Assembly (NCBI GenBank): GCA_022842465.1
Contig: JALHPN010000010.1
Coordinates: 1-64,000 of the forward strand
Reading direction: 5' to 3'
Origin: Polyangiaceae bacterium
Lineage (GTDB): Bacteria > Myxococcota_A > Polyangia > Polyangiales > Polyangiaceae
DNA: 64,000 bases
This document shows, one piece after another, positions 1-64,000 of the stretch. How positions within the stretch are numbered: position 1 is the stretch's first letter; each line of letters starts with the position of its first letter. The notes beneath the pieces were generated by a model that worked only from the letters and a program-made list of their open reading frames with translations, was not told where the DNA came from and did no database searches. A program made the position numbers and the translations under genes.

Positions 1-309
1 GCCGCCGTCGATGCGCCCCACGGCAAGGCGGAGGGACCGGGCACGACGGCGCCGCGTCCCGCGTCCGCCGCCGACGTCGCGAACGCCGTCCGCGAGTGCG
101 TGGCCAGCGCGCGCAAGGCTCGGCCCGAGGTCAAGGTCTCGGTCGCGACGACGCTCCACCTCCGCATCTCCGATGCGGGAGAGGTCCTGTCGGCCGTCTT
201 CGATCCCCCGCTCGCGCCCGAGGTCCAGACCTGCTCCGCCGGCAAGATCTACGGCACCAAGGTCGAAGGCAGCGGCGCCGTCGACGTCCCCATCACGCTC
301 TCCTACTGA
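1..309 (+). CDS. C-terminal end of a secreted or lipoprotein-type hypothetical protein (partial)
   Basis: The reading frame is open from the first base and stops at TGA 307-309, so this is the last ~102 residues of a gene that starts before the window. An Ala/Pro-rich linker is followed by a compact domain: ECVASARK, then KVSVATTLHLRISDAGEV, FDPPLAPEVQ and CSAGKIYGTK. This pattern of two cysteines, a strand with a DG-like turn and FDPPL.P..Q.C resembles the C-terminal TonB-like/AgMols-type domain common in myxobacterial periplasmic proteins. That family link is from memory and not certain. The codon use matches its neighbours. Function unknown. Confidence 0.6.
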   Translation, partial: AAVDAPHGKAEGPGTTAPRPASAADVANAVRECVASARKARPEVKVSVATTLHLRISDAGEVLSAVFDPPLAPEVQTCSAGKIYGTKVEGSGAVDVPITLSY

Positions 310-476
310 GGACGGCGGGGGCATCCGCGGCGGATCCCTTCGCGGGGCCGGCGTCGCCTCGCTGCGACGTACGGAGAGTACGTCTCGCTCGGCTCCTTGG
401 CCTCGCTCGGTCTCCACCGCGGCCGCTCCCGCCGTCTCGCCGCGGCGGCGTCGGTCCGCGGGGGGGGCGGCGAATA

Positions 477-791
477 CTAGGGGCGGGAGGCGCGGTCGAT
501 GGCGTTGATGAGGTGGGTCTCCTTGGCGCCGAGGAGGCCGAACTGGACGCCCATGCCGCCATCGCGGATCCAGCGGACGCGGCCGGGGAGGGCGACCTCG
601 TCGGCGGAGCCCGGGAGGACGACGCGGACGATGACCTCGTCGCCGAAGGCGGCCGGCTCCGTGGTCTCGACGAACATGCCACCGAGCGCGATGTCGCGGG
701 CGACACCCTCGCGCGGCTCCCTCTGTCCCTTCACCGAGAAGAACAGCGGGCACTCGATGGGAAAACGCGCGTAGCGACGCTGCTCGATCAC
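477..791 (-). CDS. PilZ domain protein
   Basis: This 104-residue single-domain protein starts with the PilZ N-terminal switch motif RRYARFPI (RxxxR), followed by the second part DIALGGMFVET (D/NxSxxG type, with Ala in place of Ser). PilZ domains bind cyclic di-GMP and pass the signal to a partner protein; stand-alone versions of this size are common in myxobacteria, where they affect motility and exopolysaccharide. The Ser-to-Ala change may weaken ligand binding. It is divergent from the gene at 830, with a 38-bp gap. The target cannot be told from the sequence. Confidence 0.85.
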   Translation of the reverse strand: MIEQRRYARFPIECPLFFSVKGQREPREGVARDIALGGMFVETTEPAAFGDEVIVRVVLPGSADEVALPGRVRWIRDGGMGVQFGLLGAKETHLINAIDRASRP

Positions 792-829
792 GTTCGCGAC
801 CTCCGGAGCGGCGATGGTAGCATCGCGAC

Positions 830-1891
830 GTGGCGACGGACGACAACGAAAAGCCGCTCCCGCCGCACGTCGAGCGCGCGCTCGCCGAGGCCCGGCAGAA
901 GAGCGCGCGCGCGGAGCCCGCGCTCGGGCGCGAGCGACCGCACGTCGCGAAGCCGAAGGAGAGCCGGGGGCTCGCGATCGTGCCGGTCGTCGTGTGCGTG
1001 CTCCTCCTCGCGCTCATGATGCCGCGCGCCGCAGCGCCCGAGAGCTTCCCGCTCCCGCGGGTCGACGAGCGCGAGCTCTCGCGCATCTCGGAGGGCGATC
1101 GCGCCCTCGCGGAAAAGGCGCGCGCCGAGAGGCTCCCGCCCGAGCTCCTCGCCGTCGGCTCCGCCTTCCGAGCCGCGCAGCGCGTCGAGGCGAACCCGGC
1201 GCACGAAGAGGACGCGGCGGTGAACGCCCGGACGGAGCTGAACGACGCGCTTCGGGTGCTCCGGCAGCGCGATCCGTCGATGGACGGCCTCGTCGCGCTC
1301 CGCGCCGTGCAGCTCGAGGCGTTCGTCGACGAGGTCGCTCGGTTCGAGACGACGGGGGAGACGACGCGAGAGCTCCACGAGCTCGGCGGCGCCTTCGTCG
1401 AGCGCATGCGGTCGGTGGGCTGGGTCGTCGGGACCAAGCTCGTGCCCGACGAGCGCCAGCTCCGCGTCGCGTACAAGGCGATGTGGAACGCGGTCGTCGG
1501 CGACCTCACGAAGGGGCTCGCGCTCGGCCTCGACGAGCAACGTGTACTCTACACGCTATACCTCGAGCGTCCGCATCCTCCCGAGTCGAGGCGCGCCGAG
1601 CTCGAGGCCGAGCGTCGGGTCGCGAAGACGGAGGCGGAGTGCCTTCGCGCGGCGAGCAGCGCGCGGCGGGCGACGGAGGCGTGGCGCGCGGAGAAGATCC
1701 GCCAGCTCGGGCGGATCGACGCGTCGTACCCGACGGACTACGCGCTCGGCGTCGCGTACTACCGGCAAGAGCAGTACGACCTCGCCGTGGGCGCGTTCCG
1801 GTCGTGGATCGACGCGCACCCCGACGGGCCGCTGTCGCTCCGCGCACGGAACCACCTCAAGGCCGCGATCCGCGCCGCCGCGACGTTCTGA
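830..1891 (+). CDS. Single-pass membrane protein with TPR-like C-terminus, unknown function
   Basis: The 353-residue protein has a charged cytoplasmic N-terminus, one hydrophobic segment near residues 48-66 (GLAIVPVVVCVLLLALMM) and a long, mainly helical, Arg/Glu/Ala-rich C-terminal part. Near the end, ALGVAYYRQEQYDLAVGAFRSWIDAHPDGP is a clear TPR-type helix pair. It lies 8 bp upstream of the OmpR regulator at 1900 on the same strand, so it may be cotranscribed with the two-component pair and could be an accessory or sensed component. No enzyme motif is visible. The start at ATG 830 follows a weak purine stretch. Confidence 0.75.
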   Translation: MATDDNEKPLPPHVERALAEARQKSARAEPALGRERPHVAKPKESRGLAIVPVVVCVLLLALMMPRAAAPESFPLPRVDERELSRISEGDRALAEKARAERLPPELLAVGSAFRAAQRVEANPAHEEDAAVNARTELNDALRVLRQRDPSMDGLVALRAVQLEAFVDEVARFETTGETTRELHELGGAFVERMRSVGWVVGTKLVPDERQLRVAYKAMWNAVVGDLTKGLALGLDEQRVLYTLYLERPHPPESRRAELEAERRVAKTEAECLRAASSARRATEAWRAEKIRQLGRIDASYPTDYALGVAYYRQEQYDLAVGAFRSWIDAHPDGPLSLRARNHLKAAIRAAATF

Positions 1892-1899
1892 GGTCGCCT

Positions 1900-2637
1900 G
1901 TGGACGCTCCGATCCGCGCGCTGCTCGTCGAGGACGACCGGGACGCGGCTCGCCTGCTCGAAGAGTACATGGCGACGAAGGACGTCCTCCTCGTCCACGT
2001 CGAGGACGGAGCGTCTGCTCTCGCGCGGCTCGCGGAGCAGGGCTTCGACGTGGTCCTCCTCGACGTGATGCTCCCGGGGATCGACGGCTTCGAGGTCTGC
2101 CGCCGCATCCGCGCGTCGCACGACGTGCCGGTGGTGATGCTCACGGCGCGCGGCGACGACGCCGATCGCATCGCGGGCCTCGAGCTCGGCGCCGACGACT
2201 ACGTGCCGAAGCCCTTCAACCCGCGCGAGCTGCTCGCGCGGATGCGCGCGGTGCTCCGGCGCGTGAGGCCGTCCGCGCCGCGCGCGGCCGCGCCCGCCGG
2301 GGACGCGAGCGTGCTCGCGATCGGTCCGATCGAGATCGACCAGGCCGCGCTCGTCGTGCGCCGAGGCGGGCAGGAGGTCTCGCTCACGAGCTTCGAGTTC
2401 CGGATCCTCGTCGCGCTCGCGAAGCGCGCGGGCGAGACCGTGACCCGCGAAGAGCTCGCGTCGGCGGTGAAGGAGCCCGCCGCCAGGGGGAAGGGCGCTC
2501 CCTACGATCCGAGCGTCGATCGCTCCCTCGACGTGCACGTGAGCCGCCTCCGGCAGAAGCTCGAGGACGACCCAAAGGATCCGCGCTTCATCAAGACCGT
2601 TCGCGGGATCGGCTACGTCCTCGCGAGGCCGTCGTGA
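1900..2637 (+). CDS. OmpR/PhoB-family response regulator
   Basis: An N-terminal receiver domain (about 1-120) has the acidic pair E11/D12, phospho-acceptor D55 in LLDVMLPG, T82 and K104 in YVPKPF, so it should be phosphorylation-competent. A C-terminal winged-helix DNA-binding domain (about 140-240) ends in the typical VSRLRQKLE...FIKTVRGIGYVL. The start is GTG 1900, 8 bp after the preceding stop and just before the conserved first strand. The stop overlaps the GTG of the histidine kinase by 4 bp (GTGA), which indicates translational coupling to its cognate sensor. The targets are unknown. Confidence 0.93.
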   Translation: MDAPIRALLVEDDRDAARLLEEYMATKDVLLVHVEDGASALARLAEQGFDVVLLDVMLPGIDGFEVCRRIRASHDVPVVMLTARGDDADRIAGLELGADDYVPKPFNPRELLARMRAVLRRVRPSAPRAAAPAGDASVLAIGPIEIDQAALVVRRGGQEVSLTSFEFRILVALAKRAGETVTREELASAVKEPAARGKGAPYDPSVDRSLDVHVSRLRQKLEDDPKDPRFIKTVRGIGYVLARPS

Positions 2638-3995
2638 GGGCCCGCCGCCGGGGTTCACGTCGCTTCGGTCGCCTCCAGTTCCGCCTGCTCGCCTGGTTCC
2701 TCGGCGCGATCGTCCTCGCGCTCGCCGCGAGCGGGGTGACGACTCTCCTCACGAGCGGGGACGTCGAGACCCCGACGCGCCTCGTGTCGAAGCACGTCAT
2801 CCACCAGGTCGCGAAGACGTGGGACGATCCGGCCGCCACCGACGCGTACCTCGCCCGCTTGCGCGAGGACACGGGGATGGACATCCGGGTCCGGCGCGAC
2901 ATGGGCGCGCTCCCCCGGCGCGCCCGGCTCCGGCCCGGGGCGGTCGTGTTCGAGGACGGGAACATGCTCGTCCCGGTCGTCCGCGGCGGCGTGGTCCTCG
3001 GCGCGCTCGAGCTCCGGACGGCGTTTCCCGCGCCGCAGCCCTGGCGCGTCGCCGTCGCGCTCGCCGCCGCGCTCCTCGCGCTCGGCTTCGCGGCCCGACG
3101 CGTGTCGAAGGGCCTCGCGCGGCCGCTCGAGCACCTCGCGCTGACCGCGACGCGCTTCGGAAAGGGCGAGCTCGCCGCGCGCACCGGGATCGAGGCGATC
3201 CCGCGGCGATGGGTCGCCGAGGAAGTGCGCGAGCTCGCGCGGGCGTTCGACGACATGGCGACGCGCATCGAGCGGGTGCTCCTCGATCAGCGCGAGCTCC
3301 TCGCCGCGATCAGCCACGAGCTCCGGTCGCCGCTCGGTCGCGCGCGGATCGCCCTCGAGATCGCGCGCGACAGGGCCGGCGGAGACGCGAGCCGCCCCCT
3401 CGACGACGTCGAGAAGCAGCTCGTCTCCGTCGACACGATCCTCGGCGATCTCCTCGCCAGCGCGCGCGCGGGGCTCTCGGACGCGCGGCGTGAGACGACG
3501 TCGCTCGCGGCCTGGCTCCGCGCCCGCCTCGCGGAGGAGGAGATCACGACGCGCCTCGAGGTGGCGCCGTCGGCGGAACGTGCGGAGGTCGCGATCGACG
3601 GCGCGCTCCTCGGTCGCGCGATCCACAACGTGCTCGCCAACGCCGTCGCCCACGGGCATCCCGCGAAGGAGCCGGTCGTCGTCGTGGTCTCCGTCGCCGG
3701 CGAGCGCGCGTCGGTGACGTTCAAGGACCGCGGACCGGGCTTCGCCCCCGATCTCCTCCCGCGCGCGTTCGACCCCTTCGTCTCGGGGCAGGGCGACGCC
3801 CGGACGCCGGGGTCGGCGGGCCTCGGTCTCGGGCTCGCCCTGGTCCGCCGGATCGTGGAGGCGCACGGCGGCTCCGCGTCCGCCCGGAACGGCGAGGCGG
3901 CCTCGGGGGGCGGCGCCGAGGTCACGGTCGAGCTCCCGCTCGCGTCCTCGGTCTCCGCCGCCGCCGGGTTGGCCCGCGGGCGCGAGGCCTCGTAG
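2634..3995 (+). CDS. Membrane sensor histidine kinase (HAMP, HisKA, HATPase_c)
   Basis: The 453-residue protein has TM1 near residues 15-37, a short periplasmic sensor region of ~100 residues, and TM2 near 140-160. A HAMP-like linker (RPLEHLALTATRFGKGEL) follows, then the H-box AAISHELRSPLGRAR, the N-box NVLANAVAHG, the G1 box DRGPGF and the G2 box GLGLGLAL. All catalytic boxes are intact. It should autophosphorylate and pass phosphate to the OmpR regulator encoded immediately upstream, whose stop it overlaps by 4 bp. The sensor domain is short and matches no input domain I recognise, so the signal is unknown. Confidence 0.93.
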   Translation: MRARRRGSRRFGRLQFRLLAWFLGAIVLALAASGVTTLLTSGDVETPTRLVSKHVIHQVAKTWDDPAATDAYLARLREDTGMDIRVRRDMGALPRRARLRPGAVVFEDGNMLVPVVRGGVVLGALELRTAFPAPQPWRVAVALAAALLALGFAARRVSKGLARPLEHLALTATRFGKGELAARTGIEAIPRRWVAEEVRELARAFDDMATRIERVLLDQRELLAAISHELRSPLGRARIALEIARDRAGGDASRPLDDVEKQLVSVDTILGDLLASARAGLSDARRETTSLAAWLRARLAEEEITTRLEVAPSAERAEVAIDGALLGRAIHNVLANAVAHGHPAKEPVVVVVSVAGERASVTFKDRGPGFAPDLLPRAFDPFVSGQGDARTPGSAGLGLGLALVRRIVEAHGGSASARNGEAASGGGAEVTVELPLASSVSAAAGLARGREAS

Positions 3996-4007
3996 GATCG
4001 AGGGGTC

Positions 4008-4637
4008 GTGCGCTCCCTCGTCCGCGGACTCTTGTGGATCGGGGCGATCATGGGCGCGATCGGCGTCCTGCTCCACCTCTTCGTGCTCGACGCGTGGGTG
4101 GTGCCGGCCGACGATCCGAGCTTCTCGGTCTCCGTGCTCCCGACGCTCGTCCCGCAGGACAACATCCTCGTCCAGCGGAAGGCGATCCCGACGAACGGGC
4201 AGCTCGCGCGCTGCGTGTCCCCCGAGAACCCCTCACGGTACGTCGTCGCGCGCGTCTTCGGCACGGCGGGCGAGCGGGTCGAGATCCGGGAGGAGCGCGT
4301 CTGGGTCTCGGGCAAGGTCGCGACGAAGCGCCACATGTGCCCGCCGCTGACGGTCCCCCACCCGATCACCGGGGCGGATCTGAGCCTGTCGTGCACGGTC
4401 GAGGACAACGGGCTCGCGACGTACGCCGCGCTGCGGGACCACGAGCACCCCGAGCCGAGCCACGGCATCACGACGGTCGAGGAGGGGCGGCTCTTCCTCG
4501 TGAGCGACAACCGCCACCTCCACCAGGACTCCCGCGACTTCGGGACGGTGGACGCGAGCACCTGCGAGCACGTCGTCTTCCGGCTCTGGGGCGAGAGCTT
4601 CCTCGACGGGAGCCGGCGCTTCACGATGCTCTGGTAG
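4008..4637 (+). CDS. Signal peptidase I-like protein, catalytic Lys apparently replaced
   Basis: The 209-residue protein has one N-terminal TM segment (about 7-27), then the family box B (SVLPTLVPQDNILVQR, Ser42 in the SMxPTL position) and the C-terminal box SDNRHLHQDSRDFG, which is diagnostic for S26 signal peptidase I. The box that normally reads KRVxGxPGD reads ARVFGTAGE here, putting Ala81 where the general-base Lys is expected. The enzyme is therefore either inactive or uses another base. It is probably an extra paralogue, not the housekeeping enzyme. The GTG start lies 12 bp after the histidine kinase stop, so cotranscription is possible. Confidence 0.8.
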   Translation: MRSLVRGLLWIGAIMGAIGVLLHLFVLDAWVVPADDPSFSVSVLPTLVPQDNILVQRKAIPTNGQLARCVSPENPSRYVVARVFGTAGERVEIREERVWVSGKVATKRHMCPPLTVPHPITGADLSLSCTVEDNGLATYAALRDHEHPEPSHGITTVEEGRLFLVSDNRHLHQDSRDFGTVDASTCEHVVFRLWGESFLDGSRRFTMLW

Positions 4638-4689
4638 CGGTTAAGGAAACCTTCGGGCGGCTTTTTGGTAAGCTCGCCCGCGCCGCGTG

Positions 4690-5838
4690 ATGGAGCTCGA
4701 GATCGGGATCGTCTGTGGACGCTGTGAGGCCTTCTCGGCCCTCGGCGAGGCCGCGTGCACGTCCTGCGGTTCGGCGCTCACGCTCGGAGCGGCGCCGGCG
4801 GCGCCTGCGGGCATCGTGGCGGACGAGCCGATCTCGTCCGGTCCTGCGACGACCCGGACCCCCGCGGCCGGAACGACACCGTCCGCGCCGCCGCCGCCTT
4901 CCTCCCCGCCCCCGCCTTCGTCCTCGTCACGCCTCGTCCCCGAGAACGTCCCGGCGCCGTCCACCGCGTCGGGCGGGCCTCTGCGGTACGGGTCGACGAG
5001 CAGCCTCTACACGCCACCCAAAGCTGCGACCAAAGCCAAGTCGATCGAGGAGCTCATGGATCAAGCGAAGAACTTCGTCTGCCGTTCCTGCTCCACGGCC
5101 GTCCCGCTCGGCCACAAGTTCTGCGGCCGATGCGGCGCGGCGGTGCCGCCGGAGATCCTCCAGGCGCGGACGCAGTTCTTCGGGCAGCTCCAGGCGCCCG
5201 GCAAGGCGAAGCTGATCCTCATCCGTGGCGAGGGCGTCGAGGGGCTCAGCTACCAGCTGAACGCCGAGCAGCACGTCGTCGGACGGAACGGCCAGCTCGT
5301 CTTCCCCGACGACGTGTTCGTGAGCCCGAAGCACGCGAACTTCTTCTACCGGGAGGGCAAGCTCGTCGTGCGCGACGAGGGCTCGCTCAACGGCGTCTTC
5401 CTCCGGGTGCGCGGCGGAGTCGAGATCCAGCACGGGGACTTCTTCCTCGCCGGCGAGCAGCTCTTCCGCGTCGACGCGACGCCGAAGCTGAACGATCAGC
5501 CGGGGCCCGACGGTACGTTCTTCTACTCGTCGCCGAAGCACCAGAGCCCCTTCCGCATCGTGCAGATGCTCCAGGGCGGCGCGCCGGGCATGACGGTGTG
5601 CGCGCGCGGCTCGAGCCTCCAGATCGGCCGCGAGGGCGGCGACCTCAACTTCCCGAGCGACCTCTACATGAGCGCCTCGCACTGCCGCCTCGAGGAGGCC
5701 GGCGGGAAGCTCACGCTCACGGATCTCTCGAGCCGCAACGGCACGTACGTCCGCCTCATCGCGGAGCGCGAGCTCGAGCACGGCGACTACGTCTTCATCG
5801 GGCGGAAGCTGCTCCGCGTCGAGATCACCGCGGCCTGA
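4690..5838 (+). CDS. Protein with two zinc ribbons and two FHA domains
   Basis: The start is ATG 4690 (GTG 4687 is just upstream). An N-terminal zinc ribbon (CGRCEAF...CTSCGSAL) is followed by a Pro/Ser-rich linker (about 50-100) and a second ribbon (CRSCSTAV...FCGRCGAA, about 130-155). Two FHA domains follow: VVGRNGQLVFPDDVFVSPKH with SLNGVFLR, and QIGREGGDLNFPSDLYMSASH with SSRNGTYVR. FHA domains bind phosphothreonine peptides, so this is a likely adaptor for the Hanks-type Ser/Thr kinases that abound in such genomes. No enzymatic domain is seen. Its end overlaps the convergent regulator by 14 bp. Confidence 0.88.
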   Translation: MELEIGIVCGRCEAFSALGEAACTSCGSALTLGAAPAAPAGIVADEPISSGPATTRTPAAGTTPSAPPPPSSPPPPSSSSRLVPENVPAPSTASGGPLRYGSTSSLYTPPKAATKAKSIEELMDQAKNFVCRSCSTAVPLGHKFCGRCGAAVPPEILQARTQFFGQLQAPGKAKLILIRGEGVEGLSYQLNAEQHVVGRNGQLVFPDDVFVSPKHANFFYREGKLVVRDEGSLNGVFLRVRGGVEIQHGDFFLAGEQLFRVDATPKLNDQPGPDGTFFYSSPKHQSPFRIVQMLQGGAPGMTVCARGSSLQIGREGGDLNFPSDLYMSASHCRLEEAGGKLTLTDLSSRNGTYVRLIAERELEHGDYVFIGRKLLRVEITAA

Positions 5839-6421
5839 GCGTCTCGGCGACCGCGATCAGCATCTCCATCGGCACCGCGTCGAGCACCTGCTCGAGATCG
5901 ACCGGCCCGGCCGGCACGGGAAAGCGCGCGTAGACCTCGGCGAAGCGCTGGTACTTGCGGAGGAGCGTCGTGAGCTTGGCGCGGAGGGCCTCGGCCTCCG
6001 CGCCTCGCGCGTCCCCGAGCAGGCCGAGCGCGCGCTCCGAGAGCGACACCTTGTCGCTCACCACCTGCCGGAGCCGCGCGATGTACGCGCCGACGATCAC
6101 GTCGGGGTACTTCCCCCGAAGCGCGAACGCGTCGTGCCGCTTGCCGGTCGCGCGCGTGCGCTCGACGATTCCGGCCGCCTCGAGCGCGCGCAGGTTCGCG
6201 AACACGTTGCTCTTCGCGCGCCCGAGCTCCTCGGCGAGCTCGTCCATCGAGAGCGCGCGATCCGCGAGGTAGAGGGCGGCGACGACCTGGCCGCCGAGCC
6301 GCGTGATCCCGGGGAAGCTCGCCGCGATCTCGCGCCCGACGCCCTCCAGCATCGCCGCCCGCGCGCGGAGGACCGCGTCGCGATCGCGCGCGCTCTCCGC
6401 GGTCTTGGCGGGCTTCACCAT
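5825..6421 (-). CDS. GbsR/MarR-family winged-helix transcriptional regulator
   Basis: In the 198-residue product, residues ~45-110 form a winged helix with the recognition region LSMDELAEELGRAKSNVFANLRALEAAGIVER. A C-terminal helical region with FAEVYARFPVPAG resembles the GbsR branch of MarR proteins, which control compatible-solute or efflux genes in other bacteria. ATG 6421 is preferred over GTG 6439 because the extra six residues look non-conserved. It converges on the FHA gene with a 14-bp overlap. The targets are not evident; no osmolyte gene is adjacent. Confidence 0.82.
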   Translation of the reverse strand: MVKPAKTAESARDRDAVLRARAAMLEGVGREIAASFPGITRLGGQVVAALYLADRALSMDELAEELGRAKSNVFANLRALEAAGIVERTRATGKRHDAFALRGKYPDVIVGAYIARLRQVVSDKVSLSERALGLLGDARGAEAEALRAKLTTLLRKYQRFAEVYARFPVPAGPVDLEQVLDAVPMEMLIAVAETLRPR

Positions 6422-6564
6422 GAATGCGGCGAGTAGCACGCCCGAGGGCGAGGGTGGAAGCGGTCGGTCCGCCGGATCATCCGCGGAGGAGGGCAGCGAC
6501 GAGGACCGTCACTCGCCCTCCAGAAGATGCCTCGCCTCGAGATCACGCTCGCTCCAAGGACGCC

Positions 6565-6840
6565 GTGGGGGCGCTCCGACGCGACGAGGTCGACGTCGCG
6601 GTGAGGAGCGCCATCTTCTCGGACGAGATCGTGTTCCTCGTCTCACGAAGCCATGCGCTCGCGAGCTCCGCGTCGCTCACCGTGGACGACCTCCGGCGCG
6701 TGCCGTGGATCACGTCGACCCAGACGCCGGAGGCGGAGGCGCGATGGTTCCAGCGCCGCGTCTTCGGGCGCGCGCGACCACGGACGCCGCGCCTCGTCTC
6801 GGGCGGCGCGCCAGCGCGCCTCGATCGGGATCCTTGCGCT
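6565..6840 (+). pseudogene. LysR substrate-binding-domain remnant, copy 1 (internal deletion)
   Basis: Reading from about 6565, the frame gives GALRRDEVDVAVRSAIFSDE, IVFLVSRSHALA and SLTVDDLRRVPWITSTQT, typical of the effector-binding half of a LysR regulator. There is no helix-turn-helix upstream. Bases 6655-6779 match 13608-13732 almost exactly and bases 6782-6835 match 13954-14007, but the ~221 bp between those blocks in the second copy are missing here. After the junction the frame drifts into a nonsense tail. It is therefore a truncated, internally deleted duplicate. Confidence 0.8.
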
Positions 6841-6890
6841 CGCGGCGCGCCTCCCGGTGAGAGCTCGCGGCGCATCCTCCCCGGAGCGGC

Positions 6891-7187
6891 TCACTTCGGC
6901 GGGGCGTATAGGCACGTCCCCCAGTTGCAGTAGTAGTTGGTCCCAGGGCAGTCCCGGCTAGTCTCGCAAGGGATCTTGTCCGAGGGCGCCCGGTAGTCCA
7001 CGGGCGGATGCCGAGCTCGGTCCTCCTTTCTCCGTTCGTCGCGCTCCTTGGCTCTCTTGTCCTCTTGCTCCATCTGCCTGTCGCTGAGGGCGTGACCGTC
7101 TTCGCCGATCTCCTCCTCGGGCTCGGCGGTGCACGCCGCGGCGCAGGTCAGGGAAGCGAGGAGCAGGAAGATGTATCGAAGTTTCAT
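6891..7187 (-). CDS. Small lipoprotein, charged linker plus Cys-rich end
   Basis: The 98-residue product starts MKLRYIFLLLASLTCAAAC, a signal sequence with a probable lipobox Cys at residue 19. A very polar stretch (DRQMEQEDKRAKERDERRK) follows, then a C-terminal motif with four cysteines, CETSRDCPGTNYYC..GTC, which probably forms two disulfides. ATG 7187 was chosen because it opens the signal peptide and is preceded by a GGAGATCGCC-type purine run. The function is unknown; the ending resembles short extracellular Cys motifs seen in other myxobacterial lipoproteins. Confidence 0.75.
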   Translation of the reverse strand: MKLRYIFLLLASLTCAAACTAEPEEEIGEDGHALSDRQMEQEDKRAKERDERRKEDRARHPPVDYRAPSDKIPCETSRDCPGTNYYCNWGTCLYAPPK

Positions 7188-7578
7188 GGCGATCTCCGTG
7201 TGGGGGCTTGTGGTTGTGTTGCGTACACACGGAAAGCATGTGGAGTGCCAGCGAGGGACGCGGGCAGATTCGCGGAGCTTTGCGACCTGCCCTCGGTCGA
7301 ACGTCAACGGCGCGTTGACGCGCCACGCTGTGGTGACCACGACAAGGCGACAGTGAGCCCGGGCGCTCTCGAGGAGCGCGCGCTCGGACGTGGCGTACCG
7401 CGCCGACGTACGAAGGACGGCACGCACCGCCGTGGGCCGACTAGCTCGAATCCGTGCGCGCGACGGTGCTCGCGAGCCTCCTGGAGCGCCTGCCGGGGCT
7501 CGACATGGACGCTCTCGTCCGCGAGTTCGCGGACATGGTGCTCCGCGGGACGCGCTGCGCGCCTCGCCCGGGTTCCGG
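7188..7578. other. Intergenic, no convincing gene
   Basis: This 391-bp stretch lies between two minus-strand lipoprotein genes. A short plus-strand frame at 7454-7570 (VRATVLASLLERLPGLDMDALVREFADMVLRGT) looks helical and could be a coding remnant, but it has no convincing start context and runs into noise. The rest probably holds the promoter of the 6891-7187 gene. A less GC-rich patch at 7200-7240 is compatible with that. Confidence 0.4.
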
Positions 7579-8553
7579 TCACGGGTCGACGACGATGCCG
7601 CTGCCGACACGCCGAAGCTGGTGGCCGAACGCGGCGACGGCTCCGGGCTCCGGTACGATCACCGTTTCATTTGCGGACCTGACCCGATGGTGGTCCGTGC
7701 AGACGCACGTCGTCTTGCCGGTCACGCACATGGTCCCGCGGTCGTAGACGATGCGGAGGCCGCTCGGGAAGACCCAGACCCCGGGCGTGAGCGTCATGCC
7801 GAGGGTCGCTCTCTTCGCGAGGTCGACGTCCTGGCCACGCACGGTGATCGTGCTCAGGCGGGCATCCGCCTCCAGCTTCACCGAACGGATCGAGAGCCGG
7901 AAGTGATGAAGGGCGTCGTTCGTGGCGAAGTCGTGCGTAGCCGGCGCCGTCCCGTCGTACTGCCAGTAGTCGGTCGCATGTCCGTCGACCCTGGCGCGTA
8001 GGGAGAGGATGCGCTTGCCCGTCATCGCCATCGACCCGCCGTGGACGCCGACCCACTCGATCTGGAAGTCGCCGCCGACCAGGCGATCACCGAGAGACAT
8101 CGTCACATCCTGCCGACCTGCTTCGCTGGCGCGCGGCCGCCACGGCCGGATCCGCGCGGTGCCCGAGCCGAGGTCGCGGGTGAACATCCATCGGTCGTCG
8201 ATGAGCTGCGCGTCGCCTGCGTCGATGTACGAGGAGGACGACGACTCGCCCGGGCCGGGTGGCGACGTGAATGCGAAGTGCCCGTCTTCGCGCGTGAGGA
8301 CCGTGCCGTCGGGAAGGACGAGCGACCCTCCCGTCAGGACGTACGACTCCTCGGCGACGGACTCCTGCGGCGTCGCGGCGCCGTTCGTCTCGGCGCCCGC
8401 GCCAGGGGAAGTCGTCGTCGCGTCGACCGGAGGAGGCGCAGTCGTCCTGCATGCGGCGGCGCCGACGACGGCGAGCCAGGGGGCCAGCCGCCGGAGGGCC
8501 CGATACCGTCGACGACGAGGCATGCCTCCGAGGCTGTCCATCGATGTCCTCAT
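7579..8553 (-). CDS. Hypothetical lipoprotein
   Basis: The 324-residue protein has an Arg-rich N-terminus, a hydrophobic stretch and the lipobox-like end VVGAAAC near residue 35. A Thr/Pro/Gly/Ala-rich linker follows, then a predominantly beta domain with repeated short strands (LSLRARVDGHATDYWQYDG, FRLSIRSVKLEADARLSTI). A pair of cysteines sits in CVTGKTTCVC. No known family is recognised. A later start at the second ATG (MPRRRRYRA, 8523) is also possible and gives a more standard signal peptide. Confidence 0.65.
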   Translation of the reverse strand: MRTSMDSLGGMPRRRRYRALRRLAPWLAVVGAAACRTTAPPPVDATTTSPGAGAETNGAATPQESVAEESYVLTGGSLVLPDGTVLTREDGHFAFTSPPGPGESSSSSYIDAGDAQLIDDRWMFTRDLGSGTARIRPWRPRASEAGRQDVTMSLGDRLVGGDFQIEWVGVHGGSMAMTGKRILSLRARVDGHATDYWQYDGTAPATHDFATNDALHHFRLSIRSVKLEADARLSTITVRGQDVDLAKRATLGMTLTPGVWVFPSGLRIVYDRGTMCVTGKTTCVCTDHHRVRSANETVIVPEPGAVAAFGHQLRRVGSGIVVDP

Positions 8554-8785
8554 CCGTCGATCCTATCGCTCCATCGCTTGCCGTCAGAGCCGACGTCGGC
8601 GATCGATGGGCATCGCGTGGAGCGAGCCACGCTCCGCTGCTGTCGGTCGCCGGACAGACTGACGGACTCCCGCTTCCGGGGCCGCGTGTTCTTGCCAAGA
8701 TTGCAGGGAATAGGCGGGGAACGTCGTGAACTGCGAGGGAAACGGGGGCGCTTCGCGTGGCCTCACCCTTGCTCCTCACCTCCGC

Positions 8786-9085
8786 ATGACGAGCCGAGCG
8801 AAGGGTGCCGTGGTCGTGGTCGGTGGCAGCGGCGGCATGTCCGAGCGCTATCGCGAGGTCGTCGAGGCGAAGGGCCTCGAGCTCCGCCACTTCGAGAACC
8901 GTGTGCCGAACGGCACGCGGCGCATCCTCGGCAACGTGGCTGCCGTCATCGTGATGGTCGGGATGGTCTCGCACGCGCTCCGCGATCAAGCGAAGGCGCT
9001 CGTCGACGAAGACGCGCCGGTCGTGTACCTGCGGTCGGCGTCGGTCTCGGCGCTCCGCAGCGCGGTCGATGCGCTCCCGACGTGA
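8786..9085 (+). CDS. DUF2325 family protein
   Basis: The product is 99 residues: AVVVVGGSGGMSERYREVVE, then LELRHFENRV, VAAVIVMVGMVSHALRDQAK and APVVYLRS. This is the Rossmann-like pattern of DUF2325 proteins, in which a GG(S/G) loop is followed by a conserved polar patch. Members are small soluble proteins of unknown function, found alone or fused to other domains. ATG 8786 was chosen because the homologous region begins a few residues later; a longer frame exists from 8726. It stands alone between oppositely oriented lipoprotein genes. Confidence 0.75.
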   Translation: MTSRAKGAVVVVGGSGGMSERYREVVEAKGLELRHFENRVPNGTRRILGNVAAVIVMVGMVSHALRDQAKALVDEDAPVVYLRSASVSALRSAVDALPT

Positions 9086-9177
9086 CCGAAGCGGAGAACG
9101 CGATCGCGCTCGGCGGTGCCGCGACCTTGGTCGTCGAAGATCATCCTCTGCCGCGTCGACAGTCGGAACGAGCCGTC

Positions 9178-9879
9178 TCAGTCGAGCCGCTCGAGCCGGA
9201 CGTCGTCGACGAGGAAGCACGCGCCAGGCACCGCCGGCGCTGCCACGAAGACGTTGAACACGCCCTGCGCCTGATTCGCGGTGAGCTCGATCTGGAGGCG
9301 CACCCACTCGCCGTTCGCGGGGAGAACGATGAACGGCCCCTCGGCCTGCTGGTGCGTGACGAACGGAGCTGGCGTGACCGTGCGCAAATAGATCTGCGCG
9401 GTCGTGGGAGAGACGGAACCCGGCGCGGCCCGGACCCACGCCTCTGCGCGATATCGCGCGCCGGCAACCGGCGACAACGGGATCGTGTTGTCATCGAGCG
9501 TGAAGAAATCGGCGACGCCCTGCATGACGCAGACTCTGCACGATCGTGCCCCGGACCGCGCCGTCGTGCTCGACGTCGCGGTAGCCTGGTAGCCGTCCCA
9601 CGGGCTACATCCGACCTCGAACGAGCCTTGTGGATGGAGGTTCTGCGCTGCGGCGGCGCTGTCCTCGCCCGCGTCGACGGGGCCCCGGGGGCCGGCCTCG
9701 GAGGAGGGGGCCGCGCGCGAGGCGTCGGCGAGCGTCACGCCGTCGGGGTGCACGCCGGCGTCGACGACCATCTCCGCCGGGGGGCCGTCGGTCGCGAAGT
9801 CGCCGAGCGACGTGAAGAGGGAGCACGCCGGCACCGCGGCCACGGACGTCAGCACCAAGACGACGGTGGCCGGCCTCAC
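9178..9879 (-). CDS. Lipoprotein with carbohydrate-binding-like beta-sandwich
   Basis: GTG 9879 opens a signal peptide (VRPATVVLVLTSVAAVPAC) with lipobox Cys near residue 19. The ~60-residue linker is rich in Asp, Ala, Gly and Pro. The remaining ~150 residues resemble a CBM4/9-type beta-sandwich: NLHPQGSFEVGCSPWDGY, SGARSCRVC, YRAEAWVRAAPG, WVRLQIELTA, FLVDDVRLERLD. The last phrase is the classic final strand of that fold. A role in binding a glycan outside the cell is inference. The frame is open further upstream but without signal-peptide character. Confidence 0.72.
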   Translation of the reverse strand: MRPATVVLVLTSVAAVPACSLFTSLGDFATDGPPAEMVVDAGVHPDGVTLADASRAAPSSEAGPRGPVDAGEDSAAAAQNLHPQGSFEVGCSPWDGYQATATSSTTARSGARSCRVCVMQGVADFFTLDDNTIPLSPVAGARYRAEAWVRAAPGSVSPTTAQIYLRTVTPAPFVTHQQAEGPFIVLPANGEWVRLQIELTANQAQGVFNVFVAAPAVPGACFLVDDVRLERLD

Positions 9880-10261
9880 ACCATGGATCCTAGCAGCGTC
9901 TCGGCGCGGCGAAGGCCGTTGGTGCGAAACATCCCCTGTCGCGAGCACCTCTGCCCACCCTCCCGGCGCGCTCGGCGAGAAAGCAGGGGGCGCGGTGCGC
10001 ATCGTTTCGGGGGCTCCCTCGTCGCCTCGACGAGGAGTCGACGGGGTGCGAAGCGCTCGCAACGGATCTGAAGAACGAATCGAGTCGATCACGCCGAGAG
10101 CTTCATCCGCGAGCTCCTCGACACGAGCTGCAGCCTGATCGCGGAGTCGTGGCCGACGGAACACGGCGCCACGCCGTTCGCGAGCGCGCGGGGGAGTGGG
10201 GCTTTTCTCGACGGATCGCCAGCTTCCGGCCATGGCGCGGCGTTCGCACACCACCTCTGTC
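9880..10261. other. Intergenic between divergent lipoprotein genes
   Basis: The 382-bp gap separates two divergently read lipoprotein genes and presumably carries both promoters. A plus-strand frame around 10086-10240 (VDHAESFIRELLDTSCSLIAE...) has a protein-like stretch but no start or family match; it may be a remnant. Nothing else is recognisable. Confidence 0.4.
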
Positions 10262-10855
10262 ATGGACAGCTACCGACGGTCGAAGCTCGCTCTTCCGGCG
10301 CTCACGGCGCTCCTCTTCGGATGCCAACCCCCTAGCGCCAGCACGGACGTGACGACGACGGCCCAAGGCGACGCCCTCGTCCTCGAAGGCACCACCGACG
10401 AGGAGCAGCATTGGTACGGGAACGTGACGGTGAAGGACGCGCCCGCGGGGGAGTACCTTCTCTTCCAGGCGCGCGCGCGCCCGACGTCGCTCGCCGGCCT
10501 CGCGGGTCTCGACCTGTCGACCTGCTCGTACGCGAACCCCTGCGACGTGCCGAACCTGGGGAGGCTCGACGAGCGGGTGCAGCTCGACGAGCCCGGGCTC
10601 GTTCGGCTCCGCGGCGGCACCGACTACGGTGAAGACTCTCCCGGCCACTACTTCGTCTTCGTGCGACGCGGCCCAGGCGCGAAGCTGGGCCCGACGACGG
10701 TGTCCGCGACCGTGACGATCGAGGGCAATCCAGGATGCGGCGGGAGCAACCCCGACCCACCGAATGTCGCGACGAGCGCGCTCGACGGGGCGCCCCCCTT
10801 CGTCGCATCGCGCACGGCCGACGCCGCAGCAGACGACGCCGCGCCCGCTCCGTGA
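10262..10855 (+). CDS. Hypothetical lipoprotein
   Basis: The 197-residue product starts MDSYRRSKLALPALTALLFGC, a signal peptide ending in a lipobox. The mature part is a beta-rich domain (HWYGNVTVKDAPAGEYLLF, FVFVRRGPGAKLGPTTVSAT) with a cysteine pair near CSYANPC, followed by a low-complexity tail rich in Ala, Asp and Pro. No family is recognised. ATG 10262 was preferred to an upstream start because it begins the signal sequence directly. It converges with the gene ending at 10874. Confidence 0.68.
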   Translation: MDSYRRSKLALPALTALLFGCQPPSASTDVTTTAQGDALVLEGTTDEEQHWYGNVTVKDAPAGEYLLFQARARPTSLAGLAGLDLSTCSYANPCDVPNLGRLDERVQLDEPGLVRLRGGTDYGEDSPGHYFVFVRRGPGAKLGPTTVSATVTIEGNPGCGGSNPDPPNVATSALDGAPPFVASRTADAAADDAAPAP

Positions 10856-10873
10856 GGCGACTTCAGCGTTCGG

Positions 10874-11584
10874 TCAGCGACAAGAAGCGGCGTTCGTCGA
10901 GCCCGCGGCCTGGTCCGCGCAGTACGCACCGAGGTCGTCGCACGTCGCGGTCTTGATCTGGCCAGAGGGGCACGCGCCGCCACCGCCGTTCGTCCTGGTG
11001 CACATGCAGACCCCGGCGGCGGCGTCGCGGCAGCACACAGCGCTGCTCGTGGGGCACGAAGAGACGACGCGCGGGAGCGTTCCGAGGAACACGCTCCCGC
11101 TCGGTCCGCATCCGCACTGGGTGCCGGTCGCGCTCTGCCGGCACTCACGCGGGGCGCACGCGCACGAGGCCGCGCTCGCGTCGGGCCACCCACCCTCCGC
11201 GCAGCAGACGGAGCCCGACGCCTCGGGGCCGCAGGTGTCGACCTCGAGATCCGCGTACGTGGCGTCGTCCGCGGTGAGGTCGCGGTGCGTGCAGAAGCAG
11301 CCCGGGATGTTGCTCGACGGGAGGTTACGGTAGCAATGGAGCGTCGTGCCGCTGGACGGCGGCGTGGACGGCTCGCCAGACGGCTCGCCAGACGGCTCCG
11401 TGGCGCTCGACTGCGACCCGGGCTCACGCTGCGCGGTGCCGGTAGGGGTCGTCGTGCCCTCCCCCTCGCCACGCCCAGCCGTCGACGTGCCCGATCCGCC
11501 CACGCAAGCCACGACGAACGAGACGGCGACGCCGAGCACGCTGGCCGAGCGACAGGACGAGAGGTCGCGAGCTGAGAGGCGCAT
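10874..11584 (-). CDS. Cysteine-rich lipoprotein with EPSG repeats
   Basis: The 236-residue product has a signal peptide ending SFVVAC (lipobox), a Ser/Thr/Gly/Pro linker containing the tandem repeat SGEPSGEPS (encoded by repeated agacggctcgcc near 11370-11400), and a mature domain with about 18 cysteines. The pairs CFC, CC, CAC, CGC, CC and CMC suggest several small disulfide-bonded modules. No enzyme motif is seen. Such domains are common in secreted proteins of predatory and social bacteria, but the role here is unknown. Confidence 0.7.
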   Translation of the reverse strand: MRLSARDLSSCRSASVLGVAVSFVVACVGGSGTSTAGRGEGEGTTTPTGTAQREPGSQSSATEPSGEPSGEPSTPPSSGTTLHCYRNLPSSNIPGCFCTHRDLTADDATYADLEVDTCGPEASGSVCCAEGGWPDASAASCACAPRECRQSATGTQCGCGPSGSVFLGTLPRVVSSCPTSSAVCCRDAAAGVCMCTRTNGGGGACPSGQIKTATCDDLGAYCADQAAGSTNAASCR

Positions 11585-11645
11585 GGTCGTCTCTTACGCG
11601 CCGACTGTCGCGATCTCCCTGCGGGAACGACTCCGCACTCGGCGA

Positions 11646-11990
11646 TGCTCCTCACTATCGTTCGAGGCTGCCACCTTCGGCGAGGGCGGCGCGCTCTTCG
11701 TCGTGGGGACCAAGGACGACCGTCAGACGAAGCGCCAGCTCTTCGTGACCCGCTTCCGCGCGGACGGAACGCGCGACACGTCGTTCGGTGCGAACGGCAT
11801 CACGCAGACGACGTCCGACGGCGGCTTCGCCCACGTCACGCGCGCCGAGGTCGGTCTCGATGGCAAGCTCTGGATCCTCTCCATTGCGGCCGCCAAGTCG
11901 ACGATCGCGCGCCTGTCGCCGAACGGCTCCATCGACGTGGGCTCCGGGACGGTTCGGGCGAGACGGGGGATCGTTCGTCTTCGATCGCGC
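11646..11990 (+). pseudogene. Fragment of a delta-60-repeat (beta-propeller-like) protein
   Basis: In the frame through 11646-11990 the product reads FGEGGALFVVGTKDD, LFVTRFRADGTRDTSFGANG, GLDGKLWILSIA and IARLSPNGSIDVGSG. The FxxDGxxDxxFGxxG phrase is the hallmark of delta-60 repeats, which occur in long tandem arrays in extracellular proteins. Only about two repeats are present, with no start, signal peptide or stop in a sensible place, and the fragment abuts the convergent membrane-protein gene. It is therefore a remnant of a larger gene. Confidence 0.6.
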
Positions 11991-11999
11991 GGCATGCCT

Positions 12000-12890
12000 T
12001 CACGCCGGCGACGGCTTCGGGCTCCTGAGACGGATCGCGCGGAGGAGGAGGACGGCGAGCACGCACGCGAGCCCCACGCCCCACACGCCGAGGAACGGCA
12101 ACGTCGTGTGCGTGAGATAGGCGCTGCCGAGGAAGAGCACGGGGGCCCACCCGCTGCCCGTCACACGGACCGCGCCGACCGCGAACGCGCCACCGACGAG
12201 ACATTGGAGGAACCAGCCTGCGGTGTGCCAGGGGTAGACGACGGCGAAGGCGAGCGCGCCGACCACCTCGCCGACGCCGACGCGGAGGGCGGCGCCGACG
12301 CGGCCGGCGGCTCCGAGCACGAGAGCGAGCGTCGCGAACCAGAGGACGCCCACGGCGTGCGCGGGCGTGCCGACCTCGGACCAGAGCGGCGCGCAGCAAT
12401 GCCAGAGGGCCGAGAAGCAGCCGTAGGCGACCCCGAGGGCGGGGCCGACGCCGAGCGGAAGCGAGGCGCGGACGGACCTGCGGCGCTCCGTGAGGACGGC
12501 GAGACATGCCCCGCACGTGACCAGCGCGACGACGGCCCAGACCGACCACGGGACGCGCACGGAGCGGAGCGCGCCGTGTCGCCAGCCGAACGTCAGGGCG
12601 TTGCCTGCGACGAGGATGGCGAAGGGCGCGAGGAGGGCCCAGATCCGGTGCGGACTGGAGAGCACGGTTGCGCGCATCCGCGCCGCCGCGACGGAGAGGC
12701 CGAGCGCGCCGAGGAGGACGCCCACGAAGGCGATCGCACGCTGGCCTGCGGTCGTGTGCGTCGCCCCTCCGCTGCCGATGAGGACGTGGAGGATCTCGTC
12801 GAACGCGCTGACCGGCGCGAAGACGGCGAAGGCAGCGAAGGCGCATGCACCGAGGACGACGAGAGCGACGAGGACGAGACGGATCGGCAC
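12000..12890 (-). CDS. Polytopic membrane protein, unknown
   Basis: From GTG 12890 the product is 296 residues with seven to nine hydrophobic segments (LVLVALVVLGACAFAAFAVF, AIAFVGVLLGALGLSVAA, IWALLAPFAILVAGNAL, VWAVVALVTCGACLAVL and others) separated by Arg-rich loops. A pair HCC in WHCCAPLWSE and a His in VVYPWHTAGW lie inside or next to membrane segments. No transporter or protease signature is seen. The start is uncertain: a GTG four codons upstream would also work. It follows the PRC-barrel gene by 58 bp on the same strand, so the two may be cotranscribed. Confidence 0.65.
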   Translation of the reverse strand: MPIRLVLVALVVLGACAFAAFAVFAPVSAFDEILHVLIGSGGATHTTAGQRAIAFVGVLLGALGLSVAAARMRATVLSSPHRIWALLAPFAILVAGNALTFGWRHGALRSVRVPWSVWAVVALVTCGACLAVLTERRRSVRASLPLGVGPALGVAYGCFSALWHCCAPLWSEVGTPAHAVGVLWFATLALVLGAAGRVGAALRVGVGEVVGALAFAVVYPWHTAGWFLQCLVGGAFAVGAVRVTGSGWAPVLFLGSAYLTHTTLPFLGVWGVGLACVLAVLLLRAIRLRSPKPSPA

Positions 12891-12948
12891 GTGGCGCCGA
12901 ACCCGACGCGGGGCGGTTCTGTTCCCGAGCTCCGTCGCGACGCGAGGT

Positions 12949-13251
12949 TCACCGGATGCGCGCCGACTCGCTCCCACGATCCGAGAGGCGACGGAGCTCC
13001 TCCACGGCGACGCCCAGCACGACGGCATCGCCGATGGACTGCACCATCGCCATCGGGATCTCGAGCATGGCGGCGTGGAAGACGCTGCGGTCGACCCCGA
13101 TCCGATCGGCGACGTCGCTGCGGAGCTTCACCTCGAGCGACTCGAGGCGCAGCGAGTCGCTGTCGAAGAGGAGGAGGGCGATCTCGCCGACCGCGACTCC
13201 ATCGGACGCGATCACGGTTCGACTGCGGATGTTCTCATCGGAAAGTCGCAC
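12949..13251 (-). CDS. PRC-barrel-like small protein
   Basis: The 100-residue product reads TVIASDGVAVGEIALLLFDS, LRLESLEVKLRSDVADRIGV, then LEIPMAMVQSIGDAVVLGV. The SDG.xVG.I..LLxDxxxxxxxxLxV pattern is that of a PRC-barrel beta-domain, found in photosynthetic reaction centres, RimM and many small stand-alone proteins. GTG 13251 is chosen because it precedes the first conserved strand; the frame is open further up but reads as nonsense. Function unknown; it probably shares a transcript with the membrane protein downstream. Confidence 0.65.
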   Translation of the reverse strand: MRLSDENIRSRTVIASDGVAVGEIALLLFDSDSLRLESLEVKLRSDVADRIGVDRSVFHAAMLEIPMAMVQSIGDAVVLGVAVEELRRLSDRGSESARIR

Positions 13252-13503
13252 GGCTGGCCTCCTTGCACCGTCGCGCGCGACGGTGCCTCGGAGGAGTCCT
13301 TGCAACGACCGCGCTCGACGCGGTGGAGCGCCGATCGAGCCTGCGCCGTGCACGCCCCCTCCGATACGCGAGGGGTGCATCCTGCACCAGTGGGCGCGAG
13401 GACGACGAGGACCGAGCGGCTGGGGTGCGGACCGTCGGCGACCGTGCGCATCCGAACACGACGCGCGGGTGAGCTGATCCTGCACGGTCCGTGTGCCATC
13501 GTG

Positions 13504-13590
13504 ATGGCTGAGGTCGCCGACGATCATCCGGTCGTCCGCGCCGGGCTCCGTGCGCTCGTCGCATCGGACGACATCGTCGTCGTCGGCGAA
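13504..13590 (+). pseudogene. N-terminal fragment of a NarL/LuxR-type response regulator
   Basis: ATG 13504 opens a frame reading MAEVADDHPVVRAGLRALVA, then SDDIVVVGELQAA, an unmistakable first ~30 residues of a NarL-type receiver (DDHPVVRxGL, VVGE). The similarity stops at about 13590. The next 18 bases lead, in another frame, into the C-terminal half of a LysR regulator at 13608. The receiver core (phospho-Asp, Lys) and the DNA-binding domain are absent, so this is a dead 5' fragment at a recombination junction. Confidence 0.75.
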
Positions 13591-13607
13591 CTTCAGGCGG
13601 CGTCGAG

Positions 13608-13997
13608 GCGCTCGCGAGCCCCGCGTCGCTCACCGTGGACGACCTCCGGCGCGTGCCGTGGATCACGTCGACCCAGACGCCGGAGGCGGAGGCGCGATGG
13701 TTCCAGCGCCGCGTCTTCGGGCGCGCGCGACCGCGGGTCGAGGTCGTTCGCTTCCCGCTCACGGAGGCCATCGTCGACGCGGCGCGCGCCGGCATGGGCG
13801 TCGCGATCGTGTCGGAGTGGATGGCGAGCCCGCACGCGTCCGATCCGTCGCTCGTGGTGAAGCGACTGCGCGGCCGCACCCTCCACCGGCCGCGGCGCAT
13901 GGCGTACCGGCGCGACGTCGCCCCGAGCGCGCGCCTCCTCGCCACCGCGATCGAGGACGCCGCGCCTCGTCTCGGGCGGCGCGCCAGCGCACCTTGA
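13608..13997 (+). pseudogene. LysR C-terminal-half remnant, copy 2
   Basis: The frame gives SLTVDDLRRVPWITSTQT, FPLTEAIVDAARAGMGVAIV, SEWMASPHASDPSLVVKRL and RRMAYRRDVAPSARLLATAI, the second half of a LysR effector-binding domain ending at TGA near 13997. The helix-turn-helix and first subdomain are missing; upstream sequence is the out-of-frame receiver fragment. Its two ends (13608-13732 and 13954-14007) are duplicated at 6655-6835, where the middle is deleted. This copy keeps the uninterrupted 3' end and so resembles the ancestor more closely. Confidence 0.8.
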
Positions 13998-14238
13998 TCG
14001 GGATGCTCAGGAGGCCGGCGCCCGATTTCGGCGGCGTGAAGCTCGCCAGGAGCACGAGCGACAAGGGAGGAGGGCGAGTCCTGTCGCCGTCGCCTCGAGC
14101 CCTCTCGGAAGAGGGGCGGGAAGGCTCGAGTAGGTTCCGTCGTCACCGTTGGCGACTCATTTTCTCGTGGCCGCGTGATTCGGCTCGCTGGAGCTTCGGT
14201 TTGATGGTTCGGTGGGAAGATACACGTATGGAGGAGCC

Positions 14239-14409
14239 ATGCCCCAGGACCTGACAGCACTGACGGATGCCATCGAGAACGTGGAGAGCTCGATCGCCTC
14301 GGCCCTCTTCACCGCCGATCGTTGCAAGGTCGAAGCCGATCGCTGCAAGATCGAAGCCGATCGCTGCAGGATCGAAGCCGATCGCTGCAAGAGCGAGCCA
14401 CACTCGTAG
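14239..14409 (+). CDS. Candidate RiPP precursor peptide with four Cys heptads
   Basis: This 56-residue peptide is opened by ATG 14239 with a strong Shine-Dalgarno run GGAGGAG at 14230-14236. Residues 1-25 (MPQDLTALTDAIENVESSIA...) form a possible leader. Residues 26-53 are four 7-residue repeats, ADRCKVE, ADRCKIE, ADRCRIE, ADRCKSE, and the end is PHS. The only cysteines are the one in each repeat. YcaO starts 25 bp downstream and a SagB-type oxidase follows, a gene set that makes thiazol(in)es from Cys in other RiPPs; the substrate role is inference. The peptide also fits one continuous heptad register (L5, L8, I12, V15, I19, A22, A26, C29...C50), so it could instead be a small coiled coil. 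No Gly-Gly leader cleavage motif is seen. Confidence 0.7.
   Translation: MPQDLTALTDAIENVESSIASALFTADRCKVEADRCKIEADRCRIEADRCKSEPHS
14314..14397 (+). repeat. Four tandem 21-bp repeats inside the small peptide gene
   Basis: Units begin at 14314, 14335, 14356 and 14377 and share the core GCCGATCGCTGCAAGATCGA with a few substitutions; the last unit is the most diverged. The unit length of 7 codons keeps the frame, so copy number can change without breaking the peptide. Each unit adds exactly one Cys. Confidence 0.92.
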
Positions 14410-14434
14410 TCGCTATCGCGGGTCCGCCGCTCTC

Positions 14435-15667
14435 ATGAGCTCCGCTGCGCGAGCCATCTTGTCGCGGCTCTCGGAGAGCGGCCTGACCCATGAGCCGGTG
14501 GCGGCGCCGATCTTCGCAGACGAGCCGAAGGTGCCTGGCTTCTTCTGCATGCCGCGCGAGACGCACGAGCCCTTGGAGACGACGAGGAGCAGCGGCTTCG
14601 GCACGCATCGCTCTCCAGCGATCGCTCGGATCAAAGCTACGGCCGAGTGTCTCGAGGGCTTGTGCCTCTACAACCCGCCGGCCGTAGGGCTCGACGAAGG
14701 AAGGTTCGAGGACGCCGGCACCCAGACCGACCCCCTTCGATTCTTCGATCGGCGCTCGACGCTCGCCGAGAGCGCAGCCGAGGAGTGCCGCGCGAGCACG
14801 TTCCGCTGGTGGCGCGCCGAGAGACTCGGGGCGGGCCCGACGCTCATCCCCGCTCAGACGGTCTTCAACGCGCGCTTCCTCCTTCGAGAGTTCGCGCTTC
14901 GGGCGGAGCTGAGCAGCACGGGGGCAGCCCTTGGGGAGCGGGGGCGCGGACGCGCCCTCGAGAGCGGCCTGCTCGAGGTCATCGAACGCGACGCTCTCGT
15001 TCGCGTGTTCCATGGGCGGCGGCCGTTCACGCGAATCATCGACCTGCCAGCCGGCGTCGAGCAGCTCGTGGCGACCCTGAAGCGCTATCGCCTGGAGCCC
15101 CACGTCTTCGACGTCGCGAGCGAGCTCGATGTGCCGACGATCCTGGTGATCACGATCGATCGGACCGGCGCCGGCCCTGCCGTCTGCGCCGGAGCGGCGG
15201 CCGACTTCCGTGCGGCGAGAGCGATCGAGAAGGCTATCCTGGAGTCGATCCAGAATCGCGGCATGCTACGAATACGTCGTGCCACGGACGGAGCGGGCGA
15301 GAAGCTCGACGCGAGCGAGATTCGCTCTACGTCGATGCGCCAACGATTCTGGGCCGATCCCGATCGAATCGCCGATATCGAGCGCTGGTTCGAGCTCGCG
15401 AACACCAAACGATACTCTGATTCGACGTGGTCCCTCCTCGACGTCGCCGCGCTCACGCGCCAGCTGGAGAAGAGGGGCTTCGAGGTCTTCGTCGCCGACA
15501 TCACCTTGCCCGCCGTCGAGCGACAGGGCTTCGAGGTGCTGAAGGTCGTGTGTCCAGACCTGCTTCCGATGTACATGGACGAGCGCGCGCAAGTGAAACC
15601 CCGGCTCACGGATTCGGAGGCGAGCGAGGAGGCCGCGTGGCACTTGCCTACGCATCCCTTTGCCTGA
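14435..15667 (+). CDS. YcaO-family protein (candidate azoline-forming cyclodehydratase)
   Basis: The 410-residue protein shows YcaO core motifs: KATAECLEGLC (residues 68-77, the first Glu-rich ATP-binding motif), SGLLEVIERDAL (177-188) and AIEKAILESIQNRG (263-276, the ExxxQ motif). YcaO enzymes use ATP to activate a peptide amide so that Cys, Ser or Thr side chains cyclise to azolines. Two oddities stand out. The usual ExxER reads E71xxE74-G75, and the C-terminus is LPTHPFA, not the full PxPxP tail of many azoline-forming YcaOs. No E1/ocin-ThiF partner is adjacent. Start ATG 14435 lies 25 bp after the small peptide gene; the stop is 4 bp from the next ATG. Confidence 0.88.
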   Translation: MSSAARAILSRLSESGLTHEPVAAPIFADEPKVPGFFCMPRETHEPLETTRSSGFGTHRSPAIARIKATAECLEGLCLYNPPAVGLDEGRFEDAGTQTDPLRFFDRRSTLAESAAEECRASTFRWWRAERLGAGPTLIPAQTVFNARFLLREFALRAELSSTGAALGERGRGRALESGLLEVIERDALVRVFHGRRPFTRIIDLPAGVEQLVATLKRYRLEPHVFDVASELDVPTILVITIDRTGAGPAVCAGAAADFRAARAIEKAILESIQNRGMLRIRRATDGAGEKLDASEIRSTSMRQRFWADPDRIADIERWFELANTKRYSDSTWSLLDVAALTRQLEKRGFEVFVADITLPAVERQGFEVLKVVCPDLLPMYMDERAQVKPRLTDSEASEEAAWHLPTHPFA

Positions 15668-15671
15668 AGCG

Positions 15672-16391
15672 ATGACGCCTCTCCGACGGATTGCCCGATT
15701 CTACAACGCAGTGAAGTCACCCGGCTCGCACGTCTCGGCCACGCCGATGCTCCCGCGTGCGTCCCGGAAGGCGTATCCGCGATTTCCACGGATTCCGCTC
15801 CTTCGTGACGGGCTCTCGCAGGCGAGCTTCGCCGACCTCCTCGCCCGACGCGAGTCGGTGCGGAGCTTTTCCGGCGAACCGATCGCCTTTCGAGCGCTGA
15901 GTCGCGTTCTCTCGACGTTCCAAATCCTCGATGCGGAGCGCACTCCGGAGCGACGCACCTACCCGTCCGCCGGAGACCGCTTTCCGATCGAGCTCTACCT
16001 CCTTTCTTTCGCCGTCACGGACCTCGAGCCGCTCGGGCTCTATCACCTCAACATCGGCGAAGGAGCGCTCGAGTCGCTCTGGCCTCTTCAGACCGACACT
16101 CCGCCAGACTCCCTCGTCCCCGAGGGTTTCGTCGCCCCGGGCGCGTTGATCGTCTTGACGGCCATGCTGCAGCGATCAGCCGTCCGGTACGGCGTCAACG
16201 CCTATCCGCTCGTGCTCCTCGAGGCAGGCCACGTCGCGCAGAATCTGTTGGTCGGTGCGGTAGACGCAGGGCTCGGTGCCTGCCCCGTGGCAAGCCTCGA
16301 CGACGACGTCGTGACGCGCGCCTTCGACCTAGGAGCAGACGAAGTTCCGATCTACGCGGTCATGCTCGGCTCGCTCCCGCGCCCCACGTAG
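15672..16391 (+). CDS. SagB-type nitroreductase-fold dehydrogenase (azoline oxidase)
   Basis: The 239-residue protein has the FMN-binding motif RRESVRSFSGEPIAFRALSR (about 59-78), then TYPSAGDRFPIELYLLSF and LEAGHVAQNLLVGAVDAGLGA, the three signatures of SagB/McbC thiazoline-thiazole dehydrogenases. These FMN enzymes oxidise azolines made by YcaO to azoles. The N-terminus is short, so only the catalytic nitroreductase domain is present. ATG 15672 lies 4 bp after the YcaO stop; a TTG at 15660 would overlap it. The tight spacing argues for one operon and a shared substrate. Confidence 0.87.
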   Translation: MTPLRRIARFYNAVKSPGSHVSATPMLPRASRKAYPRFPRIPLLRDGLSQASFADLLARRESVRSFSGEPIAFRALSRVLSTFQILDAERTPERRTYPSAGDRFPIELYLLSFAVTDLEPLGLYHLNIGEGALESLWPLQTDTPPDSLVPEGFVAPGALIVLTAMLQRSAVRYGVNAYPLVLLEAGHVAQNLLVGAVDAGLGACPVASLDDDVVTRAFDLGADEVPIYAVMLGSLPRPT

Positions 16392-16472
16392 CCGCTCGGG
16401 CGTTCTGCCTTCACCTCGGATTCGCGCTTTGCCCGCTCGGGCGCACCGGCGTTGTCCTAGACTCGAAGGGCG

Positions 16473-18551
16473 ATGTCGAACGATCCGTCGCGCCAATTCG
16501 ACGTGCTCTTCGAGGCCGTCCCCATCGGCCCGGTCACGAGCAAGAACCGGTTCTATCAGACGCCGCACGGCAACGGCTGCGGGTTCCGCGACCCGAGCGC
16601 CATGATCGAGATGCGTCGCGTGAAGGCGGCGGGGGGCTGGGGTGTCGTGTGTACCGAGCAGACGGAGATACACCCGAGCTCGGACATGAGCCCGTTCATC
16701 GAGATGCGGGCGTGGGGCCCCGAGGATCGTCCAGTCCTCGGCAAGGTCGTCGAGGCGATCCACGAGCACGGAGCGCTCGCGGCGATCGAGCTTTCCCACA
16801 GCGGGCTCAACACCGCCAACCTGTCGACGCGACTCGAGCCGCTGGGGCCGGCTCACCTGCCCGTGACCACGGAGGATCTCGAGCCCATTCAAGCGCGGGC
16901 GATGACCCTCCGCGACATTCGCCATCTGCGTCAGTGGCAACGCCGCGCGGCGCTCGACGCGAGGGACGTCGGGTTCGACCTCGTCTACGTCTACGCGGGG
17001 CTCTTCCTGAGCCTGCCGCATCAGTTCCTCTCGCGCCGTTACAACACGCGCTCGGACGAGTACGGCGGCAGCCTCGCCAATCGTGCACGCCTTCTATGCG
17101 AGCTGGTGGAAGAGACCAAAGCTGCCGTCGGTGACCGCTGCGCGGTGCCGGTGAGGATCACGCTCGACGAGCACCTCGGGCCCGACATGGACACGCTCGA
17201 AGAGCTGTTCGACGTCATCGGGCGACTACCGGATCTCTTCGACGTCGTCATCGGTGGAATGAACAGCGGCAGCGGCTCCGCCCGATTCGAGCAAGACGAC
17301 CACGGGCGGAACGAAGCCATCCTTCGGCGCGTCAAGGCTTGCACCCCGGCTCCGGTGGTCAGCGTCGGGTTTGTCCGGTCGCCGCCCGAGATGGCACGCC
17401 TGATTCGCGACGGCGTCGTGGACTTCATCGGCGCGGCACGCCCTTCGATCGCCGACCCTTTCTTGCCGCGGAAGATCGAGAGCGGTCGTTCTTCCGAGAT
17501 CCGGCCATGCATAGCCTGCAACATCTGCGTGGCTTCCGACTACTCGTCGGCCCCGGTCCGCTGCACGCAGAATCCGACGTTCTCCGAGGAGTGGCGTAGG
17601 GGCTGGCACCCCGAAGAGGTGCCGAGAAGACACGCGGAGATGACGCTCGCGGTCGTCGGCGCGGGGCCCGCGGGGATGGAGTGCGCCCGCGTGCTCGGGC
17701 GACGGGGCTACGACGTTCGTCTCTACGAGGCGTCGACGGAGCTCGGTGGCCGAGTCGCGAAGGAAGCGCTCCTCCCCGGGCTCCAGCGATGGATCGCGGT
17801 GAGGGACTACCGCGCTGCGGAGTTCGCGCGGCTCGGCAACGTCGAAGTACGGCGCGCGTCACGCGTCTCGGCCGAGTCGCTGCTCACCGAGCCATCGGCA
17901 AACGGTCGCCCACGTCACATCGTCATCGCGACGGGGGCGCGTTGGCGTCGCGACGGCGTGGGACGCCACCGCGATCGCCCGTTGACCGTCGGCGCTGGGG
18001 CCAGGATCTTGACCCCGGACGACCTACCCGTCGTATCCCCACTCCTGGGGCGCGTGCTGATCTACGACGATGATCACTACTACCTGGGCAGTGTTCTGGC
18101 GGAGGTGCTCGCGAGGACGGCCGCGAGCGTCACCTACGTGACGCCGGTCGCCGAGGTAGCCGCCTGGACCCACCGCACGATGGAGCAGCGGGAAACGCAA
18201 CGGCGCCTGCTCGACCTCGGCGTCCACATCGTACCGCACCGCATCCTCTCGAGAGTCGATGCGGGGGGGGCCGAGCTCCAGTGCATCTTCACGGGGCGCA
18301 TCTCGGAAATGGATCAAGACAGCGTCGTGCTGGTGACGGCGCGGCTCCCCGAGGATGCGCTTGCCGCGGAGCTCGACCGCGAACGCGACCGTTGGTCCGA
18401 CGCGGGCGTCCACGGCGTGACGGTCATCGGTGATGCGAGGGCCCCTGGCCAGATCGTCCACGCGGTGTTCTCCGGCCACGCGATGGCCCGGACGTTCCCC
18501 GATCACGACGGAGCGTTGGACCACTTCGAGCGCCGGGAGATGACGCCGTAG
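16473..18551 (+). CDS. Trimethylamine-dehydrogenase-like flavo/iron-sulfur oxidoreductase
   Basis: The 692-residue protein has an Old-Yellow-type FMN barrel (about 1-340), then the 4Fe-4S motif CIACNICVAS...C (C346, C349, C352, C364) followed by TQNPTFSEEWRRGWHPEE, and a C-terminal nucleotide-binding domain starting LAVVGAGPAGMECARVLGRRG. It aligns well with trimethylamine and dimethylamine dehydrogenases (RPSIADPFLP). From memory of that family, the cysteinyl-FMN Cys30 is Gly33 here, Tyr60 is Gln as in dimethylamine dehydrogenase, and the active-site His172 is not conserved. The substrate is thus probably not a simple methylamine. It follows SagB by 81 bp; a role as an extra redox tailoring enzyme is inference. 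Confidence 0.85.
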   Translation: MSNDPSRQFDVLFEAVPIGPVTSKNRFYQTPHGNGCGFRDPSAMIEMRRVKAAGGWGVVCTEQTEIHPSSDMSPFIEMRAWGPEDRPVLGKVVEAIHEHGALAAIELSHSGLNTANLSTRLEPLGPAHLPVTTEDLEPIQARAMTLRDIRHLRQWQRRAALDARDVGFDLVYVYAGLFLSLPHQFLSRRYNTRSDEYGGSLANRARLLCELVEETKAAVGDRCAVPVRITLDEHLGPDMDTLEELFDVIGRLPDLFDVVIGGMNSGSGSARFEQDDHGRNEAILRRVKACTPAPVVSVGFVRSPPEMARLIRDGVVDFIGAARPSIADPFLPRKIESGRSSEIRPCIACNICVASDYSSAPVRCTQNPTFSEEWRRGWHPEEVPRRHAEMTLAVVGAGPAGMECARVLGRRGYDVRLYEASTELGGRVAKEALLPGLQRWIAVRDYRAAEFARLGNVEVRRASRVSAESLLTEPSANGRPRHIVIATGARWRRDGVGRHRDRPLTVGAGARILTPDDLPVVSPLLGRVLIYDDDHYYLGSVLAEVLARTAASVTYVTPVAEVAAWTHRTMEQRETQRRLLDLGVHIVPHRILSRVDAGGAELQCIFTGRISEMDQDSVVLVTARLPEDALAAELDRERDRWSDAGVHGVTVIGDARAPGQIVHAVFSGHAMARTFPDHDGALDHFERREMTP

Positions 18552-18610
18552 CCTGGCAGTTCCTTCGAAGCGCCCATCGCGGACCTGTCGAGAGAGGCGT
18601 ACGCTGGCGC

Positions 18611-19105
18611 ATGGTCGACAGCGAGACGCGGGCGAAGCTCAACGGCGCGATGCGAGATGCTCTCCGGAAGGAGAAGATCCCCTTCGTCGAGGTGAGCACG
18701 GAGGTGGTGCCGGGCAACGTCATCGCGCTCACGATCGTGACCAAGGCCGAGAGCCAGGACGCCGCCGACCGTGCCTTCGGCGACGTGGCGAAGCGCTTCA
18801 AGGGAACGGAGATCCGCCGCGAGTTCAAGACGCCCGAGGAGCTGGCGAAGGAGAAGGCCGCGACGATGCGGATCATCCTCCGGGCACTCACCGGCACCGA
18901 GCCGTACACGGTGGCGAGCATCGCCGAACGGGCACACGAATGGTCGTGGGCCATCGAGGCCTGCCTGAGGGCCCTGGCAGCCAAGGGCATCGTGCGACCC
19001 GTCGGCGAGTACGACGACAACCCCGTGTGGACGATCGCGCCGCAGAACGCGACCTTCGAGGCGGCGGTCGCGGCTGCACGGGACAAGGGCTTCGAGGTCG
19101 CCTGA
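18611..19105 (+). CDS. Hypothetical protein with C-terminal winged-helix-like region
   Basis: The 164-residue soluble protein has an alpha/beta N-terminal half (KIPFVEVSTEVVPGNVIALT). Its C-terminal half resembles a winged helix (MRIILRALTGTEPYTVASIA, EACLRALAAKGIVRPVGEYD), the pattern of a helix-turn-helix with a wing. No known family is recognised. ATG 18611 is 59 bp after the flavoprotein gene, and the next gene starts 3 bp after its stop, so it more likely pairs with the DUF427 gene. Whether it belongs to the RiPP locus is open. Confidence 0.6.
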   Translation: MVDSETRAKLNGAMRDALRKEKIPFVEVSTEVVPGNVIALTIVTKAESQDAADRAFGDVAKRFKGTEIRREFKTPEELAKEKAATMRIILRALTGTEPYTVASIAERAHEWSWAIEACLRALAAKGIVRPVGEYDDNPVWTIAPQNATFEAAVAAARDKGFEVA

Positions 19106-19108
19106 GCG

Positions 19109-19588
19109 ATGCGGCCCGTTCCCGACAACCCCGGCCCCGGTCAGGAGTCCGTCTGGGACTACCCGCGCCCGCCGCGCATCGAGCCATGCTCGCGCCGGAT
19201 CCGCGTCGTCCTCGGCGGAGTCACGCTCGTGGACACGACGCGCTCGCTCCGGGTGCTCGAGACGAGCCATCCGCCCGTCTACTACGCGCCGGTCGCCGAC
19301 GTCGTGGCCGGGGCGCTCTCCCCGGCCGCGCGGAGCACGTTCTGCGAGTTCAAGGGCTCGGCGCGCTACTTCGACGTGCGCGGCGGCGCGCTCGTCGCGA
19401 AGGACGGAGCGTGGACGTACGACGAGGGCCAGCTCGCGGGGTACGTCGCCTTCTACGCCGGCAAGGTGGACGCGTGCTTCGTCGACGACGAGCGCGTGAC
19501 GCCCCAGGAGGGCGGCTTCTACGGCGGCTGGATCACGAGCCACGTGGCGGGCCCGTTCAAGGGACCGCCGGGAACGTCGCGCTACTGA
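19109..19588 (+). CDS. DUF427 domain protein
   Basis: The 159-residue product carries the DUF427 pattern: RRIRVVLGGVTLVDTTRSLR, then VLETSHPPVYYAPVADV, FCEFKGSARYFDVRG and WTYDEGQL, YVAFYAGKVDAC. These small beta-rich proteins are widespread; a few have been linked to enzyme-like or binding roles, but no reaction is firmly established. The Tyr/Phe-Cys-Glu patch (TFCEFKGSARYFD) is the conserved region. It starts 3 bp after the preceding gene and is very likely cotranscribed with it. Confidence 0.83.
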   Translation: MRPVPDNPGPGQESVWDYPRPPRIEPCSRRIRVVLGGVTLVDTTRSLRVLETSHPPVYYAPVADVVAGALSPAARSTFCEFKGSARYFDVRGGALVAKDGAWTYDEGQLAGYVAFYAGKVDACFVDDERVTPQEGGFYGGWITSHVAGPFKGPPGTSRY

Positions 19589-19879
19589 GCGAGGTCGCTT
19601 CGCGCCTCGGGGCAGACGCGACCCTCCCCGCGGTGCGTGGTTTCGTCCGACGAAACGAATCCACCGATGCCGGACGGGGACCATGGCGAGGCGCGGCTCG
19701 TGCCGCATCAGCCTGCTGATCCGATACGCGATCCATGCGATGTCGTGGTCGATGCCGCAGCGTCAGGTTCCTGACCCGCGTGTGCGACGCGTTGTGCACG
19801 GCCGCGCGAGCCCGCGAGACGAGGGACCCCCTCTTGTGGGCTCGCAACGCGCGGCACAAGCGTTGCCTACAGCGCGGAA

Positions 19880-20620
19880 ATGAGGTCTCTGCTGCCACCG
19901 TTTCGCGTCGCTGTCGTGATCGGGTACGCGCTCATCGCGTGCTCGGACGCGACGAGCTCGCCTCTCCCGCCGACTCCCGCGCCCCCGCAAGACCTTCCCG
20001 AGGACGAGAGCCTCGCGCCTTCCCCGGACCCAGGGGTCCCGCTCACGTTCGTCGGTACGCTCGCCGAAGACCCGGCCGCGGTGAACGTCATCGCGCGTGT
20101 GCGCTCGGTGGTCGAGGCCGAGCTCGCCAGCGCGCTTGTTCGGCCGTGGTTTCGTGGGCGCGGCATCCGTGTTCGCGTGCTCGGTCCGCGAGAATCGATG
20201 ACGACCGTACCCGAGTTCGTGGAGACCAGCGGCCGCTTCGGCGCGCCAGTGGAGGCTTACGGCCTGACGCTCCCGGAACGAATCGGCGATGACTTCTTCT
20301 TCGCCGTGAAGCAGAGCAAGTGGCTCGAGCAGACGACGATGCACGAGATGCTGCACGTGATCGCCTTCGCGGCCGACGAGGCAGGCGCAGACCTCCCCCG
20401 TCGGATGGCTTCGGCGTACAAGAAGAGCACGATCGTCTTGGAGGCCTCTTCGCAGAACGCGCACGAGAATCTGGCCTACAAGGGGCAGCATTACCTGTCG
20501 GGGAACGGCGCCGTGCTCGCCCGCGCCGTTGACCCCATCCTCGACGTCCTCACGGATCTCTTTCCTACCCCGCTGTTCCCGAACCAAGCGGCCACTTCGT
20601 CCGAGCTGCTCTCACGCTGA
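19880..20620 (+). CDS. Lipoprotein with zincin-like HExxH motif
   Basis: The 246-residue product has a signal peptide ending GYALIAC (lipobox near residue 21), a Pro-rich linker and an alpha/beta domain. Residues TTMHEMLHVIAFAADEAG contain HEMLH, the HExxH zinc motif of metallopeptidases, and the region LVRPWFRGRGIRVRV precedes it. The third ligand typical of zincins is not obvious. It could be a lipoprotein peptidase or an inactive relative. It lies ~290 bp after the DUF427 gene; that gap holds a GTTTCGT-CCG-ACGAAAC inverted repeat at 19640-19656 but no gene. Confidence 0.65.
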   Translation: MRSLLPPFRVAVVIGYALIACSDATSSPLPPTPAPPQDLPEDESLAPSPDPGVPLTFVGTLAEDPAAVNVIARVRSVVEAELASALVRPWFRGRGIRVRVLGPRESMTTVPEFVETSGRFGAPVEAYGLTLPERIGDDFFFAVKQSKWLEQTTMHEMLHVIAFAADEAGADLPRRMASAYKKSTIVLEASSQNAHENLAYKGQHYLSGNGAVLARAVDPILDVLTDLFPTPLFPNQAATSSELLSR

Positions 20621-20830
20621 CGGTCCTCTCGCGCACGCTAGACCGTCGAGGTCCCAACCCGCGTCACACCGAGCTGCGACCGGGACGACGCCGCTCGTCG
20701 CGACCGAGGGGCGCCGGGCGGGGACGGTGCGCGCGCGGCGTTCCGAGGCCGCGGGTCAGGCCGAGGCACGCACGCCGGCGCGGCCGATGAGCTGGGAGGC
20801 GCGGACTGGCTCGAGGGCACGTCGCGAGCG

Positions 20831-21538
20831 TCACTCCGCGATGGAGGCTTCGACGGCCGACACGGCGCCGTCGCCGTCGCGATCGAGGCCGACGCGGATC
20901 ACCTTCGCGACGAGCTCGGGGTCGAGGCCCTTCCGCTTGGCAGCGGCCGCGCTCTCCGACGCGACGACGCGTCCGTCGCGGTTCGTGTCGAGGTTCGCGA
21001 AGCCGCCGAGCAGCCGCCAGTGCTCGATCGCCGACGTGCGCGTGGCCGCGAGCGCCGGCGAGGTCGGCTGACCGCGAAGGACGGCGTCGTCGAGCGTCTC
21101 GGCGGTATACGCGACCTGCTGGGCCTCCTGGTTCTCGAGGGCGAGCACGCTCATCGAGCAGCCCAGGATCGCCGTCCCCAGCTCGCGTCCCGCAACATCG
21201 AAGAAGGTCACGATCGTCGTCGGAATCTCCGTGAGCTTGCACGAAACAGGCTGGCTCTTGAAGGTCCGGATCGCACGGCTCACGCGCTCGACCTCCGCCG
21301 CATCCGCGACGGTGACGTCGTCCTCGAGCCCGATCCGCTTGCCCTTCGGATCCGTCATCGTGCGGACGAGACGAAGACGCGCCACGCTCGGCATCAGCTC
21401 GCGCGACGTCTGCGTCTTGCTCGCGGCCGCGCCACTCGAGTCCGTGTCGCCATCCGACGCTGCGCCCTCTACTGCACAGGCGCCGAGCGACGCCGTTCCG
21501 AGGACGAGGGAGGAGACCACGGCGAGCGCGCGGAGCAT
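20831..21538 (-). CDS. Lipoprotein with paired EF-hand-like calcium sites
   Basis: The 235-residue product starts MLRALAVVSSLVLGTASLGAC, a clear lipobox signal. The middle is a beta-rich domain with two cysteines (SCKLTEIPTTIVTFFD, AILGCSMSV). Near the C-terminus two EF-hand loops appear, NLDTNRDGRVVASE and GLDRDGDGAVSAVE, each followed or preceded by a helix. Extracellular calcium binding is likely from these loops. A start 23 codons upstream (21607) is possible but gives a less standard signal peptide. Converges with the zincin-like gene, leaving a 210-bp gap with nothing recognisable. Confidence 0.72.
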   Translation of the reverse strand: MLRALAVVSSLVLGTASLGACAVEGAASDGDTDSSGAAASKTQTSRELMPSVARLRLVRTMTDPKGKRIGLEDDVTVADAAEVERVSRAIRTFKSQPVSCKLTEIPTTIVTFFDVAGRELGTAILGCSMSVLALENQEAQQVAYTAETLDDAVLRGQPTSPALAATRTSAIEHWRLLGGFANLDTNRDGRVVASESAAAAKRKGLDPELVAKVIRVGLDRDGDGAVSAVEASIAE

Positions 21539-21721
21539 GGGCGACGAGGGCAGCACGCCGCGTGCCAGGGCGCCCACTGGCACAGAGCGTCGAAACCGAG
21601 GAAACATCGCGCCCTCGTCCGCGCCGCTGCGCGCGTCGTGATCTCGGACTGCGCAGTCCTGGCGAGGGTGGAAGCGCCCGCCCAACGTGGCTAGAGGAGG
21701 GGGGTGGTACCCGCTCGTCCC

Positions 21722-23836
21722 GTGAACCGCCTCGCCACCGAGGCCTCCGCGTATCTGTTGCAACATGCACGCAACCCGGTGGCCTGGTACCCGTGGGGTG
21801 AAGAGGCGCTCGCCGAGGCGCGCCGGCGGGACGTCCCGATCCTGCTCTCGATCGGCTACGCGGCGTGCCACTGGTGCCACGTGATGGAGCGCGAGTCGTT
21901 CGAGGACCCGTCCATCGCCGCGCTCATGAACGAGCGCTTCGTGAACGTGAAGGTGGACCGAGAGGAGCGGCCCGACCTCGATCAGATCTACCAGCTCGTC
22001 GTGCAGATCATGGGGCGGAACGGGGGCTGGCCGCTGACCGTGTTCCTCACGCCGTCGCAGCGGCCGTTCTTCGGGGGGACGTACTTCCCGCCCGAGGATC
22101 GCTACGGCATGCCCGGCTTCCCGAAGGTCCTCGTCGCCCTGTCCGACGCCTACCGCGACGAGCGCGACGCGATCGAGGGACAGGCCACGGAGCTGACGGA
22201 GGCGATCGCGCGCGCGTCGCGAAGCGCGCGCGCCGACACGCCGAAAACGGAGGCCGTCTCGCCGGCGCTCCTCGAGGACGCGAGCCGCTTCCTCCTCGCG
22301 CGCTTCGACGTCACCCACGGCGGGTTCGGCCGGCGGCCCAAGTTCCCGAGCACGATGGCGCTCGAGGTCCTGCTCCGGCGCGGTGTGCTCGAGGGGGACG
22401 GCGTCGCGAAGGACGCCGTGCGGCTCGCCCTCGAGGGAATGCAAAGAGGAGGCATCCGCGATCACCTCGGCGGAGGGTTCCACCGCTACGCGACGGACGA
22501 GCGCTGGCTCGTCCCCCACTTCGAGAAGATGCTCTACGACAACGCGCTCCTCCTGCGCCTTTACGCCGACGCCCATCGCGTCTTCGGCGATTTCGAGGAG
22601 ACGGTGCTGTCCATCGCAGCGTACGTCGCGCGCGAGATGACGGACGCGAGCGGCGGCTTCCATGCGAGCCAGGACGCGGACAGCGAAGGCGAGGAGGGAC
22701 GATTCTTCGTCTGGGACGAGGCCGACGTCCGCGCCGCGTTGCCGGACGACGATCTCGCCGTGCGCGTCGCCTTGGTGGCCTTCGGCGTCACCCCGGAAGG
22801 AAATTTCGAGGACCACGGGCGACCGACCGGGAAGACCGTGCTCCACGAGGCGATGCCCGTTGCGGCGGTGGCCGCCCGGCTCGGGATCGAGCCTATCGAA
22901 GCCCGCGAGGCGCTCGCGCGCGCGAAGGCACGCATGTTCGCGGCTCGCGAGGCGCGGCCCCGTCCGCTCCGGGATCCGAAGATCCTGACGTCGTGGAACG
23001 CGCTCTTCGTCTCCGCCCTCGCCGAGGCGGGCGGGGCGTTGGGCCGCCCGGAGCTCGTCGAGGCTGCCGAGCGGGCGCTCGCGCTGCTCGAGGAGCGCCT
23101 CGTCGCGCGCGCCGAGGACGGTCGTCTCGTCCGCGTGGAGCGCCTCTTCGTCCGGGAGGCGGGAGACGGCGCGCGGGGCCTCGTGAAGGGCCCGGGCTTC
23201 CTCGACGACCACGCCTACCTCGCGAACGCGGCCCTCGACGTCTACGAGAGCACCGGCGATCCCGCGCGAGCCGCCTTCGCGCGGGAGATCGTCGACGTCA
23301 TGCTCGCCTCGTTCCGCGACGAGGAGCACGGCTTCTTCTTCACGCCGAAGGGTGGCGAGTCGCTCATCACGCGGCCGCAGGACCCTTACGACAACGCCGT
23401 CCCGAGCGGCGCCTCGATGGCGTGTCGCGCGCTCGCGCGGCTCGGGACGCTCGCAGATCCCCGCTACGCCGCGATCGCGGAGACCGAGCTGCTCCGCCTC
23501 GCGCCGCTCGCGACGAAGAATGCGCTCGGTCACGGGCAGCTCGTGTGCGAGCTGGACCGGCTCGTACGCGGCTCGGTGGACATCGTGCTCGTGGGTCCGC
23601 GCGATCACGCCGCAACGCGGTCGCTCGCGCGGGAGGTCCTCGTCCGATGGATCCCGAACCGCACGCTCGCTTGGGTCGACCCGCGCGATCCGGGCTCGCT
23701 CCGCGCCTCCGCGGCGCTCGCCGAGGGCAAGGCCCCCGCCGCCGACGGTCTCCCCGTCGCCTACGTCTGCCGCGGGCGCAGCTGCTCTCTCCCGGTCCGC
23801 GATCCCGCCGCGCTCGGCGCCCTCCTCGACGGCTGA
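21722..23836 (+). CDS. YyaL/SSP411-type thioredoxin-domain protein (DUF255)
   Basis: The ~704-residue protein begins [25 protein letters not shown], the exact opening of this family, which is why GTG 21722 is chosen over GTG 21704. A thioredoxin-like domain (about 1-165) has [14 protein letters not shown] with the CxxC pair. The remaining ~540 residues match the (alpha/alpha)6 barrel of cellobiose-epimerase-like proteins ([48 protein letters not shown]). The biological role is poorly known; the human homologue is linked to spermatogenesis. It is full length and ends 64 bp before the convergent toxin gene. Confidence 0.9.
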
Positions 23837-23900
23837 CGTGCCCGCGGCAGCCGGGGCTGCAGGTGATCTTGCCCTGGCAAACCCGTGCTCGCGGAGCGCT

Positions 23901-24428
23901 CTACGGCTCTGGCGGAGCTGCGAGCGCGCTCAGGGCCGCGCGAACGAACGCCTCGAACGCGTCGAGCGCGACGTTCACGGGTCCCTCCGTTCGGACGAGC
24001 CGCGCGAGCTCGTTCTCGAGGTGGCCCGGATCGAACGTCACGGCGTACGCGTGCCGAAAGAAGTGGCGAAAGGCGAGGAGGGCGGCGAGATCGGTGACCA
24101 GGGAGATGTCGACGACGGCGGGCCGCGTTCCTGGGATCTCGGCCGCCATCTGTGCAAGGAGCTCGCGGTGCCAGCGGTCGCCTCGCGGGACGTCGCCGTC
24201 GAGCTCCCGCGCGATGCGCTCGAAGATCGTCTCGACGCCGGTGTACCACCCGTGCAGCGCCACCGCCGCGAGCGCGAGGGCGCCGGCGTCCGATGGTTGT
24301 GCCCCCATCCGGCGCTTCGCTTCGTGAGCATCGGCCATGCGCTTCGCGAGCCCGCGGCGGTCCTCGTCGACCTCGACGAGGAGCCGGGCCAGCATCGCGG
24401 CGGATGCGCGGGACTCAGCCGACATCAT
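23901..24428 (-). CDS. hepT: HEPN-domain toxin HepT
   Basis: The 175-residue all-helical protein carries the HEPN active-site motif RHFFRHAY (R121, H126, Y128; RX4HXY), the signature of HepT ribonuclease toxins. The Tyr is the residue that MntA-type partners modify with AMP groups in characterised systems. ATG 24428 or 24425 (adjacent codons) overlaps the mntA stop by 14 or 11 bp, so translation should be coupled. The whole region is longer at the N-terminus than the minimal HepT of ~120-140 residues, with an extra charged helix. Toxicity is expected from the family and not shown here. Confidence 0.85.
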   Translation of the reverse strand: MMSAESRASAAMLARLLVEVDEDRRGLAKRMADAHEAKRRMGAQPSDAGALALAAVALHGWYTGVETIFERIARELDGDVPRGDRWHRELLAQMAAEIPGTRPAVVDISLVTDLAALLAFRHFFRHAYAVTFDPGHLENELARLVRTEGPVNVALDAFEAFVRAALSALAAPPEP

Positions 24429-24771
24429 GGCCCTCGGCGAGGACCCGCGCCTGAAACGCGGGTGGCAGCTCCTCGAGCAGCAAGAGATCGACGGAGCGCC
24501 CGGTCGCCTCGCCGAGCCGGTCGGCGAGCGCGATCCGGTCAGCGTCCGCGAGCCCTTCGACCACGAGATCGACATCGCTCCGAGGCCCGAACCCGCCCCA
24601 CGCGAGCGAGCCGATGAGCCAGGCGCGTCCGAAGCGGAGCTCGCCACGTAGTCCGGTCACTGCCCTGGTCACAGCGTCGATACAGCGGTCCCGCTCGGCA
24701 CGGTCGCGCGCCAGATCCGCTCCGGCACGCCGGAGCAGCGTGTGCGCGAGATCGAGAGGGGACACGGCCAT
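24415..24771 (-). CDS. mntA: MNT-domain antitoxin MntA (nucleotidyltransferase)
   Basis: The 118-residue protein has the minimal nucleotidyltransferase signature GSLAWGGFGPRSDVDL, which fits GSX10DXD exactly (G54, S55, D66, D68). Antitoxins of this family neutralise HepT by adding AMP to its active-site Tyr. The upstream-most residues (MAVSPLDLAHTLLRRAGADL) form a helix. ATG 24771 was chosen as it begins this helix; the open frame upstream is not protein-like. It is the first gene of the pair, with the toxin overlapping its end, the usual order for this family. Confidence 0.87.
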   Translation of the reverse strand: MAVSPLDLAHTLLRRAGADLARDRAERDRCIDAVTRAVTGLRGELRFGRAWLIGSLAWGGFGPRSDVDLVVEGLADADRIALADRLGEATGRSVDLLLLEELPPAFQARVLAEGHDVG

Positions 24772-25031
24772 GACGCGAGGGTAGCGCGCGCGCTGTGGCC
24801 AGACCAGCGTCCGAAGCGCGCACCGTCGATAGGCATGCATGCCTCGCCCGGACCATGGGCGAGCGCATCCCTCCCACGAGCGGACGACATCGCCCTCGCG
24901 CCCGCACGACCTCGTGCAGCGAAGGACTCGAAGGACACGAAAGGACAGTCGTCGGCGCGCGAAGGTGTCGCGCGACGGTCGTTGCCGCTTGGCATGACTC
25001 CTGCGCAGCAGTCGTCCCTCGGAGCTCCTCG

Positions 25032-27270
25032 ATGACGAAAGTACCCGCGCTGTCGCTCGCCCTCTTTGCTGCTGCCGCCGCGACACTCGCCGCAGGGGCA
25101 TCCCCCGCGTCGCCGCGCGAGCTCGGCGCGAAGGTGAGGGAGACGCGGTTCGTTCCCACGCGTATCCACCAGGCCATCCGCCTGGCACTCGATCCGCGTG
25201 GCGCCGATCTCATCGGCCCGCCAGAAACGATGCGGCAGGCAAGGCTCCCCGTCGTCCTCCGTTTCGCCGCGAGCGTAGGCCCGGAACGGCTCGCAGCGCT
25301 CGAAAGCGGCGGGGGTCGTCTTCTCCTCGTCATCGCCGACGCTCTCCGGCGCGTACCTCGCGAACGTCGACGCGCGAGGGCTCGACGCCCTCGAAGCCGC
25401 GGAGGACGTGGAGCGTGTCTCACCCGACTGGTCCGCTCGGCGGACGGCACCGCCCGCGACGCTCGAGAACGTTCTCCCGATCATCGGCGCGCTCGATGCT
25501 GCTGCCGCGGTCCGGGCCCAGGTTGGGGAAGAGCTCGACGGTAGGGGGATCGTCCTCGGTCACTACGACTACGACGTCTTCGTCTTCCACCCCGCCTTCT
25601 TTCATGCCGACGGCGGAGCCTATGCGTTCACCGACGTGGATGGGGACGGCGCGCTGTCCCTCGACGTCGATGGTGTCGACATGGACGGCGACGGGGTCAT
25701 CACCCCCGGAGAAGTCGTGCGCCGCATCGACGAGGGCACTCTGGACGCGACCGGTAGGCCGGAGCGGTCCGCGGGGGGAAAGCTGAACCCGTCACGGGAC
25801 TACGTCTACCTCGACACGAACGGCAACGGGGTGCGCGACTACGGCAAGGCGTTCGACGAGAGCACACCAGCGTACGGCGAGCCGGTCTTCGTGATGGACG
25901 ACGTCGACAGGGACGGGACCATGATCCCGACCGAGAAGCTCCTCCGCCTCGGAACGAGCAAGGTCCGCGCAGTGGGCGGCCCCGAGAAGGAGTGGCGTCG
26001 CGGGGACCGCGCCCAAGGGCTGTGCCAGTACCCGTCACGCGCCGTCGAGGAAGATACGCCTGCACGTGCCTCGTCCGCGAATCATGGCGCCGCTTCGGTC
26101 GGCATCATGGTCGGGGGTCAGGCCGGGCATGCGCGTCGCGGCATCGCGTGGGGCGCGGAGGCCGTGCTCGCTCAGACGGGAGGTTGGGTCCGGTCCCTGC
26201 AATGGCTCATCGACCAGGGAGCCACCGTCCACGTCGCTGCCTGGCGACGTCGTGGCGTACGCGATCGAGTACCTCTCCCCTCGCGGCACCTACGAGCTGG
26301 ATTTCCTGGTCCAGACCCGAGGACGTTCGAAGCCCTTGCCGGCGAACTGGGAGCTCGAGCTGGAGGCCGATCCCGGCCCGCCCATCGCTGCCCACGGCTA
26401 CATCCGCGACGACACGGGCATATGGACGGGGTCCATCGGCTTCACGAACGCATCCCCGGAGACCGCTGTCTCGGGCACGGCCACGGCAGACTCGGCGATC
26501 AAGGTCGGCGCGTTCGCCTCCGGCGATTCGGCGACGTCGCCGACCCCCGGAGGCGCGATCCACGGATACTCCTCGCGAGGGCCGCTGCTCCTCGGCGGAG
26601 ACGGCGTAGACGTCATCGCTCCCACGTCATCCGTGGCGCCGGCGATGCCCTTCGACGAGAAGACGCAAGCCCTCCCGGACGCGAGCGCCGACGACCTGGT
26701 CGCCCGCCTTCGCGCCGGTGCGAGGAAGGACGATGTCGTCGTCCGCGCGGGCCCGACGGTCGCAGGTCAGGGCAAGCTCGACGTCGGGAGGAGCCTCGGA
26801 GTCCCGCCACTCACGGGTGAAGCACCGATGGTTCGGCTCGTGGTCGAGAACGATGCGACCAGGGAGGTCACCGTACGCGTCGACGTCACCGACGACGAGC
26901 CGCTCGACGTGCTGCGGGCGCGATGGGACCTCGACTACGACGGAGAGCCCGATACCGGGTGGGAGCCCTCGCTCCGCGCACCTTCGTCGGCGCCGCGCTC
27001 GGCGCACACCTTGTCCGCGTCGATGTTCTCGACCGCCAGGGCCACGTCAAGGGAACGACCGCCCGCCTCGTCGTAGGTTCGGAAGCTCGAACGAATCACG
27101 CATCGAACAACACCGAATCCGAGGCTTGTGCGGTTACCTCCGTCGGCTCCGGACGCCGAGCCGGCGACGCGGCGTGGCTCCTGCTCGGCGCGATCGCGCT
27201 CGTCTCCAAACTCCGCGTCACGGCCCGCCGCGTCGCCCCCGGCGCCATCCGCAAGTCGAGCGGAGAGTAG
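25032..27270 (+). pseudogene. Decayed subtilisin-like (S8) secreted protease
   Basis: ATG 25032 opens a signal peptide (MTKVPALSLALFAAAAATLA), but the homologous product then changes frame at least three times (near 25330, 26230 and 26965). The pieces read in order: a prodomain, LSGAYLANVDARGLDAL, a Ca-binding region with DVDGDGALSLDVDG and DTNGNGVRD, an S8 His region NHGAASVGIMVGG, GDVVAYAIEYLSPRGTYELD, IKVGAFASGDSATSPTPGG, and a C-terminal LGAIALVSKLRV hydrophobic tail with basic residues like an envelope-sorting signal. The expected GTSMAAP-type Ser motif is missing between PAMPFDEKTQ and DDLVARLRAG. It cannot be an active protease as read. Confidence 0.8.
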
Positions 27271-27586
27271 GTCTCTCTCTCCAGGCACTCGGAGGCTCGG
27301 CGCGCGCGACGAGACGACGCCGAGTGTCTCGTCGGAGCGCGCCGCGATCCGGAACGAGCCTGCGTCGACGACGGCGGCGAGGTGATCCGTCGTCCTCGCC
27401 CAGCGCGGCGACGTCGGCGGAGGGAGCGGCGTCGTCCCGAGCGCGGACCGCTCCACCCGGAGGCGCTGGTCGCCGACGCGAGCGGCGTCCCGGGCGACGA
27501 AGAGCCCGATCCCCGCGTGCGCGCCCGTCTCGAGCGGCGAGAGGTAGCCGGCGAGCTCGGTGGTCTCTCCGCCGCGCGCGCAGACG
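27271..27586 (-). other. Intergenic with a possible coding remnant
   Basis: The minus-strand frame from ~27620 down to ~27290 reads ADVCARGGETTELAGYLSPL, ETGAHAGIGLFVARDAARVG, RTTDHLAAVVDAGSFRIA, SDETLGVVSSRAPSLRVPG, which is protein-like. It has no start codon, no family match and is overlapped by the pcnB 3' end upstream and the decayed protease downstream. It may be the end of a lost gene. Nothing else is recognised in these 316 bp. Confidence 0.35.
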
Positions 27587-28915
27587 TCAGCGCCGGGCGC
27601 CGCGGTCGCGACGGGGGAAGCTGCTCGACCGCCGAGCCTCGCGCGTGGGCACGGGCGGGAGCGCGTCGCGCCGGAGCGCTTCGATCGCCGCCGTGCTCTG
27701 GCCGCGTGACGCGAGGACGATCGAAGCCACCTCGAGCGCGAGGAGGTACACGTCCGTGCGCGCGAAGCGGCCGATCTTCCCGACGAGGATGCGCGGGACC
27801 ATGAACATGATCCGGCGGATGCCGTCGGCCACGCGGCGCGGCATCGCGATCCGCTCGATCACGGGATCGAGAAAATCGTTCACCGCGTTCATGATGTCGC
27901 GCGCGCCGTCGATCGCCTCCTCGAGCGGCTCGTAGAGGAGCGCGGTCATGAGGACGACGTCGTCGAGCGCGCCGCTCTCGCGCGTCTTCTGGTCGATGAC
28001 GGACATCTTGCGGTAGAAGCGCTCCCCGCCGCCACCCGTCGCCTCCTCGTCGTCGAGGAAGGCCGAGAGCTCGGGGATGAGGACGCCGAGGGCGCCGAGC
28101 TCCCACATGAGGAACATCGAGCGGTGCGAGGCGCCCGCCCGCATGAGCCGGAGAATCTCCTCGAAGAGCCGCGGGCGCGCGGCGCGTGCGAGCTCGCCGC
28201 GGTTTCCGACCATCGCGTCGTAGACGGCGGGGTCGATGCCGAGGTCGAGCCGCGCGGCGAACTTGATCGCGCGGAGGATGCGGACGGGATCCTCGCGGAA
28301 GCGCACGGTGGGATCGCCGATCGTCCGGATCCTCCGGGCCTTCACGTCGTCGAGGCCGCCGCACCAGTCGAGCACCTGACGGCGATCGAGGTCGTAGAAG
28401 AGCGCGTTGATCGTGAAGTCGCGGCGGAGGGCGTCCTCGTGTGCTTCACCGAAGACGTTGTCGCTCCGGATGAGGAGATCTTCGTCCTCCTCGACGAGCT
28501 CGCCCCCGCCGGGGTTCTTCCGGAACGTGGCGACCTCGACGACCTTGCCGCCGCCGAAGAGCACGTGCGCGAGCCGGAAGCGTCGGCCGATGATGCGGCA
28601 GTTGCGGAAGAGGCTCTTGACGTCGTCCGGTCGGGCGTTCGTCGCGACGTCGAAGTCCTTCGGTCGGCCGACGAGGAGGAGATCGCGGACGCAGCCGCCG
28701 ACGAGGTACGCCTGGAAGCCACCGCGCTCGAGGCGACGGACGACCTTCGCGGCGTCGGAGTCGATGCTGTCCTCGTCGAGCTCGACGTCGTGTCGGACGA
28801 GCCCGGTGCCCGCGTGCCGCTCGAGGACGGAAGGCTCCTCTTCGCCCTCCGGTTCGATGGTGAACGACGGAAGCTCGGGAGGCGGCGGAAGGTCGGGGTT
28901 CGATCTGCGGCGCAT
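27587..28915 (-). CDS. pcnB: Poly(A) polymerase (class II CCA-adding/PcnB family)
   Basis: The 442-residue protein starts MRRRSNPDLPPPPELPSF, an extended N-terminus. The catalytic head has YLVGGCVRDLLL (GGxVRD) and GRPKDFDVAT (DxD), then RRDFTINALFYD and the RNA-binding flexible arm GDPTVRFREDPVRILRAI. These are the class II nucleotidyltransferase motifs; the ~440-residue length and the arm favour poly(A) polymerase over a CCA enzyme, as do the bacterial PcnB-type DFTINAL and EDPVRILR. It adds A-tails to RNA and promotes decay. The head and neck look intact. The frame continues upstream without function. Confidence 0.87.
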   Translation of the reverse strand: MRRRSNPDLPPPPELPSFTIEPEGEEEPSVLERHAGTGLVRHDVELDEDSIDSDAAKVVRRLERGGFQAYLVGGCVRDLLLVGRPKDFDVATNARPDDVKSLFRNCRIIGRRFRLAHVLFGGGKVVEVATFRKNPGGGELVEEDEDLLIRSDNVFGEAHEDALRRDFTINALFYDLDRRQVLDWCGGLDDVKARRIRTIGDPTVRFREDPVRILRAIKFAARLDLGIDPAVYDAMVGNRGELARAARPRLFEEILRLMRAGASHRSMFLMWELGALGVLIPELSAFLDDEEATGGGGERFYRKMSVIDQKTRESGALDDVVLMTALLYEPLEEAIDGARDIMNAVNDFLDPVIERIAMPRRVADGIRRIMFMVPRILVGKIGRFARTDVYLLALEVASIVLASRGQSTAAIEALRRDALPPVPTREARRSSSFPRRDRGARR

Positions 28916-28977
28916 AAGCGGCCGTAAGTGCTCGGCAAAAACGGGTGCGAGAACGCCTCGCACAACAACCGACTCTA

Positions 28978-29590
28978 TCAGCCCGCCCGATCTCCCGCAA
29001 CGCCCGTGGACCCGTCCTTCCGGAAGAGGAACTGCTGCCACGGAAAGAGCCACGCGAGGGCCTGCGCGGCCGCCGCGAGGAGGGGCTGCGCCGGAGCGCG
29101 GCCGAGCACCGGGTGGCGCTCCACACGCCAGGCGGCGAGCGGGCACGGCGTGGCGCCTCGGAACATGGCCCGCACCTGCCATGGCGGGCTCGACCAGGGA
29201 TAGCCGGGGCGTCGGCGCACGTCGCCGAGCCACCGTCGCGAATGGTGCTCGCGGAGCCGGAAGGGCGTCGGCGTGGCGAGGAACACGTGGCCGCCGGGAC
29301 GGACCACGCGCAGCAGCTCGCGCGCCCGCCGGGACGTGGCAGAACCGCGCTCGCGCCGCGGCGAGGCCGTGGCCCTCGGCGCGGACGCGCGCGGCCTCGA
29401 GCGTGACGGCGCTCGCGTCGACCCCCGTGATCGTCGCCTCTGGCCACGCCAGCGCGAGAGCGACGGCGGAAGACGCGTCCTCCGCGTCATGGTCGTATGA
29501 GCCGAGGCCGTCCGAGTCGTGGATGTCCCGCGTGCTCGCGCCCTGCCGTACGAGCGCGGCGAACCGGGTTCGGTGAGGCTCGCGCATCAC
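28978..29590 (-). pseudogene. Class I SAM methyltransferase remnant with an internal deletion
   Basis: Two frames together show pieces of one methyltransferase. The upstream piece reads SAVALALAWPEATITGVDAS, AVTLEAARVRAEGHGLA, the second strand and AdoMet-binding edge. The downstream piece, in another frame, reads RARELLRVVRPGGHVFLATP, LREHHSRRWLGD and GYPWSSPPWQVRAM, the region after motif III. The middle of the Rossmann domain is missing, as is the first glycine loop (VLDLGCGxG), and the frames disagree. It is a broken gene. It lies just upstream of pcnB on the same strand. Confidence 0.65.
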
Positions 29591-29922
29591 GATCCCCAAG
29601 CGTATCCGACCGCTCCGTTCCTTCGTAAGGGCGATCTGCAGCGCAGACAACGTGTTCGACCGTCGAGTTTCGCGGCGTATCGGCCGGACGGCCGGCGCCG
29701 CGACGCCTCTCACTCTTGCGATGGTGAAAGGCGGTTTCCTTTCGTTCCTGAACGTCCGCGTCGGTCGGGTGATGCTCTTTCCGACGGTTAGCAGATGGCA
29801 CGAAACACGCATTCCACCCGAGCGGCACCGCGTCGACGGCTTCTCCCCCCCGAGCCGCCCGCGGTGCCGTTTTCTTTTGTCCGCGCCGACAGCCCACCGG
29901 TCAGGCGTAGACTTCCGAGGAG
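29591..29922. other. Intergenic upstream of the Ser/Thr kinase, no gene seen
   Basis: This 332-bp stretch is somewhat less GC-rich than its surroundings (for example gaaaggcggtttcctttcg near 29724) and contains no protein-like frame. It presumably includes the promoter of the kinase gene at 29923 and possibly a divergent element for the decayed methyltransferase. Confidence 0.5.
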
Positions 29923-31095
29923 ATGGCGCTCGAGCCGGCCAAGCTCTCCGACTTCGCCATCGCGGGTGCGCTCGGAGCCGGCACCACGGCCAAGGTCTAC
30001 GACGCCGTCCAGACCGCGACGGGACGCGCTGTCGCGATCAAGATGCTCGAGCCCTCCCAGGAGGCGCTCGAGACGCGTGAGCGCTTCGCGCGCGAGGCGC
30101 TCTTGCTGGCGGGCGTCGAGAGCCGGCACATCGGCAAGATCCTGGGGTTCGGCTTCGAGCGCGGCGGCCCCTTCCTCGTCCTCGAGCGTCTGCGCGGGGA
30201 GACGCTCGACGCGAAGCTCCGGCGTGACGGGCCCGTCCCGGCCGCCTCGGCGTTCCGCTGGATCGAGCAGCTCATCGTCGGCGTCCGCGACTGCCACGAC
30301 GCCAACATCATCCATCGCGACATCAAGCCGTCGAACATCTTCCTCCACCAGGAGGGCGGCGAAGAGATCGTCAAGGTGATCGACTTCGGCGTCGCGCGGC
30401 TGAAGGAAGTGACGGGCGACCCGGGCCTCACGTCGACGCAGGCGCTGATCGGCAGCATGGGCTACATGGCGCCCGAGCAGTTCCGCGACGCGAAGTCGGT
30501 GGACTTCACGGCCGACATCTACGCGATCGGTGTCGTCGTCTTCCGCGCGCTCACCGGGCGCCTGCCCTTCGTGAGCCGCTCGCTCGACGCCGTCATCCGA
30601 ATGAAGCTCGAACGGTCCGTGCCGAGCGTGTCGTCGATGCCCGACATGCCCCAGAACGCGCTCCTCGACGCCTTCGTCCAGAGGGCGATGGAGCGCGCGC
30701 CGGAGGACCGGTTCCAGAGCGCGCGCGAGATGCTCGACGCATGGGGCAGCGTCATGACCAGCCTCGACGAGGACGCCGCGACGGACGTCATCCACGTCGA
30801 TGGCCTCGACGACGATGACCGAACCCTCCAGCGCGTGCTCTCGCCGCCGGAGGGAGCCGCCGCGGCGATCGCGCACCCGCCGAGCGTGCCGCTCTCGGAG
30901 AGCACGATGCTCGAGCAGGCACCCGCGACGCTGCCGGGCGCCTTCGTCGCCCCGGACGAGATCGTCGTCGACGACGACGCGTCGGAGAACGCCGATTCGC
31001 TCTGGGACATGCCGACCAAGCGAAACGACCCGGACCTGCGGAAGCTCGTCGAGCGGGAGCTCGAGCTCCAGCGGCGCGGGAAGCCGCGCGGCTGA
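29923..31095 (+). CDS. Hanks-type Ser/Thr protein kinase, cytosolic
   Basis: The 390-residue protein has an N-terminal kinase domain (about 10-280) with the Gly-rich loop GALGAGTTAKVYDA, AVAIKML (ATP Lys), NIIHRDIKPSN (catalytic loop), VKVIDFGVARL (DFG) and GYMAPEQF (APE). All catalytic residues are present. The last ~110 residues are acidic and Pro/Ala-rich with no TM segment, unlike many receptor kinases. Its partners are not evident; the double-FHA protein at 4690 is a conceptual candidate effector only. ATG 29923 is the first possible start after an in-frame stop; a GAGGAG run abuts it closely. Confidence 0.92.
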   Translation: MALEPAKLSDFAIAGALGAGTTAKVYDAVQTATGRAVAIKMLEPSQEALETRERFAREALLLAGVESRHIGKILGFGFERGGPFLVLERLRGETLDAKLRRDGPVPAASAFRWIEQLIVGVRDCHDANIIHRDIKPSNIFLHQEGGEEIVKVIDFGVARLKEVTGDPGLTSTQALIGSMGYMAPEQFRDAKSVDFTADIYAIGVVVFRALTGRLPFVSRSLDAVIRMKLERSVPSVSSMPDMPQNALLDAFVQRAMERAPEDRFQSAREMLDAWGSVMTSLDEDAATDVIHVDGLDDDDRTLQRVLSPPEGAAAAIAHPPSVPLSESTMLEQAPATLPGAFVAPDEIVVDDDASENADSLWDMPTKRNDPDLRKLVERELELQRRGKPRG

Positions 31096-31174
31096 CGCAC
31101 CCCCGAAACGGGCGCGGAAAGCTAGGACCAAACCGGTCTCTGTCAACTTCCGTGCCGATGCTGCACGTCGCCCG

Positions 31175-31202
31175 TTGACGTCGGGTTCCGTGTGATTAGC
31201 TT
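31175..31202 (+). promoter_or_regulatory. Possible sigma-70-type promoter of dnaK
   Basis: TTGACG at 31175-31180 matches a -35 box, and TAGCTT at 31197-31202 follows after 16 bp as a weak -10. It lies ~100 bp upstream of the dnaK ATG in a locally less GC-rich stretch. No CIRCE repeat (TTAGCACTC-N9-GAGTGCTAA) is seen. Confidence 0.35.
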
Positions 31203-31304
31203 GCGCCCGAAACCAGTGAACGAAGGCCCTGACGGGAGCTCGTGACCCCGAGCTCCCGCGGCCTTGCACGGCAGACGAAGGCAGATTCGGGAGGCAACAC
31301 GGCC

Positions 31305-33221
31305 ATGGGCAAGATCATCGGTATCGACCTCGGGACCACGAACAGCGTCGTGGCGATCATGGAGGGGCGCGAGCCCAAGGTGATCGTCAACGAGGAGGGC
31401 TCCCGCATCACGCCGAGCGTGGTCGCGTGGGACGACAAGGGCGAGATCCTCGTCGGCCAGATCGCGAAGCGCCAGTCGGTCACCAACCCGGAGAACACGA
31501 TCTACAGCGCCAAGCGCTTCATCGGCCGTCGCTTCGAGGAAGTGAACGAGGAGACGCGCCGCGTCCCGTACAAGACGGTCAAGTCGTCCAATGGGGACAC
31601 GTCGTTCGACATCCGTGGCAAGCACGTCTCGCCGCCGGAGGTCGCGGCGAAGGTCCTCCAGAAGCTCAAGAAGGCGGCGGAGGACTACCTCGGGGAGAAG
31701 ATCACCGAGGCCGTCATCACGGTCCCCGCGTACTTCAACGACGCCCAGCGCCAGGCCACGAAGGACGCCGGCAAGATCGCCGGGCTCGAGGTGAAGCGCA
31801 TCGTGAACGAGCCGACGGCGGCGGCGCTCGCGTATGGCCTCGACAAGAAGAAGGACGAGATCATCGCCGTCTACGACTTCGGCGGCGGCACCTTCGACAT
31901 CTCGATCCTCGAGGTCGGCGACAACGTCGTGCAGGTCATCTCGACCAACGGCGACACGCACCTCGGCGGCGACGACGTCGACAACCTGATCATCGACTGG
32001 ATGATCGCCGAGTTCAAGAAGTCCTCCGGCATCGATCTGTCGAAGGACAAGATGGCCCTCCAGCGCCTCAAGGAGGCCGGCGAGAAGGCGAAGATCGAGC
32101 TCTCCTCCGTGCAGGAGACGTCCATCAACCTGCCCTTCATCACCGTCGGCCCCGGCGGCCCGGTCCACCTCGATCTCCGCCTCTCGCGCGCGAAGCTCGA
32201 GCAGATGATGACGCCGCTCATCGACCGCTCGATGGAGCCGGTGAAGAAGGCGCTCCAGGACGCGAAGAAGTCCCCGAAGGACATCGCCGAGATCATCCTC
32301 GTCGGCGGCTCGACGCGCATCCCGCTCGTCAAGGAGACGGTCAAGAAGTTCTTCGGCAAGGATCCGCACCAGGGCGTGAACCCCGACGAGGTCGTCGCGA
32401 TCGGCGCGGCGGTCCAGGCGGGCGTCCTCGCCGGCGACGTGAAGGACATGGTCCTCCTCGACGTCACGCCGCTCTCGCTCGGCGTCGAGACGCTCGGCGG
32501 CGTCATGACGACGATGATCGCGCGCAACACGACGATCCCGACCCAGAAGAAGGAGGTCTTCTCGACGGCGACGGACAACCAGCCGAGCGTCGAGGTCGTC
32601 GTCCTCCAGGGCGAGCGCACCGAGGCCCGCTACAACAAGCGCATCGGCAACTTCCACCTCGACGGCATCATGCCCGCTCCGCGCGGCATGCCGAAGATCG
32701 AGGTCGCGTTCGACATCGACGCGAACGGCATCCTCTCCGTCCACGCGAAGGACGTCGCGACGGGCAAGGAGCACAAGATCCGGATCGAGGCGAGCTCCGG
32801 CCTGTCGCAGGCGGAGATCGACAAGGCGGTGAAGGAAGCCGCCGAGCACGAGCAGGAGGACAAGGAGCGGCGCGAGCAGATCGAGCGCCGCAACAAGCTC
32901 GATAGCCTCTGCTACTCGCTCGAGAAGATGATTGGCGAGAACAAGGAGAAGCTCCAGGCGGCGGACGTCACCGCTCTCGAGAGCCTCATCAAGGAAGGAC
33001 GCGCCGCCGTCGAGCAGCAGAACGACGCCCAGGCGAAGGACATCCTCGAGAAGCTCGAGAAGGAAGCGCAGCGCATCGGCGCGGCGATGTACCAGAACGC
33101 GGGCGCTGCCGCGGGCGGGGCCCCGGGAGGAGCGGAAGGCTCCGCGCCGACCGGCGACGCAGGGGCCCCGAAGAAGGGCGGCAAGGACGTCATCGACGCG
33201 GAGTTCGAAGAGACGCCCTGA
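31305..33221 (+). CDS. dnaK: Hsp70 chaperone DnaK
   Basis: The 638-residue protein starts [19 protein letters not shown], the universal DnaK opening, and carries [12 protein letters not shown]-type ([17 protein letters not shown]) and [14 protein letters not shown] ATPase motifs, then the substrate-binding domain ([16 protein letters not shown]), and a lid ending in a Gly/Ala-rich tail with the terminal [10 protein letters not shown]. This is full length and standard. It binds exposed hydrophobic peptides in an ATP-driven cycle with DnaJ and GrpE, neither of which is adjacent. ATG 31305 has the ribosome binding site GGGAGG at 31289-31294. It is followed by a clear terminator, so it is probably transcribed alone. 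Confidence 0.98.
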
Positions 33222-33254
33222 CGCGGTGACCGCGAGCGCGAACGGCACGCCGAC

Positions 33255-33290
33255 GGAGCTCGAGCCCAGCGCTCGGGCTCCGTTTCTTTT
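33255..33290 (+). terminator. Rho-independent terminator after dnaK
   Basis: An 11-bp stem, GGAGCTCGAGC (33255-33265) with GCTCGGGCTCC (33271-33281), contains one G-U pair and a 5-base loop CCAGC. It is followed by GTTTCTTTT. It lies 34 bp after the dnaK stop. Confidence 0.88.
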
Positions 33291-33580
33291 CGTAACGCTC
33301 GAGGCTGTGCACAAGGGAGCCTCACCCTGTGGCGGGTCGCACCGCTGGAAAGGCGCGAGAACGGGCGCGTTCCGCCCACCTCTCTCGCTCCTCGCATCGC
33401 GCTGCCACAGGATCACGACGGCGCCACCGCGGTCTCTCATCGCGGGCGGGTCGATGCGTAGGACGGTGCGCATTTCGCATCCGGCTTCCTCACTCGCGAG
33501 TTTGGGGGTGCGGCAAGTGCCCGCCTACGCCGGGGGAACGGTTCGGCTACGGTGGCAGCCGCCTTGGGAGCAAGAGGACG

Positions 33581-35278
33581 ATGAGGGTCGCCGCGACGAT
33601 GCTGTTCGATCGGCTCGCGAGGGCGGGGCGTGAGCCTGCCCGCCACTCCGTGCCGCTCGACATCCTCGTGGTCGACGACGACGACGCCACGCGGTTGAGC
33701 CTCGCGTGCGCGCTGACGGACGCAGGGCACCGGGTGACGGAGGCCATCGACGGCGAGCAGGCGCTCGCGCTGACGTCGGAGCGGACCTACGACGTGGCGC
33801 TCGTCGACGTGCGGCTGCCGAAGATCGACGGTCTGACGCTCGCGCGCCGGCTCCGGGGCGACGCGCCGACGACCGCGGTCATCCTCATGACGGCGTTCGC
33901 CACCGTCCCGGATGCGGTCGCGGCGCTCCGCGACGGCGCCTACGACTACGTCACGAAGCCGTTCGACCCGGAGGAGCTCACGCTGCGCGTGATCGGCCAC
34001 ATCGCCGAGCACCGCGCGCTGAAGCACGAGCTCGAGGAAGCGCGGCGGCTCATGGCGAGCCGCGACGCGGGCTCGCCGATCATCGGCAGCGCGCCTGCGA
34101 TGGTGCAGCTCGTCGAGCGCATCAACACGGTGGCGCAGAGCGACGCGCTGGTGCTGATCCGCGGCGAGCCCGGCGTCGGCAAGGAGCTCGTCGCGCACAC
34201 GCTCCACGCGCGGAGCCGGCGGAAGGCCGGCCCGTTCGTCTCCGTGAGCTGCTCGGCGCTCCCGCCCGCGCTCCTCGAGACCGAGATGTTCGGCCGCGAC
34301 GCCTCGAAGGGCTCGAGCCGCTTCGGCGCCGCCGACGGCGGGACGCTCCTCCTCGACGAGATCGCCGAGCTCCCGCTCTCGGCGCAGGCGCGCCTCCTCT
34401 CGGTGCTCGAGGACGGCTGCATCACGCCGATCGGCTCCCAGGAGCGCGTCCCCGTGAACGTCCGGCTCGTGGTCGCGACCCGCTACGACCCGAAGGAGCT
34501 CGTGCTCCGTGGCCTCTTGCGCGAGGACCTCTACTTCCGCATCAACGTCGTCGATCTCCTCGTGCCGCCGTTGCGTGAGAGGAAGGCCGATCTCCCGCTC
34601 CTCCTCGCCCACTTCCAGCGTCGCTTCTACCCCGGTCGGGTGCCGCCGAGCATCTCCTCACGCGCGTGGTCCGCGCTCACGGCCTACGACTGGCCCGGGA
34701 ACGTGCGCGAGTTCGCGAACGCGATCGAGCGAGCGATGGTGCTCGCGCGCGGGAGCGAGATCGACGTCGAGCATCTGCCGCCCGACGTCGTCGCCTGCGC
34801 CTCGCTGCCGCCGGGCGTGCGCACCTCGTCACCGCCGCCCGCACCCGCTCCGTCGCCGAAGCCGCTCCGCAAGGCCACGGCCGAGCCGGAGGGACACGAC
34901 ACGCTCGGCGAGAGGGACGCAGACGAAGATCGAGTGACTTTGCCTCGCCTCGCCGCGGCGATGAAGCAGTACGAGAAGAACCTGCTCCTTCGCGCGCTCC
35001 GGACGGCGCGAGGCGCGCGCCACCACGCTGCGGAGCTGCTCGGCATCTCCCGCCGGGTCCTCGTCCGGAAGTGCGATCTGCACGGGATCACCGACTCGGA
35101 TCTGGGCTCGGGGCCGCCGCAGGCGCCCGAGGCGAGCGGCGTCGCGTTCCGCGATCTCGAGGCGACCGACGAGGTCCCGAGCGTGCCCGGCTCGCTCTCG
35201 CGGCCCCACCGCGAGAGCGGGTCTGCATCGGGCGCCGGCGAGGACGCGCGCGTCCTTCGGTCGAAGAGCGCGACCTGA
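33581..35278 (+). CDS. NtrC-type response regulator lacking the GAFTGA loop
   Basis: The 565-residue protein has a receiver (about 27-150; acidic DDDD at 32-35, D76, K127), an AAA+ domain with Walker A RGEPGVGKE (194-202) and Walker B TLLLDEI (255-261), and WPGNVREFANAIERA. A Fis-type helix-turn-helix follows near 490 (ARGARHHAAELLGISRRVLV). Between MFGRD and the GGTLLLDE strand the usual ~21 residues containing GAFTGA are only 14 (ASKGSSRFGA). The sigma-54 contact loop is gone, so it is unlikely to activate sigma-54 promoters and may work through another mode. A ~75-residue C-terminal extension is disordered. The histidine kinase gene ends 3 bp away, in the opposite direction. Confidence 0.9.
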   Translation: MRVAATMLFDRLARAGREPARHSVPLDILVVDDDDATRLSLACALTDAGHRVTEAIDGEQALALTSERTYDVALVDVRLPKIDGLTLARRLRGDAPTTAVILMTAFATVPDAVAALRDGAYDYVTKPFDPEELTLRVIGHIAEHRALKHELEEARRLMASRDAGSPIIGSAPAMVQLVERINTVAQSDALVLIRGEPGVGKELVAHTLHARSRRKAGPFVSVSCSALPPALLETEMFGRDASKGSSRFGAADGGTLLLDEIAELPLSAQARLLSVLEDGCITPIGSQERVPVNVRLVVATRYDPKELVLRGLLREDLYFRINVVDLLVPPLRERKADLPLLLAHFQRRFYPGRVPPSISSRAWSALTAYDWPGNVREFANAIERAMVLARGSEIDVEHLPPDVVACASLPPGVRTSSPPPAPAPSPKPLRKATAEPEGHDTLGERDADEDRVTLPRLAAAMKQYEKNLLLRALRTARGARHHAAELLGISRRVLVRKCDLHGITDSDLGSGPPQAPEASGVAFRDLEATDEVPSVPGSLSRPHRESGSASGAGEDARVLRSKSAT

Positions 35279-35281
35279 GCG

Positions 35282-36010
35282 TCACCCCGCCGGTGACGCG
35301 ACGTCGCGCGGGACCTCGAGCACGAACGTCGTGGTGTCTCCGTGCGCGTCCTCCGCGTAGACGCGGCCGCCGTGGAGCTCGGCGAACCCCGCGGCGATGG
35401 CGAGGCCGAGCCCCGTCCCCGGGCGTCCCGCCCGCGTCGAGTGCCAGACGCGATCGAAGAGGTGAGCGCGGACATCCTCCGGGACTCGGCCCCGATCGAG
35501 GACGCGGTAGCTCACGCGTGATGGCTCCGCCTCGACCACGACGTCGACGACGGACCCCTCCGGCCCGTACTTGACCGCGTTCTCGACGAGGTGGCCGAGC
35601 GCGCGGACGAGCCGCTCGCGATCCCCTCGGAGGGAGACCGGGTCCGCGGGCATCTCGAGCTCGATCGCGACGCGACGGGTCGTCGCCACCTCGCGCACGG
35701 ACGCGACGGCGAGCTCGACGACGGTGCGCGCGTCGAACGGAGAGAGCTCGAGGGCGATGTCCTTCGCCTCGAGGTGCGAGACGTCGCTGAAGTTGCGGAG
35801 GAGCCGATCCATCTGGGTGCACGAGCGGAGGACCGCGGCCAGGATCTTCCGCGTCCGCTCGTTGTCGGCCGAGTCCGGCGTCGACTGGAGCACGAAGCTC
35901 GTCCCCATCTGGACGGCCGCGAGGGGCGCGCGCAGATCGTGGCAGACCGACGAGAGGAGGGGCTCGTGTCGCACGGGAGGCTCGGGCGCGCGCGGTGGAC
36001 TCTTCGGCAT
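35282..36010 (-). CDS. Short soluble histidine kinase, no input domain
   Basis: The 242-residue protein has only the transmitter: H-box SSVCHDLRAPLAAVQ (about 20-34), N-box LVENAVKYG, G1 DRGRVPEDV and G2 GTGLGLAIAAGFAELHGG. There is no TM segment or sensor domain, so it must be regulated through a partner or small cytosolic ligand. It converges on the NtrC-like regulator with a 3-bp gap between the stops. The two are plausible partners by position, although the tail-to-tail arrangement is unusual for a cognate pair. Confidence 0.88.
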   Translation of the reverse strand: MPKSPPRAPEPPVRHEPLLSSVCHDLRAPLAAVQMGTSFVLQSTPDSADNERTRKILAAVLRSCTQMDRLLRNFSDVSHLEAKDIALELSPFDARTVVELAVASVREVATTRRVAIELEMPADPVSLRGDRERLVRALGHLVENAVKYGPEGSVVDVVVEAEPSRVSYRVLDRGRVPEDVRAHLFDRVWHSTRAGRPGTGLGLAIAAGFAELHGGRVYAEDAHGDTTTFVLEVPRDVASPAG

Positions 36011-36064
36011 CGCCCCACAACGTGAGGCTCGTGCCGGCCGATGTCGATGCGCTCCCGCGACGCA

Positions 36065-37582
36065 CTAGCGGGCGAGCCACGCCCTCACGCACGCCAGGTC
36101 GCGGTCGGAGGACAGATAGGGCGATCCGCGGCGCGCCAGGACCCCGGCGAGACGGGGAAGCTCCGCGACGAGCGCGGCCAACGCTTCCCCCGCGTCAGGC
36201 CCCCGCGCCGCGAGGAGCTCGAGGGCATCGCGTTCCTTCCACGGCTCGCCTCTCGCGGCCGCGGCAGCGAGCGCGTCGGCCGCGCGCCGAAAGTCTCGTC
36301 GGTCCGCCGCGTCCCCCGCCTGACCTCGCAACACCTCCGAAGCGCGTGCGGCTGCCGGGAGGACCACGTCTGTGTGGAGCGCGTGGAAACCGCGGCGAAA
36401 GAGCTCGTCGGCGGTGCGCGCGACGAGGATGCGCGTGAGGTCCTCGTCCGTCGCTCGTCCGCCCGCCATGAGGTCGAGCCCCAGCGCCACGGTTGCGAGC
36501 GCGCCGACGACGGCCTCCCCCTCGCGCACGTGACGACCGTCGTGACCGGCTCCTGCCTTCAGCACGTTCGCGAGATAGGCGAGCTCCTCGCTGCGGGCCG
36601 CGAACACGCCGACGTCGTGCGCGGCGAGCTCGCGCATCGCTCGGGTCAGCGCGTTCTCCTCGTGGGCCGGCTCGCCGGGGAGGGGAGGGAGCAGGTCGGT
36701 CGCGCGACGCTCGCGCTGCGCTCCCCCGACCGCCGGCACCGATGGTGCGCGTGCGCCGGCGTCGCGGAACCATGCGCGGGTCACCACGTCCCGGACGTAC
36801 GCGCCGTCCCCGAGGGGCCTCCGCGCCAGGCCGAGGAAGCTCTTCGCGCTCGAGCCCGCCACGAAGCCCTCGGCAGCGCGGCGGTCCTCGCGGTCGCCGG
36901 CGACGTCGTCCTCCAGCGCGCCTTCCCGCGTGAGCACGTCGTAGAGGCCGCCGGCTTCGTCGATCTCGTCGTCGGCGAGCGCCGCGCAACGCGAGAGCAC
37001 GCGCACGACGAGGGCGTGGTGCTCGCGATCGAGGGCGAGGACGGCTCCGAGGATGGCGTCCCAGCCGTCGTGACCGCGCGCGACGAGGATCATGTCGTCG
37101 AGCTCCTCGTGGAGGTGATCGGAGAGCGCCTTGTCCGCGAGCTCGCCGTCCTCCGCGCTGTCGATCTCGGAGGCGAGTCGCTCGAGCGGGAAGACGAGCA
37201 CGTGGCGGTGGAGCGCGAGGACGAGGAGGTCCTCGGGGAGCCCGGCGAGCTTCTCGGCGACGACCCGGTCGCCCCCTTCGGCGAGCACCTCGAGCCACGT
37301 GAGGAAGCGCGCGGCGTCGAAGCGGTCGTCCTCTCCCGGAGCTGCGCTCTTCCAGAGGTCGTCGTCGAGCACGACGAGGAGCTGCTCGCTCGTCGCGAGC
37401 GCGACGATCTCGGCCGCGTCCTCGAGGCCGATGCTCTCGACGACGCGGGCGAGCGCGCGCGGCGGGAGCTCGCGGACCCGGGCCGCGAGGTCGGGTTGGT
37501 CCAGCAGCGACGCGACGAGGGTGCGGGTCCGCGGGGCGAGAGCGCGTTCGGTCACGTTCACCGGCCTTGGTAAGGAGTGCAA
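36065..37582 (-). CDS. DUF6178 family protein
   Basis: The 505-residue, mainly helical, acidic protein has the conserved N-terminal LVASLLDQPDLAARVRELPP, ESIGLEDAAEIVALATSEQL, LDDDLWKSA...FDAARFLTWLEVLAEGG, and DDMILVARGHDGWDAILGAV. This is the pattern of DUF6178, a family of unknown function found mostly in delta-proteobacteria and Myxococcota; the assignment is from memory. No catalytic motif stands out. A start eight codons in (GTG at VNVTERAL) is equally likely. It stands alone, 55 bp upstream (in transcription) of the convergent histidine kinase region. Confidence 0.72.
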   Translation of the reverse strand: MHSLPRPVNVTERALAPRTRTLVASLLDQPDLAARVRELPPRALARVVESIGLEDAAEIVALATSEQLLVVLDDDLWKSAAPGEDDRFDAARFLTWLEVLAEGGDRVVAEKLAGLPEDLLVLALHRHVLVFPLERLASEIDSAEDGELADKALSDHLHEELDDMILVARGHDGWDAILGAVLALDREHHALVVRVLSRCAALADDEIDEAGGLYDVLTREGALEDDVAGDREDRRAAEGFVAGSSAKSFLGLARRPLGDGAYVRDVVTRAWFRDAGARAPSVPAVGGAQRERRATDLLPPLPGEPAHEENALTRAMRELAAHDVGVFAARSEELAYLANVLKAGAGHDGRHVREGEAVVGALATVALGLDLMAGGRATDEDLTRILVARTADELFRRGFHALHTDVVLPAAARASEVLRGQAGDAADRRDFRRAADALAAAAARGEPWKERDALELLAARGPDAGEALAALVAELPRLAGVLARRGSPYLSSDRDLACVRAWLAR

Positions 37583-37658
37583 GAAGACTCAGGAAAATAA
37601 CGCTCGCGTTCGACGACGCAAGAGGGTCGCAGCGGCTGAGGTACGCTCCGGAGATCGG

Positions 37659-39023
37659 ATGCAAGCCCCCTTCACGCGCCGCCGCGCCCTCCTCCCGCTC
37701 GCCTTCGCCGCCACCCTCCTCGCCGCCGCGAGCGGCGGCGGCTGCACGTCCCTCCTCGGCGACTTCGACGTCGCCCCCTCCGCCTCTGCGGGCGGCGACC
37801 TACCGGACGGGGCGGTCGTGACCGACGGAGGTGCCACGACCGTCACCGAGGGAGGCGTCGTGTGCAATGCACCCGCGCGCGCGTGCCCCGGCGACCGATG
37901 CCTCGTGCCGAGCCCCGACGCGTGTGGCCCGGGCTGCGTCGCGTGTCCCCCCGGGGCAAACGGCGCGACGGCCATCTGCCGTCCCGACGGCACGTGCGGG
38001 ATCCGCTGCGAAGCCGGCCTCACCCCGTGCGGGAACGCCTGCCGCGACCTGACCAAGGACCCGGACCACTGCGGGCAGTGCGGCCGCGCGTGCGGCGGCG
38101 GCGGGTGCAACGCGGGTCGGTGCGAGCCCGTCATCATCACCACCGGCCTCGTCGATCCGACCGACATCGCGGTCTCGCCGACGGAGGTCTTCGTGAACGC
38201 CGACGGCGTCGTCCGGAAGTGCGCGAAGACGGGGTGCCCGTCGACGACGCCGCTCTGGTCGGGCAACACCAAGTCCGTGCGCGGCCCGCACATGCTCGGC
38301 ACCGATCTCAACTACGCGTACTTCGCGGTCGATCTCTCCAGCAACCGCTACCCGTACCGCTGCTCGCTCGCGGGGTGCGCGGCGTCTCCGGAGCAGATCG
38401 TGGTGACGCCCGCGCCGAACTCGTCGAACTTCGAGACCTTCACCCTCGAGGGCGGGTCCTTCCTGTTCACCGGCACCTACACGGGCGTGCGCGAGGTGCC
38501 GCTCGCCGGCGGCGCGGGAGGGCGCACCTACTCGAACTCCGCCGGCACGGGCGTCGCGGGCGCGAACGCGAGCTTCGTCGTCTGGTCCGACAAGTTCGGC
38601 AGCGGCGTCCGTCAGTGCGCCCGCGCGGGCGCCGGGTGCATGGCGTCGTCGAACCTCATCGGCCTCGTCACCACCACGGAGCTCATCGTCGTCGCCGACC
38701 GCGCGATCTTCGCCGTCTCCGACGGCGCGGGCTCGAAGATCCAGGCATGCAACGTCGCCGGGTGCAGCGGCGCGCCGACCACCATCGCCACGTTGCCGAA
38801 CGAGGAGGTCACGGGGCTCGCCGCGGACATCACCGGCATCTACTGGACGACGTCGACGAACACCGACGGCGCCGTGAAGGCGTGCAAGGTCCTCGGCGGA
38901 TGCGGCGCGACCCCGCTCGTCCTCGCCACCGGCCAGCGGAAGCCGATCGGGATCGCGCTCGACCAAGGCTTCGTCTACTGGGTGAACAACACGGACGGCG
39001 CGGTCCGGCGCGTCGCGAAGTGA
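37659..39023 (+). CDS. Lipoprotein with Cys-rich region and beta-propeller-like domain
   Basis: The 454-residue product begins MQAPFTRRRALLPLAFAATL with lipobox ASGGGC near residue 29. A Gly/Asp-rich linker leads to a Cys-rich module (about 65-150: CNAPARACPGDRC, CGPGCVAC, GLTPCGNACRDLTKDPDHCG, CGRACGGGGC), typical of myxobacterial lipoproteins. The rest is built of repeated short units (VDPTDIAVSPTEVFVNADG, ITGIYWTTSTNTDGAVKAC, GFVYWVNNTDGAVRRV) that resemble NHL/six-bladed propeller repeats. A surface binding role is inference. A 7-bp GC hairpin at 39073-39092 follows but has no T-run. Confidence 0.75.
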   Translation: MQAPFTRRRALLPLAFAATLLAAASGGGCTSLLGDFDVAPSASAGGDLPDGAVVTDGGATTVTEGGVVCNAPARACPGDRCLVPSPDACGPGCVACPPGANGATAICRPDGTCGIRCEAGLTPCGNACRDLTKDPDHCGQCGRACGGGGCNAGRCEPVIITTGLVDPTDIAVSPTEVFVNADGVVRKCAKTGCPSTTPLWSGNTKSVRGPHMLGTDLNYAYFAVDLSSNRYPYRCSLAGCAASPEQIVVTPAPNSSNFETFTLEGGSFLFTGTYTGVREVPLAGGAGGRTYSNSAGTGVAGANASFVVWSDKFGSGVRQCARAGAGCMASSNLIGLVTTTELIVVADRAIFAVSDGAGSKIQACNVAGCSGAPTTIATLPNEEVTGLAADITGIYWTTSTNTDGAVKACKVLGGCGATPLVLATGQRKPIGIALDQGFVYWVNNTDGAVRRVAK

Positions 39024-39144
39024 TCGCGCTGCCGGTTTGACCGACCGGCCCTCCGCCCGCTGACAGCTTGGCGCCCCGGACGCCCCCGGGGCCGAGTTCC
39101 TGCGCCGATCGGCGAGGGAACACGCGTTGCAGCGGAGCGGTCGC

Positions 39145-40434
39145 ATGAACGACGCGACACGCGAATCGCCCGGACGCGCCCTCCTCCACCGCTGGCTCGT
39201 CGAGTTCAACCCGCTCTACCTCCTCAGCGCCGCGCTCGTCCTCGCCGGGACGTTCCTCTGCTCGCGAGGGCTCGCCGAGGGCGGGAGCTTGTACGGAACC
39301 CTGGCCGTCGCGGGGATCGCGGAGCTCTACGCCCTCGCGCTCGTCGGGGGCGCGGCGGTGCTCGTGCGGCTCGGCCACGTGCGTCCGGCGGTGATGCTCG
39401 GCCTCCTGACCGTCCTCTACCAGAGCGACCTCACCCTCCACACCGAGACCTGCGCCAACCTCGGGGTCGCCGGGACGTGGGCGGCGGCGGGCTGGGCGCT
39501 GCTCTACGCCGGCAAGCTCTTCGCGCTCGCGCGTGCGCTCCGTCTGCGCCTGTCCCGGACGGCGGTCGCGACCGCGCTCGTCGCGGGCGCCGGCCTCGCG
39601 ATCGGCCCCTTCGTCCTCCACGATCTCACGCCCGACGCGCGCGGCGGTCTGGTCGCCTCGTGGGTCTTCGCGCTCGCGTCGCTCCAGCGCACCGCCGTGG
39701 TCGCGAGCCGGGTTCCGCTCGATGCGTGGGGCGAGACGGTCCTCCGCCGCTCGGTGCGCGCGACCTGGGCGATCTCCGGCGCGCTGCTCGCCGGGCACGT
39801 CCTCTTCTGGGCCGCCGACCAGCGGATCGCCGTCGTGCCGTTCGTGCCGCTCCTCTTCGTCCGGAGCACGCGGAGCGAGCGGCGCGTGTGGGTCGTCCTC
39901 GTCGCGACGCTCGTCGTCGCGGCGCTCGTCGCGCCCGCCACGTTCGCCCTGGTCGCCGCGATGGCGGCCGCCGCGCTCCTCCTCCGCGCCTTCGCGCCCG
40001 TCTTCGGGCCGGAGATCGCGGCGACACCCGCGCCACGCTCCACGCAGCCGTATCGCGCCGGAGCGTCCGAGCAGGAGGCGTCCGTCATGGTGACCCCGCT
40101 CGTCGACACCGCCGAGGCGCACCGTCTCCTCGCCGGCGCGCTCGCCGCAGCGTGGCTTTCGGCGTGGACTCTGGGATGGGCGGGAGGCGCCCTTCCCCCG
40201 CACGTGCTCGCGCTCGATCTCCTCCTCACCTTCGTCGCAGCGTTCCTCGCGTGGCGAAGGCACGCGCGCCCGGCCCTCGCGCCGAGCCTCGCCGTCTGGA
40301 CCCACCTCGTGGCCGCGAAGGGGCTCCTCCCGACGCCACGCACGTCCCTGGAGTGGGGAGGTGCAGCGCTCTTGCTCGGCTTCGCGCTCCTCCTCGGATC
40401 AGTCGCCGCCACGTGGCGGCTTCGCCGAACGTGA
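39145..40434 (+). CDS. Polytopic membrane protein, unknown
   Basis: The 429-residue protein has about ten to twelve hydrophobic segments of ~20 residues (LYLLSAALVLAGTFLC, GTLAVAGIAELYALALVGG, TWAAAGWALLYAGKLFALA and so on) and a single hydrophilic break near residues 295-325. The conserved-looking polar segment TEFNPLYLLSA/VEFNPLYLLS and LYQSDLTLHTE do not match any transporter I recognise. ATG 39145 was chosen over TTG 39127. The 3' end overlaps the convergent LysR gene by 36 bp. Confidence 0.65.
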   Translation: MNDATRESPGRALLHRWLVEFNPLYLLSAALVLAGTFLCSRGLAEGGSLYGTLAVAGIAELYALALVGGAAVLVRLGHVRPAVMLGLLTVLYQSDLTLHTETCANLGVAGTWAAAGWALLYAGKLFALARALRLRLSRTAVATALVAGAGLAIGPFVLHDLTPDARGGLVASWVFALASLQRTAVVASRVPLDAWGETVLRRSVRATWAISGALLAGHVLFWAADQRIAVVPFVPLLFVRSTRSERRVWVVLVATLVVAALVAPATFALVAAMAAAALLLRAFAPVFGPEIAATPAPRSTQPYRAGASEQEASVMVTPLVDTAEAHRLLAGALAAAWLSAWTLGWAGGALPPHVLALDLLLTFVAAFLAWRRHARPALAPSLAVWTHLVAAKGLLPTPRTSLEWGGAALLLGFALLLGSVAATWRLRRT

Positions 40435-41298
40435 CCGGGTCAGGAGCTTCTCGAGCAGCGGATTCGGGAAGCGCCTCGCGAGCGTGATCGCGAAGAACGT
40501 CTCGACGAGCTCGGGCAAGCGCGCCACCTCCACGAGCACGCCCTGCTCGAGCTCGTCCTTCACGACGATGCGCGGGACCACGGCGAGCCCGCCGTGGGTC
40601 CGCGCGAGGAGACGGAGCATCGCCATGTCGTCGACCTCGGCGGCGATGCGCGGACGGACCCCGAGCCGGTCGACGAGCGCATCGAAGCCCGTGCGGATGC
40701 TCGACTCCATCGTCGGCACCACGACGGGCTCGGTCGCGAGGACGGCGGCGAGCCTCCGGGGACGCCTCCGCTTCGGCCGCCCGACGAGGCTGACCGGCTG
40801 CTCCGCGAGCGCGTGGGGGAGGAACGGCGACGCGGCGTCACGCGGCGGCGCCACGTTCGCGAGGACGACGTCGAGGTTGTGCGCCTCGAGCGCGCGCAGC
40901 ATGTCGGAGAGGGAGCCGGAGCGCACGATGAGCTCGACGTCCTCCTTCCCGACGAGGGGCGACAGGAATCGGAGCTGGAAGTTCCGGGACAGCGTGGCGA
41001 GGGCGCCGACGCGCAGCACGCGCCGCGCCGCCCCGCCGCCGAGGACGGCGAGCAGCTCCGAGCCGGCGCCGAAGATCGCGTCGGCATAGGTCAGCGCGAT
41101 CCGCCCGGGCTCGGTGAGGACGAGCTGTTTTCTGCGTCGCTCGAAGAGCGCGTGCCCGAGGTCGTCTTCGAGCTTCGCGATCTGCACCGAGAGCGCGGAC
41201 GGCGACACGTGCATCCGCTTGGCCGCGCGCGTCAGGCTGCCGTCGTGCGCGACGGCCCAGAAGTAGCGGAGGTGGTGGAAGTTGAGCGTCGCGATCAT
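40399..41298 (-). CDS. LysR-family regulator next to the DAB operon
   Basis: The 299-residue protein starts MIATLNFHHLRYFWAVAHDG, with the helix-turn-helix SLTRAAKRMHVSPSALSVQI in residues ~21-40, as in NhaR/CbbR-type LysR proteins. The rest is an effector-binding domain with two Rossmann-like subdomains. It is divergent from dabB, and a perfect inverted repeat sits in the gap, overlapping its own start codon. It is therefore very likely the autoregulated controller of dabB-dabA, responding to a carbon or redox metabolite. The inducer is unknown. Confidence 0.9.
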   Translation of the reverse strand: MIATLNFHHLRYFWAVAHDGSLTRAAKRMHVSPSALSVQIAKLEDDLGHALFERRRKQLVLTEPGRIALTYADAIFGAGSELLAVLGGGAARRVLRVGALATLSRNFQLRFLSPLVGKEDVELIVRSGSLSDMLRALEAHNLDVVLANVAPPRDAASPFLPHALAEQPVSLVGRPKRRRPRRLAAVLATEPVVVPTMESSIRTGFDALVDRLGVRPRIAAEVDDMAMLRLLARTHGGLAVVPRIVVKDELEQGVLVEVARLPELVETFFAITLARRFPNPLLEKLLTRSRSAKPPRGGD

Positions 41299-41319
41299 CG
41301 TTCACAGAAAGCGAACGAT
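41297..41319. promoter_or_regulatory. Likely LysR operator in the LysR/dabB gap
   Basis: ATCGTTC-N9-GAACGAT is a perfect 7-bp inverted repeat containing a T-N11-A core (T41302, A41314), as expected for a LysR protein site. It overlaps the LysR start codon (41296-41298) and sits 56 bp before the dabB ATG, in a good position to control both genes. Confidence 0.7.
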
Positions 41320-41374
41320 ACGGCCATAAAGATGAATTTTCGAGATCCACGCGCGCGTCGTAGAAACGAAGGAG

Positions 41375-42919
41375 ATGAACGCCGCGCTCGGTCTCTTCCC
41401 GCTGATCGCGCCGCTCGCTCTCGTGGGCGTTGTGCTCCGCGCACGTCGCGAACCGGGCGCGCGTCCGCGCCGCGTGCTGGCCGCGAGCCGCGCCGCGACG
41501 CTCCTCGCCCTCGGGATCGCCGTCGTCTTCGGCCTGCTCGTCGGCCTCGGCGTACGGCCGGCGCTCCACCTCGTGCGCTTCGACGGGCTCGCGGCGGTGA
41601 TGTTCGCGCTCGTCTCCTCGCTCGGCGCCGTCGTCGTGCGCTTCAGCCGACGTTACCTCGCGGGCGACCGAGGCCACGGACGCTTCGTCGGCGGGCTCTG
41701 CCTGACCGTGGCGACGGTGCTCGTCCTCGTCGTCACGGGCGACCTCGTGGTCCTCGTCACGGCGTGGATCGCCTCGAGCTTCGCCCTCCACCAGCTCCTC
41801 GTCTTCTACCCCGAGCGCCGGCGAGCCGCCCTCGCCGCGCGGAAGAAGTTCCTCGTCGCGCGGGGCGCGGACGCGTGCCTCGTCCTCGCCGTCGTGCTCC
41901 TCGTCCACGCGTTCGGGACGACGGACCTCGGTCTCCTCGTCGAGCGCGCACGCGGCGCCCACGCGGCCGGGGAGCTGCCCGGAGCCGTCACGCCGGCCGC
42001 TCTCCTCGTCGCCCTCGCCGCCGCGCTGAAGTCTGCGCAGTTCCCGGCCCACGGCTGGCTCGCGGAGGTGATGGAGACGCCCACGCCCGTGTCTGCGCTG
42101 CTCCACGCCGGCATCCTCAACGGCGGCCCGTTCCTCGTCGTGCGGCTCGCCGACGTCGTGCTTCTCGCGCCGACCGCGCTCCAACTGCTCGTCCTCGTCG
42201 GCGGCACGACCGCGACCCTCGCGTCGGTGGCGAGGGTGACCCAGCCGAGCGTGAAGGTCTCCCTCGCGTACTCGAGCGCGGCGCACATGGGGTTCACGTT
42301 GCTCCTCTGCGGGCTGGGGGCGTTCCCGGCCGCGATCCTCCATCTCGTCGCGCACTCCTTCTACAAGGCGCACGCCTTCCTCTCGTCGGGCAGCATCGTC
42401 GACCTGGTCCGCGCGGGGCACGGGCCGCCGCCTCGGGCGGTCTCGTTCGGCCGCGCGCTCGTCGCGCTCGCGCTCGCGCTCCTCGTCTATGTCGGGATCG
42501 GCCTCGCGACGGGCGCCCGCCTCCTCGAGCGGCCCGCGACGTCCGCCCTCGGTGTGATGCTCGTCCTCGCGCTGACGCATCTCCTCGCGCAGGGCCTCGC
42601 CCGTCGTGGCGCGCTCCTCCGGACCCTCGGTGCTGCGGCCGGGACGACGCTCGCGTTCCTCGGGCTCGAGCGCGTCGCCGCGCGCGTGCTCGAGCGCGCC
42701 GTCCCGGTCCACGCCGAGGCCGGTGTCGCCACCTGGACGGTCGCGGGGCTCGTGCTGCTCGCGTTCACGGCGGTGACGACGCTCCAGCTCGTCATCGCGC
42801 GGGCACCTGCTTCACCGCTGGTTCGCGCGGCCTGGGTGCACGCGCGAAACGGCTTCTACGCCAACGCCGTCTTCGACCGCCTCCTGGCGGCGCGTCGACG
42901 AGAGAGGAATCACGCATGA
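41375..42919 (+). CDS. dabB: DabB, proton-translocating membrane subunit of inorganic carbon accumulation
   Basis: The 514-residue protein has ~14 TM segments of the NuoL/MrpA proton-channel family: VTAWIASSFALHQLLVFYPE, KSAQFPAHGWLAEVMETPTPVS and LAYSSAAHMGFTLL carry the conserved Lys, His and Glu residues of the proton path. DabB pairs with DabA and couples the proton gradient to carbonic-anhydrase-like CO2 hydration and bicarbonate trapping. The gene overlaps dabA by 4 bp (ATGA). ATG 41375 is preceded by GAAGGAG at about 41367-41373. Function is assigned by family and by the adjacent dabA. Confidence 0.93.
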   Translation: MNAALGLFPLIAPLALVGVVLRARREPGARPRRVLAASRAATLLALGIAVVFGLLVGLGVRPALHLVRFDGLAAVMFALVSSLGAVVVRFSRRYLAGDRGHGRFVGGLCLTVATVLVLVVTGDLVVLVTAWIASSFALHQLLVFYPERRRAALAARKKFLVARGADACLVLAVVLLVHAFGTTDLGLLVERARGAHAAGELPGAVTPAALLVALAAALKSAQFPAHGWLAEVMETPTPVSALLHAGILNGGPFLVVRLADVVLLAPTALQLLVLVGGTTATLASVARVTQPSVKVSLAYSSAAHMGFTLLLCGLGAFPAAILHLVAHSFYKAHAFLSSGSIVDLVRAGHGPPPRAVSFGRALVALALALLVYVGIGLATGARLLERPATSALGVMLVLALTHLLAQGLARRGALLRTLGAAAGTTLAFLGLERVAARVLERAVPVHAEAGVATWTVAGLVLLAFTAVTTLQLVIARAPASPLVRAAWVHARNGFYANAVFDRLLAARRRERNHA

Positions 42920-45390
42920 CCACGCGAGCCTCTGCCTCCACTGCGCTCCTCCGCGCGACGAAGAAGGTCGCGCCGCTCTTCCCGCTCGAGTCGTTCGTCG
43001 CGGTGAATCCGTTCGTCGGGCTCGCCGATCAGCCCTTCTTCGACGTCGCCGCGCTCGTGGAGCGGACGTCCGGGGCGCGCATGACGATGCCGCGGAGCTT
43101 CTACGTCGAGGCGATGAAGGACGGCCGTCTCCCTCGTCGGTGCATCGTCGCCGCCCTCGCCGAGCTCGAGACGGTCGACGGCGCCGTCCTCGATCGCACC
43201 GTTCGAACGCTGAAGGGACTCCTCCGCGACGCGTCGCTCGAGGACGTGGCCCTCCGTCGCACGCGAACGATCCCCACGGTCGCCGACGCCGCGGCAGACG
43301 TCACCGGCATCGACTGGCCCGGCATCGTCACCGACCGCATCTCCGCGTGGGCCGCCACCCATCACGACCGGGGGCAGGCCCCGTGGACGTCACCGTTCCG
43401 CGACCTCTCCCCGTGGCGTGCGTGGCGCGAGGAGGCGGCGATGGACCGGACCCCCGAGGTGGCCGGGCTCCCGCGCTTCCGCGAGATCGTGGCGGAGATG
43501 CCCGCCGATCCGCTCGACGCGGCCGCGCGCGCCATCGGCCGTCTCGGCGTGCCCGAGGACCTCCTCGACGACTACCTCCATCGCTTGCTGATGACGATCT
43601 CCGGGTGGGCGGGGTACGTCCGTCATCGCGTCTGGGACGCGGAGCTCCGGGGCGAGGCCGACGACGCGCTCGTCGAGTTGCTCGTCATCCGGCTCGCCTG
43701 GGAGGTCGCCCTGCTCGAGGGCCTCGACATCGAGCGAGCCTTCCGGCGCGTGCCGCTCGCGCGCGACCCCGACCTCCTCGTCGATCTCGTGCTCCACGCG
43801 GCGTACGAGAAGGCGCAGCAGGACGCGCTGCTCGCGAGGTTCGCCGGCCCGTCACGGTCGAGGTCACCGCGCTCCGCGCGGCCGTCCGTCCAGGCCGTCT
43901 TCTGCATCGACGTCCGCTCCGAGGTCATCCGTCGCGCGCTCGAGTCTTCGGACGACGCCGTCGAGACGCTCGGCTTCGCGGGCTTCTTCGGCTTCCCGAT
44001 CGAGCTGGTCCCGTTCGGGGACGAGCGGGGGCACGCGCGATGCCCCGTGCTCCTCGCCCCCGCGCACGTCGTGCGCGAGACGGTCTCCGGCGTCTCGGCC
44101 GACGAAGAGGAGGCGCTCCGCAGCCGCCGCCTCGATCGGCGTCTCGCCGCGCAGGCCTGGCGCTCCTTCAAGACGAGCGCCGTCGCCTGCTTCGGGTTCG
44201 TCAGTCACGTGGGGCTCGCGTACACGTGGAAGCTCCTCACCGATTCGCTCGGGCTCACGCGACCCGAGCCGGAGCCCGCGACCGACAGCCTGGACGCGGC
44301 GACGGCGCGGAGGCTCGGCCCGACGGTCGCCCCGGGCACGCTCTGCGGGCGGACGACGGGGATGACGGCCGAGCAGCGGCTCGCGGCGGCGCGCGCGGCG
44401 CTGTCCGCGATGTCGCTCACCGAAGGCTTCGCGCGCCTCGTCGTGCTCGTCGGCCACGGGGCGTCGACCGTGAACAACCCGCACGCGACGAGCCTCGACT
44501 GCGGGGCGTGCGGGGGCCACGCGGGTGACGCCAACGCGCGCGTCGCCGCGCTCGTCCTGAACGATCCGGACGTGCGCCGCGGGCTCGCGGCGAGCGGGAT
44601 CGTCGTCCCCGACGACACGGTCTTCCTCGCTGCGCTCCATGACACGACGACCGACGCGATCACGATCCTGAACGGGGACGCCGTCCCGGCGAGTCATGGC
44701 AGAGATCTCGAACGGCTCGCGTCGATCTTCCGCAGGAGCGCCCGGATCGCCCGCCGAGAGCGAGCGACGCGCCTCGACCTCGACGAGGGAGCGTCCCTCG
44801 ACGAGGCCGTGATCGCCCGGAGCCGCGACGGCTCCGAGGTGCGACCCGAGTGGGGGCTCGCCGGCTGCTCGGCGTTCGTCGTCGCGCCGCGTCACCTGAC
44901 GAAGGGCATCGACCTGGGCGGCCGCGCCTTCCTCCACTCCTACGACCACCGGAAGGACGAGGACGGGAAGACCCTCGAGCTCGTGATGACGGCGCCGATG
45001 GTGGTCGCGAGCTGGATCAGCCTCCAGTACTTCGCCAGCACCGTGGACAACCGGGCCTTCGGCAGCGGGAACAAGACGCTCCACGACGTCGTCGGGGCGC
45101 TCGGCGTCCTCGAGGGGAACGGCGGTGATCTCCGAGTCGGCCTCCCGCTCCAGTCGGTCTCCGACGGCACGCGCTGGGCGCACGATCCGGTGCGGCTAAG
45201 CGTGGTCATCGCGGCGCCGACCGCGGCGATCGACGCGGTCATCTCGAGGCACGAGCCGGTCCGGCGCCTCGCCGACAACGGCTGGCTCCACCTCTTCGCG
45301 ATGGACGACGAGGGCCGCGTGACCGACCGGTACCGGGGCGCGCTCGCCTGGGAGCCCGTCCTCGGGACCGTGGCGCGCGCGGCGGCGTGA
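42916..45390 (+). CDS. dabA: DabA (DUF2309), zinc carbonic-anhydrase-like subunit
   Basis: The 824-residue soluble protein opens LFPLESFVAVNPFVG, typical of DabA. The zinc ligands and active-site residues are present: C330 and D332 in VFCIDVRSE, H514 in VLVGHGAST and C529 in SLDCGACGG. The CxD and HxxxC spacing match the characterised protein from Halothiobacillus. DabA-DabB together convert CO2 to bicarbonate using proton flow, raising cytosolic bicarbonate. Both genes occur in many heterotrophs, where they support anaplerotic carboxylation under low CO2. The start is fixed by the ATGA overlap with dabB. Confidence 0.95.
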   Translation: MTTRASASTALLRATKKVAPLFPLESFVAVNPFVGLADQPFFDVAALVERTSGARMTMPRSFYVEAMKDGRLPRRCIVAALAELETVDGAVLDRTVRTLKGLLRDASLEDVALRRTRTIPTVADAAADVTGIDWPGIVTDRISAWAATHHDRGQAPWTSPFRDLSPWRAWREEAAMDRTPEVAGLPRFREIVAEMPADPLDAAARAIGRLGVPEDLLDDYLHRLLMTISGWAGYVRHRVWDAELRGEADDALVELLVIRLAWEVALLEGLDIERAFRRVPLARDPDLLVDLVLHAAYEKAQQDALLARFAGPSRSRSPRSARPSVQAVFCIDVRSEVIRRALESSDDAVETLGFAGFFGFPIELVPFGDERGHARCPVLLAPAHVVRETVSGVSADEEEALRSRRLDRRLAAQAWRSFKTSAVACFGFVSHVGLAYTWKLLTDSLGLTRPEPEPATDSLDAATARRLGPTVAPGTLCGRTTGMTAEQRLAAARAALSAMSLTEGFARLVVLVGHGASTVNNPHATSLDCGACGGHAGDANARVAALVLNDPDVRRGLAASGIVVPDDTVFLAALHDTTTDAITILNGDAVPASHGRDLERLASIFRRSARIARRERATRLDLDEGASLDEAVIARSRDGSEVRPEWGLAGCSAFVVAPRHLTKGIDLGGRAFLHSYDHRKDEDGKTLELVMTAPMVVASWISLQYFASTVDNRAFGSGNKTLHDVVGALGVLEGNGGDLRVGLPLQSVSDGTRWAHDPVRLSVVIAAPTAAIDAVISRHEPVRRLADNGWLHLFAMDDEGRVTDRYRGALAWEPVLGTVARAAA

Positions 45391-45481
45391 TCGACCGCAT
45401 TTCTCGGCACTTCGACGACATGCCTTCCATGTGGAACAATGCGGGCCTCCCCACCGCACCACGAGACCAGAGAGCTCCCGC

Positions 45482-46990
45482 ATGTCCCAGACACTCCCGA
45501 CTGTTGGTCACTTCATCGACGGCCAGAACGTCACCCTCGAGGGCCGGTCCCAGGAGGTCTGGAATCCGGCCACGGGCGTCGCCGAGAAGCGCGTCCTCCT
45601 CGCCGACAAGAAGACCGTCGAGGCGGCGATCGCCTCCGCCGAGAAGGCGTTCCCCGCCTGGCGTGACACGCCGCCGCTGAAGCGCGCGCGCGTGATGAGC
45701 AAGCTCAAGGTCCTCCTCGAGGCGAACGCCGAGAAGATCGCCGCGATGCTCACCGCCGAGCACGGCAAGGTGCAGGGCGACGCCATGGGCGAGGTGCAGC
45801 GTGGGATCGAGAACGTCGAGTACGCCTCGTATGCGACGGAGCTCCTCAAGGGCGAGCACTCGCGGAACGTCGGCCCCGGCATCGACGCGTGGACCGAGCA
45901 CCAGGCGCTCGGCGTCTGCGCCGGCATCACGCCCTTCAACTTCCCCGCGATGGTGCCGCTCTGGATGTGGCCGATGGCGGTCGTCTGCGGCAACACCTTC
46001 GTGCTCAAGCCGTCCGAGCGCGATCCGTCGAGCACCCTCTTCATCACCCAGCTCGCGATGGAAGCGGGTCTCCCGCCCGGCGTCTTGAACCTCGTGAACG
46101 GGGACAAGGAGGCGGTCGACACGCTCCTCCACGACGCGCGCATCAAGGCGGTGAGCTTCGTCGGGTCGACTCCGATTGCAGAGTACATCTACGCGGAGGG
46201 CTGCAAGACCGGCAAGCGCGTCCAGGCGCTCGGCGGCGCGAAGAACCACGCGGTCGTGATGCCGGACGCCGACATCGACAACGCCGTGAGCGCGCTCATG
46301 GGCGCCGCGTACGGCTCGTGCGGCGAGCGCTGCATGGCGATCCCGATCGTGGTCGCGGTCGGCGATGCCACAGCCGATGCCGTCGTCGCGGGCCTCAAGA
46401 CCGAGATCGCGAAGATGAAGGTCGGCCCCGGCACCGACGCGAAGAACGACATGGGCCCGCTCGTGACGAAGCCCCACTTCGAGAAGGTGAAGGGCTACGT
46501 CGAGCAGGGCGTGAAGGAAGGCGCCCAGCTCGTCGTCGACGGGCGCGGCGTGAAGGTGGCCGGCCACGAGAACGGCTACTTCCTCGGCGCCTGCCTCTTC
46601 GACCACGTGAAGCCGGGGATGGTCGTCTACAAGGAGGAGATCTTCGGCCCGGTCCTCGGCGTCGTCCGCGTGAAGACGCTCGAGGAGGCGATGAAGCTCA
46701 TCGACGACCACGAGTACGGCAACGGCACGTGCATCTTCACGCGCGACGGCGAGGCGGCGCGCTACTTCACGGACAAGATCCAGGTCGGGATGGTCGGCGT
46801 GAACGTGCCGCTCCCCGTCCCCGTCGCGTACCACTCGTTCGGCGGCTGGAAGCGCTCGCTCTTCGGCGACCTCCACGCCTACGGCCCGGATGCCGTGCGC
46901 TTCTACACCAAGCGAAAGGCGATCACGCAGCGCTGGCCCTCCGCGGGCGTGCGCGAGGGCGCCGTCTTCTCGTTCCCGTCCACGAAGTGA
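45482..46990 (+). CDS. mmsA: Methylmalonate-semialdehyde dehydrogenase, CoA-acylating
   Basis: The 502-residue ALDH-family protein shows WNPATGVAEKRVLLADKK, GITPFNFPAMVPLWMWPMAV (the MmsA family signature), LKPSERDPSS, GSTPIAEYIY and the catalytic Cys in SCGERCMAIP, with VGVNVPLPVPVAYHSFGGWK. These features separate MmsA from other aldehyde dehydrogenases. It oxidises methylmalonate semialdehyde to propionyl-CoA in valine and pyrimidine or inositol breakdown. Full length. It lies ~90 bp after dabA and its stop overlaps the next gene by 4 bp. The other valine catabolic genes are not in the window. Confidence 0.93.
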   Translation: MSQTLPTVGHFIDGQNVTLEGRSQEVWNPATGVAEKRVLLADKKTVEAAIASAEKAFPAWRDTPPLKRARVMSKLKVLLEANAEKIAAMLTAEHGKVQGDAMGEVQRGIENVEYASYATELLKGEHSRNVGPGIDAWTEHQALGVCAGITPFNFPAMVPLWMWPMAVVCGNTFVLKPSERDPSSTLFITQLAMEAGLPPGVLNLVNGDKEAVDTLLHDARIKAVSFVGSTPIAEYIYAEGCKTGKRVQALGGAKNHAVVMPDADIDNAVSALMGAAYGSCGERCMAIPIVVAVGDATADAVVAGLKTEIAKMKVGPGTDAKNDMGPLVTKPHFEKVKGYVEQGVKEGAQLVVDGRGVKVAGHENGYFLGACLFDHVKPGMVVYKEEIFGPVLGVVRVKTLEEAMKLIDDHEYGNGTCIFTRDGEAARYFTDKIQVGMVGVNVPLPVPVAYHSFGGWKRSLFGDLHAYGPDAVRFYTKRKAITQRWPSAGVREGAVFSFPSTK

Positions 46991-48018
46991 CGCACGCGGG
47001 GGCGGCGGCGCCTCGCGTCTTCGCGTCGGTCGTCTTCGTGCTCTTCGCGTTCGCGGAGAGCCAGGGGATCCCGCGGGCGCGCCTCCTCGAGCTCTCCGGG
47101 CTCGGCGAAGGCGCGCTCGAGGACCCCGACGAGCTCGTCCCGTACGAGCCGCTCGTCGTCGTGTGGCGCGAGCTCGTCGCGCGCCTCCCGGGCGAGCCGC
47201 TCGGCCTTCGTTACGCGCCGTTCGTGGACGCCGGGGCGCTCGGGGTCGTCGGGTACGCGGTCCGGCACGCGAAGGACGGGCACCAAGCGCTCGAGCTGAC
47301 GCTCCGGTTCGCCAAGCTCGCCGATCCGTTCCTCGGCGTGCGCGTCGTGCGTCGCGGCGAGCTCGTCGAGCTGCACATCGAGCACGAGCCGCGGGTCGTC
47401 GAGATGGTCGAGCCGCTCGAGATGCTCGTCCTCGCCACCGTGCGCATGGCGCGCTCGCTCTTCCGCGGCGACGCGCGACCGACGTCGGTGTGCTTCCGCC
47501 ATCCCGCGCGGCATCCGCGGGCGCTCTACGTCGACGTCGTCGGTGACGTCCCGGTACGCTTCGGCGCCTCGTTCGACGGCGTCGTTTTCCCGGCGGCGCT
47601 CCTCGATCTCCCGCTCGAGGCGGCCGATGCGCGCATGGCGACCTACCTCGTGACGCACGCGGAGGCCCTCCTCGAGAAGGCGGAGGACGCCGAGGCGCCC
47701 CTCGACGAGCGCGCGCGGAGGGCGATTCGCGCGGCGCTCACGGGAGGCGAGGTGACGGCGACGGACATCGCAAGGACGCTCGGCACGAGTACGCGTTCCC
47801 TCCAGCGCGCGCTCCAGGAGAAGGGCACCTCCCTCTCCCACGAGGTCGACCTCGCCCGGAAGGAGCGCGCGCTCGTCCTCCTCCGGCGCCCCGAGCTCAC
47901 CGTGGCGGAGATCGCCTTCATGCTCGGGTACGCCGAGGCCCGGGTCTTTCTCCGCAGCTTCCGGCGCTGGACGGGGAAGACGCCCACCGAGCTCCGGCGC
48001 GCCTGGCGCGGAGAGTGA
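46987..48018 (+). CDS. AraC-family regulator with Arabinose_bd-like N-terminal domain
   Basis: The 343-residue protein has an N-terminal ~200-residue domain typical of the OruR/ArgR-like AraC group (RYAPFVDAGALGVVGYAVRH, FAKLADPFLGVRVV), then two helix-turn-helix motifs at the C-terminus: TATDIARTLGTSTRSLQRAL and TVAEIAFMLGYAEARVFLRSFRRW. Start GTG 46987 overlaps the mmsA stop (GTGA), so it is translationally coupled and probably regulates mmsA or valine-pathway genes. The ligand is unknown. An ATG start is not available nearby. Confidence 0.88.
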   Translation: MTHAGAAAPRVFASVVFVLFAFAESQGIPRARLLELSGLGEGALEDPDELVPYEPLVVVWRELVARLPGEPLGLRYAPFVDAGALGVVGYAVRHAKDGHQALELTLRFAKLADPFLGVRVVRRGELVELHIEHEPRVVEMVEPLEMLVLATVRMARSLFRGDARPTSVCFRHPARHPRALYVDVVGDVPVRFGASFDGVVFPAALLDLPLEAADARMATYLVTHAEALLEKAEDAEAPLDERARRAIRAALTGGEVTATDIARTLGTSTRSLQRALQEKGTSLSHEVDLARKERALVLLRRPELTVAEIAFMLGYAEARVFLRSFRRWTGKTPTELRRAWRGE

Positions 48019-48067
48019 CCTTTCTGGCGCGCGCGGCCACTCGCCGTCTCCGCTCGGGGGCCCCAGG

Positions 48068-49441
48068 ATGAAGGGCATGGATGCGCGAGAACTGAAGGGC
48101 CCCCGCGGCAGGCTGCTCACCACCTACCGCTTCCTCACCGATCCGTACGCGACGTCGCTCGCCTGGCGCGACGCCTACGGCGACCCGTTCCTCGCGCGCG
48201 TCGTGAACGGCGACGTCGTCATGACGGGCAGGTCCGAGCACCTGAAGGCGATCTTCGCGGCGCCGCCCGACACGTTCGATCCGTTCGGCGTCCAGGCGAT
48301 CGCGCCCGTCGTGGGCAAGGGGAGCCTCCTCGTCCTCACGGGCGAAGCGCACCGGCGCGAGCGGAAGCTCCTCATGCCGCCGTTCCACGGGAGCCGCATG
48401 CGCGCGTACGAGAGCACGATGCGGGACGTCACGCTCCGTCACCTCCACGAGGCGTTGCGCGCCGGCGGCGTCACGACGATGAAGGACATCGCGCAGAAGA
48501 TCACCCTCGAGATCATCGTCCGCGCGGTCTTCGGCGTGGAGGACGAGCGCGAGGCCGACGCGATCGCGAAGGGCGTCGTCGACGTGCTCGAGGCGGTCCA
48601 TCCCTCCTTCCTCTTCGCGCCGTTCCTCCAGCGCGATTTCGGCGGGCTCGGCCCCTACGCACGCTTCCGGCGCGCGGCGGAGGCGGGGGACAGGGAGCTC
48701 CAGGCCCTCATCGACGCGCGCCGCGGTCGCGGCGAGGGCGACGACGTCCTCGGGCTCCTGCTCGCTGCGCGCTACGACGACGGCAGCGCGATGAGTGACG
48801 CGGAGATCCAGGACGAGCTCCGCACGATCGTCACCGCAGGCCACGAGACGACGGCGATGGCCCTCGCGTTCCTCGTCGACCTCGTGTGGCGAAGGCCCGA
48901 GGTCCTCGCGCGCGCGAAGGAAGAGGCGAACGCCGGCGGCGCGCTCCCGTACCTCGACGCGATCGTGAAGGAGACGCTCCGCGTCCGCCCGATCCTCACC
49001 GAGGCGATCCGCACGCTGAAGAAGCCGCTCGTCATGGGCGACCTCGAGGTCCCCGCCGGGATGCACGTCGGCGTGAGCGCCGTCCTCGCCCATCACGACG
49101 AGGAGCGGTTCCCCGAGCCAGAGGCCTTCCGTCCCGAGCGCTTCCTCGGTCGGACGTTCGGGCCCACCGAGTACATCCCGTTCGGCGGCGGTCACCGCCG
49201 GTGCATCGGCGCGGCCTTCGCGGAAATGGAGCTCAGGATCGTCCTCGCTGGATTTCTACAGTCCGTGGATCTCACGCTCCTCAGCCCCGCTTCGTCGCGC
49301 CCGTACCGGAGAAACCTGACGATGGCGCCGAAGGACGGAGTTCCCGTGCGATTTGCGGGACGTAGCACGCAGAGTCTCCTTCGGGCCTCCGAGGTGGCGC
49401 GGGCTCCTTCGCAGGGTACCTTCCACGGGTCCGCCGCGTAG
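48068..49441 (+). CDS. Cytochrome P450
   Basis: The 457-residue protein has the I-helix AGHETTAMALAF, the ExxR motif KETLRVRP and the heme-binding loop IPFGGGHRRCIGAAFAEMEL with its Cys ligand. The N-terminus lacks a membrane anchor, as usual in bacteria, and starts MKGMDARELKGPRG. All hallmark residues are present. The substrate cannot be told; such P450s are frequent in secondary metabolism and in fatty acid or terpenoid oxidation. No ferredoxin or reductase gene is adjacent. It is 49 bp after the AraC gene and could be its target. Confidence 0.93.
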   Translation: MKGMDARELKGPRGRLLTTYRFLTDPYATSLAWRDAYGDPFLARVVNGDVVMTGRSEHLKAIFAAPPDTFDPFGVQAIAPVVGKGSLLVLTGEAHRRERKLLMPPFHGSRMRAYESTMRDVTLRHLHEALRAGGVTTMKDIAQKITLEIIVRAVFGVEDEREADAIAKGVVDVLEAVHPSFLFAPFLQRDFGGLGPYARFRRAAEAGDRELQALIDARRGRGEGDDVLGLLLAARYDDGSAMSDAEIQDELRTIVTAGHETTAMALAFLVDLVWRRPEVLARAKEEANAGGALPYLDAIVKETLRVRPILTEAIRTLKKPLVMGDLEVPAGMHVGVSAVLAHHDEERFPEPEAFRPERFLGRTFGPTEYIPFGGGHRRCIGAAFAEMELRIVLAGFLQSVDLTLLSPASSRPYRRNLTMAPKDGVPVRFAGRSTQSLLRASEVARAPSQGTFHGSAA

Positions 49442-49455
49442 CACCCAGGAGCACC

Positions 49456-50679
49456 ATGCCCCGCTTCGTCCGACTCGCCCCCTTCGCGTCCTCGATCGTC
49501 GTCCTCGTCGCCTGCGGGGGAGATGCGAAGGACAGCGCGTTCGGGAACGGCGGGGATCCGAGCATCCCGCCCGGCGGCGTCCTCGGCGGCGGCTCGGGGG
49601 CGAACGCGAACGGCAGGCCGTGTGTCCCGAACGCGGCCAACGCCGAGATCCCGGGCAACGGCTGCGACGACGACGCCGACGGCACGGTCGACAACGCGCC
49701 CTCGTGCGACGAGGGCCTCGCCAAGGACGGCGACGCCGTCGCCCTCGCCCGCGCGATGGGCATCTGCGCGAGCGCGGCCGAGAAGGGCTACGGTCTCGTC
49801 TCGGCGTCGTTCACGCGTGGCTACGGCGTCTCGGGGGAGCCGGCCCCCCAGCAGCACGGCGTCCTCTCGAAGTTCGGCGACGTGATCAAGCCGCGCCAGG
49901 GATCGAAGCTCGCGGTCCTCTCCACCGGCTACGCCGACGAGTACAACGGCGCTCCCGGTGCGCCCTTCGGCGGCACGACGGGGACGAACAGCGCCAACTT
50001 CAAGACGAACGGCAAGGCGTGGTTCCCGCCGTTCCCGCTCCTCGACACGGAGGGGACGGGCCGCCTCCCGCCCGGCTTCCCGAAGGCGGCGGACGGGTGC
50101 CGCCAGGCTCCGCAGACGAACGACGTCGTCGATCTGAAGCTCGAGCTCAAGGCCCCGCCCAACGCGAGCGGCATCAAGTTCGACTTCAACTTCTACTCCG
50201 GCGAATGGCCGGCCTACATCTGCTCGCCCTTCAACGACGGCTTCCTCGCCTTCCTCACCGCGAAGGGCTTCAACGGCGGGACGCCCGACAACATCTCGTT
50301 CGACAGCAAGAAGAACCCCGTCAGCGTGAACAACGGGTTCTTCGATCGCTGCACCTCGAACGCGAAGATCGGCTGCGCCGACGGTGCGAAGGCCGGCGTC
50401 TCGCAGTGCCCCGGCGGGACGAGCGAGCTCTCCGGTACCGGCTTCGGCCAGGAGGGCGCCTGGTGCGCGTCGTGGGGTGACAACGCGTCGCGGAGCGTGA
50501 ACGGTGGCGCGACGGGCTGGCTCTCGTCGCTGGCCGCCGTGCAGCCGGGGGAGACCTTCACCCTCGAGCTCTTCATCTGGGACACGGGAGACGCGGTCCT
50601 CGACTCGAGCGTCCTCCTCGACAACTTCCAGTGGGTGGAGGGCGAGGTCCAGACGTCGACGGAGCGTCCGCCGCGCTGA
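49456..50679 (+). CDS. Lipoprotein with choice-of-anchor-L domain
   Basis: The 407-residue product has a signal peptide with lipobox VVLVAC (about residue 20), then a Gly-rich linker and CDDDADGTVDNAPSCDEGLA, a calcium-binding-like DxDxDG motif. The mature domain has VSASFTRGYGVSGEPAPQQH, KLAVLSTGYADEYN, IKFDFNFYSGEWPAYICSPF, GGTSELSGTGF and SSVLLDNFQWVEGE. This is the choice-of-anchor-L domain seen in many myxobacterial surface proteins; function unknown. ATG 49456 is 14 bp after the P450 stop. A longer C-terminal stretch has no anchor. Confidence 0.83.
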   Translation: MPRFVRLAPFASSIVVLVACGGDAKDSAFGNGGDPSIPPGGVLGGGSGANANGRPCVPNAANAEIPGNGCDDDADGTVDNAPSCDEGLAKDGDAVALARAMGICASAAEKGYGLVSASFTRGYGVSGEPAPQQHGVLSKFGDVIKPRQGSKLAVLSTGYADEYNGAPGAPFGGTTGTNSANFKTNGKAWFPPFPLLDTEGTGRLPPGFPKAADGCRQAPQTNDVVDLKLELKAPPNASGIKFDFNFYSGEWPAYICSPFNDGFLAFLTAKGFNGGTPDNISFDSKKNPVSVNNGFFDRCTSNAKIGCADGAKAGVSQCPGGTSELSGTGFGQEGAWCASWGDNASRSVNGGATGWLSSLAAVQPGETFTLELFIWDTGDAVLDSSVLLDNFQWVEGEVQTSTERPPR

Positions 50680-50692
50680 TCTGGACCGAGCC

Positions 50693-51562
50693 TCACCCGT
50701 CGTCGGGCAGGAGGTGTCGCATCGTCACGTGAAAGCGCGACCGCACGAGCGCGAGAACGCTGTTGAACTCGGACGGCGACAGCCCGAGCCTCTCGCACAA
50801 GAGGTGCTGGAGACGTTCCGTCAACGTCGCGCGCGCCTGCGCCAGATGACGCTTGATCGTCGCCGCGTGCACGCCGTGCATCTTGCTCATGTCCGCCAGG
50901 GTGAGCTCGTCCAGGTAGTGCTGCCGGAGGTAGAGGCGCTCGCGAACCGAGAGCGCCTCGAGCGCGAGAGGCAGGACGGCCTTCAGCTCGGAGTCGTAGT
51001 GGACACGGAAGTACGCGAGCTCGGCGCTGCTCGCATCCCCGGCGGCGTCGACGAGCTCCTGATCGTCTTCCACCGGACGCTCCTTGGGCCCGCGCACCGC
51101 GGCGTTGAGCGCGGCACGGGTCACCACGACCCGTAGCCAAGCGCGGAGCTCACCGCGGCCGCTGTACTCCGCGATCTTCGGCGGCTTCCCGTCGCGCGGT
51201 ACGAAGAGGCTCTCGCGCAGCCCCTGCATGAGGTCGTCGAGATCGACGGACGCCGACACCCGCCTCGCGACGGCGTGGAGATCCGCGGCGAACGTGCTCT
51301 CGAACGTCGCGAGAGCCGCGGGGTGCCCGACCGCGCAGGCGACGGCCAGATAGAGATCGGACGCGAAGAGTTCTTCGAGCGACCCCGCGGCCCCTACCCG
51401 CGCCGCCAGGTGCCGGACGAAGACGTCGTCGGGGACGTCGACGTTCGGCCATGCGCTCCTGGCGACGTCCAAGGACTGCGCGACGTGCGCGCGTACTCGG
51501 GTCGCGTCGTCCTCACGGCCACACGCCTCGAGGAGAGTGGCAAGGGCTTCGTCGTCGACCAC
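50693..51562 (-). CDS. Myxobacterial-type RNA polymerase sigma-70 factor
   Basis: The 289-residue protein has a ~90-residue N-terminal extension (LLEACGREDDATRVRAHVAQ), then region 2 (SVDLDDLMQGLRESLFV, IAEYSGRGELRAWLRVVVTR) and region 4 (LSVRERLYLRQHYLDELTLA, MHGVHAATIKRHLAQARATL). Region 4 has a normal helix-turn-helix. The extension and lineup resemble the family TIGR03001, which I recall as Myxococcales-specific. It is divergent from a kinase carrying an anti-sigma-like zinc finger, with a 48-bp gap. GTG 51562 is the best start, as upstream codons lack start codons in frame. Confidence 0.82.
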   Translation of the reverse strand: MVDDEALATLLEACGREDDATRVRAHVAQSLDVARSAWPNVDVPDDVFVRHLAARVGAAGSLEELFASDLYLAVACAVGHPAALATFESTFAADLHAVARRVSASVDLDDLMQGLRESLFVPRDGKPPKIAEYSGRGELRAWLRVVVTRAALNAAVRGPKERPVEDDQELVDAAGDASSAELAYFRVHYDSELKAVLPLALEALSVRERLYLRQHYLDELTLADMSKMHGVHAATIKRHLAQARATLTERLQHLLCERLGLSPSEFNSVLALVRSRFHVTMRHLLPDDG

Positions 51563-51610
51563 GGGTGGTTCCTCGCGGAGCGAGCGCGAATGTATAGACT
51601 TCCTTCTCGC

Positions 51611-54526
51611 ATGCGCAAGTCTCCCTGCCTCGACGACGAGTCGGCCGGCGCCTTCGCGGCAGGCACGCTCGACGCCGCGGAGCGCGCCGTCGCCGAGGAG
51701 CATCTCGACGAATGCGTGTCGTGCCGCAGGCTGGTCTCCGCGCTCGCGAGGAGCGGAGGGGCGGCCACGGAGGACGAACCGCGAGACGAGGTTTCCGACG
51801 GTGGGCTCGCGAGGCTCGCGCGCGGCGCGATGATAGGGCGCTTCGTCGTCATCGGCTCCGTGGGCGTGGGCGGGATGGGCGCGGTCTTCGCCGCGTATGA
51901 TCCGCAGCTCGACCGCAAGGTGGCGATCAAGGTGCTTCACCCCGTGGACGCGACGCGAGCGCCACGCGAGACGCGCGGCGAGATCCTCGAAGAGGCCCAG
52001 GCCATGGCCCGGGCGGTGCATCCCAACGTGGTGGCCGTCCACGACGTGGGGACGTTCGGTGACGCGGTCTTCATCGCCATGGAGTTCGTCGAGGGGCACG
52101 ACCTACGCGTCTGGCTTCGCCAGCGGCGCCGAGCTCCCGCGGAGATCTTGCGCGTCCTCGTGGAGGCAGGCCGTGGCCTCGCCGCCGCGCACGCGGTGGG
52201 GCTCGTTCACCGCGACTTCAAGCCGGACAACGTCCTCGTCGCGCGGAGCGGCACCGCCAAGGTCACCGACTTCGGCCTCGCGAGGTCGGCGCGCCCGTCC
52301 GAGGGCGAGGCCGGCGCGCGCGACGTCAGCGGCACGCCGGCGTACATGTCTCCCGAGCAGCGAGCGGGAGGCGACGTCGACGCCCGATCGGATCAGTACA
52401 GCTTCGCGGTCACGCTGTTCGAGGCTCTCTACGGTGAGCTGCCGTCGCGCCGCTCGGGGGGCGCGCCGCCGAGGTTCCCCGCGGCGCGGAGCGACGTGCG
52501 CGCTCCGACCCGGCGGGCGCTCGCGCGCGCGATGGCCGACGACCCCCGGGATCGCTTCCCCTCGATGGACGCGCTCGTCGACGAGATCGTCAGCGCCCCA
52601 CGGCGTCGTGCGCGCTTCATCACCACCTCGCTCGCGCTCGTCGCGCTCGCGGTGAGCGTGGGGGCTCTCGGCTATCGCGCGCGCGTCGAGCGCATGCAGC
52701 TGTGTGCGTCCTCCGAGGCGCGCGTGGCGGCCGTCTGGAATCCGTCGACGAAGGCTACGATCCGCGCCCGCTTCGGGGTGACGCCCCGCGCGTTCGCGCC
52801 CGAGACCTGGCTCGCCGTCGAGCGCTCGCTCGACGCCTTCGCCGGGGCCTGGGCGGCCGACGACCGCGCCGCCTGCGAGGCAACGCGCGTGCGCAAGGAG
52901 CAGTCCGAAGAGGTGCTGGCGCTCCGGTCGTCGTGCCTCCAGCGAAGGCTGGACGAGCTCCGCGCCATCACCGATCTGCTCGCGATCGCGGACGAGACCA
53001 CGGTCTTGAACGCGGTCTCCGCCGTCGGCAAGCTCACGCCGCTCGAGGCTTGCAAGAGCGACGCGGCCCTCGCCGTGCAGCCCATGCCGCCTGCCGACGC
53101 GCTCGTGCGTGTCGAAGTGGAGAAGCTTCGCCTCCTCCTCACCGAGGTGAAGGCGCTCTTCGACTCCGGGCAGTACCGCGAGGGGCTCGCGAAGGTGGAG
53201 CCATGCGTCGCCACTGCCGAGCGCCTCGGCTACGGGCCGGTCCGAGCGGAGGCCCTGTATCTCCTGGGAGCGCTGCGCGACGAGCTGTCGGACTCGAAGG
53301 GAGCGGAGGAGGTCCTTCATCGCGCTGCCGAAGCGGCGGAGGCGAGCAGGCACGACGAGGTCGCCGCGAAGGTTCGCACCTTGCTCGTATGGGTGGTCGG
53401 CTACCGTCAGGCGCGCCACGAGGTCGGTCACGCCCTCGCGCACTCCGCGCGCGGTGCGGTCCTTCGCGCGGGGGCGCGTCCGGACCTCGCGGCGCCTCTC
53501 GAGAACCATCTCGGCACGGTGCTCTGGGCGGAGGGCCGGTACGCGCTCGCCCGCGAGCGTTACGACGCCGCCTTTCACTTGTGGGAGGGAGCGTTCGGAC
53601 CGGAGCATCCGCTCGTCGCCGACGCGCTCAACAACCGCGCGCTCGCCCTGTGGAACGAAGGGAGGCTCGAGCCCGCCCTCGCATCGCACGAGCAGGCGCT
53701 GGCTCTGCGCACGAAGCTCCTCGGGGCGCAGCATCCCTCCGTGGCGAGCTCGCTCAACAACATCGGTCTGGTCGCTCAGGACCTGGCGCGCTTCGAGCAG
53801 GCGCGCACGCTTCACCAGCGCGCGATCGAGATCGAGATCGTGGCCTTCGGCTCGGAGCATCCGCGCGTGGCGAACGCGGTGAACAACCTGGGCCTCGCCC
53901 AGCTCGGCCTCGCGGACGACGACGCCGCGGTCGCGTCGCTCGAGCGGGCCTACGAGATCCGGAAGAAGGCGCGCCCCGACCGTCACCCCGACCTCGCGAA
54001 CTCGCTGGTCAACCTCGCCCTCGGGTACGCGGCGCAGCGACGTACATCCCTCGCGCTGGCGAGTGTCGAGGACGCGTACGTGCGGCAGAAGCGGGAGGGC
54101 GCCGGCGATCCGGCCCTCATCGAGACGCTGCTCGTCTACTCCAAGGTCCTCCGCGCTGCCGGGCGGCGGCCGGAGGCGCTGGCGCGCGCGACGGAGGCCG
54201 CGACGCTCGCCCGAGCGAAGCTCGGCGGCGAGCAGCCGCTCTTCGCCGCGGCGCTCGGTGCCGAGGGCCTGTCCTTGCTGGCGCTCGGTCGTCCGCGAGA
54301 GGCCGTGCTCCGCCTGGACCAGGTCATCGCGCGCGCCGAGGGCCTCGCAGACGGGCTCGTCGTGGGCGAAGCCGCGTTCGGGATGGCGCGCGCGCTCCAG
54401 GAGGCGAGGCTCGATCCGGAGCGGATCCCCGCGTGCCTCGCGCTCGCGCGCTCGAGACTGCGCGCCGCAGGACCGCGCGCGCGCGAGCGGCTCGCCGAGC
54501 TCGAGGCCTTCGCGGCCGCTCGCTGA
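51611..54526 (+). CDS. Ser/Thr kinase with N-terminal anti-sigma-like zinc finger and C-terminal TPRs
   Basis: The 971-residue protein starts with a zf-HC2-like finger (H31, C35, C38 in AEEHLDECVSCRRLVSAL), as in ZAS anti-sigma factors. A Hanks kinase domain (about 76-335) follows: GSVGVGGMGAVFAA, KVAIKVLHP, GLVHRDFKPDNVLV, VTDFGLARSA, AYMSPEQRAG. Next come a TM segment near 342-362 (ITTSLALVALAVSVGALGY) and six or more TPR pairs in kinesin-light-chain style (HPLVADALNNRALALWNEGR, HPSVASSLNNIGLVAQDLAR). The finger may bind the divergently encoded sigma factor, and the kinase could control its release. That link is inference. ATG 51590 is an alternative start. Confidence 0.88.
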   Translation: MRKSPCLDDESAGAFAAGTLDAAERAVAEEHLDECVSCRRLVSALARSGGAATEDEPRDEVSDGGLARLARGAMIGRFVVIGSVGVGGMGAVFAAYDPQLDRKVAIKVLHPVDATRAPRETRGEILEEAQAMARAVHPNVVAVHDVGTFGDAVFIAMEFVEGHDLRVWLRQRRRAPAEILRVLVEAGRGLAAAHAVGLVHRDFKPDNVLVARSGTAKVTDFGLARSARPSEGEAGARDVSGTPAYMSPEQRAGGDVDARSDQYSFAVTLFEALYGELPSRRSGGAPPRFPAARSDVRAPTRRALARAMADDPRDRFPSMDALVDEIVSAPRRRARFITTSLALVALAVSVGALGYRARVERMQLCASSEARVAAVWNPSTKATIRARFGVTPRAFAPETWLAVERSLDAFAGAWAADDRAACEATRVRKEQSEEVLALRSSCLQRRLDELRAITDLLAIADETTVLNAVSAVGKLTPLEACKSDAALAVQPMPPADALVRVEVEKLRLLLTEVKALFDSGQYREGLAKVEPCVATAERLGYGPVRAEALYLLGALRDELSDSKGAEEVLHRAAEAAEASRHDEVAAKVRTLLVWVVGYRQARHEVGHALAHSARGAVLRAGARPDLAAPLENHLGTVLWAEGRYALARERYDAAFHLWEGAFGPEHPLVADALNNRALALWNEGRLEPALASHEQALALRTKLLGAQHPSVASSLNNIGLVAQDLARFEQARTLHQRAIEIEIVAFGSEHPRVANAVNNLGLAQLGLADDDAAVASLERAYEIRKKARPDRHPDLANSLVNLALGYAAQRRTSLALASVEDAYVRQKREGAGDPALIETLLVYSKVLRAAGRRPEALARATEAATLARAKLGGEQPLFAAALGAEGLSLLALGRPREAVLRLDQVIARAEGLADGLVVGEAAFGMARALQEARLDPERIPACLALARSRLRAAGPRARERLAELEAFAAAR

Positions 54527-54652
54527 CTTTTTTTCTCGAGGGCGTGCGCCACCTGGAGTCGGGCCGTGTCTCCGAGATGAGCCCGCGACGCCGCCGCGAC
54601 CGCGCTGCGGAGGTCGGGCCTCGTAACATCCAAGAAAGCTTCGGGTACTTCC

Positions 54653-55120
54653 ATGAACAAGCCGTCGATTTTCGCCCTCTTCCTCTTCGCCCTCGTCCCT
54701 GCCTGCGGTGTGGATGCCGCAGATGGAGACGGCAGCTCCCGAACGGTGGACGCGCTGCGCCAGGCGAAGGCACGGGACGCCTCCGGGCCCGCCCTGCCGA
54801 GCGTCTGCATCCACGCGAGCGAGGCGAGCTGCCTCGCCGACGAAGGCTGCGCGTGGGGCGATCAGGGCTCCGGTCCCGAGTGCTTCTTCGTCGGCGAGGT
54901 CCTCCCGCAGCCGACGACCGAGCCGACGCTGCCCCCGGCCGCTCCCCCCGCGACCCCGACGCTCCCGAGCCCGACCCCCGGGGACCCGCCCATGCCGAGC
55001 GTCTGCAGCCACCATGCGAGCGAAGCGAGCTGCCTCGCCGACGAGGGTTGCGCGTGGGGCGATCAGGGCTCCGGTTCCGAGTGCTTCTACGTCGGCGAGA
55101 TCGTGCCCTTCGGCAAGTGA
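54653..55120 (+). CDS. Small lipoprotein with duplicated Cys module
   Basis: The 155-residue product starts MNKPSIFALFLFALVPAC (lipobox near residue 18). Two copies of one module follow, separated by a Pro/Thr-rich linker: HASEASCLADEGCAWGDQGS(G) with ECFFVGEV, and the same with ECFYVGEI. Each module has four cysteines (C..C....CAW...C). It is a paralogue of the next gene. The A-C-x-C-A-W pattern suggests a small disulfide domain in a cell-surface or secreted protein. The role is unknown. The ATG is well placed and a GG-rich run precedes it. Confidence 0.72.
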   Translation: MNKPSIFALFLFALVPACGVDAADGDGSSRTVDALRQAKARDASGPALPSVCIHASEASCLADEGCAWGDQGSGPECFFVGEVLPQPTTEPTLPPAAPPATPTLPSPTPGDPPMPSVCSHHASEASCLADEGCAWGDQGSGSECFYVGEIVPFGK

Positions 55121-55158
55121 CTCGACCGATCTCGTCCCTGCTAACCCGCTCGAAGAAG

Positions 55159-55464
55159 ATGCGCTCCCTCTTCACCCTTCTCGTCCTCTCGACGTTGTTC
55201 GCTTGCGCGAGCGCGCCCGCCGGAGCGTCGCCGTCCGACGTCTCCGATGGGGAGGAAGGGGAGGAGGGGTGCACGCTCGCCGCGTCCGAGGAGGCGTGCC
55301 TCGCCGTTCCCGACTGCGCGTGGTCCGATCAGGGCGAGGGAGCCGCGTGCTCTCTCGTGGGACCGATCGACGCTCAGCCCGGCTCGGGTGATCCGGGTGG
55401 AGGCGGCCGCTTCCTCCTTCGCGATCGGATCGCGCGCCGATTGCCCGCGCGCTTCTCTCGTTAG
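55159..55464 (+). CDS. Small lipoprotein with a single Cys module
   Basis: The 101-residue product starts MRSLFTLLVLSTLFACASAP (lipobox). One module follows, with a similar cysteine layout to the previous gene (CTLAASEEACLAVPDCAW, then SDQGEGAACSLVGPI). The C-terminal ~30 residues are Gly- and Arg-rich. It begins 38 bp after the first paralogue, so the two are probably cotranscribed and arose by duplication. ATG 55159 was chosen because it opens the signal peptide directly. Confidence 0.7.
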   Translation: MRSLFTLLVLSTLFACASAPAGASPSDVSDGEEGEEGCTLAASEEACLAVPDCAWSDQGEGAACSLVGPIDAQPGSGDPGGGGRFLLRDRIARRLPARFSR

Positions 55465-55552
55465 CCGCTCACCGCGCGGCCGCTGGCTCGAGCCGAAGGG
55501 CGTGGAGCCGACCGTGGAGTGACCGGAGCCGCGTGGTAACCTCGCGCGCGAC

Positions 55553-58500
55553 GTGACGTTCGCGACGGAGCCCGGCACGCTGGAGGGACGCGAAGCGGCG
55601 ATGGGCGCGCTCCGCGAGGCGCTCGACCGCGCGCTCGGCGGACGCGGGCGCCTCGTCGTCGTCTCGGGAGACGCCGGGATCGGCAAGAGCACCGTCGCGA
55701 GCGCGCTCGCTGCCCTCGCGGAGAAGGAGGGCGCGGCGGTGACCTGGGGACGCGCCTGGGAGTACGCCGATGCGCCGCCCTATTTTCCGGTGCGAGGCGC
55801 GCTCCGCTCGCTCGGGATCGATCCGCTCGCGGAGGTGTTCCGCCGAGAGGGCGGCAGCTTCGGGCTCTGGGAGGCGGTGGCGATCGCGGTCGCCGAGGCG
55901 GCGGCGAAGAGGCCCCTCGTGTGGATCCTCGAGGACCTCCACGCGGCCGACATCCTCACCCTCGACCTCCTGACCTTCCTCGCACAGGCCGTCCGCGGCG
56001 TGCGCGCTCTCGTCCTCGTCACGACGCGCGTCGTAGGCGCCCGCCTCGACGAGCGCGCGTCCCAGCGCCTCACGCGGATGGCGCGTGACGGCGTCGACGT
56101 GCGCCTCGCGCCGCTCACGTCCGAGCAGGTGAAGGCCGTCGCGGAGCGCATCTGCGGCTCCGTCTCGCGCGAGGTCGCGACGCGGCTCGCCGAGCTGACG
56201 GGAGGGACGCCCCTCTTCGTCGTCGAGTGTGCGCGCGCCCTCGAGGCGTCGGGCTCGCTCGACGCCCTCCCTCCCACCGTGCGTCACGTCGTCCTCGATC
56301 GCTTCCAGGAGCTGCCGGAGGAGACTCGCCGCGCGCTCGCTCACGGCGCGGTGCTCGGACGCGAGCTGACGGCCGCGCGCGTGGCGAAGATGGAAGGCAC
56401 GCTCCCGGCGCGGATCATCGACGCGCTCCACCCCGCGCTCCGAGCCGGGCTCCTCACCGAGCTCGAGCCTGGGCGGTTCGTCTTCCGTCACGTCATCGTC
56501 CGCGACGTCATCGAGGAGACGCTCGGCGCGGAGGAGAAGGCTCGTGCTCACGCCCGCGCGGAGGCCGCTCTCGCCGCGGCGCCCGCGAACGACGCGAGCG
56601 ACGTCCTCGTCGAGCGTGCGAGGCACGCGCTCGGAGCGGCCTCGGCCGGTGACGTGGAGCGCGCCGTGGAGCTCGCGCGCCGGGCGATCGAGCGACTGGA
56701 GTCGGAGGGCGCGCACGATCGTGCTCATGCGCTCTCTACGCGCGTCGTCGCCGCGACCGATGCGATGGACGCCGCGTGCCTCTCGACGGCCGATCTCCTC
56801 CGCTTCGCCGAGGTCGCGCACGCGGCCGGACGCCAGGACGCGTGCATGCGCCTGTGCGACCGCGTCCTCGCGCGCTCCCGCGCGGAGGGGGACGCGCAGA
56901 TGTTCGCGCGCGCGACGCTGCTGACGGGCGCGATCCTCCGGCCAGCGATGGTGGACGGGAGCCTCGTCGCGCGCCTCGAGGAGGCGAGGCGGAGGCTCGG
57001 CGAGGAGAGTCCGGCCCTCGCGCGGCGGCTGGAGGCTCGCCACGCCGCGGCGCTCCAGCCCGCGATCGATCCGAAGGTCCCGATCCAGATGGCGCGTGAT
57101 GTCATCGCGCGCGCGCGCGAGCTCGACGACGAGACCTTCCTCGACGTCCTCGACACGGCGACGGCTGCGCTCGTCGACTATGCCCCGATCCCCGAGCGCC
57201 TCGCCGCCTACGAGGAGATCGCGACGCGGGCCCGCGTCAGGAGTGATCGGCCGCGGCTTCTCCGGGCTCAGGCTCGCCTCGCGCTGGACCAGGCGCTCGT
57301 CGGCGACTTCGCCGCCTTCGACGCCGCCGTCGACGCGGCCGTGTCCCTCGCCGAGGAGATGGGGCACCCGCGCTTCCGCTGGAAGACGCTCCTCCTCGTG
57401 TCCATGCGGGCGATCGCGCGGGGCGATCTCGCGACGTCCGAGCGCGCGCTCGTGGAGGTGGAGGAGCTCGCGACGCTCACCGACGATCCCGCCCTCGCGT
57501 CTGCGCTCGTCGCCCATCGGGTCGCCCGTGCAGGAGTGACCCACGACGACAAAGCCTGCCGCGAGAGCATCGCTCCGCTCGTTCGCTGGGAGACCTCACG
57601 CTTCGCCTCACTCATGGCGTGCGCGTACCGCGCCGGCGTGTATGCGCGGATGGAGGACGAGGCGGCATGCGCCGCCGAGCTCGTCCGCGAGGCGGAGATG
57701 TTCGCGCTCGCCGAGCCCGAGCCGGCCTTCCTGGGCGTCGTCGAGTCGGTCGCGTTCGCAGCCAGCGAGCCGTCACGACGCCGCCTCCGCGAGCTGCTCG
57801 ACCCGTTCGCCCACCTCCACCACTGCGGCGGGCACGTCTCCGTGAGCTACGACGGGCCGGTCTCGCGCTCCCTCGCGCTCCTCGACGCGTCGCTCGGCGA
57901 CACGGACGGCGCGCTCCGTCGGCTCGCCACGGCTCGACGTACGACGGAAGATGCGGGCCTCCGGAGCTGGGTCGCCCGGATCGACTACGACCTCGCGCGC
58001 GTCGCCCGCGCCGCAGGTCGGAAGGACGCTCTCGAGCACGCGCAGCGCGCCGAGACGCTCGCGGCCGACCTCGGGCTCGACGGCCTCGCCGCGAAGGTTC
58101 GGAGGTTCATGGGAGGCGAGGACGTCGTCGTGCGCGCTGCGCCCTCGCCCCGCAGAACCTTGGTGCTCACGAAGGAGGGCGACATGTGGCGTCTCGATCA
58201 CGGGACGCGGACGACCCGCGTGCGCGATTCACGCGGGATGATGCTCCTCGCGCGTCTCGTCGAGCGCGCCGACGAGGAGGTCCACGTGCTCGCGCTCGCG
58301 AGCGACGCCGGCGGTGGCGGGCTCGCGGAGACGAGCGCCGGCGATGTGCTCGACGAGCGCGCCAAGAGAGCCTACCGCGAGCGGGTCCGCGATCTCGCGA
58401 CCGAGGTCGACGAGGCCGAGCAGGCGTCCGATCGCGGCCGCCTCGAGAGGCTCCGGGCCGAGAAGGAAGCGCTCGAGGAGGAGCTCGCTCGCGCCGTCGG

Positions 58501-58669
58501 GCTCGGCGGTCGCGGACGGAAGCAAGGGTCTCTGACCGAACGCGCGCGGGTGAACGTCCAGCGACGCCTCAAGGACGCGATCGCGAAGGTGACGGAGGCC
58601 GATCCCGAGCTGGGCCGGTTCCTCGAACGGGCGATCCGGACCGGAACCTTCTGTTGCTATCGTCCCTGA
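55553..58669 (+). CDS. Large signalling ATPase with TPR-like helical region
   Basis: The 1038-residue protein has an N-terminal ATPase with Walker A VVSGDAGIGKSTVA (about 38-51) and Walker B-like PLVWILEDLHAAD (LED), then LSxLxTxG-like GTPLFVVECARAL, the pattern of AfsR/MalT-type STAND NTPases. A long alpha-helical region of degenerate TPRs fills the middle. The last ~180 residues (RDSRGMMLLARLVERADEEV, RVRDLATEVDEAEQASDRGR, VNVQRRLKDAIAKV, RTGTFCCYRP) resemble a C-terminal domain seen in actinobacterial and myxobacterial ATPases of unknown output. No DNA-binding domain is seen. GTG 55553 starts the homologous region. Confidence 0.8.
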   Translation: MTFATEPGTLEGREAAMGALREALDRALGGRGRLVVVSGDAGIGKSTVASALAALAEKEGAAVTWGRAWEYADAPPYFPVRGALRSLGIDPLAEVFRREGGSFGLWEAVAIAVAEAAAKRPLVWILEDLHAADILTLDLLTFLAQAVRGVRALVLVTTRVVGARLDERASQRLTRMARDGVDVRLAPLTSEQVKAVAERICGSVSREVATRLAELTGGTPLFVVECARALEASGSLDALPPTVRHVVLDRFQELPEETRRALAHGAVLGRELTAARVAKMEGTLPARIIDALHPALRAGLLTELEPGRFVFRHVIVRDVIEETLGAEEKARAHARAEAALAAAPANDASDVLVERARHALGAASAGDVERAVELARRAIERLESEGAHDRAHALSTRVVAATDAMDAACLSTADLLRFAEVAHAAGRQDACMRLCDRVLARSRAEGDAQMFARATLLTGAILRPAMVDGSLVARLEEARRRLGEESPALARRLEARHAAALQPAIDPKVPIQMARDVIARARELDDETFLDVLDTATAALVDYAPIPERLAAYEEIATRARVRSDRPRLLRAQARLALDQALVGDFAAFDAAVDAAVSLAEEMGHPRFRWKTLLLVSMRAIARGDLATSERALVEVEELATLTDDPALASALVAHRVARAGVTHDDKACRESIAPLVRWETSRFASLMACAYRAGVYARMEDEAACAAELVREAEMFALAEPEPAFLGVVESVAFAASEPSRRRLRELLDPFAHLHHCGGHVSVSYDGPVSRSLALLDASLGDTDGALRRLATARRTTEDAGLRSWVARIDYDLARVARAAGRKDALEHAQRAETLAADLGLDGLAAKVRRFMGGEDVVVRAAPSPRRTLVLTKEGDMWRLDHGTRTTRVRDSRGMMLLARLVERADEEVHVLALASDAGGGGLAETSAGDVLDERAKRAYRERVRDLATEVDEAEQASDRGRLERLRAEKEALEEELARAVGLGGRGRKQGSLTERARVNVQRRLKDAIAKVTEADPELGRFLERAIRTGTFCCYRP

Positions 58670-58726
58670 AACACTGAGAAATGGCTCCGGGAACGAACGT
58701 TCCATCCGGCGTCACGCCCTCGGGGC

Positions 58727-59521
58727 ATGGAAGCCGTCCTCACCCTCCTGATCCCCGTCCTGTTCCTCGCGCTCCTCGCCCTGGAGCGCCTCTTCCCCGC
58801 GAGACCCCTTCCGCACGTGAAGGGGTGGGTCGCGAAGAGCTTCCCGTTCTTCGTCATGACCGGCGCGATCAACGTCCTCGTCCCCGCCCTGATCGCCGAT
58901 CTCGTCGGGAAGGTCGCGCATCCGCTCGACCTCCGTGTGCTCGGCCTCGCCGCGGGGATGCTCGTCGTCGTCGTCGCGAGCGAGGTCGTGACCTACGGCG
59001 TGCACCGCGCGCTCCATCGTGTCCCGTGGGTCTGGCGCTGGACGCACCAGCTCCACCACAGCGCCGAGCGCTTCGACGTCGCGGGCTCGGTCTACCTCCA
59101 CCCCTTCGACGTCGCCGTCCAGGCCGGCGCGCCCACCTTCGTCGTCGCGCTCCTCGGCGTGACGCCGGAAGCTGCGGCGCTCGCAGGCTTCGTCCTCTTC
59201 GGGCTGGTGATCTTCCAGCATCTCAACGTGCGGACGCCGCGCTGGCTCGGCTGGGTCGTGCAGCGCCCCGAGCAGCACTCCGTGCATCATGCACGCGGCG
59301 TCCACGCCTACAACTACGGCAACCTCGCGTTCATGGATCTCCTCTTCGGCACGTTCCGGAACCCGAAGAGCTTCGCCGCCGAGCAAGGGTTCTGGGACGG
59401 CGCCTCGGCCGAGCTCGTCCCCATGCTCCTCGGGCGGGACGTCTCGGAGCCGCGGCGCGATCGTCAGAACGATCCGGCCACGGAGACCTGCCGGTTCGAG
59501 ACCCCCATCGACGTCCAGTGA
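58727..59521 (+). CDS. Sterol desaturase/fatty acid hydroxylase family protein
   Basis: The 264-residue membrane protein has four or so TM segments and the three histidine clusters of this di-iron family: HRALH (98-102), HQLHHSAERFD and HSVHHARG, with another HPFD. It hydroxylates or desaturates a lipid such as a sterol, a fatty acid or a carotenoid; the substrate cannot be told. Myxobacteria do make sterols and hydroxylated fatty acids. ATG 58727 is the natural start. The 3' end overlaps the convergent gene at 59464 by 58 bp. Confidence 0.88.
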   Translation: MEAVLTLLIPVLFLALLALERLFPARPLPHVKGWVAKSFPFFVMTGAINVLVPALIADLVGKVAHPLDLRVLGLAAGMLVVVVASEVVTYGVHRALHRVPWVWRWTHQLHHSAERFDVAGSVYLHPFDVAVQAGAPTFVVALLGVTPEAAALAGFVLFGLVIFQHLNVRTPRWLGWVVQRPEQHSVHHARGVHAYNYGNLAFMDLLFGTFRNPKSFAAEQGFWDGASAELVPMLLGRDVSEPRRDRQNDPATETCRFETPIDVQ

Positions 59522-60123
59522 CCCTGCGGTCGCCGCATGACGAGGTCGACCCGCACCTGGCCCGCCACCGGCGTCTGCGGGCCCCGTCCGTTCTTCTGGG
59601 GCATCATCATCGCGCCCGCCGCGAGGACGAGCGAGAGGTTCGTCTTCAGCGGCACCGCGTAGGAAACGCCGGCTCCGCCGACGCTGTCGAACACGCACCC
59701 CGTTCGCGAGAAGCCGGTCAGCGTCAGCCTCGGAACGAGCTCGAGCCGCCTCTGCCGCAGCACGAAGCCCCCCGGCCCTGCGGCGGTCGCGCCGCCCGAC
59801 GCATCGGCCTGCGCGCGACACCCGGGATCGGAGAGCGAAGCCACGGGAGCCTCCGCGAGAAGGCCCGCACGGAGGGGCCCGGTCGACCCGTCCTCGCCGA
59901 GCAGGCTGTCCCCGGCGTTGCCGCTGGCGTCCCCGCGCGCGAAGAAGAGCGCGATCTGCGACCACAGACGCTCGGCGGGGCTCGGGCTGGCGGCGCTCCC
60001 CGGCGCGGGCGCGACGGCGGGTCCGATCGGCGCGACCGGGAAGACGCGCACCTGCGCCGATGCGCTTCGCGTCGCTCCCACGTTCGCGAGGAGCGCGATG
60101 ACGATGACGATCGGCCGACGCAT
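59464..60123 (-). CDS. Secreted protein, unknown
   Basis: The 219-residue product starts MRRPIVIVIALLANVGATRS, a normal signal peptide with cleavage near ASA-Q. The mature part is Gly/Ala-rich with a beta-barrel-like ending (VGGAGVSYAVPLKTNLSLVL, VAGQVRVDLVMRRPQGHWTS). It may be an outer-membrane or periplasmic protein, but no family is recognised. The frame is open further upstream without a stop, because the methyltransferase at 60521 runs into it in the same frame; ATG 60123 is therefore an inferred start. It overlaps the desaturase 3' end. Confidence 0.6.
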   Translation of the reverse strand: MRRPIVIVIALLANVGATRSASAQVRVFPVAPIGPAVAPAPGSAASPSPAERLWSQIALFFARGDASGNAGDSLLGEDGSTGPLRAGLLAEAPVASLSDPGCRAQADASGGATAAGPGGFVLRQRRLELVPRLTLTGFSRTGCVFDSVGGAGVSYAVPLKTNLSLVLAAGAMMMPQKNGRGPQTPVAGQVRVDLVMRRPQGHWTSMGVSNRQVSVAGSF

Positions 60124-60182
60124 GCTCGGAGGCCCTCCCCCTCTCGGGTGCGGGCGCCCCGTCCCCCGTTCACGAAGACGCG

Positions 60183-60520
60183 TCATGCGCTCTCGCGTAC
60201 CACGAGCTCCACGTCGTGCGCCTCCGTCGCGTCCGGGACTTCCCAGTGCGTCAGGAGATCGTCGATCACACCGTCGGGAACGACCGCACGACCCCCACGC
60301 GCTCGATTCTGCCCACGCACGACCTCCTCGGGCGCCTCGACGTAGACGATCCTCACCCGTGCGCCGTAGTCGGCGAACAGACGTATGCATCCGGCGCGAA
60401 GTCGGCGACTCAGGTTGGTCGCGTTCCAGACGAACGACCGCTTGGCTCGGAGGTGCTCGCGCGCCTTCGCACGGGCAGCCTGGACGACCGAGCCCTGCTC
60501 GTCCTCGGGACGCACGCCGG
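60183..60520 (-). pseudogene. C-terminal fragment of an AAA/P-loop nucleic-acid kinase
   Basis: The frame ending at 60183 reads VRPEDEQGSVVQAARAKARE, HLRAKRSFVWNATNLSRRLR and LFADYGARVRIVYVEAP, QNRARGGRAVVPDGVIDDLL, WEVPDATEAHDVELVV. This is the second half of an AAA-family kinase often found with RNA-ligase or RNA-repair genes. The P-loop half (GxxGxGKS, DD..R) is missing, and the fragment joins the end of a methyltransferase in a different frame. No start codon with context is present. It is a fusion scar and not a working kinase. Confidence 0.68.
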
Positions 60521-61182
60521 TGGTGGTTGGGGACTTCGGAGATCGTGACACGTCGGGCTCCGCTAGCCAAAAGGAGCTCGACGAGCTCACCGCGACCGAA
60601 GACGCGGAGGTGGTCCGGGTTGTCGTCCGGCGTCGACGGGACCGTGACGATCGCGAAGCGCCGTGCCACCCGGATGATCTCCCGCGCGACGAGCGCAGGA
60701 TCCAGGACGTGCTCGAGCACCTCGAGGAGGGTGACGCCGTCGAACGCTCCGTCCTCGAACGCGAGCCGCGAGGCATCCATCCGCTCCGCGGCGAGGGACA
60801 CATGGGAGGCATGGTCCGCCACCGCCGCGAGGTCTTCGGCGCGGCGAGGGTCGACGTCGACGGCCGTGACGGGCACCGACGGGAAGGCGTCGAGCAGCGG
60901 CCAGAGGAAGGTACCCCGGCCGCTTCCGACGTCGAGGAGGCTCGTCGGCGCGAAGCCCCGCAACGTCGAGAGGACGCGGCGGACACGCGGGAGCGCGCCG
61001 TTCCGCTTGAACTTGTGGAGCCTCACGCCGGCGCTGAGGCCCGCGCGGAAGATCGCCGCGTCCGACGCGGAGGTGCCGAGGTCCGGGCGTCGACCACGGA
61101 CGAGCGCTGCGCCGAGACGCGTGTCGTAGCGCGCGTCGAGCGCAGCGTCGTCGAGGTCGTGGTCGGAGAAGCGCGGAGTCAT
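60521..61182 (-). pseudogene. Class I SAM methyltransferase, 3' end disrupted
   Basis: ATG 61182 opens a 200+-residue frame: HKFKRNGALPRVRRVLSTLR, SLLDVGSGRGTFLWPLLDAF (motif I), VTAVDVDPRRAEDLAAVADH, DGAFDGVTLLEVLEHVLDP (motif II/post-I) and FAIVTVPSTPDDNPDHLRVF. All core motifs of an AdoMet methyltransferase are present, up to ISEVPNHH. There the reading frame has no stop and continues through kinase-derived DNA, and into the next gene. The enzyme may be made as an over-long protein or be dead. Substrate unknown; an RNA or small molecule is possible given the kinase remnant. Confidence 0.65.
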
Positions 61183-61256
61183 GGCCGGGACCGAAGGGGG
61201 ATGGACGTCGCCCGACGAGAGAGAAGGCTTCATGGCCTCGAACGCACAAAAGCGAC

Positions 61257-61288
61257 GAGGCCGGCTCGCGGGATGCGAAGCCGGCCTC
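61257..61288 (-). terminator. Probable terminator for the minus-strand lipoprotein gene
   Basis: A perfect 10-bp stem, GAGGCCGGCT (61257-61266) with AGCCGGCCTC (61279-61288), has a 12-base loop. Read on the minus strand the stem is followed by GTCGCTTTTG, a short T-run. It lies ~120 bp after the stop of the gene at 61411. Confidence 0.6.
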
Positions 61289-61410
61289 GAGGCTCACGTC
61301 GTGACGCGCGCCTACGGACCTGCTCCGCCGAAGGGAATTGCGAGGATCACCATGGAGGCGACGATCATGATGCCGTCCCTATGAACCGCCTCGCGCGGTT
61401 CGTCAAGGCG

Positions 61411-62535
61411 TCAACGCGCGAGCACACGGAGGCGCGGCGCGCGGGGCTCACCGGCCGCCGGCGTGGTCGCGACGAGCGTGAACGACGCGGCGGCGATCGG
61501 CGCCCCGAGCCGCACGCGGTCGAGGCCTTCCACCGCGAGCGGGGCGATCGATCCGTCGGCGGGCGCGCGGAAGAGGCGAGAGCCGTCCGTGCCGGCCTCG
61601 ACCCACTCGAGCACGAGGCCCGTCCCCGACGGCCTCACCCAGCGCGCCGCGGCAGAGTCGACCCTCGCCACGAGCCGATCCGCGGCAGGGTCTCCGGTGA
61701 TCGAGCCGGCACGGAGCTCGTACGCGTCGCGCGTCGGCTCGGTCCAGCTCGGGTAGCCGACGAGGCCGCCGTCGAGGAGCACGGGAAACGCCTGCCTTCC
61801 CGGCGCTCGCCGTCGCGCCTGCAGCCCCGTGGCGCGATCGAGGACGACCACGTCCGCAAGATCCGTCTCCGTGTCGTCGAACGCGCCGTCGGGATCCTCC
61901 GAGAAGTCCGACACGGCGGCGTGGGTCGCCGAGAGCTCGGCGAAGCGCTGCTGCCCTGCGCCCCCGAGGAGGAGACGAGGCTCGGCGTTCCAGCCGTCGA
62001 GGATCCACACGTCGGTGTCGGCGCGTGGAGATAGCTCGGCGAACGCGGTGAAGAGGAGCGAGTGACCGTCGGCTCGGGGCTCGCGCACCGCCGCATGCGC
62101 GTCGAACGTCCGCACCTCATCGCCCTCGCGTCGGCGTGCGCGCACGACGTCCTTGCCGGAGATCGTCGCCTCCCACACGACCATGTACGGCGTCACCGAA
62201 GGTCGTCGCGGTCGCTCCGCCGCCGGCGCGATCGCCGACTCCGTTCCCGTCATCGCATCGCGGAGCACGAGGTCCCCCGACGCGGCGACGTACACGAACG
62301 TGCAGCCGTGCGTCGCGTACGGGGGATAGATCTCGAGGTCTTCCGCCGCGACCTCGACGTCGACGTTCGCCCCGGTGCACGTGGGGCTCGCCGGTCCGAC
62401 GCCGCCGTCGGGGAAGGTGACCGCCCCGGTGCTGCCGCTGCCGCCCCCGTCCGTCGCGAGCGACGTCTTCGCCGTGCCGCTGCACCCACCGGCCGCGAGC
62501 ACGATCAGAGCGAGGGAGGAGACGCGATCGATCAT
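61411..62535 (-). CDS. Lipoprotein with TolB-like beta-propeller
   Basis: The 374-residue product starts MIDRVSSLALIVLAAGGC (lipobox near residue 18) and has a Gly/Ser/Thr linker. The mature domain reads VYVAASGDLVLRDAMTGTES, VTPYMVVWEATISGKDVV, TDVWILDGWNAEPRLLLGG, ADVVVLDRATGLQARRRAPG, VGYPSWTEPTRDAYELRAGS: six similar units like WD40/TolB-type propeller blades. A surface binding or scaffolding role is inference. ATG 62535 follows a GTG codon and is chosen because it opens the signal peptide. Confidence 0.72.
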   Translation of the reverse strand: MIDRVSSLALIVLAAGGCSGTAKTSLATDGGGSGSTGAVTFPDGGVGPASPTCTGANVDVEVAAEDLEIYPPYATHGCTFVYVAASGDLVLRDAMTGTESAIAPAAERPRRPSVTPYMVVWEATISGKDVVRARRREGDEVRTFDAHAAVREPRADGHSLLFTAFAELSPRADTDVWILDGWNAEPRLLLGGAGQQRFAELSATHAAVSDFSEDPDGAFDDTETDLADVVVLDRATGLQARRRAPGRQAFPVLLDGGLVGYPSWTEPTRDAYELRAGSITGDPAADRLVARVDSAAARWVRPSGTGLVLEWVEAGTDGSRLFRAPADGSIAPLAVEGLDRVRLGAPIAAASFTLVATTPAAGEPRAPRLRVLAR

Positions 62536-62680
62536 CACCTTCCCCTCAGCTCTCGCACGAACGCCGAGCCGGAGCATGCGCTTCTCGACGCCTCGCCCGC
62601 GTGAAGCGAGCAACGTCGCGGCATGACTCGCATTTGATCGGTGGGTCCGAGGGTGATGCCGTCGGGTGTACGATCGAGGC

Positions 62681-64000
62681 ATGCGCGCGCGGCACGCCGT
62701 CGTCGCCCTCGGTCTCGCGTGCGCCGCGGGCCCGTCGTGCTCGTCGGAGCGGCCCCCGCTCGGCGAGGCGCTGGTCGTGGTCGACACGGACATGCCGGCT
62801 CCGAAGCTCGCGAGCCGGCTCCGCGTCGACCTCTACGCCGAGGACGGCACCTGGTATGCGTCGCGTGACATCGGCCGGCCAGCGGACGTCGACTGGCCAG
62901 CGAGCTTCAGCGTGTTCGCGCCGGACGATCGCGCGCTCCGCGTGCTCGTGCGCCTCCGCGTGTACCCCGAGGCCGTCGTGCGCGACTACCGCGGCGAGCT
63001 CTGGCTCGTCGCGAACGGGCTCGACGTCACGCCGCCCTCCGAGCCGAAGCCGACCGCGACGGTGGATCGCCTCCTCCTCCTCGGTCTCGAGCCGGGCAAG
63101 CGCGGTCGCGTCTCCGTCGTGATGCGCGGCGCGTGCGCCGGCACGAGCCCTCTGCTCGCGGCGGAGGGGGAGACCCCGGTTTTCGGCGAGGCGCAGACCT
63201 GCACCGACACGGAGGGCGTGGTCGAGCCGGTCTTCCCCTCGGCGCTCGTCCCGGACATGGCCGTCCCTCCGCCGACCGCGCGGGACTTCGGGACCTCCGA
63301 GCCGTGCGAGGAGACGACGGCGAGCTCGCGCGCGATCTGCGTCCCCGGCGGCGCGTTCGTCCTCGGCAGCCGCGCGGCGGCGGGCGCGACGGGCGTCGTC
63401 GCGCAGCCCGTCCCGGAGCGCGTCGTCGTCATGAGCCGCTTCTGGCTCGATCGCCACGAGGTCACGGTCGGCGACGTGCGGAAGGCCTACGGCGCCGGCT
63501 TCGCGCACGGCGATGCGCCGCCTGGCAAGCACGAGGGCACGCTCGGGCAGCCTTCGCCGGGCGACGTCTACCCGTTCGATCGCTACTGCACCTTCAGCAC
63601 GGCGGAGCGCGGGCGCGAGGACCTTCCGTTCACCTGCGGCTCGTGGGCGTTCGCGCGGAGACTCTGCGCCTTTCGAGGCGGCGATCTCCCGAGCGAGGCG
63701 CAGTACGAGTACGTGTCGTCGTCGGCAGGCAAGCCCTTCAAGACGGACTACCCGTGGGGAAACGAGCCGCCGACGTGCGACCGCCTCGCGTACGGGAGCG
63801 TGTCGTACCTCGACAACAACCCCTACTGCCCGCAGTTCGACGGGCCCGTCCCGGTGACGACGCCCTTCGGCGACGTGACCCCCCTCGGCGTCCTCGGCCT
63901 CGCCGGGAACGTCGCCGAAATCCTGAAGGACGAGCTGGCCGAGTACACCGACGCGTGCTGGAGGGCCGCGCCGCTCGTCGACCCCGTCTGCGCGCGCGGG
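62681..64000 (+). CDS. Formylglycine-generating-enzyme-like lipoprotein (partial)
   Basis: ATG 62681 opens a signal peptide (MRARHAVVALGLACAAGPSC) with a possible lipobox at residue 20. The frame is open to the last base, so the 3' end is outside the window. After a ~200-residue beta-rich N-terminal region, an FGE-sulfatase (SUMF1) domain begins: RAICVPGGAFVLGSRAAAGA, SRFWLDRHEVTVGDVRKAYG, LPSEAQYEYVSSSAGK, YPWGNEPPTCD and LGLAGNVAEILKDELAEYTD. In such non-enzymatic relatives the domain often serves for binding. Whether the catalytic cysteines of true FGE are present cannot be judged because the C-terminal end is missing. Confidence 0.83.
   Translation, partial: MRARHAVVALGLACAAGPSCSSERPPLGEALVVVDTDMPAPKLASRLRVDLYAEDGTWYASRDIGRPADVDWPASFSVFAPDDRALRVLVRLRVYPEAVVRDYRGELWLVANGLDVTPPSEPKPTATVDRLLLLGLEPGKRGRVSVVMRGACAGTSPLLAAEGETPVFGEAQTCTDTEGVVEPVFPSALVPDMAVPPPTARDFGTSEPCEETTASSRAICVPGGAFVLGSRAAAGATGVVAQPVPERVVVMSRFWLDRHEVTVGDVRKAYGAGFAHGDAPPGKHEGTLGQPSPGDVYPFDRYCTFSTAERGREDLPFTCGSWAFARRLCAFRGGDLPSEAQYEYVSSSAGKPFKTDYPWGNEPPTCDRLAYGSVSYLDNNPYCPQFDGPVPVTTPFGDVTPLGVLGLAGNVAEILKDELAEYTDACWRAAPLVDPVCARG

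Follow-up and report, generated by a model that had tools for sequence, protein, structure and literature searches.

Most azoline-forming YcaO enzymes are described as depending on an E1-like partner to bind the leader of the substrate (PMC6511847, PMC4603692), and the azoline oxidases of TOMM clusters are presented as SagB-type enzymes (PMC4603692). The locus described here shares with canonical TOMMs, or linear azol(in)e peptides of the microcin B17 and streptolysin S type, a YcaO domain and a SagB-type dehydrogenase encoded beside it. It differs from them in its charged heptad core, in missing the NCBIfam cut-offs and in lacking an E1-like (C protein) partner or a fused leader-binding domain in the window (the whole stretch of 64,000 nucleotides that was analysed), the genome containing matches below cut-off only. 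YcaO systems without an E1-like partner have been reported (PMC4603692); the precursor and neighbours of the present locus differ from those described in that source, and Pfam scans of the adjacent frames revealed no second YcaO, methyltransferase or TfuA-type gene next to the set. Thiovarsolins likewise combine a YcaO devoid of an E1-like partner with imperfect precursor repeats acting as repeating cores but, as described, they require TfuA, contain thioamides and are built on the repeat motif APR, not on a Cys heptad (PMC6511847). The haloazolisins and thermoacidophisins are also azole-peptide loci of archaea, the former with fused cyclodehydratases in which the C domain is barely recognisable and the latter with discrete C and D proteins, in contrast to the absence of any E1-like match in the lineage presented below; for thermoacidophisins, transfer between archaea and bacteria has been reported (PMC4603692). 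YcaO-related RiPPs are mentioned across archaea, DPANN included (PMC12144867), and YcaO loci reported in CPR were read as thioamidation loci (PMC12153355). No description of the E1-less lineage or of a Cys heptad core was found in the literature searched.

Organization of the locus and proposed pathway

The set consists of four genes on the plus strand, a candidate precursor peptide gene (56 aa, 14239..14409) with the ribosome binding site GGAGGAG directly 5' of its ATG (14230..14236), a YcaO (410 aa, 14435..15667), a SagB-type FMN dehydrogenase (239 aa, 15672..16391) and a histamine/trimethylamine-dehydrogenase-like flavoprotein of uncertain membership (692 aa, 16473..18551), separated in order by gaps of 25, 4 and 81 bp. 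This layout agrees exactly with the coordinates of the original prediction, which was made from the sequence and had interpreted the genes as a candidate RiPP cluster. All four frames are intact, and the GC content of the set (0.672) is equalled or undercut in only one of 120 same-size overlapping windows. A longer YcaO frame (14267-15667) was rejected because translation of the relatives starts at the point corresponding to the 14435 ATG. Gene debris is located upstream of the set.

We read the locus as an E1-free azole-peptide (TOMM-like) system, in which the YcaO and the SagB-type enzyme are predicted to convert the cysteines of the peptide repeat to thiazoles without an E1-like docking partner, a prediction that we consider about as probable as its negation (roughly 0.5). 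In this pathway the leader, which contains the motif IENV, would be recognised by the YcaO itself, and the enzyme, using ATP, would cyclise the cysteine of each Asp-Arg-Cys-Lys to a thiazoline (-18 Da), which the FMN enzyme would oxidise to a thiazole (-2 Da). The product would then be freed by a peptidase whose gene lies outside the set, as a single peptide bearing as many as four rings or as separate heptad units, comparable to the repeat-core thiovarsolins, and a later oxidation might be added by the flavoprotein.

An E1-less lineage of DPANN archaea

The YcaO was assigned to Pfam PF02624 (E 2.4e-38), a fold that was also matched structurally, and scored 127.6 bits against the NCBIfam SagD model TIGR03604, below its cut-off of 219.25. 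In a tree that omits L010, the frame of which is broken in the record, it is placed on a long branch (0.99) inside a 14-row clade (support 100/100) in which all members with a name are DPANN archaea. The SagB-type enzyme, too, has its closest named relatives in DPANN archaea. Ten archaeal loci from this clade and the next one were compared, leaving aside the neighbourhoods of the metagenome YcaOs P0005-P0012, which include the nearest in the tree (P0008 and P0012). A small peptide gene with a common leader motif was detected just upstream of YcaO in nine loci and downstream in the tenth; SagB directly follows YcaO in eight, and an E1-like match was found in none. The term "E1-less YcaO-SagB loci of DPANN archaea" denotes a lineage defined in the present analysis. 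The window shares with it the placement of its YcaO in the clade, the peptide-YcaO-SagB order and the leader motif, and departs from it in lacking the Cys/Ser/Gly-rich core and the Arg of the YcaO ExxER motif. Judging from the tree, the nearest YcaOs are enzymes of this DPANN-archaeal lineage and not of related genomes, a finding that is new with respect to the original prediction.

The E1-like profile gave no match in the window and, in the 9.57-Mb genome, TIGR03882 yielded nothing above the cut-off of 36.9 (best matches, 24.2 and 22.2 bits); the E1-like profile was built on three sequences (L090, L093, and L122) and therefore distant E1-like forms may escape it. Altogether, the earlier interpretation was partly supported. 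Its central part, a combination of peptide, YcaO and SagB lacking an E1-like partner, agrees with the present results, and the small gene that it expected beside YcaO in relatives is kept there. The 7-residue Cys repeat that it placed at the core of the peptide is not conserved in the archaeal relatives. A DUF2268 protease, present in three archaeal loci, is not encoded in the cluster, and this absence counts against the azole-peptide reading; one such protease is encoded on contig C127 of the genome (51.5 bits).

The genome is large and GC-rich, and its size, GC and gene content suggest a myxobacterium-like bacterium, likely from soil. Vertical descent from the YcaO loci L090, L091, and L093, which belong to genomes of the same family, genus, and class, was rejected because these have E1-like matches and occupy other parts of the tree. 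Horizontal gain of the set is probable but inferred, since a same-genus search for an empty site with the downstream DNA returned short or paralogous matches and no clean empty site. The genome contains a second YcaO-family match above cut-off (contig C76, 52.2 bits); a phmmer search of its surroundings for the three cluster enzymes gave no match. Genome contigs searched with the window YcaO alone gave no relative, and with alignment A1 as query the best 80 loci of at least 312 confirmed relatives were considered. Two partial haloarchaeal YcaO matches covering 22% of the query were detected in plasmids, and viral contigs contained neither a YcaO relative nor a match to the repeat pattern.

Precursor peptide and altered enzyme positions

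The core of the peptide is encoded by an in-frame 21-bp tandem repeat (14314..14396, plus strand; 4.0 copies, 91% matches) of (E/T)AD-R-C-(K/R) units containing Cys29, Cys36, Cys43, and Cys50. Its score of 138 is the highest among the 29 tandem-repeat rows of the window, and a degenerate two-unit heptad pattern matched three times compared to zero in 100 shuffles. At the sensitivity of a word-based search, the peptide matched only itself among ~5.8 billion proteins, and the Cys heptad repeat was found nowhere outside it. The leader motif IENV (14272..14283, plus strand) conforms to the pattern I[ED][NDGSA][AV] common to the archaeal precursor candidates, which is present in four of the 193 window ORFs; with a six-leader profile the peptide scores modestly and is outranked by two unrelated window ORFs, a ranking that weighs against the azole-peptide reading. 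The core is charged, in contrast to the Cys/Ser/Gly-rich cores of the archaeal relatives, and the unmodified repeat was predicted to be helical over residues 3-52 (top model of five computed from the single sequence, pLDDT 56-91); a charged core with this predicted structure also argues against an azole peptide.

The SagB-type enzyme belongs to the nitroreductase family (PF00881, E 2e-16) and reached 75.7 bits against TIGR03605, just under the cut-off of 78.4. It carries Arg-Tyr at a site that is occupied by Lys-Tyr in 32 of 33 homologues. In the ExxER motif of the YcaO, Gly75 replaces an Arg present in all 57 relatives compared (P0005-P0013 and P0033-P0080, part of longer relative lists), and the enzyme deviates at eight further columns with a conservation of at least 90%. 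These altered positions in both enzymes, not noticed in the original prediction, count against the azole-peptide reading, as do the missed SagD and SagB cut-offs. Together with the long branch and the upstream debris, they are consistent with a relic, in which an archaeal-type azole-peptide set would no longer be active and the repeat would be drifting. We regard this as unlikely, considering that the four frames are intact, that the YcaO retains E71, E74, E181, E184, R185, E270, R275, and R279, that differences between repeat units are synonymous or conservative with the exception of one Ile/Ser, and that Arg-Tyr also occurs in the SagB of L092 and the YcaO Arg is likewise missing in L017.

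It is also conceivable, although rather improbable, that the YcaO performs another chemistry on the peptide (thioamide or amidine formation, or peptide-bond cleavage) while the SagB-type enzyme oxidises something else and no thiazole is formed. Partner-free archaeal YcaOs are reported to thioamidate methyl-coenzyme M reductase (PMC6511847), the best structural matches of the YcaO include those of Methanocaldococcus and Methanopyrus, and the best PDB sequence match of its profile is MusD, an entry with peptidase activity in its title; no RRE-type fold was seen among the structural matches, and one may still be present. Conversely, the enzyme adjoining YcaO in eight of the ten archaeal relatives is of the type described for TOMM azoline oxidases (PMC4603692), the relatives encode peptides with Cys- and Ser-rich cores, and the Pfam scans showed no adjacent TfuA-type gene.

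The flavoprotein and significance of the set

The flavoprotein contains Oxidored_FMN (E 1.1e-48) and Pyr_redox_2 domains and resembles histamine and trimethylamine dehydrogenases in its FMN barrel, its second nucleotide-binding domain and a CxxCxxC...C cluster motif, the 4Fe-4S cysteine motif CIACNICVASDYSSAPVRC aligning with its counterparts in 3k30 and 6de6; it matches histamine dehydrogenase strongly over the full length (E 8.3e-204). It differs from histamine dehydrogenase in having Gly33 at the position of what we take to be the flavin-linking Cys and, among the presumed catalytic Tyr-His-Asp, Leu177 at the His position after the conserved Tyr174 and no acidic residue in MNSGSGSARF. Its link to the set is uncertain and relies on position, low GC content and absence from related genomes. 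There are about even prospects that it is an unrelated neighbour oxidising a small molecule and that the unit comprises the first three genes, which would be compatible with the azole-peptide reading; the 81-bp gap, the full-length match and the lack of homologues in the other YcaO loci scanned (89, 5, and 12, the window's own copies excepted) point in this direction. Because of this lack of homologues, its previously proposed role as an extra redox step stays a guess. On the other hand, the gene shares the strand and a similarly low GC content (0.68 vs 0.66-0.67), has no match at E <= 1e-100 in 57 related genomes, and the loss of the Cys, His, and acidic positions, with the roles presumed above, argues against ordinary amine dehydrogenation.

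Tentatively, and with considerable doubt, it can be hypothesized that DPANN archaea are the home of a minimal thiazole-peptide pathway free of E1, whose YcaO would have read the leader alone since the archaeal ancestor, and that this pathway crossed into a bacterium, where its core would have become modular (a ring-bearing heptad unit in four copies, which recombination can lengthen or shorten) and where it would have repurposed an amine-dehydrogenase flavoprotein to finish the units. If the azole-peptide reading is true, the E1-less peptide-YcaO-SagB unit that recurs in DPANN archaea, with its short leader motif, would be among the smallest natural azole-forming kits and would allow a direct test of how substrate binding by a YcaO works in the absence of a partner. 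Azole peptides would then be products of some of the smallest archaea, and a kit of this type would be able to enter another kind of genome and acquire a modular repeat core.

Gene set and flavoprotein

The arrangement proposed in the original prediction was confirmed: the window encodes on the (+) strand a 56-aa peptide (14239-14409), a YcaO (14435-15667), a SagB-type dehydrogenase (15672-16391) and a 692-aa flavoprotein (16473-18551), with intergenic gaps of 25, 4 and 81 bp, respectively. The translated peptide is MPQDLTALTDAIENVESSIASALFTADRCKVEADRCKIEADRCRIEADRCKSEPHS. Its second half is encoded by an in-frame 21-bp tandem repeat (four copies, 91% matches) that tops the score list among the 29 tandem-repeat rows of the window, and the units vary in codons (CGT/CGC, AAG/AGG, GTC/ATC and a single ATC/AGC). 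Residues 3-52 were modelled as one helix (single-sequence prediction; five models, pLDDT 56-91).

The flavoprotein is a full-length match to histamine dehydrogenase (E 8.3e-204) and likewise retains the CxxCxxC...C motif; unlike this enzyme, it has Gly33 at the Cys position and Leu177 at the His position, and its stretch MNSGSGSARF contains no acidic residue. The roles of these Cys, His and acidic positions are presumably those known from trimethylamine dehydrogenase. Judging from its residues, the substrate is probably something other than a small amine, and that it acts on the peptide, in the proposed extra redox step, is a guess. Homologues were not found elsewhere: none matched at E <= 1e-100 among 57 related genomes, a scan of 89 YcaO loci recovered the window's own copies only, and scans of 5 and of 12 loci gave none, several of the loci scanned being short.

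Precursors and partner genes in the relatives

Ten archaeal loci of two related YcaO clades (L006-L010, L116-L120) were compared. In nine of them YcaO is immediately preceded by a small ORF in the same orientation whose product carries the motif I[ED][NDGSA][AV], and in L118 and L119 this ORF overlaps the longest YcaO frame; in L120 the precursor candidate is downstream. Thus, the small gene expected beside YcaO in relatives is kept. L006, L007 and L117 carry an extra small motif-less ORF at the same place. The motif occurs in 12/456 ORFs of 40-110 aa across these loci, precursor genes counted, a descriptive figure since the motif was derived from these peptides. The window is an independent case: its peptide carries IENV, and the motif occurs in 4/193 window ORFs, peptide included. 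With a ten-leader profile the peptide's score was reached by 62/20,000 shuffles and ranked first against 245 other window ORFs; with the six nearest leaders the values were 495/20,000 and third. Based on these counts, shuffles and ranks, a leader shared with the archaeal precursors is likely, not certain.

The 7-residue Cys repeat did not extend to the relatives, whose cores are Cys/Ser/Gly-rich, and the searches yielded no second occurrence of the heptad core. In the precursor candidates of L008, L009 and L120 the cores consist mainly of Ser and Gly, and Cys is scarce or absent, hence oxazoles instead of thiazoles are predicted.

In 8/10 archaeal loci the next gene after YcaO is a SagB in the same orientation, at a distance of -4 to +8 bp, and a DUF2268 Zn-protease was detected in L006, L010 and L120 (3/3 loci tested). 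The absence of an E1-like partner, also claimed originally, was borne out: the E1-like profile matched nothing within the 64-kb window and 0/10 archaeal loci, against 10/24 other YcaO loci (three of them seeds of the profile), and the best scores in the own genome with the family model TIGR03882 were 24.2 and 22.2 bits, below the cut-off of 36.9. Three Patescibacteria loci (L123, L124, L012) combine small Cys/Pro- or Cys/Gly-rich peptides, YcaO and SagB with no E1-like profile match; L012 includes an M16 peptidase. A same-class genome (L093, 4871-11016) carries a classic TOMM set, in which tandem candidate precursors with cores of the CACTTSCNCTSCSC type are accompanied by two YcaOs, a SagB and an E1-like gene.

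Distribution and origin of the set

The window YcaO is scarce near its own genome, with matches in 3/96 genomes (E <= 1e-10, own genome counted), 4/317 of the class (1e-40, own counted, the remaining ones far weaker) and 1/377 of the phylum (1e-50), namely its own genome. Among the matches listed, protein and contig searches gave YcaOs from Woesearchaeota, Aenigmatarchaeota and unnamed metagenome proteins (32-41% identity), and a profile search yielded additional weaker ones from Pacearchaeota, one Heimdallarchaeaceae, some Patescibacteria and other groups. YcaO matches were found in 6/371 sampled genomes of the phylum of Woesearchaeota locus L006 and 6/156 of that of Aenigmatarchaeota locus L007 (both at 1e-40), and in 6/286 of that of Patescibacteria locus L012 (1e-60).

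In a maximum-likelihood tree the window YcaO falls inside a 14-row clade (support 100/100) whose other rows are L006-L009, L120 and eight metagenome proteins; its neighbours are the metagenome YcaOs P0012 and P0008 (93/87 and 93/99, not starred). It sits on a long branch (0.99) and was flagged for its letter composition. YcaOs from genomes of its genus, family and class fall outside this clade. The GC content of the set is 0.672 vs 0.712 for the window, and 1/120 overlapping same-size stretches was equally low or lower; no clean empty insertion site was found. Horizontal gain is the best reading, and the donor need not be archaeal.

Upstream, 13500-13997 (+) holds gene debris, an apparent truncated response-regulator start (by eye) and, after it, part of a LysR substrate domain (PF03466, covering 99-197 of the 209 profile positions). 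The frame at 11346-13472 (+) may be a remnant; it matches the delta-60 repeat model TIGR02608 weakly, at 25.5 bits vs a cut-off of 76.5. A HepT-like_2 domain (PF20797, E 2.6e-29) is encoded at 23901-24647 (-) and may belong to a pair of the toxin-antitoxin type.

Enzyme deviations and overall reading

The window YcaO has Gly75 where 57/57 relatives compared have Arg, which in a wider comparison is also absent from locus L017, and departs at eight further columns conserved at at least 90%. In SagB, Arg-Tyr stands in place of the Lys-Tyr motif shared by 32/33 homologues (exception, L092); in McbC, Lys-Tyr has a catalytic role. Both enzymes score below the NCBIfam cut-offs for SagD and SagB. Together with the helical peptide model, these deviations leave room for the locus to be a relic, or for its enzymes to do other chemistry.

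The original reading is partly supported: the E1-less peptide-YcaO-SagB set holds up, while the Cys repeat is not kept in the relatives' cores. We regard the locus as a real feature, predicted to be a DPANN-type peptide locus that combines YcaO and SagB with a heptad core and lacks an E1-like partner. Both archaeal TOMMs and YcaOs that work without an E1-like partner have been described (PMC4603692), so the general kind is already known.
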